Positions 1-34,134 of a DNA stretch of 34,134 nt are shown here, one piece after another (the first letter of the stretch is position 1; each line of letters begins with the position of its first letter). The DNA comes from an uncultured Clostridia bacterium. Its GTDB lineage: Bacteria > Bacillota > Clostridia > Oscillospirales > Oscillospiraceae. The translations under genes and the position numbers were made by a program. Location of the stretch: assembly GCA_947165595.1 (NCBI GenBank), contig CAMVAV010000019.1, positions 1-34,134 on the forward strand, read 5' to 3'. Below the pieces are notes generated by a model, which saw only the letters and a list, made by a program, of their open reading frames with translations, was not told where the DNA came from and made no database searches.

Positions 1-545
1 CGGTGCCGTTCCTGATTCTCGGGCTGCCGATGTTCGACACGCTCTTTGCCATCGTCAGGCGGCTGGCACACGGACAGAATCCGATGTCGCCGGACCGCGG
101 GCACATCCATCACCGTCTCATCGACATGGGCCTGAGCCAGAAGCAGGCGGTCGCGGCGCTCTATGTCGTGAGCAGCATCCTCGGCCTCTCCGCGGTGGTG
201 CTGACAACCAGCGGCGCGATGCGCGCCATGCTCTTTCTTGTAACGGTGGCGGTGGTCGCTTTCCTTGCCTCGCGCGTCATTTTCCCGCGTGAAATCGCCT
301 CGGCGCGTCTGGAAAAAAGGCTGGAGGCGGAGAAGCGTGCCGCATTGCCGGATTTTGACGTTCCGCTGGACGACATGCCGGAACCGGAAAAAACGGACGA
401 GAGCGACGAGATCGAGCTGCATCCCGCCGTCAGCGCGCTCGGCCATGAGATCGAGCTGCACCCCGCCGTGGACGCGGACAGGCTGGAGAACCGGGACCGC
501 GCGGAGGAGAAGAAGGAGGAGGAAAGAAAGCAGGACGATGGATAA
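1..545 (+). CDS. WecA/TagO/MraY-family phosphosugar transferase, 3' part
   Basis: The gene enters from the left edge; about 180 C-terminal codons are present, in the frame that begins at base 3. The visible part carries the family's HIHHRL motif (near residue 35 of the fragment), preceded by a hydrophobic stretch and an arginine-rich cytoplasmic loop, and followed by two further membrane segments (about residues 48-70 and 72-92). Known members move GlcNAc-1-phosphate or a similar sugar phosphate from a UDP-sugar to undecaprenyl phosphate at the inner face of the membrane, starting teichoic acid or polysaccharide synthesis. The last 85 residues are a charged cytoplasmic tail in which EIELHPAV occurs twice, ending in a Glu/Lys-rich stretch. 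The stop overlaps the next gene (a UDP-GlcNAc 2-epimerase) by 8 nt, which supports a shared glycan pathway. The exact sugar cannot be told. Confidence 0.88.
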   Translation, partial: VPFLILGLPMFDTLFAIVRRLAHGQNPMSPDRGHIHHRLIDMGLSQKQAVAALYVVSSILGLSAVVLTTSGAMRAMLFLVTVAVVAFLASRVIFPREIASARLEKRLEAEKRAALPDFDVPLDDMPEPEKTDESDEIELHPAVSALGHEIELHPAVDADRLENRDRAEEKKEEERKQDDG

Positions 546-1686
546 GCTGCGTATTATGAGCGTGTTCGGCACCCGGCCGGAGGCTATCAAAATGGCGCCG
601 CTCGTCAGGGAGCTGCAATCGCGCGAGGGGATCGAGAGCCTCTGCTGCGTAACCGCGCAGCATCGCCAGATGCTGGATTCCGTCATGGACGTATTCGGGC
701 TCAAGGCGGACTGCGACCTCAATATCATGACGCCGAGCCAGACGCTTTCGACCATCACGAGCAAGTGTCTTGTCGGGATGGACGAGGTGATCGAGAGCAA
801 AAAGCCCGATATGATCCTTGTCCACGGCGACACGTCGACGACCTTTGCCGGAGCGCTTTCCGCCTTCTATCACAAGGTGCCCGTCGGACATGTCGAGGCG
901 GGGCTTCGGACCTACGACAAGTATTCTCCCTACCCGGAGGAGATGAATCGCAAGCTCGTTACCCAGATCGCAGACCTCTTTTTCTGCCCGACGCAAAACA
1001 ACCGCGACAATCTCGCGCGGGAAGGCGTGACGGAGGGCGTGTTCGTCACCGGCAACACGGTCATCGACGCGCTCAAAACCACCGTGCGGGAGGACTACGT
1101 CTTTTCGACCGGCGCGCTCAACGAGCTGGATTACGAAAAGCGCAGGATCGTGCTCGTCACCTGTCACCGGCGGGAGAACTACGGCGAGCCGATGCGCTGC
1201 ATTATGACCGCGCTGCGCGATATCGCGGCGCAGAACGAGGACGTGGAGCTGGTCTATCCCGTGCATTTGAGCCCCGTTGTGCACGAGGCGGCGAATAAAT
1301 ACCTTGCCGGCGCGCCGCGCGTGCGTCTGATCGACCCGCTGCCCGCGGACGAGATGCACAACCTGATGGCGCGCGCCTATCTGGTGATGACGGATTCCGG
1401 CGGCTTGCAGGAGGAGGCGCCCGCCCTGGGCAAGCCGGTGCTTGTCCTGCGGCGTGAGACGGAACGGCCCGAGGCGGTCGAGGCGGGAACGGTCGCGATG
1501 GCGGGCGTCCGCTACGACGACATCCTGCGCATGGGCAATGAGCTGCTGCGCGACCGCGCGGCGTACGAAAGGATGGCGCACGCCGTCAATCCCTATGGGG
1601 ACGGGCACGCCTGCCGCCGTATCGCGGACGCGATCGAGTGGCACTTTGGGCGGCGCACGGAAAAGCCCGCTGATTTTGCGCCATGA
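538..1686 (+). CDS. wecB: UDP-N-acetylglucosamine 2-epimerase (non-hydrolysing)
   Basis: The 382-residue product has the normal family length. It interconverts UDP-GlcNAc and UDP-ManNAc in the cytoplasm, supplying ManNAc for wall polysaccharide or teichoic acid linkage units. Visible signatures are GTRPEAIKMAPL near the N-terminus, HGDTSTTFAGA, GHVEAGLRT followed by PYPEEMNRK, and the C-terminal nucleotide-binding stretch TDSGGLQEEAPALGKPVL with RRETERPEA. The ATG at 538 is chosen because a purine-rich GGAGG site lies about 15 nt upstream and the protein then begins directly with the Rossmann strand. It overlaps the upstream transferase by 8 nt and the downstream gene by 4 nt (ATGA), so the three are probably one transcript. 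Function is well supported; the end polymer is inference. Confidence 0.95.
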   Translation: MDKLRIMSVFGTRPEAIKMAPLVRELQSREGIESLCCVTAQHRQMLDSVMDVFGLKADCDLNIMTPSQTLSTITSKCLVGMDEVIESKKPDMILVHGDTSTTFAGALSAFYHKVPVGHVEAGLRTYDKYSPYPEEMNRKLVTQIADLFFCPTQNNRDNLAREGVTEGVFVTGNTVIDALKTTVREDYVFSTGALNELDYEKRRIVLVTCHRRENYGEPMRCIMTALRDIAAQNEDVELVYPVHLSPVVHEAANKYLAGAPRVRLIDPLPADEMHNLMARAYLVMTDSGGLQEEAPALGKPVLVLRRETERPEAVEAGTVAMAGVRYDDILRMGNELLRDRAAYERMAHAVNPYGDGHACRRIADAIEWHFGRRTEKPADFAP

Positions 1687-2474
1687 AAAAACGGGGAATG
1701 TCGCTGATCGGCGGCGTGTTCGTCGCTCTGATCCTGCTGGTTATCGTGTTTCTTGTGCGGCTGACGCTGCAGCGTCCCGTCGCGGTCGTGCTGCCTGAGC
1801 TGCCCGGCACGGAGAGCGGCGGCAGCGTTGCGTCGGAACCGTCGCAGGATTCCATCCGCCGCGTCGAGGTGACTCCGGAGACCGTGCAGCGCGTGATCGA
1901 GCGGCTTGCGCGTCCCGAAAGCTACCGGCGCACGATCACGCTCGAGCGTTTCTGGCAGGAGGGGAGCGGTCAGACCGGGGCAACCGTGCGCGTCCTGAAC
2001 GGCTGGACGCGCACCGATCTGTCCGGTGGAGACGGAACGCAGAAGCATGTCATCACAGGCGACGATATGTGCTGGGTCTGGTACGGCTCGGATGCGCGCG
2101 TGTTTTCCGGGACAGCAGCGTTCACCGCCGATGAGGAACAGGGAATCCCAACCTATGAGGATATCCTCAGGCTGCCGGTGGATCGGATCACCGCGGCGGA
2201 TTATCGCGTGCTGGACGGCGTGAAATGCGTTTATGCGGAAACTGCGGAGGACGCTTTCGGCTACCGGGAGCGCTACTGGGTCAGCGTGGAAAACGGGCTT
2301 CTGGTGTGTGCGGAGCGTCTGGAGGGCGAGGAGGTCGTCTATCGTATGAAGGGCATGGAGATTGTCTTGAACGACGTCGACGCGCAGGCGTTTTCCCTGC
2401 CGGACGGGTCAAATCCGTACCCCGGCGCGGAGGACCGTGGTCGGTCGGAGCACGCGGAAAAGGATGAGGACTGA
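1683..2474 (+). CDS. membrane-anchored extracytoplasmic protein of unknown function
   Basis: The product has 263 residues. A short basic start (MKKRGMS) and one hydrophobic helix (about residues 8-29) predict a type II membrane anchor with the rest outside the cell. The outer part is a beta-rich domain with many aromatic residues (WVWYG, YWVSVENG) that resembles the general look of LolA/LolB-like or germination lipoprotein folds, but I see no family-defining motif. The C-terminus is charged and low-complexity. It starts inside the epimerase stop (ATGA) and ends in the stem of a terminator, so it is the last gene of the glycan unit. A role in the envelope is inferred only from anchoring and position. 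Confidence 0.75.
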   Translation: MKKRGMSLIGGVFVALILLVIVFLVRLTLQRPVAVVLPELPGTESGGSVASEPSQDSIRRVEVTPETVQRVIERLARPESYRRTITLERFWQEGSGQTGATVRVLNGWTRTDLSGGDGTQKHVITGDDMCWVWYGSDARVFSGTAAFTADEEQGIPTYEDILRLPVDRITAADYRVLDGVKCVYAETAEDAFGYRERYWVSVENGLLVCAERLEGEEVVYRMKGMEIVLNDVDAQAFSLPDGSNPYPGAEDRGRSEHAEKDED

Positions 2475-2500
2475 CGAAGACTCGCCAGTCCTTGTTTTTT
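2467..2500 (+). terminator. intrinsic terminator after the wecB unit
   Basis: AGGACTG (2467-2473) pairs with CAGTCCT (2486-2492) across a 12-nt loop and is followed by TTGTTTTTT. The stem overlaps the stop codon of the preceding gene. It separates this plus-strand unit from the convergent minus-strand genes. Confidence 0.75.
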
Positions 2501-2507
2501 ATGTGCA

Positions 2508-2930
2508 TCAAAGGATCAACAGCAGCCCCAGCGCAATGAGCAGCTCGTCGTCCGCCTTTTCCTCAAACAGAAAAAAGAGAATGAGCAGCAGCAGGAGATC
2601 GCCGGTGTCCACGTCCTGCAGCCGCAGCCTCTCAAGCAGCGAGCCGAGAAAGCGGGACGCGTCCGGAGGCGGCTTCGGCGGCGGCGGAGCGGGATGCGGC
2701 TTCGGCGGTTTGGGAGGCGGACCGGGCGGCGGAGCGGGACGCGGTCCCGGCGGTATAGGCTGCGGCCCCGGAGGAGGCCGGAGCGGCGGCGGACAGGGCG
2801 GCGGCGGGGGCGGGGAAGCCTCGGGCGGCGCGGGACGGAAGCCCGGCGGCTCCGGCGGGCGCTTCGGCGCCGTGCGGACGGGAATGCAGGTATATTCGCC
2901 GCGCTCGTTGCGGATGTAACGGTTAAACAC
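2508..2930 (-). CDS. proline-rich protein with hydrophobic acidic tail, unknown function
   Basis: The product has 140 residues in three parts. A short polar head (about 1-25) is followed by a central region (about 25-90) that is mostly proline in PPP/PxP runs with glycine and basic residues. The tail (about 95-140) contains DTGDLLLLLILFFLF and a final leucine-rich segment. GTG is the start: an AGGAGG lies about 9 nt upstream and the codon overlaps the end of the preceding gene by 8 nt. The opposite strand has a long glycine-rich open frame here, but it lacks a comparable start context. Small proteins of this build occur in sporulating Clostridia, and the upstream promoter suggests sporulation expression. 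No function is assigned. Confidence 0.65.
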   Translation of the reverse strand: MFNRYIRNERGEYTCIPVRTAPKRPPEPPGFRPAPPEASPPPPPPCPPPLRPPPGPQPIPPGPRPAPPPGPPPKPPKPHPAPPPPKPPPDASRFLGSLLERLRLQDVDTGDLLLLLILFFLFEEKADDELLIALGLLLIL

Positions 2931-3357
2931 GGGCGGAATCCTCCTGTCCCTGTGTGATAAGGAAGGTCTTTCCCAGATGGATCAGCCGCGCGAGCTGTGC
3001 CGCACGCTCGACCTTGCCGCGCCGCGCCTCGCTGAGAAACGGCTTGAGAGCCAGCAGAAAGGCCGTCGTTTCGCTGCTCTCGGGTCGGTTGAGCTGCCGC
3101 AGCATCGGCATGAGCCGCCGCAGCAGCTCCGGGTCCAGCCCGCCGAGCGCGGTGCGCAGCGCCTCCGGATCGGGCCCGCCGTCCTCTGCGCGGGGCGTAG
3201 CCTTTTCCGCGCGTTTTTCACCGGGAGCGGCGTCCGCCTCGACCGACGGTCCCGTGCCGGGCGACTGGCCGGAGATGCTTTGCGCGAGGGAGACGATCTG
3301 CGCCATGGCGTCGGGGTCGGAGAGAATCTGATTCAGTTGCTCCTGCCATTCCGCCAT
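2923..3357 (-). CDS. conserved-type small protein of unknown function (144 aa)
   Basis: The product begins MAEWQEQLNQILSDPDAM and is predicted to be helical and soluble. An N-terminal helical segment (1-35) is followed by a Pro/Ala/Glu-rich linker (about 36-65) and a second helical region (66-140) with repeated LRRLMPMLRQL-like leucine patterns. No signal peptide or membrane helix is seen. It is the middle gene of three: 18 nt after the 85-residue gene and overlapping the proline-rich gene by 8 nt. Its N-terminus and that of the 85-residue gene share a short helical DP/GDG-type turn, which may mean the two are distantly related. A role in the spore or spore coat is an inference from the promoter only. 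Confidence 0.7.
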   Translation of the reverse strand: MAEWQEQLNQILSDPDAMAQIVSLAQSISGQSPGTGPSVEADAAPGEKRAEKATPRAEDGGPDPEALRTALGGLDPELLRRLMPMLRQLNRPESSETTAFLLALKPFLSEARRGKVERAAQLARLIHLGKTFLITQGQEDSARV

Positions 3358-3375
3358 TTCATACGCCTTTCCCCG

Positions 3376-3633
3376 TTACCGCTTCGCCGTGTCGCTGAGG
3401 CGGCCCATGATTTGCGCGCCGTCCGGCGTCTGCATCAGCCCCCGCAGCATTTGCGACAGCTCCTGCGTGTCGCCCTTCGCGGCGGACTGTGCCGCGCGAT
3501 GGAGCGCCGCGCCGCCGTCGCCGCCCGCCAGCAGCTCCATCAGCCGATGCCCGTCGCCCGAATTCATGATCTGCTCGGCAAGCTGCTTGTTCTGCTTGAG
3601 CCGCTCGATCGCTGCCGCGGTTTTTGCGTCCAT
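3376..3633 (-). CDS. small helical protein of unknown function (85 aa)
   Basis: The product is an Ala/Gln/Leu-rich helical protein beginning MDAKTAAAIERLKQNK, with two similar leucine/glycine turns (HRLMELLAGGDGG and QMLRGLMQTPDG) that look like an internal helical repeat. No transmembrane segment is seen. The start is fixed by an AAGGAGGAC ribosome binding site about 7 nt upstream. It is the first gene of the three-gene minus-strand unit, about 60 nt downstream of a CATANNNTA-type promoter. The family is not recognised with certainty. Confidence 0.7.
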   Translation of the reverse strand: MDAKTAAAIERLKQNKQLAEQIMNSGDGHRLMELLAGGDGGAALHRAAQSAAKGDTQELSQMLRGLMQTPDGAQIMGRLSDTAKR

Positions 3634-3693
3634 GAATAGTCCTCCTTGTTCGGAAAGCGCTGACAGGATCGGCGTTTCCTTCTGGTTTCATAC

Positions 3694-3722
3694 TATTATA
3701 TGCGCTGTGCGAAAAAAAGTGC
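3694..3722 (-). promoter_or_regulatory. candidate SigK-type (or SigA) promoter of the three small genes
   Basis: On the minus strand, CATATAATA (3694-3702) matches the SigK -10 consensus CATANNNTA exactly, and AC (3719-3720) lies 16 nt upstream where the SigK -35 AC is expected. The same hexamer TATAAT would also serve SigA, but no TTGACA-like box lies 16-18 nt upstream. The late-sporulation reading is therefore the better fit, though not proven. Confidence 0.5.
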
Positions 3723-3771
3723 CTCTTTGCCGTTGACAGGTTCCCTGCAAGCGGGTTGATTTACTTGATGG

Positions 3772-3836
3772 CATACAAAAGCTCCCTCTGTGGGAGACAG
3801 TTCCGATTTTCACTGTCTCCTGCAGAGGGAGCCTGT
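3772..3836 (-). terminator. strong hairpin terminator after serA
   Basis: GCTCCCTCTGTGGGAGACAGT pairs in nearly perfect fashion with the complementary arm ending near 3832, about 21 bp of stem around a short AT-rich loop. Read on the minus strand it is followed by TTTTGTATG. It lies 40 nt past the serA stop and insulates the small-gene unit. Confidence 0.75.
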
Positions 3837-3874
3837 TACGATACAGAAAGTCCCGGGCGCTGCCGGATAGGAAT

Positions 3875-4780
3875 TCAGAAGCTCTGAATGATCTCAACGA
3901 TCTCCGCGCCGATGCGCTTTTGCGCCTCGACGGTCTGCGCGCCGATGTGCGGGGTGCAGGATACCATCGGGTGGGAGTAGAGATCGTGATTCTTCGACGG
4001 CTCCTCCGCCCAGACGTCAAGCCCCGCCGCGCGGACCTTGCCGGAATTCAGCGCGTCGAGAAGGGCCGCCTCGTCGACGTTGCCGCCGCGGGAGGTGTTG
4101 ATGATGCACACGCCGTCCTTCATCTTCGCGATCGTATCCGCGTTGACCAGCGGACCGCCGGGAAGGGCAGGGGCGTGGAGCGAAACGAAATCGGACTTTG
4201 CCAGCAACTCGTCCAAAGTGACATAGGGGATACCGGTCGCCTCGTCCGTACCGGAGGTGCGGGAAGAGCGCGTCGCGATGACATCCATGCCGATCGCCTT
4301 CGCCATCACGCCGAGGTGAGCGCCGATCCTGCCGAAGCCGACGATGCCCAGCGTCTTGCCCTGAAGCTCGATACCCTTGGCGTAAGCCTTCTTTTCCCAC
4401 TTGTCCTCGCGCATGGTGCTGCCGGCGACGGAAATGTAACGCGCGCAGGCAAACATGTGGGCAAGCGCGCACTCCGCGACCGACTGGCTGGAAGCGTTCG
4501 GGGTATTGCGGACCTTGATGCCGTTCTCCTCGGCATATTTTACGTCGATGTTGTCGACGCCAACGCCGCCGCGGATGATGAGCTTCAGCTTGCCGCCCTT
4601 CGCCTCGTCGATGTGGTTGGCGCGCACCTTGGTCTTGGAGCGCACGACCACCGCGTCAAAATCGCGCAGCGCCTTGCCCAGTTCCTCCGGCTCATAGAAC
4701 TGCTCGACGACCTCATGACCCAGTTCCTTGAGCTTGGCAAGCGCGGTCTTATCCATTCCGTCCGTGACAAGAATTCTCAT
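3875..4780 (-). CDS. serA: D-3-phosphoglycerate dehydrogenase, short form
   Basis: The 301-residue product is an NAD-dependent D-2-hydroxyacid dehydrogenase. It oxidises 3-phosphoglycerate to 3-phosphohydroxypyruvate, the first step of serine synthesis. The nucleotide-binding GFGRIG motif lies in the middle, with VRSKTKV and RGGVGVDNID before it and the catalytic segment INTSRGG, GLDVWAEEP and HIGAQT after it. The protein stops right after the catalytic domain: the C-terminal ACT domain that gives serine feedback in long SerA proteins is absent. The internal ATG at 4780 is preferred over one 18 nt upstream because GGAGAG lies 7 nt before it and the protein then begins MRILVTDG. The gene follows serC (next pathway step), with a hairpin between the two. 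Confidence 0.93.
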   Translation of the reverse strand: MRILVTDGMDKTALAKLKELGHEVVEQFYEPEELGKALRDFDAVVVRSKTKVRANHIDEAKGGKLKLIIRGGVGVDNIDVKYAEENGIKVRNTPNASSQSVAECALAHMFACARYISVAGSTMREDKWEKKAYAKGIELQGKTLGIVGFGRIGAHLGVMAKAIGMDVIATRSSRTSGTDEATGIPYVTLDELLAKSDFVSLHAPALPGGPLVNADTIAKMKDGVCIINTSRGGNVDEAALLDALNSGKVRAAGLDVWAEEPSKNHDLYSHPMVSCTPHIGAQTVEAQKRIGAEIVEIIQSF

Positions 4781-4822
4781 TTCAAACGCTCTCCTCATTT
4801 ATTATTTTTTCATTGCAGTGGA

Positions 4823-4844
4823 AAGGGGGAGCAAGCTCCCCCTT
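4823..4844 (-). terminator. perfect hairpin between serC and serA
   Basis: AAGGGGGAGC (4823-4832) and GCTCCCCCTT (4835-4844) are perfect reverse complements. On the minus strand the stem is followed only by TTTCC, a poor U-tract. It may act as a leaky terminator or mRNA-stability element that makes serC more abundant than serA. Confidence 0.5.
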
Positions 4845-4851
4845 CAGGATA

Positions 4852-5940
4852 TTACTTGTGCTCCGCCTCGAACTTCTTGAGGAACTCGACCAGCGCCTCG
4901 ACGCCCTCCTTGGGCATGGCGTTGTAGATCGAAGCGCGCAGACCGCCGACGCTCTTGTGGCCCTTGAGGTTGTCGTAGCCGGCAGCCTTGGTCGCCTTGA
5001 CGACCTCGGCGTCGAGCTCGGCGCTCTCGGTGACGAACGGGACGTTCATCAGGCTGCGGACCTCGGGAACGACGGTGCCCTTGAACATCTTCGAGGAATC
5101 GAGGAAGTCATAGAGGATCTTCGCCTTCTCAATGTTGCGGCGCTGCATTTCCTCCAGGCCGCCGATGCTCTTGAGGTACTTGAACACCTTGCCGCAGCAA
5201 TAGATGTCCCAGCAGTTCGGGGTGTTGTACATCGAGCCGTTCTTGGCGTGGGTGTCATAGCGCATATAGATCGGCATCTTGGGATCGAGGTCCTCGCGGA
5301 TGAGGTCCTCACGGATGATGACGATGGACATGCCGGCGGGGCCGACGTTCTTCTGCACGCCCGCGTAGATCAGACCGTAATCCTTGACGTTGCAGGGCTT
5401 GGAGAGGAACATGGAGCTCTGGTCTGAGACGAGGACGTGACCCTTGGTGTTCGGCAGCTTCTGCCAAGTGACGCCGTGGATGGTCTCATTCTCGCAGATA
5501 TAGACATAGTCCGTGTCGTCGGGGATGTCGAGATCGGAGCAGTCGGGGATATAGCTGTAATTCTTATCCTTGCTGCTGGCGGCAACGATGACCTCGCCAT
5601 ACTTCTTTGCCTCGGCGATCGCCTTCTTGGACCAGGCGCCGGTCTCAATGTAAACCGCTTTGCCGTTCTTCATCAGGTTCCAGGGGATCGCCGCAAACTG
5701 CAGCGTCGCACCGCCCTGGATGAACAGGACCTTATAATTGTCGGGAATTCCCATCAGCTCGCGAAGATCGGCCTCGGCCTCGTCCACGATCTTCTGGAAC
5801 ACCGCGCTGCGGTGCGACATCTCCATGACGCACATGCCGCTGCCGCGGTAGTTCATCATCTCATCGCGGATCTCCTCCAGCACGGGCTCGGGCATCATCG
5901 CGGGACCTGCGGAAAAATTATATACACGATCATAGTTCAT
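4852..5940 (-). CDS. serC: phosphoserine aminotransferase
   Basis: The 362-residue product is a class V PLP enzyme that converts 3-phosphohydroxypyruvate and glutamate to phosphoserine. The N-terminus shows the SerC hallmark YNFSAGPAMMPEPVL, with GGATLQF in the cofactor region, SDQSSMFLSKP near the PLP-binding part and VQKNVGPAG around the Schiff-base lysine. HKSVGGLRASIYNAM is the substrate-binding C-terminal signature. The ATG at 5940 is preceded by AAGGAGGA at a good distance, although the frame is open further upstream. It is the first gene of a serC-serA unit; no phosphoserine phosphatase is in the window. A consensus promoter with an overlapping palindrome lies just upstream. Confidence 0.95.
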   Translation of the reverse strand: MNYDRVYNFSAGPAMMPEPVLEEIRDEMMNYRGSGMCVMEMSHRSAVFQKIVDEAEADLRELMGIPDNYKVLFIQGGATLQFAAIPWNLMKNGKAVYIETGAWSKKAIAEAKKYGEVIVAASSKDKNYSYIPDCSDLDIPDDTDYVYICENETIHGVTWQKLPNTKGHVLVSDQSSMFLSKPCNVKDYGLIYAGVQKNVGPAGMSIVIIREDLIREDLDPKMPIYMRYDTHAKNGSMYNTPNCWDIYCCGKVFKYLKSIGGLEEMQRRNIEKAKILYDFLDSSKMFKGTVVPEVRSLMNVPFVTESAELDAEVVKATKAAGYDNLKGHKSVGGLRASIYNAMPKEGVEALVEFLKKFEAEHK

Positions 5941-5966
5941 GGCGCGCGTCCTCCTTAAAAATTTGT

Positions 5967-6003
5967 GTACTATCAGTATAGTACGGGACACGGAAAAAGA
6001 CAA
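5967..6003 (-). promoter_or_regulatory. serC promoter with palindromic operator candidate
   Basis: On the minus strand TTGTCT (5998-6003), a 17-nt spacer and TATACT (5975-5980) form a good SigA promoter. The palindrome GTACTAT-CAGT-ATAGTAC (5967-5984) covers the -10 box completely and has perfect 7-bp arms, as expected for a repressor site. The regulator is unknown. Confidence 0.7.
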
Positions 6004-6074
6004 GGGGTAAAAGCAAATAATTTTTCAGAAAGCCAAAAATAATTTTTGTTTTTTGCGGTACAGGAAGAAATCAG

Positions 6075-6103
6075 TTGCATCTTTCCCGAGTTGCGTGTAG
6101 AAT
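6075..6103 (+). promoter_or_regulatory. promoter of the E2-like gene
   Basis: TTGCAT (6075-6080), a 17-nt spacer and TAGAAT (6098-6103) lie 30 nt upstream of the GTG start. It is divergent from the serC promoter. Confidence 0.65.
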
Positions 6104-6133
6104 AACCGCAAGTGTTAAAAAACCGTAAAGGAC

Positions 6134-6997
6134 GTGAGTTCCATCAGACCCGACGGAAAAAAAGTAAAAAACGAGAGCCCCTTTGTCGCCGTAACGCCCT
6201 ACATCATGCCGTACCGTTATGACGCGATGAATATGGTGACGGAATACGCGGACATGGAGATCCTGCGCGAGTATATCCACGGCAAGCGCAAACAGGGCGT
6301 CCGCATTTCGTATATGGCGCTGGTTTTGGCCGCGTACTACAAAGCGTATCTGAAAAATCCGAAGATCAACCGTTTTGTGATGAATAAGAGGATCTACGAG
6401 CGCAACCACTTCTGCGTCAGCTTCGTCATGCTGAAAACGCGCGCGGACGGCACGCCGGACGAGACGACGCTCAAGGTCTTCTTTGAACCGGGCGACGACG
6501 TGCTCTCCATCAACCGGAAGATCGAGAAGATCATTGAGGAAAACGGCAACGCCCAGCACGACAACGCCACGGACAAGTTCGCAAACTTTCTGTTCTCCAT
6601 GCCGCTGCTGCCGGACATTGTCGTCGGGCTTGCGCGCCTGTTGGACCGGTGGGGGATCCTGCCGCGCTGGATCATCGACCTCAGCCCGTTCCACACAAGC
6701 CTTTTTATCACCAACCTCGCGAGCATCAACACCACGCACATTTTCCACCACACCTACGAGTTCGGCACCACGAGCGTCTTTGTCTGCATGGGCAAGCCGG
6801 TTGCGAACTACATCCACGGCGAGTATCGCAAAAAGCTGCTGCCGCTGAGCTGCGTGATGGACGAGCGCATCTGCTCCGGCGTGGAGTATGCGCAGTTCTG
6901 GGTCAGCTTCAGCCACTATCTCAAGCATCCCGAGCTGACGGAGAACGGCGCGGAGGACGGTCAGACGGCCGCGGCGGGGAAAAAGCCAACCGCGTAA
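6134..6997 (+). CDS. stand-alone 2-oxoacid dehydrogenase acyltransferase-like protein
   Basis: The 287-residue product has the CoA-dependent acyltransferase (E2 catalytic, CAT-like) fold only; there is no lipoyl or peripheral-subunit-binding domain. Recognisable are PYIMPYRYDAMNM at the start, ISYMALVLAAYYKAY, KNPKINRFVMNKRIYERN and the C-terminal YEFGTTSVFVCMGKP. The region that corresponds to the E2 active-site motif DHRxxDG reads DERICSGVEYAQF, so the catalytic His is Glu and the Asp is Ser. GTG at 6134 is the first possible start after an in-frame stop at 6116, with AAAGGA just before it. No E1 or E3 gene is nearby. It belongs to the E2-like family found alone in Firmicutes; the acyl acceptor is unknown and catalysis may differ from real E2. 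Confidence 0.8.
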   Translation: MSSIRPDGKKVKNESPFVAVTPYIMPYRYDAMNMVTEYADMEILREYIHGKRKQGVRISYMALVLAAYYKAYLKNPKINRFVMNKRIYERNHFCVSFVMLKTRADGTPDETTLKVFFEPGDDVLSINRKIEKIIEENGNAQHDNATDKFANFLFSMPLLPDIVVGLARLLDRWGILPRWIIDLSPFHTSLFITNLASINTTHIFHHTYEFGTTSVFVCMGKPVANYIHGEYRKKLLPLSCVMDERICSGVEYAQFWVSFSHYLKHPELTENGAEDGQTAAAGKKPTA

Positions 6998-7026
6998 ACC
7001 GCGCGGAAAACAAAACACGGCCAACA

Positions 7027-7056
7027 GGGGAGCCCGGCATGTGCCGGGCCCCTTTT
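7027..7056 (+). terminator. terminator between the convergent E2-like and oxidoreductase genes
   Basis: GGGG plus GCCCGGC pair with GCCGGGC plus CCC around the loop ATGT, followed by CTTTT. The element ends in the stop codon of the minus-strand oxidoreductase. Confidence 0.75.
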
Positions 7057-8498
7057 CACAGCTCCGTCGCGTCAAAGGCCCTGAGCGCAGCCTTCGCGGG
7101 ATGATAGAGCCGCCGACCCGTGTAGTCAAAGCGGGAGCCGTGGCAGGGACAGTCCCAGGTCTTTTCCTCGCTGTTCCATTCCAGCGCGCAGCCGCGGTGC
7201 GGGCAGACAGGCGAGACCGCGTACAATCTGCCGGTCTCGTCGCGATAGACGCCGTATTGCTTTCCGTGATGCCGAACAATACCGGCGTGTCCGGACTCGA
7301 TGGCGTCTGCTTCGCGCTCGGCGGCGGTGAACAGCCGCCGTTTTTTTCCTCTTGCGGCATAGAGCGCGCCCTCCATCATCGCTTCGATGGACGCGGAGGG
7401 GAAGAAGCGGTCGGGAGAGAAAACGTCGGCGTAGGGGTAGTGCTTTCCGAGTATCTCGGCGGAGAGCAGCGTCGCGGCGACCATGCTGTTTGTCATGCCC
7501 CAGCGGCCGAAGCCGGCGGCAACGTGCAGATGCGGCGTCGCGGCGCTGTAGCGTCCGATATAGGGGACGCCGTCCATCGTCACGCAGTCCTGCGCAGACC
7601 ATGCCCGGATCTCCTGCGCCTGCGGAAACCAGAGCTTCGCCTGCGCGCGCAGCCGCTCATAGCTGTTGCCCCGGTTTTCGCCGCAGCGGTGCAGGCCTCC
7701 GCCGAGAAGCAGCAGATCGCCGCGCGTCTGAAGGCTCCAGCCTCGCGTGTCGGCGTCGAGATACCAGCCGTCCAGCCGCGGCGCGTTGGAAAGGGCGAGC
7801 AGATACGCCTGCTCCTGCCGCAGCTTCAAATGATAGAGTCCCCAGCGCTCCAGCATGGGATAGCGTGTAGCGACGACGATGTGGGACGCTTCCACGCAGC
7901 CGGCGTCGCAGCGGACAAGCCGTCCGCGGATGTCCCGCACGGGTGTTTTCTCAAAAACCGTCAGACCAGGAAGGAGGGCGGCAAGAAAGGGAACCGGCTC
8001 AAAGGCGGCTTGCCCCGAAAAGCTGATTGCTTCACGCACCGGAAAGGGAAGACCCTTTACAGGGATTAACTCCGCTGGAGCGCCGAGAAGCCTTGCCGAC
8101 AGGTATTCCAGCTCCAGATCGGGGCCGTTCGGCGCGGTGCAGACGTGGGAGACCTGCTCCCGAAGCGCACAGTCGACGCCCAGCACGCCGATCAGGTCGA
8201 GGTACTGCTTGACGGCGTGGAGCTGCGCCGCCACATACTGCCGTGCCAGATGCTCTCCGAAATCGTGGATCAGACGCTCGCAGAAGACGCCGTGCTGCGC
8301 GGAGATGCGAGCAGTCGTCTTTGCGGTCACGCCTCCGGCAAGGCGTCCTTCCTCCAGCAGCACGACGCGCAATCCGGCCTTGTGCAGGGCAAACGCCGTC
8401 AGGATTCCCGCCATACCTCCGCCGACGACGGCGACGTCGGCATGAAGCCGTTCTTCCAGACGGGGAAACGTTGGCAAAGTATAGGCGCTTGTGTTCAT
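7056..8498 (-). CDS. FAD-dependent oxidoreductase with C-terminal Rieske [2Fe-2S] domain
   Basis: The 480-residue product begins with a dinucleotide-binding fold (VAVVGGGMAGILTAFAL, about residues 22-38), followed by a DAO-type FAD domain to about residue 370. GRWGMTNSM near residue 335 is the second FAD-contacting segment. The last 90 residues form a Rieske domain: CPHRGC gives the C-x-H pair and CPCHGSRF the C-x2-H pair, so all four [2Fe-2S] ligands are present. It is the architecture of B. subtilis YhfW. The substrate is unknown; a cytoplasmic redox role is likely because no signal peptide is seen. The ATG at 8498 has GGGAGG about 8 nt upstream. A TATACT box lies close before it, without a clear -35. 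Confidence 0.88.
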   Translation of the reverse strand: MNTSAYTLPTFPRLEERLHADVAVVGGGMAGILTAFALHKAGLRVVLLEEGRLAGGVTAKTTARISAQHGVFCERLIHDFGEHLARQYVAAQLHAVKQYLDLIGVLGVDCALREQVSHVCTAPNGPDLELEYLSARLLGAPAELIPVKGLPFPVREAISFSGQAAFEPVPFLAALLPGLTVFEKTPVRDIRGRLVRCDAGCVEASHIVVATRYPMLERWGLYHLKLRQEQAYLLALSNAPRLDGWYLDADTRGWSLQTRGDLLLLGGGLHRCGENRGNSYERLRAQAKLWFPQAQEIRAWSAQDCVTMDGVPYIGRYSAATPHLHVAAGFGRWGMTNSMVAATLLSAEILGKHYPYADVFSPDRFFPSASIEAMMEGALYAARGKKRRLFTAAEREADAIESGHAGIVRHHGKQYGVYRDETGRLYAVSPVCPHRGCALEWNSEEKTWDCPCHGSRFDYTGRRLYHPAKAALRAFDATEL

Positions 8499-8592
8499 AC
8501 CCAGCCTCCCGATATAGTATAGCCTTTGGCCGGGGCTAGGTTTTGCGGAAAGCAGGCTTCCTATTCCTTCCAGAATTGGAAATCATTTTGCA

Positions 8593-8622
8593 TTGCCAAA
8601 TAGGTTACAAAATGGTTACAAT
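8593..8622 (+). promoter_or_regulatory. promoter of the CAP-domain gene
   Basis: TTGCCA (8593-8598), an 18-nt spacer and TACAAT (8617-8622) precede the ribosome binding site GGGAGG and the ATG at 8648. Confidence 0.5.
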
Positions 8623-8647
8623 GGGACATGAAAGGGAGGTAATACCT

Positions 8648-9394
8648 ATGAAACGCAAATTATCCAGCGGAATCCTGGCATTCATTCTCATCTTTACCAT
8701 GACCGTTCCGACTTTTGCCGCAAATTGCCGGACGCCGTCCCTCCGGAACGAGGCGCTGTGGCAGCTGCTGACCCGATCGGGCTGCTGCGGCGGACAGCAG
8801 ACGGGGAACGAGCTCAACTCGTTTTTGCGCATATGGCTCGCACAGCAGCTCGTCTCGGGCGATGAGCCTGCGCAGAAGGAGCAGGACGAGGCAGCGAAGC
8901 CTCCGCAGCCGGAGACCGCGCCCGACGCGCCGTCGTCAGACAGCGAAATGCCGCCTGAACCGGAACACCCTCAAGACTCAGCCGGAGCCGGCGACGGGGA
9001 AGCACAGCAGGAAAGTCCAACGCGAGCCTATGAGCACGAGGTGGTTCGGCTGGTCAATCTTGAGCGTGAAAAGGCAGGCCTCGCCGCGCTGCGGGAGGAC
9101 GCCGCGCTGTCCGACGTCGCGCGGGCAAAGTCACAGGACATGCATGATCTCGGCTATTTCGACCACAACAGTCCTACTTACGGCACGCCGTTTCAAATGA
9201 TGCGCTCCTTCGGCGTAAGCTATCGCACAGCGGGAGAAAACATTGCCATGGGCTATCGCACGCCCGCGGCGGTCGTGGACGCCTGGATGGCGTCGCCGGG
9301 ACATCGCGCAAACATTTTGAACGCGTCCTATACGATCATCGGCGTCGGTTATGTAGCGGACGGCCATTACTGGACACAGCACTTCATCGGTTGA
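8648..9394 (+). CDS. secreted CAP/SCP-domain protein (YkwD type)
   Basis: The 248-residue product starts with a clear Sec signal peptide (MKRKLSSGILAFILIF, then a TFAA cleavage region). A Pro/Glu/Ala-rich linker (about 80-125) connects to a C-terminal CAP domain (about 128-248). CAP hallmarks are visible: the first conserved His and acidic residue in MHDLGYFDHNSPTYG, GENIAMG, the second His in SPGHRANILN, and the closing YWTQHFIG. CAP proteins of this type in spore formers are exported and some are spore-associated; their enzymatic activity is not settled. Four cysteines sit just after the signal peptide (NC, SGCCGG). ATG 8648 is chosen over an upstream in-frame ATG because of GGGAGG 7 nt before it and the signal peptide. 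It is monocistronic. Confidence 0.9.
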   Translation: MKRKLSSGILAFILIFTMTVPTFAANCRTPSLRNEALWQLLTRSGCCGGQQTGNELNSFLRIWLAQQLVSGDEPAQKEQDEAAKPPQPETAPDAPSSDSEMPPEPEHPQDSAGAGDGEAQQESPTRAYEHEVVRLVNLEREKAGLAALREDAALSDVARAKSQDMHDLGYFDHNSPTYGTPFQMMRSFGVSYRTAGENIAMGYRTPAAVVDAWMASPGHRANILNASYTIIGVGYVADGHYWTQHFIG

Positions 9395-9541
9395 CGCAGC
9401 GAGCGAAAAAAGCAAAATTGATCGCACAAGTCCGCGCGAAACGGTTCGCGACGATTCTTCAAATGAAAGCAGGCGAAGAATTCATCAAACCCTTTCGCGC
9501 GGGCGTTTCCAAGCAGAGAAGTACAAAACATCAAAACACAT

Positions 9542-9554
9542 AATTGAACAAAAT
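9542..9554 (+). repeat. 13-bp direct repeat, left copy
   Basis: AATTGAACAAAAT is repeated exactly at 12279-12291, and its inner 12-mer ATTGAACAAAAT also at 11181-11192 and 11655-11666. The outer pair brackets the recombinase island. It could be an attachment-site core or a protein-binding site. Confidence 0.6.
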
Positions 9555-9571
9555 GTATGAAAGTTTTGTTC
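9546..9571. repeat. inverted repeat GAACAAAA-N10-TTTTGTTC
   Basis: The 8-bp arms are perfect (9546-9553 and 9564-9571). With one mismatch they extend to 12 bp, and the element is followed by a T-rich tract. It may be a weak AT-rich terminator of the CAP gene or a dimeric binding site related to the other ATTGAACAAAAT copies. Confidence 0.5.
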
Positions 9572-9612
9572 GATTTTTTGTGGGAAACAAACATATACAG
9601 GGATTCGGGTAT

Positions 9613-9645
9613 AACCCGCGGTAACAGATGTTGCCGCGGGTTTTT
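9613..9645 (+). terminator. intrinsic terminator downstream of the CAP-domain gene
   Basis: AACCCGCGG (9613-9621) pairs with CCGCGGGTT (9634-9642) and is followed by TTTTT. It is a strong candidate for the end of the CAP-domain transcript. Confidence 0.8.
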
Positions 9646-9733
9646 CATTATTTCTTGCCCGTAACCCTGTCTTAGACGGTCGCCATACCGTTTGAGAAAT
9701 ATAAAACTCTACATGAAAGAGAGGAAAAGGAAA

Positions 9734-9973
9734 ATGAAGATCAAGGTTTATGGCAAGGTGCATCGTGAGGGCACGAACAAGAAGACAGGGAAGCCGTACG
9801 ACTTCAACCAAATTCACTATCTCGGCAAGGCTCCGGACGTTGAGGGGCAGACGGCGGAAACGCTCTTCCTCGACCCGCGCGACTTCCCGCTTGACAAGAT
9901 CAACGTCGGGCAGGAGTACAACGTCGAATTCAACCAGCGCGGCTTCGTGGTTGGGTTCGAGCCGTTGAAGTGA
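9734..9973 (+). CDS. small ssDNA-binding-like protein of phage/mobile-element type
   Basis: The 79-residue product starts MKIKVYGKVHREGTNKKTGK and is beta-rich, with alternating basic and aromatic residues and ends YNVEFNQRGFVVGFEP. The size, the short strands and the late KVGQEYNV-like turn resemble the tiny OB-fold ssDNA-binding proteins of filamentous phages and related integrative elements of Firmicutes. This is recognition by look, not a proven assignment. ATG 9734 is preceded by GAGGAAAAGG. Its stop is overlapped by a GTG of the next frame, suggesting a two-gene unit. It stands alone: no replication initiator or Zot-like ATPase is next to it, so any parent element must be decayed or rearranged. 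Confidence 0.55.
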   Translation: MKIKVYGKVHREGTNKKTGKPYDFNQIHYLGKAPDVEGQTAETLFLDPRDFPLDKINVGQEYNVEFNQRGFVVGFEPLK

Positions 9974-9981
9974 GGCGCGGC

Positions 9982-10344
9982 ATGAGCGGCAAGGAAAAGG
10001 AAGTCACAATCCGATTCCGCGAGAAGGACGCTTTCCAGCACTATTTCGACCTGATTACTTCCGCAAAGGAGGGCATGACGCTCGAAGAAGAAGAAGAAGA
10101 AGAAGAAACGATAATCAAGGGAGCTTTGAGCGAGGCAATCAAAAACGAATACATTTCTGCTCAATCCTTTTCTTGCGGAAATCCGGCTGAGCTGACGGGA
10201 GCGGGAATACGGGCGCAAACAAGATTCTCAAGCGAATGGAATCCTTGCCAACGCGCGCTTGACACATACAGTTTTTCAAACATGGTTGACAAAGCCTCGT
10301 GGTATGGTGTACTATATGGGCGGGCGGTGAATCCGCCCATATAG
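9982..10344 (+). CDS. uncharacterised acidic-repeat protein, 3' part doubtful
   Basis: The frame gives 120 residues. The first half (MSGKEKEVTIRFREKD..., to about residue 60) looks coding: charged, helical, with a run of eight glutamates encoded by a GAAGAA microsatellite. The second half overlaps a promoter-like TTGACA/TACTAT pair and a 12-bp hairpin (10312-10344), so the true end may lie earlier or a frameshift may have joined two parts. Another frame encodes a plausible short end (10191-10259, ending with TGA). A GTG at 9970 overlapping the previous stop is an alternative start; GAGG before 9982 supports the ATG. No family is recognised. Confidence 0.4.
   Translation: MSGKEKEVTIRFREKDAFQHYFDLITSAKEGMTLEEEEEEEETIIKGALSEAIKNEYISAQSFSCGNPAELTGAGIRAQTRFSSEWNPCQRALDTYSFSNMVDKASWYGVLYGRAVNPPI
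10286..10315 (+). promoter_or_regulatory. promoter reading against the 40-codon peptide gene
   Basis: TTGACA (10286-10291), an 18-nt spacer and TACTAT (10310-10315) would start a plus-strand RNA near 10322. That RNA crosses the whole minus-strand peptide gene before a hairpin with a T-run at 10593-10614. Confidence 0.6.
10312..10344. repeat. 12-bp perfect inverted repeat at the 3' end of the peptide gene
   Basis: CTATATGGGCGG (10312-10323) and CCGCCCATATAG (10333-10344) flank a 9-nt loop. On the minus strand it lies 14 nt after the peptide stop and would fold at the 3' end of its mRNA. There is no U-tract, so it may be a stability element rather than a terminator. Confidence 0.7.
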
Positions 10345-10357
10345 CACAGGGTTTTGC

Positions 10358-10480
10358 TCACAGGCTCTTGTCTATCAGCAAGAGTATGAGCCCAACGATG
10401 AAGTCAACAAGAGCGGTAATGATGATGGGGCGAACATCAAGAGCATTCCGCTTTGTTGGCTTCTTCTTTCTCCGCTTCAC
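10358..10480 (-). CDS. 40-residue cationic membrane peptide, candidate type I toxin
   Basis: A GTG start at 10480 lies 5-6 nt after GGGGGAG. The peptide has a strongly basic head (residues 1-11: six Lys, three Arg), a linker (NALDVRP) and one hydrophobic helix (about 19-36, with LVDFIVGLILLLI), ending DKSL. Length, charge pattern and single helix are those of small membrane-acting toxins of type I toxin-antitoxin loci and holin-like peptides. The leader contains a very GC-rich hairpin (10512-10537) that could occlude translation, and an opposing promoter would make a full-length antisense RNA. An in-frame ATG 18 nt upstream lies before the ribosome binding site and is less likely. A toxic role is inferred. 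Confidence 0.55.
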   Translation of the reverse strand: MKRRKKKPTKRNALDVRPIIITALVDFIVGLILLLIDKSL

Positions 10481-10566
10481 CGAAACTCCCCCTTTCATCC
10501 AAAATTGGAGAGCGCGCGCGACGCTCGCGGCGCGCGTGTGTCTTTACAGCCTTATGGACGAAATTG

Positions 10567-10638
10567 TTTGTCAAGGGGACCGTGGAATAAATACCAGTGC
10601 TCACACTGGTTTTTATGCCGCGAAAGCCCCTTGACAAA
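10567..10638. promoter_or_regulatory. divergent promoters built on a 12-bp inverted repeat
   Basis: TTTGTCAAGGGG (10567-10578) and CCCCTTGACAAA (10627-10638) are perfect reverse complements, each containing a consensus -35 TTGACA that points outward. Leftward it would drive the 40-residue peptide; rightward it has TGCTAC at 17 nt. The -10 boxes are weak, most of all on the left. A terminator hairpin (10593-10614) sits between them. Confidence 0.5.
10593..10614 (+). terminator. short intrinsic terminator
   Basis: ACCAGTG (10593-10599) and CACTGGT (10604-10610) enclose CTCA and are followed by a T-run. It would end plus-strand transcription from 10322 just before the rightward promoter. Confidence 0.6.
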
Positions 10639-11181
10639 TAAATTTCATGTCCATGCTACACTACATTATTCTCCCGTCCCGCCGAAGCGAAAACCGACAA
10701 GCGCGGTATGGTGGAAGGGTAGTGGCGATCTCGTTTGCGGTTTGGCTCACGACCGAGACAGCAGAAAGCAGAAAGCAGTTGACAGCACTTTCATTGTTTG
10801 ACGTCTCACGGAAGTCAAATAATATCGCGCAAGCGATTGTGCCGGGAATAAGCACTTGTTTAATCGTTCTGCTGGCTCGGGCGTGCGACGCAAGACCTTG
10901 GCTTGCGTCGATCACAAAAAAAATAAAGCCCTTGGCATAATCCAAAAGCTTATTTCAATACATTGCGAAAGCAATATTGCTTTACATCATGTTCAACAAA
11001 TTCAAAAAAAACTCTTGACAAATATATGAACAATCCGCTAACGTAACAGACAAGCAAAGAGCATTTCTGGTGGTTTGATAGGTTCAAGTGGCGCGGAAAA
11101 CTGCTAACAAAACTGTTATTTTGTTCTTCGCACATCTGCAATAGGCGAGGGCTTGCCCTCGCAATAAAAAAAGATATGCGA

Positions 11182-11210
11182 TTGAACAAAATAAAAACTT
11201 TGTTTAAAAT
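11182..11210 (+). promoter_or_regulatory. recombinase promoter overlapping an ATTGAACAAAAT copy
   Basis: TTGAAC (11182-11187), a 17-nt spacer and TAAAAT (11205-11210) form a good promoter 64 nt before the recombinase start. The -35 box is part of the repeated 12-mer (11181-11192), so a protein binding the repeat would control this promoter. Confidence 0.6.
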
Positions 11211-11273
11211 AGGGGATTGATTTTTTGAGGAATCCGCGGTACGATAATAATACACTGAATTGGAGTGGTTGCC

Positions 11274-12284
11274 ATGCTTGACTATCGTACCGAAGCGCCT
11301 GCGGTCCTGCGGGACTTTCTTTCGTATCACGAGACCATTAAAGCACACTCACAGCGCACGGTCGACGAATACTTTCTTGATCTGCGAAATTTTTTTCGCT
11401 ATCTGAAGATGACGCGCGATCCAGCGCTCAAAAACTGTGAGCTGCATGAGATCGACATTATGGACGTCGATGTGGATTTTGTGCGCACCGTAACGCTGAC
11501 GGAGATTTATGGCTATATGACCTATCTCAGCCGCGACCGTATCCGGCATCAGAACAGCGACAAATCGGACTATGGCCTGAATGCGGCGTCACGCGCACGC
11601 AAGATCGCCACGATCCGCTCCTTTTACAATTATCTGACGAACAAGGCGCACCTGATTGAACAAAATCCTGTGAAGGATATGGATTCGCCAAAGCTGATGA
11701 AATCGCTGCCGAAATATTTGACACTGGATGAGAGCGTGCAGCTTCTGGATTCGGTCGACGGCAAGAACCGCGAGCGCGATTACGCCATACTGACGCTTTT
11801 TCTGAACTGCGGACTGCGTATCTCGGAGCTGTGCGGACTCAATCTCAACGACATCCAGGGCGAGGCGCTGCGCGTGCTCGGCAAAGGCAATAAGGTCCGC
11901 ATCGTCTATCTGAACGAAGCGTGCCTCAGCGCGCTGAACGACTGGCTTGCGGTGCGCCGTCCGATCACGGGGCGCGATCAGAACGCTCTGTTTTTATCGT
12001 CGCGCAACGAGCGGATCAGCAAATCGAACGTTCACGCGCTGGTCAAAAAGCACATATCCGCCGCCGGGCTCGATGCGACGCAGTATTCCTCGCACAAGCT
12101 GCGCCACACGGCGGCGACGCTGATGCTGCAAAACGGCGTCGACGTGCGCGCCGTGCAGGAGGTTTTGGGTCACGAGCACCTCAACACGACGGAAATCTAC
12201 ACCCATGTTGACAACGAGATGCTCCGAACCGCAGCAAAGGCGAATCCCCTCTCGAAGATCAAAACGCCGGAAAAGAAAAATTGA
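11274..12284 (+). CDS. tyrosine recombinase (XerC/XerD-like)
   Basis: The 336-residue product has the two usual parts: an N-terminal helical DNA-binding (SAM-like) domain (about 8-125) and a catalytic domain. The catalytic residues are visible: Arg in GLRISELCGL, Lys in LGKGNKVRIVYL, His-x-x-Arg in HKLRHTAATLM, His in GHEHLNTT and the nucleophile Tyr in EIYTHV. It is longer than classical XerC/D (about 300) because of an inserted charged segment near residues 70-100. ATG 11274 is used, with GGAG about 8 nt upstream; a GTG at 11265 is part of that site. It may be a chromosomal Xer-type enzyme or the integrase of the 9.5-12.3 kb island. The 12-mer ATTGAACAAAAT lies in its promoter, inside its coding region and just after its stop. 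Confidence 0.9.
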   Translation: MLDYRTEAPAVLRDFLSYHETIKAHSQRTVDEYFLDLRNFFRYLKMTRDPALKNCELHEIDIMDVDVDFVRTVTLTEIYGYMTYLSRDRIRHQNSDKSDYGLNAASRARKIATIRSFYNYLTNKAHLIEQNPVKDMDSPKLMKSLPKYLTLDESVQLLDSVDGKNRERDYAILTLFLNCGLRISELCGLNLNDIQGEALRVLGKGNKVRIVYLNEACLSALNDWLAVRRPITGRDQNALFLSSRNERISKSNVHALVKKHISAAGLDATQYSSHKLRHTAATLMLQNGVDVRAVQEVLGHEHLNTTEIYTHVDNEMLRTAAKANPLSKIKTPEKKN

Positions 12285-12291
12285 ACAAAAT
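12279..12291 (+). repeat. 13-bp direct repeat, right copy
   Basis: AATTGAACAAAAT, identical to 9542-9554, overlaps the recombinase stop codon. See the left copy for its possible meaning. Confidence 0.6.
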
Positions 12292-12292
12292 A

Positions 12293-12318
12293 TAAGAGCC
12301 GCAGATCGCGGCTCTTAT
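12293..12318 (+). terminator. terminator after the recombinase
   Basis: TAAGAGCCGC (12293-12302) pairs with GCGGCTCTTA (12308-12317) around AGATC and is followed by TTGAT. The U-tract is short, so termination may be partial. Confidence 0.6.
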
Positions 12319-12363
12319 TGATAAGGTATGTATGCCGTCATGAATAAGGTTTTCTCCGACGCG

Positions 12364-12738
12364 TTACGCCTTCCAAAGCGAATGCAGATTGCAGTAGGCA
12401 TAGACCGCTTCGACCTCGTCGCCCTCGCAAAGCATGAAGCAGGCCTTCGGCGCGTCGCCGGGTTTCAAGGTCTTGCGCTGGTTCCCCTGCTTTGTCTGGA
12501 TCGAGATCCACTCGATGTAGTGCGCCTCCAGCATCGGGTGTTCCACGGCGCCGACCGTAACGGTGACCTTGTTCCCCTCGACAGTATAGACCGGGACGTG
12601 CTTTTCGTGCGCGCCGTCGCTGGTGCCGGGTACGATCTCCTGCATGGGCTTGCCGCAGCAGGTGATCGGACAGCCGTCGACCTTGATGGCGGCGACCATA
12701 TTTCCGCAATGCTCACATTTGAAAAACCTCTGCTCCAT
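12364..12738 (-). CDS. dfx: desulfoferrodoxin (superoxide reductase)
   Basis: The 124-residue product reduces superoxide to hydrogen peroxide without making oxygen, a defence typical of anaerobes. It has both iron sites: centre I from CEHCG near the N-terminus and the TCCGK pair (four Cys), and centre II from the His residues in EKHVPVY, EHPML and AHYIEW with the Cys and His of AYCNLHSLW. It is therefore the two-centre class. ATG 12738 follows AAAGGAGG at a standard distance. It is transcribed alone from its own promoter, convergent with the recombinase, and there is no rubredoxin gene in the window to donate electrons. Confidence 0.96.
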   Translation of the reverse strand: MEQRFFKCEHCGNMVAAIKVDGCPITCCGKPMQEIVPGTSDGAHEKHVPVYTVEGNKVTVTVGAVEHPMLEAHYIEWISIQTKQGNQRKTLKPGDAPKACFMLCEGDEVEAVYAYCNLHSLWKA

Positions 12739-12783
12739 GATACGACCTCCTTTATTAATTATCCGCTTGTCCCCTGCCCTTTT

Positions 12784-12812
12784 ATTATATTGTAAAACAG
12801 AACAAAGTGCAA
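12784..12812 (-). promoter_or_regulatory. dfx promoter
   Basis: On the minus strand TTGCAC (12807-12812), a 17-nt spacer and a perfect TATAAT (12784-12789) lie about 45 nt upstream of the dfx start. Confidence 0.75.
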
Positions 12813-12818
12813 GTAAAA

Positions 12819-12857
12819 CCGGAGCGGCGCCGAACACAAAATACGACGCCGCTCCGG
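12819..12857 (-). terminator. terminator after spoIVA
   Basis: CCGGAGCGGCG (12819-12829) and CGCCGCTCCGG (12847-12857) form an 11-bp GC-rich stem. Read on the minus strand it is followed by TTTTACTTG, which ends the sipL-spoIVA transcript before the dfx promoter. Confidence 0.8.
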
Positions 12858-12871
12858 TATTTTCAGTGTTG

Positions 12872-14356
12872 TCAGAGAATGATGCAGATCAGGCCGCCGC
12901 TGCCCTCGTTGATGATGCGCTCCAGGGTCTCGCGAAGCTTTTTCCGCGCATCGTCCGGCATACGCTTGAGCTTTGCCTGCAGGTCCTCGTTGACAATCTC
13001 GTGAAAGCTGCGTCCGAAGATGTTCGACTGCCAGATCTTGGTGGTGTCGCCCTCGAATTCCTGCAGCAGATAATTGACCATGTCCTCGGATTGCTTTTCG
13101 TTGCCGACGATCGGGGAAACCGTCGTTTCGATGTCCGCGCGGATCATATGGATCGACGGCGCGCTTGCCTTGAGCCTGACGCCGTAGCGGCCGCCCTGCT
13201 TCATGATCTCCGGTTCCTCCAGATCCAGCTCGTCAACGCTGGGAACCACAATGCCGTAGCCGGTTTCCCGCGCGTCGCGCACCGCCTGCGCCACCTTGTC
13301 GTATTCGGTCTTGACCGAGGAAAGCTCCGTCAGCAAGGACATCAGATCGCCGTCATCCGCGATCGGGAAGCCGGACTGCTCGCTGAGCGTTTGATAAAAC
13401 AGAACACGGGGCAGCTGCAATTCCGCATTGGCGACTCCGCTGCCGAGCTGGATCGAGGTCACCCGCGCGTCGCTGATCTCCTCGAGCGCGCCCATCGCTT
13501 CGACGGCGGTGCCGACCTCGCGGATGTGGCGGAGCTGCCCGGCACTCTCCCGAATGGCACGGTACAGGCTGCTTTTGATCGGATGATCTGCGGCAAGCGC
13601 CTCCACCCAGGACGGAATGGTGATATCGAGCTCCGTAAGCGGGAATTCGTAGAGGATCGCCTTGAGGATCTCCTCCACCGCCGCGTCGTCAAGCAGCAGA
13701 CAGTTGACCGGGAGGCAGGTGACGCCGTAGGTATGCGCAATCTCGTCCGCCATGCCGCGCACGCGCTCGGAGCCGGGATCGGCGGCGTTGAGCAAAACGA
13801 GGAAGGGTTTTCCAATCTCCTGCAGCTCGCGGATGACGCGTCCCTCCGCCTCGACATACGACTCGCGCGGGATATCGGTGATGCTGCCGTCGGTGGTGAC
13901 GACAATGCCGATGGTCGAATGCTCGCGAATGACGCGCGTCGTTCCCAGCTCGGCGGCCTGCGCCATCGAGACCTCCTGCTCCATCCAGGGTGTGGAGACC
14001 ATGCGCGGCGACTCGCCGTCCGTGTCGCCTGTTGCGCCCGGAACCATATAGCCCACGCAGTCGATCAGCCGCACAGAGCAGCTTGCGCCGTCGCCGAGGG
14101 CGATGTCGACAGCCTCCTCCGGTACGAATTTGGGCTCCGCCGTCATCACCATGCGTCCCGAGCCGCTCTGCGGAAGCTCATCCTTGGCCCGCTCGCGCCG
14201 ATAGACGTTCTCGATATTCGGAAGCACCTGCGTCTCCATGAAGCGCTTGATGAACGTCGATTTGCCGGCGCGAACGGGACCGACGACGCCGATATAGATG
14301 TCGCCCGAGGTACGGGTGGCAATGTCCTGATAGATCAAAGAGTTGTTGTTCGTCAT
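12872..14356 (-). CDS. spoIVA: stage IV sporulation protein A, spore-coat morphogenetic ATPase
   Basis: The 494-residue product has the usual length. In the mother cell it binds the forespore surface through SpoVM and polymerises with ATP hydrolysis to form the coat basement layer. The N-terminal TRAFAC-type ATPase domain shows the Walker A motif GPVRAGKST (about residues 26-34), a DCVGYMVPGA switch region and LLNAADP. The long middle and C-terminal parts end in GGLICIIL, the conserved hydrophobic tail needed for localisation in the family. It starts at ATG 14356 with GAGGGGA upstream, 13 nt after sipL. Sharing a transcript with its partner SipL, downstream of a SigE-type promoter, fits early mother-cell expression. 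Confidence 0.97.
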   Translation of the reverse strand: MTNNNSLIYQDIATRTSGDIYIGVVGPVRAGKSTFIKRFMETQVLPNIENVYRRERAKDELPQSGSGRMVMTAEPKFVPEEAVDIALGDGASCSVRLIDCVGYMVPGATGDTDGESPRMVSTPWMEQEVSMAQAAELGTTRVIREHSTIGIVVTTDGSITDIPRESYVEAEGRVIRELQEIGKPFLVLLNAADPGSERVRGMADEIAHTYGVTCLPVNCLLLDDAAVEEILKAILYEFPLTELDITIPSWVEALAADHPIKSSLYRAIRESAGQLRHIREVGTAVEAMGALEEISDARVTSIQLGSGVANAELQLPRVLFYQTLSEQSGFPIADDGDLMSLLTELSSVKTEYDKVAQAVRDARETGYGIVVPSVDELDLEEPEIMKQGGRYGVRLKASAPSIHMIRADIETTVSPIVGNEKQSEDMVNYLLQEFEGDTTKIWQSNIFGRSFHEIVNEDLQAKLKRMPDDARKKLRETLERIINEGSGGLICIIL

Positions 14357-14369
14357 GTCGTTCCCCTCC

Positions 14370-15899
14370 TCAGCGCTTGCGCGGAATGAGCAGCATCTGC
14401 CCCGCTTCGATCACGGAGCTGTCCGTCAGCTCATTGGCGGAAAGGATCTCCTCCGCGGTCGTGCGATACTCCTTGGCAATGTCCCACAGCGATTCCTCGC
14501 CGCGGAGCGCGCGCAGGACAAGGGACGGTACGCCGCTTTTGCTTCCGCCCTCCTCTACGCTCAGGCCGGCGAGGCAGGAGCAGACAGGCGCGGCGGCGCT
14601 GATCAGCCGGAATTCCGCCGGGAAGCGCAGCTCCACACCGCCGGAATTGATGCTTGCCGTGATATCGCCGGCGCAGACGCTTTCCACGCTGACCTGCGCG
14701 TCGCCGTCGACGGAGGCCTCGGCGGCAACCTCGATCCGCCGCTCCAGTGAAAGCGGAACGTCGGCTTCGTCGAGATAGAGCACGGAAACCGTCGCCGCGG
14801 CGCTGACGGTCGCCTTTCCTTCGTCCTGCCGGATGAGCGCGCCGCCGAAGCAGACGTCCGCGCTCAGCACGCATTTGACCGCGGTTCCCGCGTCAAGCTG
14901 CTCGCGTACGCTCTGCGTGACGGTGACGGTCTCCGGCGTTTGCCACAATACGACGTTTTCCATCTCCGGCACAGTGTCGCAGGAGGTGCTGTAGAGATCT
15001 GTGATGCAGCAGACGGTTTCGGTGCCGCGCAGGATGACGAACGCGTGCAAAAACAGCTTGACGCCCACGGCGCGTTTATCGCCGCTCTCCCCGTCGGTAT
15101 GTATCTCGCAGCCGGAGAGATTCAGCACTGCGGAGGCGGCGATCTCCTTGCCCTCCTCCTCCGATACGCCGTCCAGTATCTGGGAAAACGGAAGCTCCTC
15201 GGCGTACGAGTTCAGATTTCCGTCCTCTCCCGCATACAGCAGGGATATGCAGGCGACGCCCTTGAGGATCGCTTTGCTGCCGATGCTTTTGACCTCGGTG
15301 ACGCGCAGCTTGACGCGCGGGCACAGCAGCTCCCGGATCGCCTCCCGTCCGCCGGGAAGCGAAAGCTCGTCGGAGAACACGAAATCCTTATGGCTCAGCG
15401 AGCGGATCAGCGAGATCTCGCGCTGCTCACAGAGCGTCTGAATGGCGTATTGCTCCTGTGCCGGTATCTCGCCGCAGACGGTGAGCGACGCGCGCCCGTA
15501 GGGCGTGAAGCGCCACTCGATCGCAAGGCGCGTGAACAGCTTGCGCGGATTCAGCAGCCGTGCCTCCGCCGTGCAGACCCGCCCTTCGACGGATGCGTCG
15601 TCGCAGCCCTCGGGCAGCTTTTCGTTCTGCTCGAAGGGCAGCGTATACTCCAGCGAGCGAAGACCCGCGGAATCCTCCGCCAGATACAGGAGCGTCAGCT
15701 TGACCGAGCCCGACACCGTAAGCCTGCCCTCCGAGACCGCCTGGCTCCGCAGGAGCAGGCAGGCGCTCACACTGACGATGCGGGCAATGTCCGGGCAATA
15801 GTCCGGAACGATGGTCTCTCCGGTCTCCTCGCGGGTCGAAGAGATTGGCGCGCCCGGCCGGTAACACGCGAAATGCTCTTTTTTCAGTTCCAGTTCCAT
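14370..15899 (-). CDS. sipL: SpoIVA-interacting protein SipL (DUF3794 repeats plus LysM)
   Basis: The 509-residue product has an N-terminal SipL-type region (PDYCPDIARIVSVSA) and two DUF3794-like beta-rich domains in the middle, one around residues 165-270 (EQYAIQTLCEQREISLIRSLSHKD is not quoted further) and a second around 300-440. A C-terminal LysM domain follows (about 460-508: LRGEESLWDIAKEYRT, AGQMLLIPRK). In Clostridioides difficile, SipL binds SpoIVA through its LysM domain and is needed for coat attachment; the same role is inferred here. ATG 15899 is preferred to an upstream in-frame ATG because AAAGGAG lies 9 nt before it. It is co-transcribed with spoIVA and follows spoVM, so the three basement-layer components are neighbours. 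Confidence 0.93.
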   Translation of the reverse strand: MELELKKEHFACYRPGAPISSTREETGETIVPDYCPDIARIVSVSACLLLRSQAVSEGRLTVSGSVKLTLLYLAEDSAGLRSLEYTLPFEQNEKLPEGCDDASVEGRVCTAEARLLNPRKLFTRLAIEWRFTPYGRASLTVCGEIPAQEQYAIQTLCEQREISLIRSLSHKDFVFSDELSLPGGREAIRELLCPRVKLRVTEVKSIGSKAILKGVACISLLYAGEDGNLNSYAEELPFSQILDGVSEEEGKEIAASAVLNLSGCEIHTDGESGDKRAVGVKLFLHAFVILRGTETVCCITDLYSTSCDTVPEMENVVLWQTPETVTVTQSVREQLDAGTAVKCVLSADVCFGGALIRQDEGKATVSAAATVSVLYLDEADVPLSLERRIEVAAEASVDGDAQVSVESVCAGDITASINSGGVELRFPAEFRLISAAAPVCSCLAGLSVEEGGSKSGVPSLVLRALRGEESLWDIAKEYRTTAEEILSANELTDSSVIEAGQMLLIPRKR

Positions 15900-15931
15900 G
15901 GTACTCGTCTCCTTTGGCATCGTGTTGTTCC

Positions 15932-15960
15932 ACTCTATGCCAAATCGGACAAATATATGC
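15932..15960 (-). promoter_or_regulatory. SigE-type promoter of sipL-spoIVA
   Basis: On the minus strand GCATATA (15954-15960) matches the SigE -35 KMATATT at six of seven positions, and CATAGAGT (15932-15939) matches the -10 CATACANT at seven of eight, with a 14-nt spacer. The -35 overlaps the spoVM stop codon. Both sipL and spoIVA are known SigE targets in other spore formers. Confidence 0.7.
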
Positions 15961-16049
15961 TAACCGTTCAACTCCTCCGCTTTGATCCCAAACAGTCTGC
16001 GCAGAATCCCGCCCAGCGCCTTCGGAGACTTCCAGACGACGATCTTCAT
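15960..16049 (-). CDS. spoVM: SpoVM, amphipathic spore morphogenetic peptide
   Basis: The 29-residue peptide begins MKIVVWKSPKALGGIL and closely parallels B. subtilis SpoVM (26 residues, MKFYTIKLPKFLGGI). The conserved Pro at position 9 and the GG at 13-14 keep their places, as does the downstream basic amphipathic helix. SpoVM senses the convex forespore membrane and recruits SpoIVA. The ribosome binding site AAAAGGAGGTGA is excellent and is formed partly by the end of the preceding small gene. Its place directly before sipL and spoIVA supports the call. The extra C-terminal residues (EELNG) are specific to this copy or its relatives. Confidence 0.93.
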   Translation of the reverse strand: MKIVVWKSPKALGGILRRLFGIKAEELNG

Positions 16050-16054
16050 GGCTT

Positions 16055-16207
16055 TCACCTCCTTTTGATGAGACCGATGCCGCAAAAAATGAGAAGAAAA
16101 GCCGCTAAAAACATTAAAAAACAAACCGGAAAGACCGCAACGATAACGATCGCAGCGCCGAGCGCCAGCGCACACAGTCCGATCAGCTTCCAACGCTCAC
16201 AGCACAT
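16055..16207 (-). CDS. 50-residue two-helix membrane peptide upstream of spoVM
   Basis: The peptide starts MCCERWKLIGLC at ATG 16207, preceded by AGGAGGAG. Two hydrophobic helices follow (about residues 8-24 and 26-46), separated only by a Pro-containing turn (VFPVC), and the end is LIKRR. Both ends are therefore likely on the same side of the membrane. Four of the 50 residues are Cys, two of them in a CC pair at positions 2-3. Its stop codon lies inside the spoVM ribosome binding site, so the two are translationally linked. I recognise no family. Its position suggests a sporulation or forespore-membrane role, which is inference. Confidence 0.75.
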   Translation of the reverse strand: MCCERWKLIGLCALALGAAIVIVAVFPVCFLMFLAAFLLIFCGIGLIKRR

Positions 16208-16239
16208 ATCGCTCCTCCTCTCCTTTTCCGTGACACTCC

Positions 16240-16269
16240 ATTATATTTCCTGCCCTTTGCTTTTGTCAC
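16240..16269 (-). promoter_or_regulatory. promoter of the two-helix peptide and spoVM
   Basis: On the minus strand GTGACA (16264-16269), an 18-nt spacer and TATAAT (16240-16245) precede the peptide start by about 33 nt. A TGTCAC downstream of the -10 makes an inverted repeat with the -35. A SigE match is poor, so a vegetative-type promoter is more likely here. Confidence 0.5.
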
Positions 16270-16357
16270 AGCGAAGAAGGAGGTGATGAAAAAGCCCCCG
16301 TTCGACGCATCGGCAAACGAGCGGAAGCGAGGGGACCGCGAGACATCGCATAATAAA

Positions 16358-16402
16358 ATCATTGGAATGTGAAAAACTCGCGCTTTTCCACATCCCAATG
16401 AT
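16358..16402 (-). terminator. long hairpin terminator after rsgA
   Basis: An imperfect 19-bp stem (ATCATTGG...CCAATGAT at its ends) surrounds a short GC loop. On the minus strand it is followed by TTTATTATG. It closes the long cdaA-to-rsgA gene run, just two bases past the rsgA stop. Confidence 0.75.
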
Positions 16403-16404
16403 CG

Positions 16405-17280
16405 TTACGTATTCCATTCCCTCAGGTCCTTGAGCTCGCCGTAAAGCCGGAGATAGCTCTCATGCCGGCCCTTTACCAGCTTTCCCTCCCGCAGAGCCTC
16501 CAGCACGGAGCAGCCCTTTTCCTTCGTGTGGCTGCATCCGACGAAGCGGCAGCCGCCCGTATAGGGCGCAAAGTCCGGGAACGCCTCGGGCAGCCGCTGC
16601 TTGAGCTCCAGGCTCAGCCCCTCCGTATCGAAGGACGAGAAGCCCGGTGTGTCGATGACCTCCGCGCATCCGGCAACGCGATACAGCTCCACATGACGCG
16701 TCGTATGCTTGCCCCGGCTCAGCGCCTGACTGACCTCGCCCACCTTCAAATGGTAGGACGGGTCTAGCGCATTGAGGATGCTGGACTTGCCGACGCCGGA
16801 ATTACCTGTAAAGGCTGATACCTTGCCGGATATTGCGTTTAAAAGCTTATCAAGCCCTTCCCCTGTCTCCGCGCTGATCCGGAGCGCAGGATAGCCGGCT
16901 CGCAGGTAGTAATCGAGCAGCTCTCCGCCCGGAGCGAGGTCGCATTTGTTGACGACGATCAGAACCTCGCAGCTTTTGAGCGCCGCTATGGCAGTCATGC
17001 GGTCGATCAGATAGGGCTCCGTACGCGGCACTGCCTCCGACGCGACGATCACAAGCTGATCGATGTTTGCGACCGCGGGACGCTCAAAGGCGTTCCGACG
17101 CGGTGCGATCGCGTCGACCATGCCCTCGCCGCCGCCGAGCACGGTGCAGTCCACCTGATCGCCGACGAGCGGAGAAACGCCTGTTTTACGGAATTTTCCG
17201 CGCGCCCTGCAGGTCAGAAGCCCCTCCGGCGTATCGACGTAGTAAAAGCCGCTGAGCGATTTGGTGATGCGTCCCGTCAC
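16405..17280 (-). CDS. rsgA: ribosome small-subunit biogenesis GTPase RsgA
   Basis: The 291-residue product is a circularly permuted GTPase with an N-terminal OB-fold (about 1-65), the G4 motif NKCDL, then G1 GNSGVGKSS and G3 DTPGF. The C-terminal zinc knuckle reads CRFVGCSHTKEKGC, with the three Cys and one His of the family. It acts in late 30S subunit maturation. GTG is the start, overlapping the kinase stop (GTGA). It follows the PASTA kinase, as in B. subtilis, where this GTPase is linked to the kinase/phosphatase pair. The rpe and thiN genes that follow in B. subtilis are absent. Confidence 0.97.
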   Translation of the reverse strand: MTGRITKSLSGFYYVDTPEGLLTCRARGKFRKTGVSPLVGDQVDCTVLGGGEGMVDAIAPRRNAFERPAVANIDQLVIVASEAVPRTEPYLIDRMTAIAALKSCEVLIVVNKCDLAPGGELLDYYLRAGYPALRISAETGEGLDKLLNAISGKVSAFTGNSGVGKSSILNALDPSYHLKVGEVSQALSRGKHTTRHVELYRVAGCAEVIDTPGFSSFDTEGLSLELKQRLPEAFPDFAPYTGGCRFVGCSHTKEKGCSVLEALREGKLVKGRHESYLRLYGELKDLREWNT

Positions 17281-19184
17281 GGCGCCGCCCCTTCCGCCGC
17301 CGCAGGCTCGGTTTCGCCGCTGAGCGTATTGTTTTCCGGCGCGATTTCGGCGCCGGGCTGCTCCTGCCCGCCCGAATTCGGCTGTTCCGGCGGCTGCTCG
17401 GGCGTATCCGGCTGTTCGGGCGTGTCCGGCTGCTCCGGCACCTCCGGGCCGAGGCTGACGACCAGCTTGATCGAGCTGCCCTGCTCCAGCTTGGTAAACG
17501 GCGGGACGCTCTGGCTGATGACATTGTCGACCGGCACGGTATCGCTGTGCGCGTATTCGACAAGGCAGACGAGGTTGAGATCGTCGATGATCTGCTGTGC
17601 CTGTGTGAGCGGGATATTGGTCAGCGTGATGACCTGCGAGGTCTGCGTCTCCTGCCCCTTGCTGATGACGAACATAACGACGTCGCCTTCCTTGAGCGTC
17701 TCGCCCGCGACGGGGTTGGTGCGAATGACGTGACCGGCGGATACGGAGTCGTTGTACTCCTCCGCCGCCTCGTCGATCACCAGGGAGAGGCCGAGCTCCT
17801 GCAGCTGGATCGCCGCGGCGCGGTGCTCCTTGCCGATGACGTCCGGCATGGTATCCGATTTGACGCCGGTGCTGACGAAGACGGTGATCTCTCGATTTTC
17901 CCGCACCGTTTTGCCGGAAACCGGGGACTGCTCGATGATCTTTCCCGCCTCGTACTCGGTGCTGGCCTTCTGACCGATCTGCGTGATGGTGAAGATGTCC
18001 TTCACGCGCTCGTCCTGATTTGCCTCCTCGATCGTCTTGCCGATCAGATACGGCACCTCAAACTCCGTCTGTACGGGCTCGACCGCATCAAAGCTGCCGA
18101 GCACAAGCTGCCAGAGGCCGAAGATCGCCGCGGCAAAGACTGCGATGATCGCCGTGATGATCAGCGCCTTCGGCAGTACCGGCGGCTGCTGTTCTTCGTC
18201 CTCCTCGTAGGGCGCCTCGCCGTTTTCACCGGATTCCTGATTCTCCTCCTCCCGGCGGGAGGCGATCCGCGCCGCGACCTCGCTGACGCGCGGAATGGGC
18301 ATCGTGGGCTCCTTGTTCGGTTTCTCGCGCAGCTCTTCAATGGTAAAGCTGAGCGAGGTGTCGGGATTCTTGCGAAACTCCTCCAAATCCTCGATCATCG
18401 CGTCCGCCGTCGGATAGCGCTTGCTGATGTCGGACGCCATCGCCTTCATGCAGATCTTTTCCATTGCCTCCGGCACGGTCGGATCGATCTCGCAGGGCGT
18501 GAGCGGAACGGAGCTGAGGTGCTGCAGAGCGACGGAGACCGCGCTGTCCCCCTCAAAAGGCAGGCGGCTGGTGAGCATCTCATAGAGCACCACGCCGGCG
18601 GAATAGATGTCCGAGCGCGCGTCGGTGCGGTCGCCCTTCGCCTGCTCGGGCGAGATATAGTGGACCGAGCCGAGCGCCTGCTGCGTCATGGTCTGCTGCG
18701 CGCTTTCCAGCCGCGCGATGCCGAAATCGGCGATTTTGACGGTGCCGTCGCGCAGGATCATCACGTTCTGCGGCTTGATGTCGCGGTGGATGATGCCGCG
18801 GGAATGCGCGTGGCTGAGCCCGCGCATGATCTGCGTGATAAAATGCAGCGCCTCGCGCCAGTTGAGCTTTCCGCGCCGCTCCATATATTGCTTGAGCGTG
18901 ATCCCGTCGATCAGCTCCATGACGATATACTCCGTCTCCCCGCGCGACACGTCGTAAACGGAGACGATGTTCGGGTGCGAAAGCATGGCGACCGCCTGCG
19001 ACTCGTCGCGGAAGCGGCGGCGGAACTCCGCATCCTCCGCCAGCTCGCTCTTGAGGATCTTGACGGCGACGGAGCGGTTCAGACGGCGATCCTGCGCTTT
19101 GTAGACCATCGCCATACCGCCCCTGCCGATGACCTCGAGCAGCTCGTAGCGGTTGTCCAACACCTTGCCGGTCATATTATCCAT
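17277..19184 (-). CDS. prkC: PASTA-domain Ser/Thr protein kinase
   Basis: The 635-residue membrane kinase has its kinase domain at about 12-275: glycine-rich loop [12 protein letters not shown], catalytic [14 protein letters not shown] and the activation segment. A juxtamembrane linker follows, then one membrane helix (about 342-362), three PASTA domains outside the cell (about 372-575) and a Pro/Glu/Gln-rich tail with repeated EQPDTP units. PrkC-type kinases sense muropeptides and control growth, wall synthesis and spore germination. The start overlaps the phosphatase gene by 8 nt, and the end overlaps rsgA by 4 nt. The repetitive tail beyond the last PASTA is an unusual addition. Confidence 0.97.
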
Positions 19185-19938
19185 CCTGACGCTCCGCCTC
19201 CTTTTCGTTCCGAATCAGGACAATGGTCACATTGTCCGGCGCGCCGCGGCTCTTGGACAGCTCCAGCAGCTGCGCGAGCGCCTGCTCGCCGTCCTCCGCG
19301 GCACGCACGACGGAAAGAAGCTCTTCGTCCTCGGCGGTGACGATCAGCCCGTCCGAGCAGAGCAGCAGGCAGTCTCCCTCCGCGAGCGGAACGGTAAAGC
19401 AGTCGGCTTCAATCTCGTTTTCGGGTCCCAGCGCACGCGTGATGAGGTTGCGGTTCGGATGCGTGCGGGCTTCCTCCGGCGTGATGTTGCCGGCCTCGAT
19501 CAGCGACTCAACGACCGAATGGTCGCGCGTAACGCGGCGAATCCCCTCGCTGCCGATGTGATAGGCGCGGCTGTCTCCGACGTTGCAGATCACGGCGCTT
19601 TCCGGCGAGGCGATCGCGGCAACCAGCGTTGTACCCATCCCGCGGTAGGCGATCTCCTCACGCGAGCGGGCGAAGATCGCGGCGTTCGCACGACGGACGC
19701 ACTCCGCCTCCATCTCGCAAACCTGCTCCTCCGTCATATTGATATGCGCGCGCGCATGCAATTCTTCCAAAAAGGTCGAGACCGCGATCGAGCTGGCAAG
19801 CCGTCCGCCGCTGACGCCGCCCATTCCGTCGCAGACCACTGCCGCCACCGTGTCCGGCGCGCCGAACGCCTCGAACGCATAGGTATCCTGATTTTCACGG
19901 CGGCGCAGGCCGATGTCGGTGATGCCCCATACCTTCAT
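19177..19938 (-). CDS. stp: PP2C-type Ser/Thr protein phosphatase
   Basis: The 253-residue cytoplasmic phosphatase reverses phosphorylation by the PASTA kinase encoded next to it. PPM metal-binding motifs are visible: RRRENQDTY near the start, VVCDGMGGVSGG, a central GMGTTLVAA, NVGDSRAY, and CSDGL with GAPDNVT at the end. The ATG at 19938 overlaps the rlmN stop (ATGA); the frame stays open far upstream but that part is the rlmN coding region read out of frame. It equals PrpC of B. subtilis. Confidence 0.96.
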   Translation of the reverse strand: MKVWGITDIGLRRRENQDTYAFEAFGAPDTVAAVVCDGMGGVSGGRLASSIAVSTFLEELHARAHINMTEEQVCEMEAECVRRANAAIFARSREEIAYRGMGTTLVAAIASPESAVICNVGDSRAYHIGSEGIRRVTRDHSVVESLIEAGNITPEEARTHPNRNLITRALGPENEIEADCFTVPLAEGDCLLLCSDGLIVTAEDEELLSVVRAAEDGEQALAQLLELSKSRGAPDNVTIVLIRNEKEAERQDG

Positions 19939-20993
19939 GTCCGTTTTCTCCCTTCCGAAGCTACGCGCGCCTGCGCTTCCGCCATCGCCTTGCGGCGAAG
20001 CTGGCCGCATGAGGCGTCGATGTCCCCGCCGAGGCTGCGGCGCACGGTCGCGGTGATCCCATGCGATGCAAGCCGACTTTGAAACGCCGCGACGCGCCGG
20101 CTCGGCTTGAATTCGCTTTCCACCACATTGTTGAGCGGGATCAGGTTCACATGACCCGGCATCCCGCGGATCTTTTTTGCCAGCAGGTCCGCCTGCGCGT
20201 CGCTGTCGTTCACGCCGTCGATCATCGCGTATTCGAACGAAATGCGCCGCCCCGTTTTGCGAAAGTAACGGTGGCACGCCTCGAACAGCTCGTCCACGTC
20301 GTAGGCGTTGTTGACCGGCATGATGCGCGAGCGCGTCTCGCTGTCCGGCGCGTGGAGCGAGACAGACAGCGTCAGCTGCAAGCCAAGCTCCGCCAGCCGG
20401 TCGATCCCGGGAACCACGCCGCAGGTCGACAGCGAAATATGACGCATCCCGATGTTCAGCCCGTCCGGATCGTTGACCAGAGTTAAAAAGCGCAGCACGG
20501 TGTCAAGGTTGTCCATCGGCTCGCCGATCCCCATGAGCACGATATTCGAGATCTCACGATCGGAATCCAGCTTCGTAAACAGCACCTGGTCGATCATCTC
20601 GGAGGCGCGCAGGTCCCGGACGCGGCCTGCGACCGTCGAGGCGCAGAAGCGGCAGCCCATGCGGCAGCCGACCTGCGAGGAGATGCACACCGTGTTTCCG
20701 TGGTGATAGGACATCAGCACGGTCTCGATGCAGTTGCCGTCCGCGAGCTCCCAGAGATACTTGATTGTGCCGTCAAGCTGAGAGACCTGCCGGCGCGCCG
20801 CCCTGGGAACCGTAATCTCGTATTCCTCCGAAAGACGCGCGCGCAGGGGCTTGGAGAGATTGCTCATCTCCTCAAAGCTCGTCGCTCCGCGGTGCAGCCA
20901 GGTGAAGATCTGCTTGCCGCGGAACGCGGGCTCGCCCATGCCGCGCAGCGCATCCGTAAGCTCCGCGCTCGTCATGCTCTTGATATCAGTCAT
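19935..20993 (-). CDS. rlmN: dual-specificity 23S rRNA/tRNA adenine-C2 methyltransferase RlmN
   Basis: The 352-residue radical SAM enzyme methylates A2503 of 23S rRNA and A37 of some tRNAs. The cluster motif CRMGCRFCAS follows SSQVG, and GIGEPMDN binds SAM. The two catalytic Cys of the family are represented by the later STCGV and the C-terminal DIDASCGQLR. The ATG at 20993 overlaps the rsmB stop (ATGA). The product sits between rsmB and the phosphatase as in many Firmicutes. Confidence 0.97.
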   Translation of the reverse strand: MTDIKSMTSAELTDALRGMGEPAFRGKQIFTWLHRGATSFEEMSNLSKPLRARLSEEYEITVPRAARRQVSQLDGTIKYLWELADGNCIETVLMSYHHGNTVCISSQVGCRMGCRFCASTVAGRVRDLRASEMIDQVLFTKLDSDREISNIVLMGIGEPMDNLDTVLRFLTLVNDPDGLNIGMRHISLSTCGVVPGIDRLAELGLQLTLSVSLHAPDSETRSRIMPVNNAYDVDELFEACHRYFRKTGRRISFEYAMIDGVNDSDAQADLLAKKIRGMPGHVNLIPLNNVVESEFKPSRRVAAFQSRLASHGITATVRRSLGGDIDASCGQLRRKAMAEAQARVASEGRKRT

Positions 20994-22303
20994 GTGTTTT
21001 TTCTCAACCTTGCAATGTAGAATCCGTCCGTCCCATGCTTCTGCGGCCAGAGCGTCATGGGACCGTTCTGCGTGCCGATGGGAAGCTCGAAGGATTCGTA
21101 AGAAAAGCTCCTGTTATCCCGCAAAAAAGCGTCCGTCACGCCCTCGTTTTCCTCCGGCAGAACCGTACAGGTCGAATAGACGAGTACGCCGCCGGGACGC
21201 ACGTAACGCGCGGCGTTGGAGAGGATCGCCCCCTGCAGCGCAGGCAGCGCGGACAACGCCGACGGCTCCTTCCAGCGGATGTCCGGCTTCTTGCGAATGA
21301 TGCCGAGCCCGGAGCAGGGCACGTCACAGAGTACAACGTCAAAGGCGTTCTGCCATTCCGAACGGAACTCCCGCCCGTCCGCCGCCTTTGCTTCGATGCA
21401 GGTGATCCCAAGCCGCCGCGCGCCGTCACGAATGCGCTTGAGCTTGTTCTCATGCAGGTCGCAGGCAACGATCGCGCCCTCGTTCCGCATGTCGAACGCA
21501 GCGGAAAACGACTTTCCGCCCGGCGCGGCGCAGACGTCCAGCACACGCTGGCCCGGCCGTATCCCTGCCGCAAGCGAAACCAGCCTCGCGGCAGGGTCCT
21601 GCACGGTGCATTCCCCGCGGTAGAAGGCGGGGAGCGTCGAAAGGTCCCCCGCTCCGCTCAACTCGATGCTGTCCGGGACCCACGCGTGCGGCTGCGCGGA
21701 AACACCCGCGCCGTTCAATTCGTCAAGCAACGCGTCCCGCGTCGTTTTGAGCGGATTGACGCGCACAGTCAGCGGCGCTGTGACGTTGTTGCCGCACAGA
21801 AACGCCTCCGCGCCTGCAAAGCCGAGCAATTCGATCATGCGCTCTGCCAGCCAGCGCGGATGGCTCGTCCCGACGCACAGGCGTTCCAAATCGTCCTCCG
21901 GCAGCGGCGGAAGTTGCTTTCCGGCGCGCGCGAGCTTCCGCAGCACCGCGTTGACAAGCCCCGCGGCCGCGCCGCGCTTCGATGCCTTGGCAAGCTCGAC
22001 GGATTCGCTGACCGCCGCGCTGTCGGGCACTTTGTCAAGAAACAGAAGCTGATACGCTCCGATGCGCAGGATGTCCGGCAGAGGCTGCTGCAAATGCTCG
22101 AGCCGCTGCGTACAGAACGCGGAGAGATACCAGTCCAGCAGCGTCCGGTTCTGCATCACGCCGTATACGATGCGGCTGGCGAGCGCCGCGTCCGCGGGAC
22201 TCAGGTTTTCGCGCTTCAGCTCCGCCGCGAGCGCCGCGTCCGCCCAGGCGCCGCTTTTGCGGCAGGCGGTCAGCACCCGCAGCGCGCTGTCCCGCGCGCT
22301 CAA
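20990..22303 (-). CDS. rsmB: 16S rRNA cytosine-C5 methyltransferase RsmB
   Basis: The product has an N-terminal NusB-like RNA-binding domain (about 1-130) and a SAM-dependent methyltransferase domain. VCAAPGGKS binds SAM, CDVPCSGLG carries the release Cys and YSTCTV the nucleophilic Cys; the family methylates C967 of 16S rRNA. I use a TTG start at 22303 (437 residues) because GGAGG lies 6 nt upstream. Another TTG at 22339 (449 residues) would overlap fmt by 8 nt and is possible. No ATG start fits. The gene lies between fmt and rlmN as in the standard Firmicutes order. Confidence 0.93.
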   Translation of the reverse strand: MSARDSALRVLTACRKSGAWADAALAAELKRENLSPADAALASRIVYGVMQNRTLLDWYLSAFCTQRLEHLQQPLPDILRIGAYQLLFLDKVPDSAAVSESVELAKASKRGAAAGLVNAVLRKLARAGKQLPPLPEDDLERLCVGTSHPRWLAERMIELLGFAGAEAFLCGNNVTAPLTVRVNPLKTTRDALLDELNGAGVSAQPHAWVPDSIELSGAGDLSTLPAFYRGECTVQDPAARLVSLAAGIRPGQRVLDVCAAPGGKSFSAAFDMRNEGAIVACDLHENKLKRIRDGARRLGITCIEAKAADGREFRSEWQNAFDVVLCDVPCSGLGIIRKKPDIRWKEPSALSALPALQGAILSNAARYVRPGGVLVYSTCTVLPEENEGVTDAFLRDNRSFSYESFELPIGTQNGPMTLWPQKHGTDGFYIARLRKNT

Positions 22304-22331
22304 CGCGCGCCTCCGCGCAGCATAACCGCCG

Positions 22332-23255
22332 TCACGCAAGCACCGTCCCCGCGGAAACGCGCTTTCCGTTGAGCCAGGCGCTTGCGGACATGCGCTTGCC
22401 GCCCTCCGGTTGCAACTCGGTCACGAAAATGCAGTTCCCGTCTCCGCAGGCGGCGGCGATCCCGCGCTTCGAGGCGCGCAGCGTGCCGGGCGCGTCGTTG
22501 GTCGCGCCGCCGCGTTCGGCATGCCAGACCTTGACCGTTTTGCCGTCCAGCAGCATTGAAGCGCAGGGCCACGGCACCAGGCCGCGCACATGGTCGATCA
22601 CCCTCTGCGCCGGGCTGCTCCAGTCAATAGGCGAAAGCTCGCGCGAGAGCATTTTGGCATAGGTCGCCCGCGTTTCGTCCTGCGGCGTGCGCGGCGCGGT
22701 GCCGGCAGCAATGGCGGGGATCGTTTCGGAAAGAAGCTCCGCCCCAATCCCGGCGAGACGGGCAAAGAGCGTTTCCGCGTCGTCCTCCGGCAGGATCGGC
22801 GTCCTCCGGGCGCAGATCATGTCCCCCGCGTCCAGCCTGCTTGCGATATACATCAGCGTGACGCCCGTTTCGTTTTCCCCGTCCAGGATCGCACGGTTGA
22901 TCGGAGCCGCGCCGCGATACTTCGGCAAAAGCGACGCGTGGATATTGACGGTGCCGAGCGGCGGGACCGCTATGATCGCCTCCGGAAGGATCTGTCCGTA
23001 CGCCGCGACGACCGACAGCTCCGGCGCGAGCGAGCGCAAAAGCGAAAGAGGCTCTTCGCCGCGCATCTTCTCGGGCTGAAAAACCGGCAGATTCTTTGAC
23101 AAGGCGTATTCCTTGACAGCAGGCATTTTTAATTGCTTTCGATTACCCGGTTTGTCCGGCTGTGTAAACACGCCGACGATTTCATGCCCGTCCTCGACCA
23201 GACGCTTCAGCGAAGCGACGGCAAACTCCGGCGTTCCCATGAAAGCGATCTTCAT
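22332..23255 (-). CDS. fmt: methionyl-tRNA formyltransferase
   Basis: The 307-residue product formylates initiator Met-tRNA using 10-formyl-THF. MGTPEFAVASL opens the Rossmann fold, HASLLPKYRGAAPI holds the catalytic Asn/His region (with NIHAS before it) and GDENETG-like DGENETGVTLM follows. The C-terminal OB-like domain binds tRNA. Its ATG overlaps the def stop by 4 nt, so formylation and deformylation enzymes are translationally linked. Confidence 0.97.
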   Translation of the reverse strand: MKIAFMGTPEFAVASLKRLVEDGHEIVGVFTQPDKPGNRKQLKMPAVKEYALSKNLPVFQPEKMRGEEPLSLLRSLAPELSVVAAYGQILPEAIIAVPPLGTVNIHASLLPKYRGAAPINRAILDGENETGVTLMYIASRLDAGDMICARRTPILPEDDAETLFARLAGIGAELLSETIPAIAAGTAPRTPQDETRATYAKMLSRELSPIDWSSPAQRVIDHVRGLVPWPCASMLLDGKTVKVWHAERGGATNDAPGTLRASKRGIAAACGDGNCIFVTELQPEGGKRMSASAWLNGKRVSAGTVLA

Positions 23256-23770
23256 TCTTCCTCCTCATCCTGGCCAAACTGCTCGGGGTGGTCCTCAATA
23301 TACTTCTGGACCTCCTCGTCGCTGAGAAGATGGTCGCAGTGCTCGGTGTAGAGGTGCCCGTCCAGATGCTCGATCTCGTGGCAGAAGCAGCGCGCGGTCA
23401 GGTCCTCATCCTCAACCTCGAAGGTCACGCCGTCGCGGTCCTGCGCGCGCACGCGTACCTTGTACGGCCGTGTGACGATGCCGTACCGTCCCGGGATGCT
23501 CAGGCAGCCCTCCAGTCCGGTCTGCTCGCCGCCGGTCGCAATGATCTCCGGGTTGATGAGCTCCAGAATCTCCCCTTCGCTGTCCTCGACAATGCAGACG
23601 CGGCGAAGGACGCCGACCTGCGGCGCGGCAAGCCCGACGCCGCTGGCTTCCTCCAGCGTTTCCCTCATGTCGTCGAGCAGCGTGTGGAGCCGCCCGTTGA
23701 ACTCGGTCACGGGGCGGCATACCTTCTCCAGGACGGGATCCCCGCGTTCGACAATTTTGCGAATGGCCAT
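23252..23770 (-). CDS. def: peptide deformylase
   Basis: The 172-residue metalloenzyme removes the N-formyl group from new proteins. All three motifs are present: GVGLAAPQVG, EGCLSIPG with the metal-binding Cys, and HEIEHLDG with the two metal-binding His and the catalytic Glu. The tail is acidic (QDEEEE). ATG 23770 is 11 nt after the priA stop, with an AGGAGA site overlapping the gap. Confidence 0.97.
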   Translation of the reverse strand: MAIRKIVERGDPVLEKVCRPVTEFNGRLHTLLDDMRETLEEASGVGLAAPQVGVLRRVCIVEDSEGEILELINPEIIATGGEQTGLEGCLSIPGRYGIVTRPYKVRVRAQDRDGVTFEVEDEDLTARCFCHEIEHLDGHLYTEHCDHLLSDEEVQKYIEDHPEQFGQDEEEE

Positions 23771-23781
23771 GTTGTTCTCTC

Positions 23782-26250
23782 CTAACCTAACGAGTTGCAG
23801 TCGGCAAAGATGTCCAGACTGCGGTTTTCCCTGTGCCGGTAAAATGCGAGCAGATACTCGGCGATAAATTTCCGAAGCTCCTGCGTATTCTTTGCGACGA
23901 TATAAACGCGGTAGCGAAAGCGGTTGTTGACCTTTACCACCGGCGCGCCGGCAGGGCCGAGTATCTCGGGCTCCAGCGCGCGCAGCGCATCGCGTTTTTC
24001 GCATTCCAGCCGCAGCGCGTCGCGCAGCGCCATGCAGGAGCGAAGCACCTGCCCCTCGTCCACGCCGCTCACCGTCAGCGTAAAGAGGTCCGCGAAGGGC
24101 GGATAACGGCGGAGCTTGCGCATGCGTATCTCGCTTTGATAAAACGCCTCGTAATCCTGCGCCGCCGCGGCGCGGATCACATCGTTGTCAGGTGTGTAGG
24201 TCTGTATGACCGCTCTGCCCTGCTTGCTGCCGCGCCCCGCGCGTCCGACGACCTGCGCCAGCAGGCTGAAGGTGCGCTCCGCGGCACGGTAGTTGTCGAC
24301 GTAAAGCGAAAGATCCGCCGCCAGCACACCGACCAGCGTAACGTTTTCAAAATCCAGTCCCTTGGCAACCATCTGAGTGCCAATCAGGACGGGGACCTTC
24401 TCCGATGCAAACCTGTGCAGCAGCTTTTCATGCCCGTGCGACGCGCCGACGGTGTCCGTGTCCATGCGCAGCACCCCGACGCCGGGAAACGCCTCGTGCA
24501 GTTCCTCCTCGACCCGCTGGGTGCCGACTCCGACCGGATGCATCGGACTGCCGCATTCGGGGCAGCTCTCATAGGCGGGGCGGGAAAAGCCGCAATAGTG
24601 GCACATGAGACGCCTGTTTGCGGAGTGGTAGGTCAGAGGCGCACTGCACCGCGGACATTCCGGCACGGAGCCGCACGCGCCGCAGAGCAGCATCCGCGCG
24701 TTGCCGCGGCGGTTGAGAAACAGAATGCTCTGCTCCCCGCGTTCGATATTGTCGGACAGCTCCGCGCGCAGCGCGGCGCTGAGGACGCCGTCGTTTCCGG
24801 CGCGCAGCTCCTGCCGGAGGTCTGCGATCGTGACCCGCGGCAGGCTTTGCTCGTTGTAGCGCCTGGTGAGCGTAAAGAGCCGATAGCGTCCGCTGCGCAC
24901 ATAGTACGAGGTTTCGACGCTCGGCGTCGCGGAGCCGAAAAGAAGCAGCGCTCCGTGCTGCGCGCAGCGAAACTGCGCAATGTCGCTCGTTTGATAGCGC
25001 GGCGGGTTTTCGGAGGTATAGGTCCCCTCCTGCTCCTCGTCCATGATGATGAGGCCGAGGTTTTCCAGCGGCGCGAACACGGCGGAGCGTGTGCCGAGCA
25101 CGACCTTCACCTCGCCGCGGCGGATACGCTTCCACTGGTCGTAGCGCTCCGTCAGCCGCAGCGCGCTGTGCAGCATGGCGACCGAATCGCCGAAGAAGGC
25201 GGTGAATTTCGCCATGATCTGAGGCGTCAGCGCAATCTCCGGCACCAGCAGCAGCGCCGTGCGTCCGCGCGCGAGCGTTTCCTGAATGAGGCGGATATAC
25301 ACCTGCGTCTTGCCGCTGGCGGTGACTCCGTGAAGCAGCGCGGCGCCCGCCTCCTGCGAACGCGCCAGCGCATCCAGCCCCTCGAACGCCGTCTGCTGTT
25401 CCTCCGTCAGAACAAGGGGCGCCGCGCCGGCCGCCGCGGTATAGCTCGGAACGCGCAGGACCTCCTGCTCCGCAAGGCGGATGATCCCGTCCTTCTCAAG
25501 TCCGCGGAGCGTTCGCGCGGTCGCGCCGGTGTAATAATAGACGTCGGTGGCGAACAGAGCGCCCTCCGTGCCCAAAAGCTCCACCACCGCGTAGCGCACG
25601 GAGGCGGACGCCTTTTTCCGCTCTACCGCCGCCAGCGCGTCCTCCCGGCTCATCGCAAGGCTCGCAACGCGCATGGTTTTATCGTTTACCGCCTGCACTG
25701 GGAGCCTGTCCACCTCAGCGAGCGACTTTGCCCTCAGCCGTTCCAGTGCGGGGAGCGTTCCGTCTCCCGCGACCTTTGCGAGGGCATCCGCGTCCGCGGG
25801 CCCCGATGCCGCCAACTCGCGCAGCACTAGCGCCTCGGCGCTGTCCTCCGGTACGGCGGCAAGCGCCGTTTCGGCGTCCATTCCGTCCGCGAGCCGCCAA
25901 AGCTCCCGGTAGCGAAACCATACGCCGGAGGGCAGGATCGTCTTGATCGCGTCGTAGTAGGTGCAAAAGTACCGCGCCTTCATCCAGCGGACAAGGCGCA
26001 GTGCCTCAATGCCCATCAGCGGCGCGTCGTCCAGCACGGAGCGGATCGGCTTGAAGTTGCTTTGCGCCTCGCCGCGCGCAGCGTCGAGCACAAAGCCCTC
26101 GCGCGCGCGGTTGCCCCGCCCGAACGGAAGCATGACCCGCATGCCCGCCCGGACGAGCCCGGAAAGCTCCTCCGGGATCAGATAGGTGTACGGCCTGTCG
26201 GCGGCGTAAGGTATGCCGGAGACCGCGACCTGTGCAAGCTCAGCGGTCAA
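23782..26250 (-). CDS. priA: primosomal replication-restart helicase PriA
   Basis: The 822-residue product has an N-terminal DNA-binding domain, then helicase motifs: Walker A GVTASGKTQVY and a Walker B that reads IMDEEQEGTY, a DEEQ variant of the common DEEH. The zinc-binding region contains CGAC, CPRC, CHYC and CPEC pairs (eight Cys), and the C-terminal helicase part includes GTQMVAKGLDFENV. It reloads the replisome at stalled forks. The start is TTG, overlapping the rpoZ stop (TTGA). In B. subtilis coaBC lies between rpoZ and priA; here they touch. Confidence 0.96.
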   Translation of the reverse strand: MTAELAQVAVSGIPYAADRPYTYLIPEELSGLVRAGMRVMLPFGRGNRAREGFVLDAARGEAQSNFKPIRSVLDDAPLMGIEALRLVRWMKARYFCTYYDAIKTILPSGVWFRYRELWRLADGMDAETALAAVPEDSAEALVLRELAASGPADADALAKVAGDGTLPALERLRAKSLAEVDRLPVQAVNDKTMRVASLAMSREDALAAVERKKASASVRYAVVELLGTEGALFATDVYYYTGATARTLRGLEKDGIIRLAEQEVLRVPSYTAAAGAAPLVLTEEQQTAFEGLDALARSQEAGAALLHGVTASGKTQVYIRLIQETLARGRTALLLVPEIALTPQIMAKFTAFFGDSVAMLHSALRLTERYDQWKRIRRGEVKVVLGTRSAVFAPLENLGLIIMDEEQEGTYTSENPPRYQTSDIAQFRCAQHGALLLFGSATPSVETSYYVRSGRYRLFTLTRRYNEQSLPRVTIADLRQELRAGNDGVLSAALRAELSDNIERGEQSILFLNRRGNARMLLCGACGSVPECPRCSAPLTYHSANRRLMCHYCGFSRPAYESCPECGSPMHPVGVGTQRVEEELHEAFPGVGVLRMDTDTVGASHGHEKLLHRFASEKVPVLIGTQMVAKGLDFENVTLVGVLAADLSLYVDNYRAAERTFSLLAQVVGRAGRGSKQGRAVIQTYTPDNDVIRAAAAQDYEAFYQSEIRMRKLRRYPPFADLFTLTVSGVDEGQVLRSCMALRDALRLECEKRDALRALEPEILGPAGAPVVKVNNRFRYRVYIVAKNTQELRKFIAEYLLAFYRHRENRSLDIFADCNSLG

Positions 26251-26459
26251 CGGTTGATGGAGATATCGACGTCGCCGGTGCTGATGATGCCGTCGGCAAC
26301 CTCATTGATGGCGGAGGTCACGGGCTTTTCGGTCAGGTGCACGCCCTCCGTCTCCGCCGCCTCGGCAATCTGCCGCGCGCGGCGCGCGACGACATTCACC
26401 AGAAGATAGCGGTTGGGAATATTCTTGTTGAGCTGGGTCATAGCGGGATAGAGCATCAT
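26247..26459 (-). CDS. rpoZ: RNA polymerase omega subunit
   Basis: The 70-residue product begins MMLYPAMTQLNKNIPNRY and contains the omega signature VNVVARRARQIAEAA, followed by KPVTSAINEVADG. It helps assemble the RNA polymerase beta' subunit. Two ATGs in tandem (26459 and 26456) follow AAGGAACC; the first is used. It lies 29 nt after gmk and overlaps priA by 4 nt. Confidence 0.95.
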   Translation of the reverse strand: MMLYPAMTQLNKNIPNRYLLVNVVARRARQIAEAAETEGVHLTEKPVTSAINEVADGIISTGDVDISINR

Positions 26460-26488
26460 AGCCGGGTTCCTTCTTTCTGAAAAATGAA

Positions 26489-27082
26489 TTATTCACTCAG
26501 TATTTTCATCCGCTCCGCCGGCTTGCAGTGCTCGGCGAGCATGATGGCGTTGATCTCGCGCACGGCGCGGTCCACCGTGTCGTTGATGACGAAGTAATCA
26601 TAGACGTCGGCGGTCCGAAGCTCCGATTTTGCGCGGACGAGGCGCTTCTGGATTTTTTCCTCGCTGTCGGTCCCGCGGCATCTCAGACGACGCTCCAGCT
26701 CATCCCAAGACGGCGGCGCGATGAAGATGCGTATCGTATCCGGGCGCTTGTTGCTGACCTGAAGCGCGCCCTGCACCTCAATGTCGAGGATGACGTCCTT
26801 TCCGTCGTCCATCGCCTTGTCCACGTATTTCTTCGGCGTGCCGTAAAAGTTGCCGACATATTCGGCATACTCAAGGAACGCGTCCGCCTCGATCAGCTCC
26901 TGAAAGCGTTCGACGGAGATAAAGTGGTAGTGTACGCCGTCCGTCTCGCCCTCGCGCGGCTCCCTCGTTGTGGCGGAGATGGAAAAATACAGGTCTTCCC
27001 GCCCTTCAAACAGGTTTTTGAGCACCGTGCTTTTTCCGACGCCGGAGGGCCCGGAAATGATAAACGTCTTCCCTCTTGCCAT
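26489..27082 (-). CDS. gmk: guanylate kinase
   Basis: The 197-residue product phosphorylates GMP to GDP. The P-loop GPSGVGKSTV is near the N-terminus; SATTREPREGE and GVHYHFIS form the GMP-binding region, and LDIEVQGALQV is the Walker B-like segment. The ribosome binding site GAGGAGG lies at the end of remA, 3 nt between the genes. Confidence 0.97.
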   Translation of the reverse strand: MARGKTFIISGPSGVGKSTVLKNLFEGREDLYFSISATTREPREGETDGVHYHFISVERFQELIEADAFLEYAEYVGNFYGTPKKYVDKAMDDGKDVILDIEVQGALQVSNKRPDTIRIFIAPPSWDELERRLRCRGTDSEEKIQKRLVRAKSELRTADVYDYFVINDTVDRAVREINAIMLAEHCKPAERMKILSE

Positions 27083-27085
27083 AGA

Positions 27086-27352
27086 TCATACCTCCTCGTC
27101 ATCCGATACGCCGAGCACCTCGACGCCCATCCGCTCCACCAGCTTGGACGCGGGGATCGCCGAAAGCACCACATGGTCGCTGTCCATGATAAACACCGCG
27201 GCGGTTTTTCTGCCGTAGGTCGCGTCGATCAGCATCCCGCGCTCGCGCGACTCCTGAATGAGCCGCTTGATCGGCGCGGAATCCGGGGACACGACCGCCA
27301 GCATCCGCCCGGCGGAGATCATATTGCCGAATCCGATATTGATCAGCTGCAT
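27086..27352 (-). CDS. remA: extracellular-matrix regulator RemA (DUF370)
   Basis: The 88-residue DNA-binding protein begins [21 protein letters not shown] and has [26 protein letters not shown], quoted here only by its core [12 protein letters not shown]. RemA oligomers activate matrix and osmoprotection genes in Bacillus; in clostridia its targets are not well known. The start at 27352 lies 10 nt after yicC with AGAGGAA upstream. The order yicC-remA-gmk is conserved in Firmicutes. Confidence 0.95.
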
Positions 27353-27362
27353 AGCGTTCCTC

Positions 27363-28247
27363 TTACTCGATGTTCTGGACCTGCTCGCGGATCTTTTCGA
27401 CCTCCGCCTTGAGCTCGACGACCACGCGCGCGATCTCCATGTCGCTGCACTTCGAGCCGACCGTGTTGCTCTCACGGTTGACCTCCTGAATAAGAAAGTC
27501 CATCTTTCTCCCCATCGGTTCGTCGGATGCGAGCATTCCCCGCAGCTGAGAAACATGGCTGCGCAGACGCACGGTCTCCTCATCGACGGCGACCTTGTCG
27601 GCGTAGATCGCCGCCTCGGTCAGAATACGCGATTCCTCGATCGTCGTGCTCTGCAAAACCTCCTGCATCCGCGCGGTCAGCTTTTCACGGTATTCCTTCA
27701 CGGTCTCCGGCGAGCGCGCCTCGACCTTGCCGGTCAGTGTCTCAATGGTATCCAGGCGGGAGGAAATGTCCGCGGCGAGCTTTTCCCCCTCGACCGCGCG
27801 CATCGCGTTGTACGCCTCCAGCGCCTCGTCGGCGACGGCGCAGATGTCCGTCTGTACGCTTTCGAGGTCCTCCTCCGCCTTTGTCACGGTCAACACGTCG
27901 GGAAAGCGTGCGATATCGGCGATGCCGTAAGCGTCCTGCTGTGAGCGTCCGTCCAGCTCCGCAAGCGTGCGGAAGGCAGCGAAATACGCCTTTGCCAGCG
28001 GTTGGTTGACCGTGACGACCGTCGTGTCGGCAGCCGTGGCGTCGATCGTGACGAACACGTCGACCTTCCCGCGGGAGACCGCCTTCTGCACGCGCTGCTT
28101 GATCGCGTCTTCCGTGAAGATATATGCGCGCGGCAGCTTGACCGTGGTATCGAGGTAACGGTTGTTGACGCTTCGCACCTCGACGGTTATATCGCGGTTG
28201 TTCAGGGTCCTTCTTGCCCGTCCGTAACCGGTCATGCTCTTGATCAT
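27363..28247 (-). CDS. yicC: YicC/YloC family endoribonuclease
   Basis: The 294-residue product begins [14 protein letters not shown], the family signature, and ends with the conserved C-terminal region [20 protein letters not shown]. Family members are endoribonucleases; in E. coli YicC takes part in degradation of the small RNA RyhB. ATG 28247 follows GAGGG at good spacing. It lies 26 nt after the J-domain gene and 10 nt before remA. Confidence 0.95.
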
Positions 28248-28273
28248 GGTGAATCCCTCTTTTTTCTTTGTTG

Positions 28274-28912
28274 TCAGCAGGGCAGAATACAGAACCTGCC
28301 TCCGCTGCAGCAGCTGCAGATCGCGAGCGTCGCACAGTAGCGCAGGCACTCGCTGTCGTAGGACATCGTGCTGACGCCGCGATACCCCTCCGGGTGGAAG
28401 CCGCCGGCGGCGAAGCGATTCATGGCGGCGCGATATTCCTCGTTCGTCGGGTCCATGCGGCAGGCGGTCTCAAGATAGCGCTTGGCATCGTCCATCCAGC
28501 CGCGGCGGGAGCTCACGACAGCCATAAGGAAGTTCCATTCGGCGTCGTGCTCCTCCGCTTCGTTGAGCAGACGTTCGGCCTGGCTGATGTCGCCCTCGGC
28601 GATCGCCATACGGACGCGCTGCATCAGCGGACTGCCGCTCGCCGCGCGATGCGCGGAGCCGCCGTAGCCGTAACGGTAGCCGTTCTCGCCCCGGTCCGAG
28701 GACGACGCGGCAGCAGAGCCGATTTTTCGCTGCCGCTGGATCTGCTCGTACGCCTCGTTGATCTCCTTCATCTTCTCCTGCGCGAGATCGGCGAGAGGGT
28801 TATCCTGATAATTATCCGGATGATACTTGCGCGCAAGCTGACGATAGGCGTGCTTGACCTCGTCGTCCGTGGCGGTTGGCGGAATATTCAGGACTTTATA
28901 AGGATCGCTCAT
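28274..28912 (-). CDS. J-domain protein with TPR-like and Cys-rich tail
   Basis: The 212-residue product starts with a J domain (about 1-70) containing the HPD tripeptide in ARKYHPDNY, so it should stimulate an Hsp70 ATPase. A Ser/Gly linker is followed by a TPR-like helical region (about 105-170: [15 protein letters not shown]). The last 24 residues hold seven Cys (CLRYC, ICSCC, FC, PC), which could bind metal or form a redox or assembly motif. It is not a classical DnaJ, because the G/F and zinc-finger domains are missing. ATG 28912 lies 17 nt inside the upstream DUF5685 gene. Confidence 0.88.
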
Positions 28913-29807
28913 ATCGTTCTTCCTCCGCCCCCCTGCCGCTTCGTATACGCGGGGGTCTATGATAGACGCCGTCGAGCACCGCCCTGCCGATGCCGAACAG
29001 GCTGTCGTAAAAAATACTGTCCAAAAGAGGCGCCCATTCCCCGGCGTCCAGCAGCGCGTAAGCGCCCGCCATCCGGCGGATCGACGCATCCAGCGTTTCA
29101 GCCAGAGACCGCTTCGCGTCCTCCGGCAGCACGTCGGCCTCGGCGCCGTAGCGATAGCGCAATGGGTTGTAATTGCCGCTTTTTGCGTCCTCACGAAAAT
29201 CATCCGCCGCGTCGGCCAGATAGATCCAGCGCCCGAGGTGATAAAAGAGCTGCGTCAGGATGCGCCGCCGCGTTTCATCCGTTTCCACGGAAGCGATCTC
29301 GGCAAGCAGCGCCGCAAACGGCTCCGCCGCCGCATCCAGCGACGCGCAGTGCTCCCGCTCGCGCAGCGCAAGCTCGTCCAAATGCTTTTGAACAGCGGTG
29401 TCAAAAGAAGCCGCAAGGGTTTTTGCTTTCCGATAAGCCCGCCGCAGCAGCAGCGCCGCAAGTCGGTATTTGAGCCCGCTCCAGAAGCCGTGATCCGCAA
29501 TGTGATCCCGAAGCTGCCACCAGGCAAGGATCACGATGCGGTCCGCCGCGACGTCCAGCGCCGCCGTTTCCCGCAGGACGGCGCAGCCGCGGCAGGGATG
29601 AACGGCGCAGCGCCGGACACAACGCTCCGTGCCTTCCCCTAGCGACAGAAGGATCGCAAGCAGCGTAAAATCAAAGTTGAGCAGAAATCTCGCCGCGAGC
29701 CCGTAGCGCCTGCCGAGCACATGGCACAGTCCGCAATAGACGGAGCGGAAGCGCTCGTTATCCGCCTCGCCGAGCCTGTGCGCGGCGGGCCTTACATAGC
29801 CGAACAC
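28896..29807 (-). CDS. DUF5685 family protein
   Basis: The 303-residue product begins MFGYVRP, the family start, and is mostly helical. Cysteines cluster in the N-terminal third: YCGLCH near residue 25 and [10 protein letters not shown] near residue 70, so a metal site is possible. An acidic motif in the C-terminal half ([21 protein letters not shown]) resembles the Asp-rich helices of isoprenoid-like all-alpha enzymes, but this is only an impression. The start is GTG with GAGGGG before it. It overlaps the J-domain gene by 17 nt, which hints at a functional pair. The function is unknown. Confidence 0.85.
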
Positions 29808-29813
29808 AGCCCC

Positions 29814-30221
29814 TCAGAAGGTGCTGACGATGGTGAACGTCAATCCCCCGCTGCGGCGAACCTTGCGGTCATAGCAGACGGCTGGGATGATGCCGCAGAA
29901 GAAGGCAAGGATGGCAGCCGCGGCGCGCAGGCCCTCGCTCCGGAATCCGGACGCGGCGAAGTATCCGAGAAAGAACAGCGCCACCGGCAGCATATAGACC
30001 AGAAGGATCACGCCGAATACCTGGCGCGTTTCGCTCTTTACCACGACCTTTTGCCCCTGCGCCGCGCCGATGGGGTTCTCCGCCACCGCGCGGACCGGGG
30101 CGACCGTACCGCCGCAGCCGGCGCACTCGTGACAGTCATGCGCGCAGGCGGACTGGCGCGCGACCGAAATCTCTGCACGGCCGTCCTTGAGGAGCTTTTC
30201 CACAGTCGCGATCTGAGTCAT
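29814..30221 (-). CDS. RseC/MucC-family membrane protein
   Basis: The 135-residue product has an N-terminal soluble part with the Cys cluster CAHDCHECAGCGG (about residues 26-38), able to bind an Fe-S cluster. Two membrane helices follow (about 69-90 and 98-115). In other bacteria, RseC-like proteins belong to the electron-transfer system that reduces SoxR or flank Rnf complexes; in Clostridia the role is unclear. It begins at the cdaR stop (4-nt overlap) and ends 6 nt before the DUF5685 gene. Confidence 0.88.
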   Translation of the reverse strand: MTQIATVEKLLKDGRAEISVARQSACAHDCHECAGCGGTVAPVRAVAENPIGAAQGQKVVVKSETRQVFGVILLVYMLPVALFFLGYFAASGFRSEGLRAAAAILAFFCGIIPAVCYDRKVRRSGGLTFTIVSTF

Positions 30222-31615
30222 TCCTGCCGCGCTCCTTCCGTGCCGGACTCCGTTCCGTTCTCCGAACCGCTCTCCTGACCGTTCTCCGGACCTGGCTCGT
30301 TCTCGCCGCCTTCCGCCGTCCCGGTTTCGGCGCCCTCGTGCTCCGTCGTGCTTCCCGGCTCCGTCGTGCTTCCCGGCTCCGTCACGCTGATGCGCACGGT
30401 CAGCTGAAGCTCCTGCACGGTGCCGACGTCCGGATCGCCCGTGATGCTGACGCGCGCCGGGACCGTGTAGGTGCCGCTCGCGTCCGCGACGCCGGTGAGG
30501 TCCGCCACCACAGACACATCCTGCGCGCTGATGGCGTCCAGCGTTTCCCAGACGCCGCGCAGGATCACGTTCAGCGACGAGGTCACGACCTCCACGCTGC
30601 GGTCCTCCGCCGTAAAGCCGCTGTAACCGAAGTTTGTCACGGTCACTTCCTTCGTGCTCAGGTTGCGGTTTGCGATCGTCAGCTTCGCGGTCGTCACGCC
30701 GCTGAGGTTGGTCAGCGTTTCGGGAATGGGAATGTCATACACAAAGGTCTGCTCGCCGGCGATTTCGGAGAGCACGACCTCGCCGAGCACGATCTCGCCG
30801 AGCTTTGCGATCTCGTTCGCGTCGCCGGAGAGCGTTACGGAGGTGGTGTCGAGCTTGTAATCAAAGCTGTCGATCCGCACGCCGGGCGCCTCGACAAAGC
30901 GGACGGTAAGCGGTACGTCGGTGGCGGAGATCACGGGCATCGTCACCTGGACCGAATCGCTTGCGGCGTGGATGCCGGGGTTTTCAATCTTCTGCCCGTT
31001 GTAGTCGTACAGCTCGTATTCCACCAACTCCACGATCGTGGAGCGCGCATTTTCGATGTTCAGCGTCACCTGCGCGTAGTTGACCTGCATCACGTCCTTC
31101 TGCTGGCCCCAGATCTCCAGAGTCTGCGGCAAAAGCTGAACGCTGCCGGCGACATAGCCGTCCGCCACATTGCCGACCAGGTGGCAGCGGATCTCCACGT
31201 CGTTCCTTCGGAAAAGCTCTCCGATCTTCACGGAAACGGTGCGAACGGAGGGCGATTTGACAGAGATCTGGCGCGTGTTGGTGTTCGGCGGATAGACGAT
31301 GCTGTAAGAAATCGTCTGCGTGCCCGTCGAACTGACGGAGCTCAGGTCCGCCACAAGACGCACATGGTTGGTATCGAAGCCGAGGACCATGCTGCGCGGC
31401 ATATTGAGCACGAGGTCCTCGGTGATCTCCTCCTCGCCGGTGATGAGCATCAGGCCCTTGTTGGCAAGCGCCGAGCCGGCGTTGTAGAACTCCACGGGAA
31501 TTCCCGTGATCGTGAGGTCGACGTCCGAATCGTTGTTCAGATAGAACCAGATCGCGATAGCCATAACAATGGAGATTACAATGTAGAGCGCCTTTCTCCC
31601 GTTACTCATTTGCAT
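30218..31615 (-). CDS. cdaR: CdaR-type YbbR-domain regulator of diadenylate cyclase
   Basis: The product has 465 residues from ATG 31615 (GGAGG 9 nt upstream; an ATG 6 nt later is possible). A short N-terminus is followed by one membrane helix (about 10-27), then four YbbR repeats on the outside (about 35-400). The tail is low-complexity (Glu/Gly/Thr/Ser) with an exact 18-bp tandem repeat at 30343-30378 encoding EPGSTT units. CdaR binds CdaA and adjusts c-di-AMP synthesis. It overlaps cdaA by 14 nt. The usual third partner glmM is not next to it; an RseC-like gene takes that place. Confidence 0.93.
   Translation of the reverse strand: MQMSNGRKALYIVISIVMAIAIWFYLNNDSDVDLTITGIPVEFYNAGSALANKGLMLITGEEEITEDLVLNMPRSMVLGFDTNHVRLVADLSSVSSTGTQTISYSIVYPPNTNTRQISVKSPSVRTVSVKIGELFRRNDVEIRCHLVGNVADGYVAGSVQLLPQTLEIWGQQKDVMQVNYAQVTLNIENARSTIVELVEYELYDYNGQKIENPGIHAASDSVQVTMPVISATDVPLTVRFVEAPGVRIDSFDYKLDTTSVTLSGDANEIAKLGEIVLGEVVLSEIAGEQTFVYDIPIPETLTNLSGVTTAKLTIANRNLSTKEVTVTNFGYSGFTAEDRSVEVVTSSLNVILRGVWETLDAISAQDVSVVADLTGVADASGTYTVPARVSITGDPDVGTVQELQLTVRISVTEPGSTTEPGSTTEHEGAETGTAEGGENEPGPENGQESGSENGTESGTEGARQE
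30343..30378 (-). repeat. 18-bp tandem repeat in the cdaR tail
   Basis: CCGTCGTGCTTCCCGGCT occurs twice head to tail, with partial copies on both sides. It encodes the EPGSTT repeats of the CdaR tail and may vary in number between strains. Confidence 0.85.
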
Positions 31616-32489
31616 CGTCGTCCGCCTCCTTTCCCGTCTTCTTCTGCCACGGCAGCCTGAGACGGAACTTATCCGCGGAATCGCCTTCATCGGAGGCCGA
31701 GGGAAGCAGCTCGTTTTTGAGGAGCTTTTCGAGCGTCTGCGCCGTCAGGTGCCGCTTGAGCATCCCGCGGATCGCGACCGAGATCGCTCCGGTCTCCTCG
31801 GACACGATGACGACCACCGCATCCGAATTCTCGCTCATGCCGAGTCCCGCGCGGTGACGCGTGCCGAGGTCGCTGCTGATGTTCGTGTTGTGCGAGAGCG
31901 GAAGGATACAGCCGGCGGAGAGCATGCGCCCGTCCCGAACGATGACCGCGCCGTCGTGCAGGGCGGCCTTGACGAAGAAAATGTTCTTGATGAGCTGGCT
32001 TGAGACCCGCGCGTCGACAACGGTGCCCGTGCGCGCAATGTCGTCCAGCTTGATATTGCGCTCAAAGACCATCAGCGCGCCCGTGCGGGAGGCGGACATC
32101 TCGGTGCAGGCGACGACCGTTTGCTCGATGGTCGCTTCCAGCACGCTTGCCTGCTGGACGCGCGCAAAGGGATTGAACGAGCTGAGCCTGCTGGAGCCGA
32201 CCTGCTCCAGCAGACGGCGCAGCTCCGGCTGGAACAGAACGATCAGCGCGATCACGCCCGTCGTCACGATGTTGCGCAAGATGGAATTGATGCTGTTGAG
32301 GTGCAGCACGTCAGAGATCGCCAGCGCCAGAAGGAAAACCAGAACGCCCTTGCCCAGATTTGCCGCGCGGGAACGTCCGACCAGCTTTAACGCACGGTAA
32401 AGCAGATACGCCATCAGGGCCATGTCAAGCCAGTCAGACAGCTTGATCGTCCCGATAAAGCGTACCATGCCCTCGAATATCGCTTCCAT
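31602..32489 (-). CDS. cdaA: diadenylate cyclase CdaA
   Basis: The 295-residue product makes c-di-AMP from two ATP. Three membrane helices lie at about 20-38, 48-62 and 72-88. The DAC domain (about 105-265) shows both active-site motifs: ALHDGAVIV (DGA) and LGTRHRAGLGMSE (RHR). The C-terminal tail is charged. ATG 32489 has GGGGAGATAAGGG just upstream. It is the first gene of a long colinear run with its own promoter. Confidence 0.97.
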   Translation of the reverse strand: MEAIFEGMVRFIGTIKLSDWLDMALMAYLLYRALKLVGRSRAANLGKGVLVFLLALAISDVLHLNSINSILRNIVTTGVIALIVLFQPELRRLLEQVGSSRLSSFNPFARVQQASVLEATIEQTVVACTEMSASRTGALMVFERNIKLDDIARTGTVVDARVSSQLIKNIFFVKAALHDGAVIVRDGRMLSAGCILPLSHNTNISSDLGTRHRAGLGMSENSDAVVVIVSEETGAISVAIRGMLKRHLTAQTLEKLLKNELLPSASDEGDSADKFRLRLPWQKKTGKEADDDANE

Positions 32490-32538
32490 CCCTTATCTCC
32501 CCGTAAGCTTGATGTGCAAGAGTCCACAGATAAATCAT

Positions 32539-32567
32539 ATTCTAATATAAGCGCAGCAAAAATGCAA
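32539..32567 (-). promoter_or_regulatory. promoter of cdaA and the long downstream gene run
   Basis: On the minus strand TTGCAT (32562-32567), a 17-nt spacer and TAGAAT (32539-32544) lie about 50 nt upstream of cdaA. The 88-nt gap up to the csd stop shows no clear terminator. Confidence 0.6.
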
Positions 32568-32655
32568 CGGGAAGACCTGCGAATTTTCTGTGAATTCTCC
32601 GTCGGAAATTGTATCGTTTCACCATGCCACAGGAAGATTTGCGCTGTTTTCAAGG

Positions 32656-33783
32656 TCAGTTTTTAATGATTTCACGAAGCGCGCGGAGAAAACCGTCGAT
32701 CTCAGCCTCCTGAGAAAAGGCGGAAACGCTCAGCCGTACCGTACCGCTCTCCAGCGTACCGGCGCTGCGGTGCGCAAGCGGCGCACAGTGGTATCCGGCG
32801 CGTACCGCGACGCCGCGGCGGGCAAGAGCCTCCGCGATCGCCTCGCTCTCGCGTCCCTCGACCGTGAAGGAAAGCACGCCGAGCTGCGCTTCCTCATCCT
32901 CCGCGCAATAGCCCGTGACGCCGCGCAGCCGCCGCAGTCCCTCCGCCGCGCGGCGGATGAGGCTTTGCTCGTGACGCGCGATGCGCTGCGGGGTCATTTT
33001 TCGCACGAAACGAAGCCCCGCCTCGAGTCCCGCGATCCCGGGCATATTGTGCGTGCCTGCCTCAAGCCGATCGGGCAGAAAATCCGGCATCTCCTGCTGC
33101 AGCGACGCGCTTCCCGTCCCGCCCTCGAGCAGCGGCTCCGTCCATTCAGCCGTTCCGCAAAGCAGAAGCCCCGTCCCCTGCGGACCGTAAAGCCCCTTGT
33201 GTCCCGGCATCGCGGCAAAGGCCGCGCCGAGCGAGCCCATGTCGAGCGGCACGACGCCGGCCGACTGCGAGGCGTCGACGATCAGCGGCACGCCCGCTTC
33301 GCGGCAGAGCGGCGCAATCTCTTCTACGGGCAAAAGATACCCAAATACGTTTGACGCCGCGGTGCAGATCACAGCGTTCGCACCTGCGGAAAGCGCCCTC
33401 CGAAATGCCCGGACGCACGCGTCCCGGTCAAAGAGCGGCGAGCGGGCGACGATCGTTTTTGCTTCCAGCGCATGGAGCGGGCGCGTTACCGCGTTGTGCT
33501 CCCATCCGGAGATGATCGCCCGTCCGCCGCGCGGAACGAGGCTCTTGATCGCGATATTCAAGCCGTGCGTGGCACTTGTGGTGAAAACGACGCGCTCCGC
33601 TTCGGCAATGCCGAATGTCTCGGCGGCAAGCGAACGGCAGCGAAAGAGCGCCTCCTCCGCCGCACGGGCGCTCGGATAACCGCCGCGCCCCGGCGAGCTC
33701 ATCGTCTGCATGGCGCGCAGTACGGCGGCGCGGACCGACGAGGGCTTTTGGAACGTCGTCGCGGCGCTGTCGAGGTAGATCAC
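32656..33783 (-). CDS. cysteine-desulfurase-like class V aminotransferase
   Basis: The 375-residue PLP enzyme begins MIYLDSAATTFQKP. Visible features are TTSATHGLNIAI, the His of WEHNAV stacking on PLP, VDASQSAGV with the cofactor Asp, and the Schiff-base Lys in MPGHKGLYGPQG. The C-terminal Cys lies in AGYHCAPLAH, the likely sulfur or selenium acceptor. It fits the SufS/CsdA-like group sometimes linked to selenium metabolism. GTG 33783 overlaps the stop of the DUF3343 gene (GTGA), so the small protein may accept sulfur or selenium from this enzyme. No SufBCD or IscU genes are nearby. Confidence 0.9.
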   Translation of the reverse strand: MIYLDSAATTFQKPSSVRAAVLRAMQTMSSPGRGGYPSARAAEEALFRCRSLAAETFGIAEAERVVFTTSATHGLNIAIKSLVPRGGRAIISGWEHNAVTRPLHALEAKTIVARSPLFDRDACVRAFRRALSAGANAVICTAASNVFGYLLPVEEIAPLCREAGVPLIVDASQSAGVVPLDMGSLGAAFAAMPGHKGLYGPQGTGLLLCGTAEWTEPLLEGGTGSASLQQEMPDFLPDRLEAGTHNMPGIAGLEAGLRFVRKMTPQRIARHEQSLIRRAAEGLRRLRGVTGYCAEDEEAQLGVLSFTVEGRESEAIAEALARRGVAVRAGYHCAPLAHRSAGTLESGTVRLSVSAFSQEAEIDGFLRALREIIKN

Positions 33784-34028
33784 AACGCCACCTCCCTGCG
33801 CTGTCCGCCCGAAACGCGAAACACCCTGACCGGACGCAGCCCTTCCCCCCGCAGCGCGGCAGTTGCCCGGGCATATTGCCGCTCCGGGACCTGCAGGGAA
33901 TAACCGCAGCCGTGCTGGGACACTCCCCCGACGCGGCGGATACTGACATAGACGCCTGCGCGCTCCATCGCCCGCGCCATCTGCTGCGCGTGCGTGATCG
34001 AGCGTGCCATGAACAAGTAATGATCCAT
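33780..34028 (-). CDS. DUF3343 (putative Se/S carrier-like) protein
   Basis: The 82-residue protein begins MDHYLFMARSITHAQQMARA and has one Cys in the SQHGCGYSLQV segment, the typical position for this family. DUF3343 proteins lie next to class V aminotransferases or selenium genes and are proposed sulfur or selenium carriers; this is not proven. ATG 34028 follows AAGGGGGAA. It is the first gene of a two-gene unit and has a palindrome in its leader. Confidence 0.88.
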   Translation of the reverse strand: MDHYLFMARSITHAQQMARAMERAGVYVSIRRVGGVSQHGCGYSLQVPERQYARATAALRGEGLRPVRVFRVSGGQRREVAL

Positions 34029-34042
34029 AATGCTTCCCCCTT

Positions 34043-34059
34043 ATCGCATCCTATGCGAT
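34043..34059. promoter_or_regulatory. palindrome in the DUF3343 leader
   Basis: ATCGCAT-CCT-ATGCGAT has perfect 7-bp arms and lies 14 nt upstream of the ATG, touching the ribosome binding site. It may be an operator or an RNA hairpin that affects translation. Confidence 0.5.
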
Positions 34060-34080
34060 GGGTCGGCAGAATGATAAAAA

Positions 34081-34117
34081 GGGCGTGTCGCAGAATGAAA
34101 AGTTCTGCGGCACGTCC
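34081..34117. terminator. bidirectional terminator at the right edge
   Basis: GGGCGTGTCGCAGAA (34081-34095) pairs with TTCTGCGGCACGTCC (34103-34117) with one G-T pair. T-rich tracts follow on both strands (TTTTCT to the right, TTTTTATC on the minus strand). It ends a gene lying beyond the window. Confidence 0.8.
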
Positions 34118-34134
34118 TTTTCTACACAAGCGCC

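Follow-up and report, generated by a model that had tools for sequence, protein, structure and literature searches.

A putative type I toxin-antitoxin-like module of Clostridia prophages and its apparently decayed copy in an inovirus-like remnant

Analysis was carried out on a 34,134-nt stretch of DNA from an uncultured Clostridia bacterium (contig CAMVAV010000019.1, hereafter the window), in which a small minus-strand ORF faces a promoter on the plus strand. The question raised by this locus is whether the ORF encodes the membrane toxin of a type I toxin-antitoxin (TA) system with a full-length antisense RNA, as an initial annotation made from the letters had proposed. Comparison with relatives suggests that the encoded peptide, termed peptide A, is probably the toxin of a prophage type I TA-like module, and that the window holds a decayed copy of it in an inovirus-like remnant.

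The locus and its genomic setting

The main elements described by the initial annotation were recovered in the window: the 40-codon minus-strand ORF with its GTG start and GGGGGAG Shine-Dalgarno (SD) sequence, the plus-strand promoter just past its stop, and the strong GC hairpin of the leader (Table 1). The basic head and single hydrophobic helix it had described agreed with a lysine/arginine-rich head and a best 19-residue Kyte-Doolittle mean of 2.78. An in-frame ATG six codons upstream of the GTG was also open. Points missing from that annotation were the lack of a good toxin promoter, a second peptide (peptide B), the palindrome at 10312-10344, and the placement of the terminator hairpin inside another element.

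Taken alone, the promoter and terminator features of the window are weak: positions 9000-12000 contained 8 promoter-like sites (expectation 2.8 ± 1.7) and 10 terminator-like sites (expectation 4.4 ± 2.2). Both predicted RNAs folded far better than shuffled sequences (z -5.05 for the antisense RNA and -5.20 for the other). Since the peptide, the antisense promoter and the 5' hairpin are conserved in relatives, the window features are lifted above chance.

Table 1. Features of the window, and the palindrome arrays of related phage loci
Feature	Position	Strand	Remarks
Possible dif-like site, left end of remnant	9543..9572	plus	By eye; longer spacing than right site; 94% over 32 nt to L037
RstB-like (inovirus) protein	9734..9973	plus	phrog_929 E 1.7e-8; Pfam CTX_RstB 0.0079, below cut-off
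Peptide B start remnant (MFEKL)	10269..10283	minus	Truncated after about five codons
Antisense promoter	10286..10315	plus	TTGACA-18-TACTAT (or 16-TGTACT); 10/12 match
Palindrome	10312..10344	plus	Predicted 5' hairpin of antisense RNA and 3' hairpin of A mRNA; overlaps antisense -10
Predicted antisense RNA, ~290 nt	10322..10614	plus	Inferred from promoter and hairpin; spans all of A and its leader
Peptide A ORF	10358..10480	minus	40 codons; GTG at 10480, stop 10358-10360; basic head, one hydrophobic helix with D26, V29, G30
SD of peptide A, GGGGGAG	10486..10492	minus	GGGGG block common to L011 and L012
GC-rich leader hairpin	~10513..10541	minus	Within ~38-nt insert between A promoter and SD; without counterpart in L011 and L012
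Degenerate promoter of A	10543..10574	minus	TTGACA 10574-10569; best downstream match TGTAAA 10548-10543, 20-nt spacing; without palindrome
Conserved structured element, ~75 nt	10564..10640		Core CCGTGGAATAA-N-TTATGCCGCGAAAG at 10580-10626; inner hairpin 10593-10610 and T-run
dif-like site beside Xer gene	11181..11208	plus	By pattern; poorer site at 11106-11128, 3 mismatches
XerC-like tyrosine recombinase	11265..12284	plus	In 16/18 genus genomes at E<=1e-80
Three-site palindrome arrays	L028 7232-7316; L011 1392-1476; L012 2924-3012		Sequence recurs in A promoter of same phage

Homologs of the RstB-like protein occurred in 5 of the 18 genomes of the genus, its own included, one of them at only E 0.003; on the contig of one homolog (G154:C37) the further ORFs resembled inovirus Rep, coat and Zot by eye. 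The dif pattern gave three matches against 0.01 expected, two of them at 11181-11208, and the left dif-like site had no match to it. With a similar pattern, 11 of the 14 loci examined in relatives had a dif-like site ahead of the Xer gene, and the right site together with the XerC-like gene looks like a linked Xer/dif module. The segment 9543-11208 as a whole looks like an Xer/dif-integrated inovirus-type remnant, of uncertain left end, that acquired the peptide module.

The peptide A family and its neighbouring genes

Members of the family occur in Clostridia, on viral contigs and in prophages; about 20 distinct loci were recognised by peptide profile and architecture. The genome of the window contained one convincing copy; a second match (E 0.79) falls in a 281-codon frame. 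A single-sequence search of 400 genomes of the family Oscillospiraceae matched 8 at E<=0.1, four of which look real (the window, G253 at 69%, G269 at 54% and G313 at 34%), the other four lying in long or unrelated frames. The alignment search matched 9 of 400 genomes in the family (five of them apparently real, counting the truncated L023), 5 of 394 in the order and 7 of 391 in the class, the window included each time. Twelve viral-contig loci matched as well, and the peptide was also present in contigs of an uncultured Firmicutes MAG, Anaeromassilibacillus senegalensis mt9 and Oscillospiraceae bacterium CE91-St43 (L004/L061), whose module is intact. Peptide A is thus sparse per genome. Matches in G042, G110 and G170 were discarded for frame length, those in G232, G074, G380 and G287 for weak score and frame length, and that in G083 on viewing its sequence. 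Ten phage-like neighbour proteins picked by hand at eight loci all matched phage endolysin, holin, terminase, portal or head families; the surroundings of L005 resemble host chromosome by eye.

Twenty-one distinct loci were kept for counting. Left out were L003 and L022 (nearly the same as L011), L013 and L065 (both matching L060), L017 (identical to L010 at this place), L063 (identical to L062) and L061 (from the genome of L004), and also L016, whose contig ends inside A, and L023, whose A is truncated. The pairs L010/L059, L014/L015 and L069/L070 are close, so the independent events are fewer than 21.

In a 13-row alignment, peptide A was 36-44 aa long with a lysine-rich head, and K5, D26, V29 and G30 were invariant. 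Fourteen pairs over 30 codons, which overlap and include broken copies, were compared: 11 gave dN/dS ratios of 0.06-0.34, the value for the window with L011 being 0.34, and the remaining three were not computable (two with saturated dS, one with zero dS and one replacement). These codon comparisons indicate that the frame is under purifying selection. Conservation of the frame in relatives, the check that the initial annotation had suggested, was borne out, and peptide A has the character of a small hydrophobic peptide gene conserved as coding, as looked for in type I TA systems.

The 46-aa form of the window's peptide gave no Pfam or NCBIfam match at E<=1. Across 13 members, Pfam gave only TraD at 0.082 (one member), NCBIfam gave three weak unrelated matches (best 0.022), and the PHROGs matches were unconvincing (one member to phrog_37457, of unknown function, at E 0.001; two to phrog_15129, best 0.017). 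No profile match linked peptide A to the known type I toxin families in Pfam or NCBIfam. With family members as tblastn queries, no match was found in phages (three queries) or plasmids (one query), and positions 10240-10700 had no match in plasmids. Rfam produced no hits at gathering over the window, and a miRNA model on 10200-10760 in an Rfam search at E<=1 was rejected as far under its cut-off. Among the papers listed, none dealt with this family by title or abstract start, and for type I TA in Oscillospiraceae the literature concerned riboswitches by title. Peptides so tiny and so often unannotated make type I systems difficult to detect; if the present reading is true, it adds a toxin family that the searches made here did not reveal.

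Peptide B, a second tiny membrane peptide of about 29-38 aa with one helix and a basic tail, starts about 68-86 nt past the stop of A in 19 of the 21 loci. It is missing in L071 and in the window, where it is cut after MFEKL. A 62-75 aa protein often follows B. Among nine of these third genes tested, six had a helix-turn-helix (HTH) domain above the Pfam cut-off (HTH_3-type in L004, L066, L069 and L074; HTH_17 in L005 and L010), L062 had only a sub-threshold NikA-like match, and L012 and L073 had no Pfam match. A ribbon-helix-helix identity for the L073 protein was unsupported by Pfam. The third gene was assigned by resemblance in L059, L014, L015 and L070, and none was recognised by eye in L011.

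Opposing promoters, proposed mechanism and known systems

The antisense promoter was sought within 110 nt past the stop of A, on the opposite strand, with TTGACA/TATAAT and a small preference for 17-nt spacing. A promoter of at least 10/12 was found just past the stop in 18 of the 21 distinct loci, the window included, and of at least 9/12 in 20; the weakest were L005 (8/12), L015 (9/12) and L074 (9/12). In 300 dinucleotide shuffles, the number of loci with at least 10/12 averaged 0.32 and never exceeded 2. Among 414 other ORF ends in the same loci (mechanical, uncurated ORFs of at least 60 aa), 12 reached at least 10/12 and 56 at least 9. An earlier scan over 130 nt gave at least 10/12 in 13 of 15 loci; its best promoter lay elsewhere in L012, L060 and L005, which the 110-nt scan put at the common place. 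Predicted antisense starts lie 22-44 nt past the stop of A, and a hairpin of varying sequence was predicted there in all 21 loci, with z <= -2 in 12; in the other 9 its fold did not outperform shuffled sequences (z > -2).

The opposite-strand promoter might instead serve a divergent gene further on, its overlap with A being incidental, and an antisense-strand ORF (at least 50 codons with an SD-like motif, selected mechanically) does lie within 900 nt past the start of A in 13 of the 21 loci. No such ORF passed the filter in L001, L010, L011, L012, L060, L062, L071 and L073, however, and the position of the promoter is fixed to the stop of A and not to a gene. Intrinsic terminators 73-144 nt beyond the start of A, predicted in only 5 of 16 loci (window included), would moreover end the RNA early in L001, L004, L018, L060 and L067. 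A divergent gene is considered a very improbable explanation.

On the sense strand, 13 of the 15 loci examined have a promoter of A that scores 9-12/12 and has a 17-nt spacer; the window and L067 are the exceptions. The spacer often contained a palindrome, locus-specific in sequence, and only 6 of the 15 surpassed shuffled sequences (p<=0.05); further palindromes were visible in L069, L070, L072, L073 and L074. In the phages of L011, L012 and L003 (that of G253), the palindrome recurred between early-gene-like ORFs as a three-site intergenic array, one copy being exact and two carrying 2 mismatches. At 1-1.5 kb from the array, L011 and L012 have an XRE-type gene (HTH_3 in L011); because another ORF separates the two, the array is termed a putative immunity region. 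Outside this group no second palindrome copy was found in the 7.7-58.5 kb searched, and the proposal that the A palindrome is always a phage immunity operator was rejected, as second copies occurred only in the L011/L012/L003 group. The third-gene protein may bind the A palindrome, and its lack in L011 and L012 would fit control by a phage repressor.

Peptide A is broken at four of the loci: the start region is gone in L060 and L071, L067 lacks the start codon and the promoter of A, and in L005 the frame is lost near the start. Intact copies occur in other loci. The antisense promoter still scored at least 10/12 in L060, L067 and L071, and only 8/12 in L005. In L023, where A is truncated, an antisense promoter was visible by eye but uncounted. 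A broken A with a kept antisense promoter is as expected if A is the harmful part, since a harmful peptide would tend to be lost preferentially, but the numbers are small. The pattern bears on another reading, in which A and B are non-toxic phage membrane proteins for superinfection exclusion or lysis timing, with the antisense RNA regulating timing instead of acting as an antitoxin. The modules examined lie near lysis or packaging genes, the palindrome is common to the immunity-like array in the L011/L012/L003 phage group, and 19 of the 21 loci have retained the two peptides side by side, all of which would suit such a role. It is nevertheless judged rather unlikely, given the surviving antisense promoters over broken A in L060, L067 and L071 and the toxicity on overproduction reported for antisense-controlled single-helix peptides of this size. 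Conservation of the peptide, the antisense promoter in 18 of 21 loci and peptide B in 19 of 21 indicate that the family is probably a type I TA-like module. Against this count the predicted antisense terminators in only 5 of 16 loci, the palindromes and 5' hairpins that do not surpass shuffles, the weaker antisense promoters of L005, L015 and L074, the antisense-strand ORFs that the promoter might serve in 13 of 21 loci, and the poor toxin promoter of the window copy. The module type proposed by the initial annotation, supported by selection and promoter position, remains the best reading of the family, and the window copy itself seems decayed.

Homology of the window to L011 and L012 extends from the antisense promoter to the SD. 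Upstream of A, these relatives have TTGACT/A-17-TATAAT with a palindrome, whereas in the window the sequence is TTGACA-20-TGTAAA, with an addition of about 38 nt that forms the GC hairpin. By its sequence the window copy looks damaged, with B truncated and the A promoter degenerate; the A frame, SD and antisense promoter remain intact. Together with the insert, these lesions leave it evenly balanced whether the copy is silent. An unexpressed fossil of a prophage module within the inovirus remnant, which is compatible with the best explanation of the family, is accordingly given the same weight as an expressed copy: beside the lesions there is one convincing copy in the genome, and against them stand the intact features and the dN/dS of 0.34 with L011, although that value reflects mostly older history.

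In the proposed mechanism, A would be transcribed in intact relatives from its consensus-like promoter, which a repressor could cover through the palindrome between -35 and -10. The second promoter would fire in the opposite direction and give an antisense RNA that begins with a hairpin and spans all of A. This RNA would pair with the A mRNA, probably loop to loop at the shared hairpin, leading to block or destruction of the RNase III type. Peptide B, whose start coincides with the antisense -35, would follow A on the same strand. On loss of the repressor or the RNA, through prophage induction or loss of the element, A would be made and the membrane damaged. In the window, the A frame and antisense promoter would remain of this scheme, with B and the A promoter gone.

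More tentatively, the family may represent a Clostridia phage module with three layers of control, namely an exchangeable operator, the antisense RNA and peptide B. Its own small, swapped-in regulator (XRE, HTH_17, perhaps ribbon-helix-helix) or the phage immunity repressor would act on it, coupling a type I toxin to the lysis-lysogeny switch, and it could move to inovirus-type elements. If the TA-like reading of the family is right, one group links a toxin promoter to an apparent prophage repressor operator, and the role of prophage type I toxins during induction becomes directly testable.

The initial annotation had matched the locus to txpA/ratA and bsrG/SR4, which combine a prophage membrane toxin with an antisense RNA, as predicted here; in txpA/RatA the antisense RNA acts at the 3' end. 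As A has no profile match to known type I toxins, these systems stand as analogues only, and yonT/SR6/yoyJ is closer in layout. In that locus of Bacillus subtilis phage SPbeta, two small toxic peptides are described with a sigma-A antisense promoter at their junction, and SR6 RNA, which overlaps the yonT 3' end and the yoyJ 5' end, acts against the mRNA of the first peptide (PMC5848175). The present family resembles it in its prophage two-peptide layout, in an antisense promoter placed where the two small membrane-peptide genes join (B occurs in 19 of the 21 loci and is truncated in the window; 18 loci have the promoter), and in damage to the second gene in relatives. It differs in that the predicted RNA would start between the genes and span all of A; YonT has 58 aa. 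Of the systems compared, yonT/SR6/yoyJ has the nearest layout, a likeness of arrangement.

The nearest precedent for a role appears to be hokW-sokW of Sakai prophage Sp5 in phage release. The toxin of this type I TA is reported to appear on prophage induction and to raise phage release; on induction hokW mRNA did not rise and sokW RNA fell (PMC8621323). Its antisense RNA is complementary to the 5' UTR, unlike that predicted here, and an operator at the toxin promoter is unmentioned in the passages on it. Prophage type I TAs of C. difficile (e.g. CD0956.2-RCd10) share the Clostridia prophage setting, the small membrane peptides (34-53 aa toxins) and, as predicted here, convergent antisense RNAs (PMC6563280). 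The toxins described there have an N-terminal helix and a lysine-rich C-terminal tail; A has the reverse order, and B the same order.

The conserved structured element at 10564-10640

The terminator proposed by the initial annotation was located as the hairpin at 10593-10610 followed by TTTTT, but this hairpin is the tip of an independently conserved element. That the hairpin at 10593-10614 is just an antisense terminator is therefore weakened, although it could still terminate. No Rfam match was obtained for the element, and none of the papers listed for four core strings dealt with such an element by title.

The core was present in seven IMG/VR contigs, with Zot above the Pfam cut-off in L095 and Rep_1 below it in L094; the other core-bearing contigs were inovirus-like or not by eye. 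The element also occurred in the Microviridae genome MG945503 (92.6% over 68 nt, one core base differing) and in the unannotated phage clone MT839862 with a tyrosine-recombinase gene. In the class, 6 of 331 genomes contained the core, the window's own included, and the L104 copy lies beside a Zot match above cut-off. Genome G879 held ten copies with common flanks; the three examined each follow a 453-codon ORF with only HTH in Pfam and transposase-like by eye. The neighbour of the L103 element has an rve integrase core. A reversed control pattern of the core had no match among the matches listed.

Across 15 element sequences, changes on both sides that preserve pairing were seen at 13 of 23 predicted pairs, of which 12 belong to the outer stem, and the inner core was invariant, an invariance partly built in because most copies were found by exact core matches. 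As a guess, the element may be a complementary-strand start, an ssDNA-replicon structure or a recombination structure. The G253 ORF starting MATKNNIRSIRFSDE had no Pfam match. More copies of the element were seen in the window's own genome (C57:11480-11516), in G253:C89 and in G154:C1, those of G253 and G154 just upstream of an ORF with this start.
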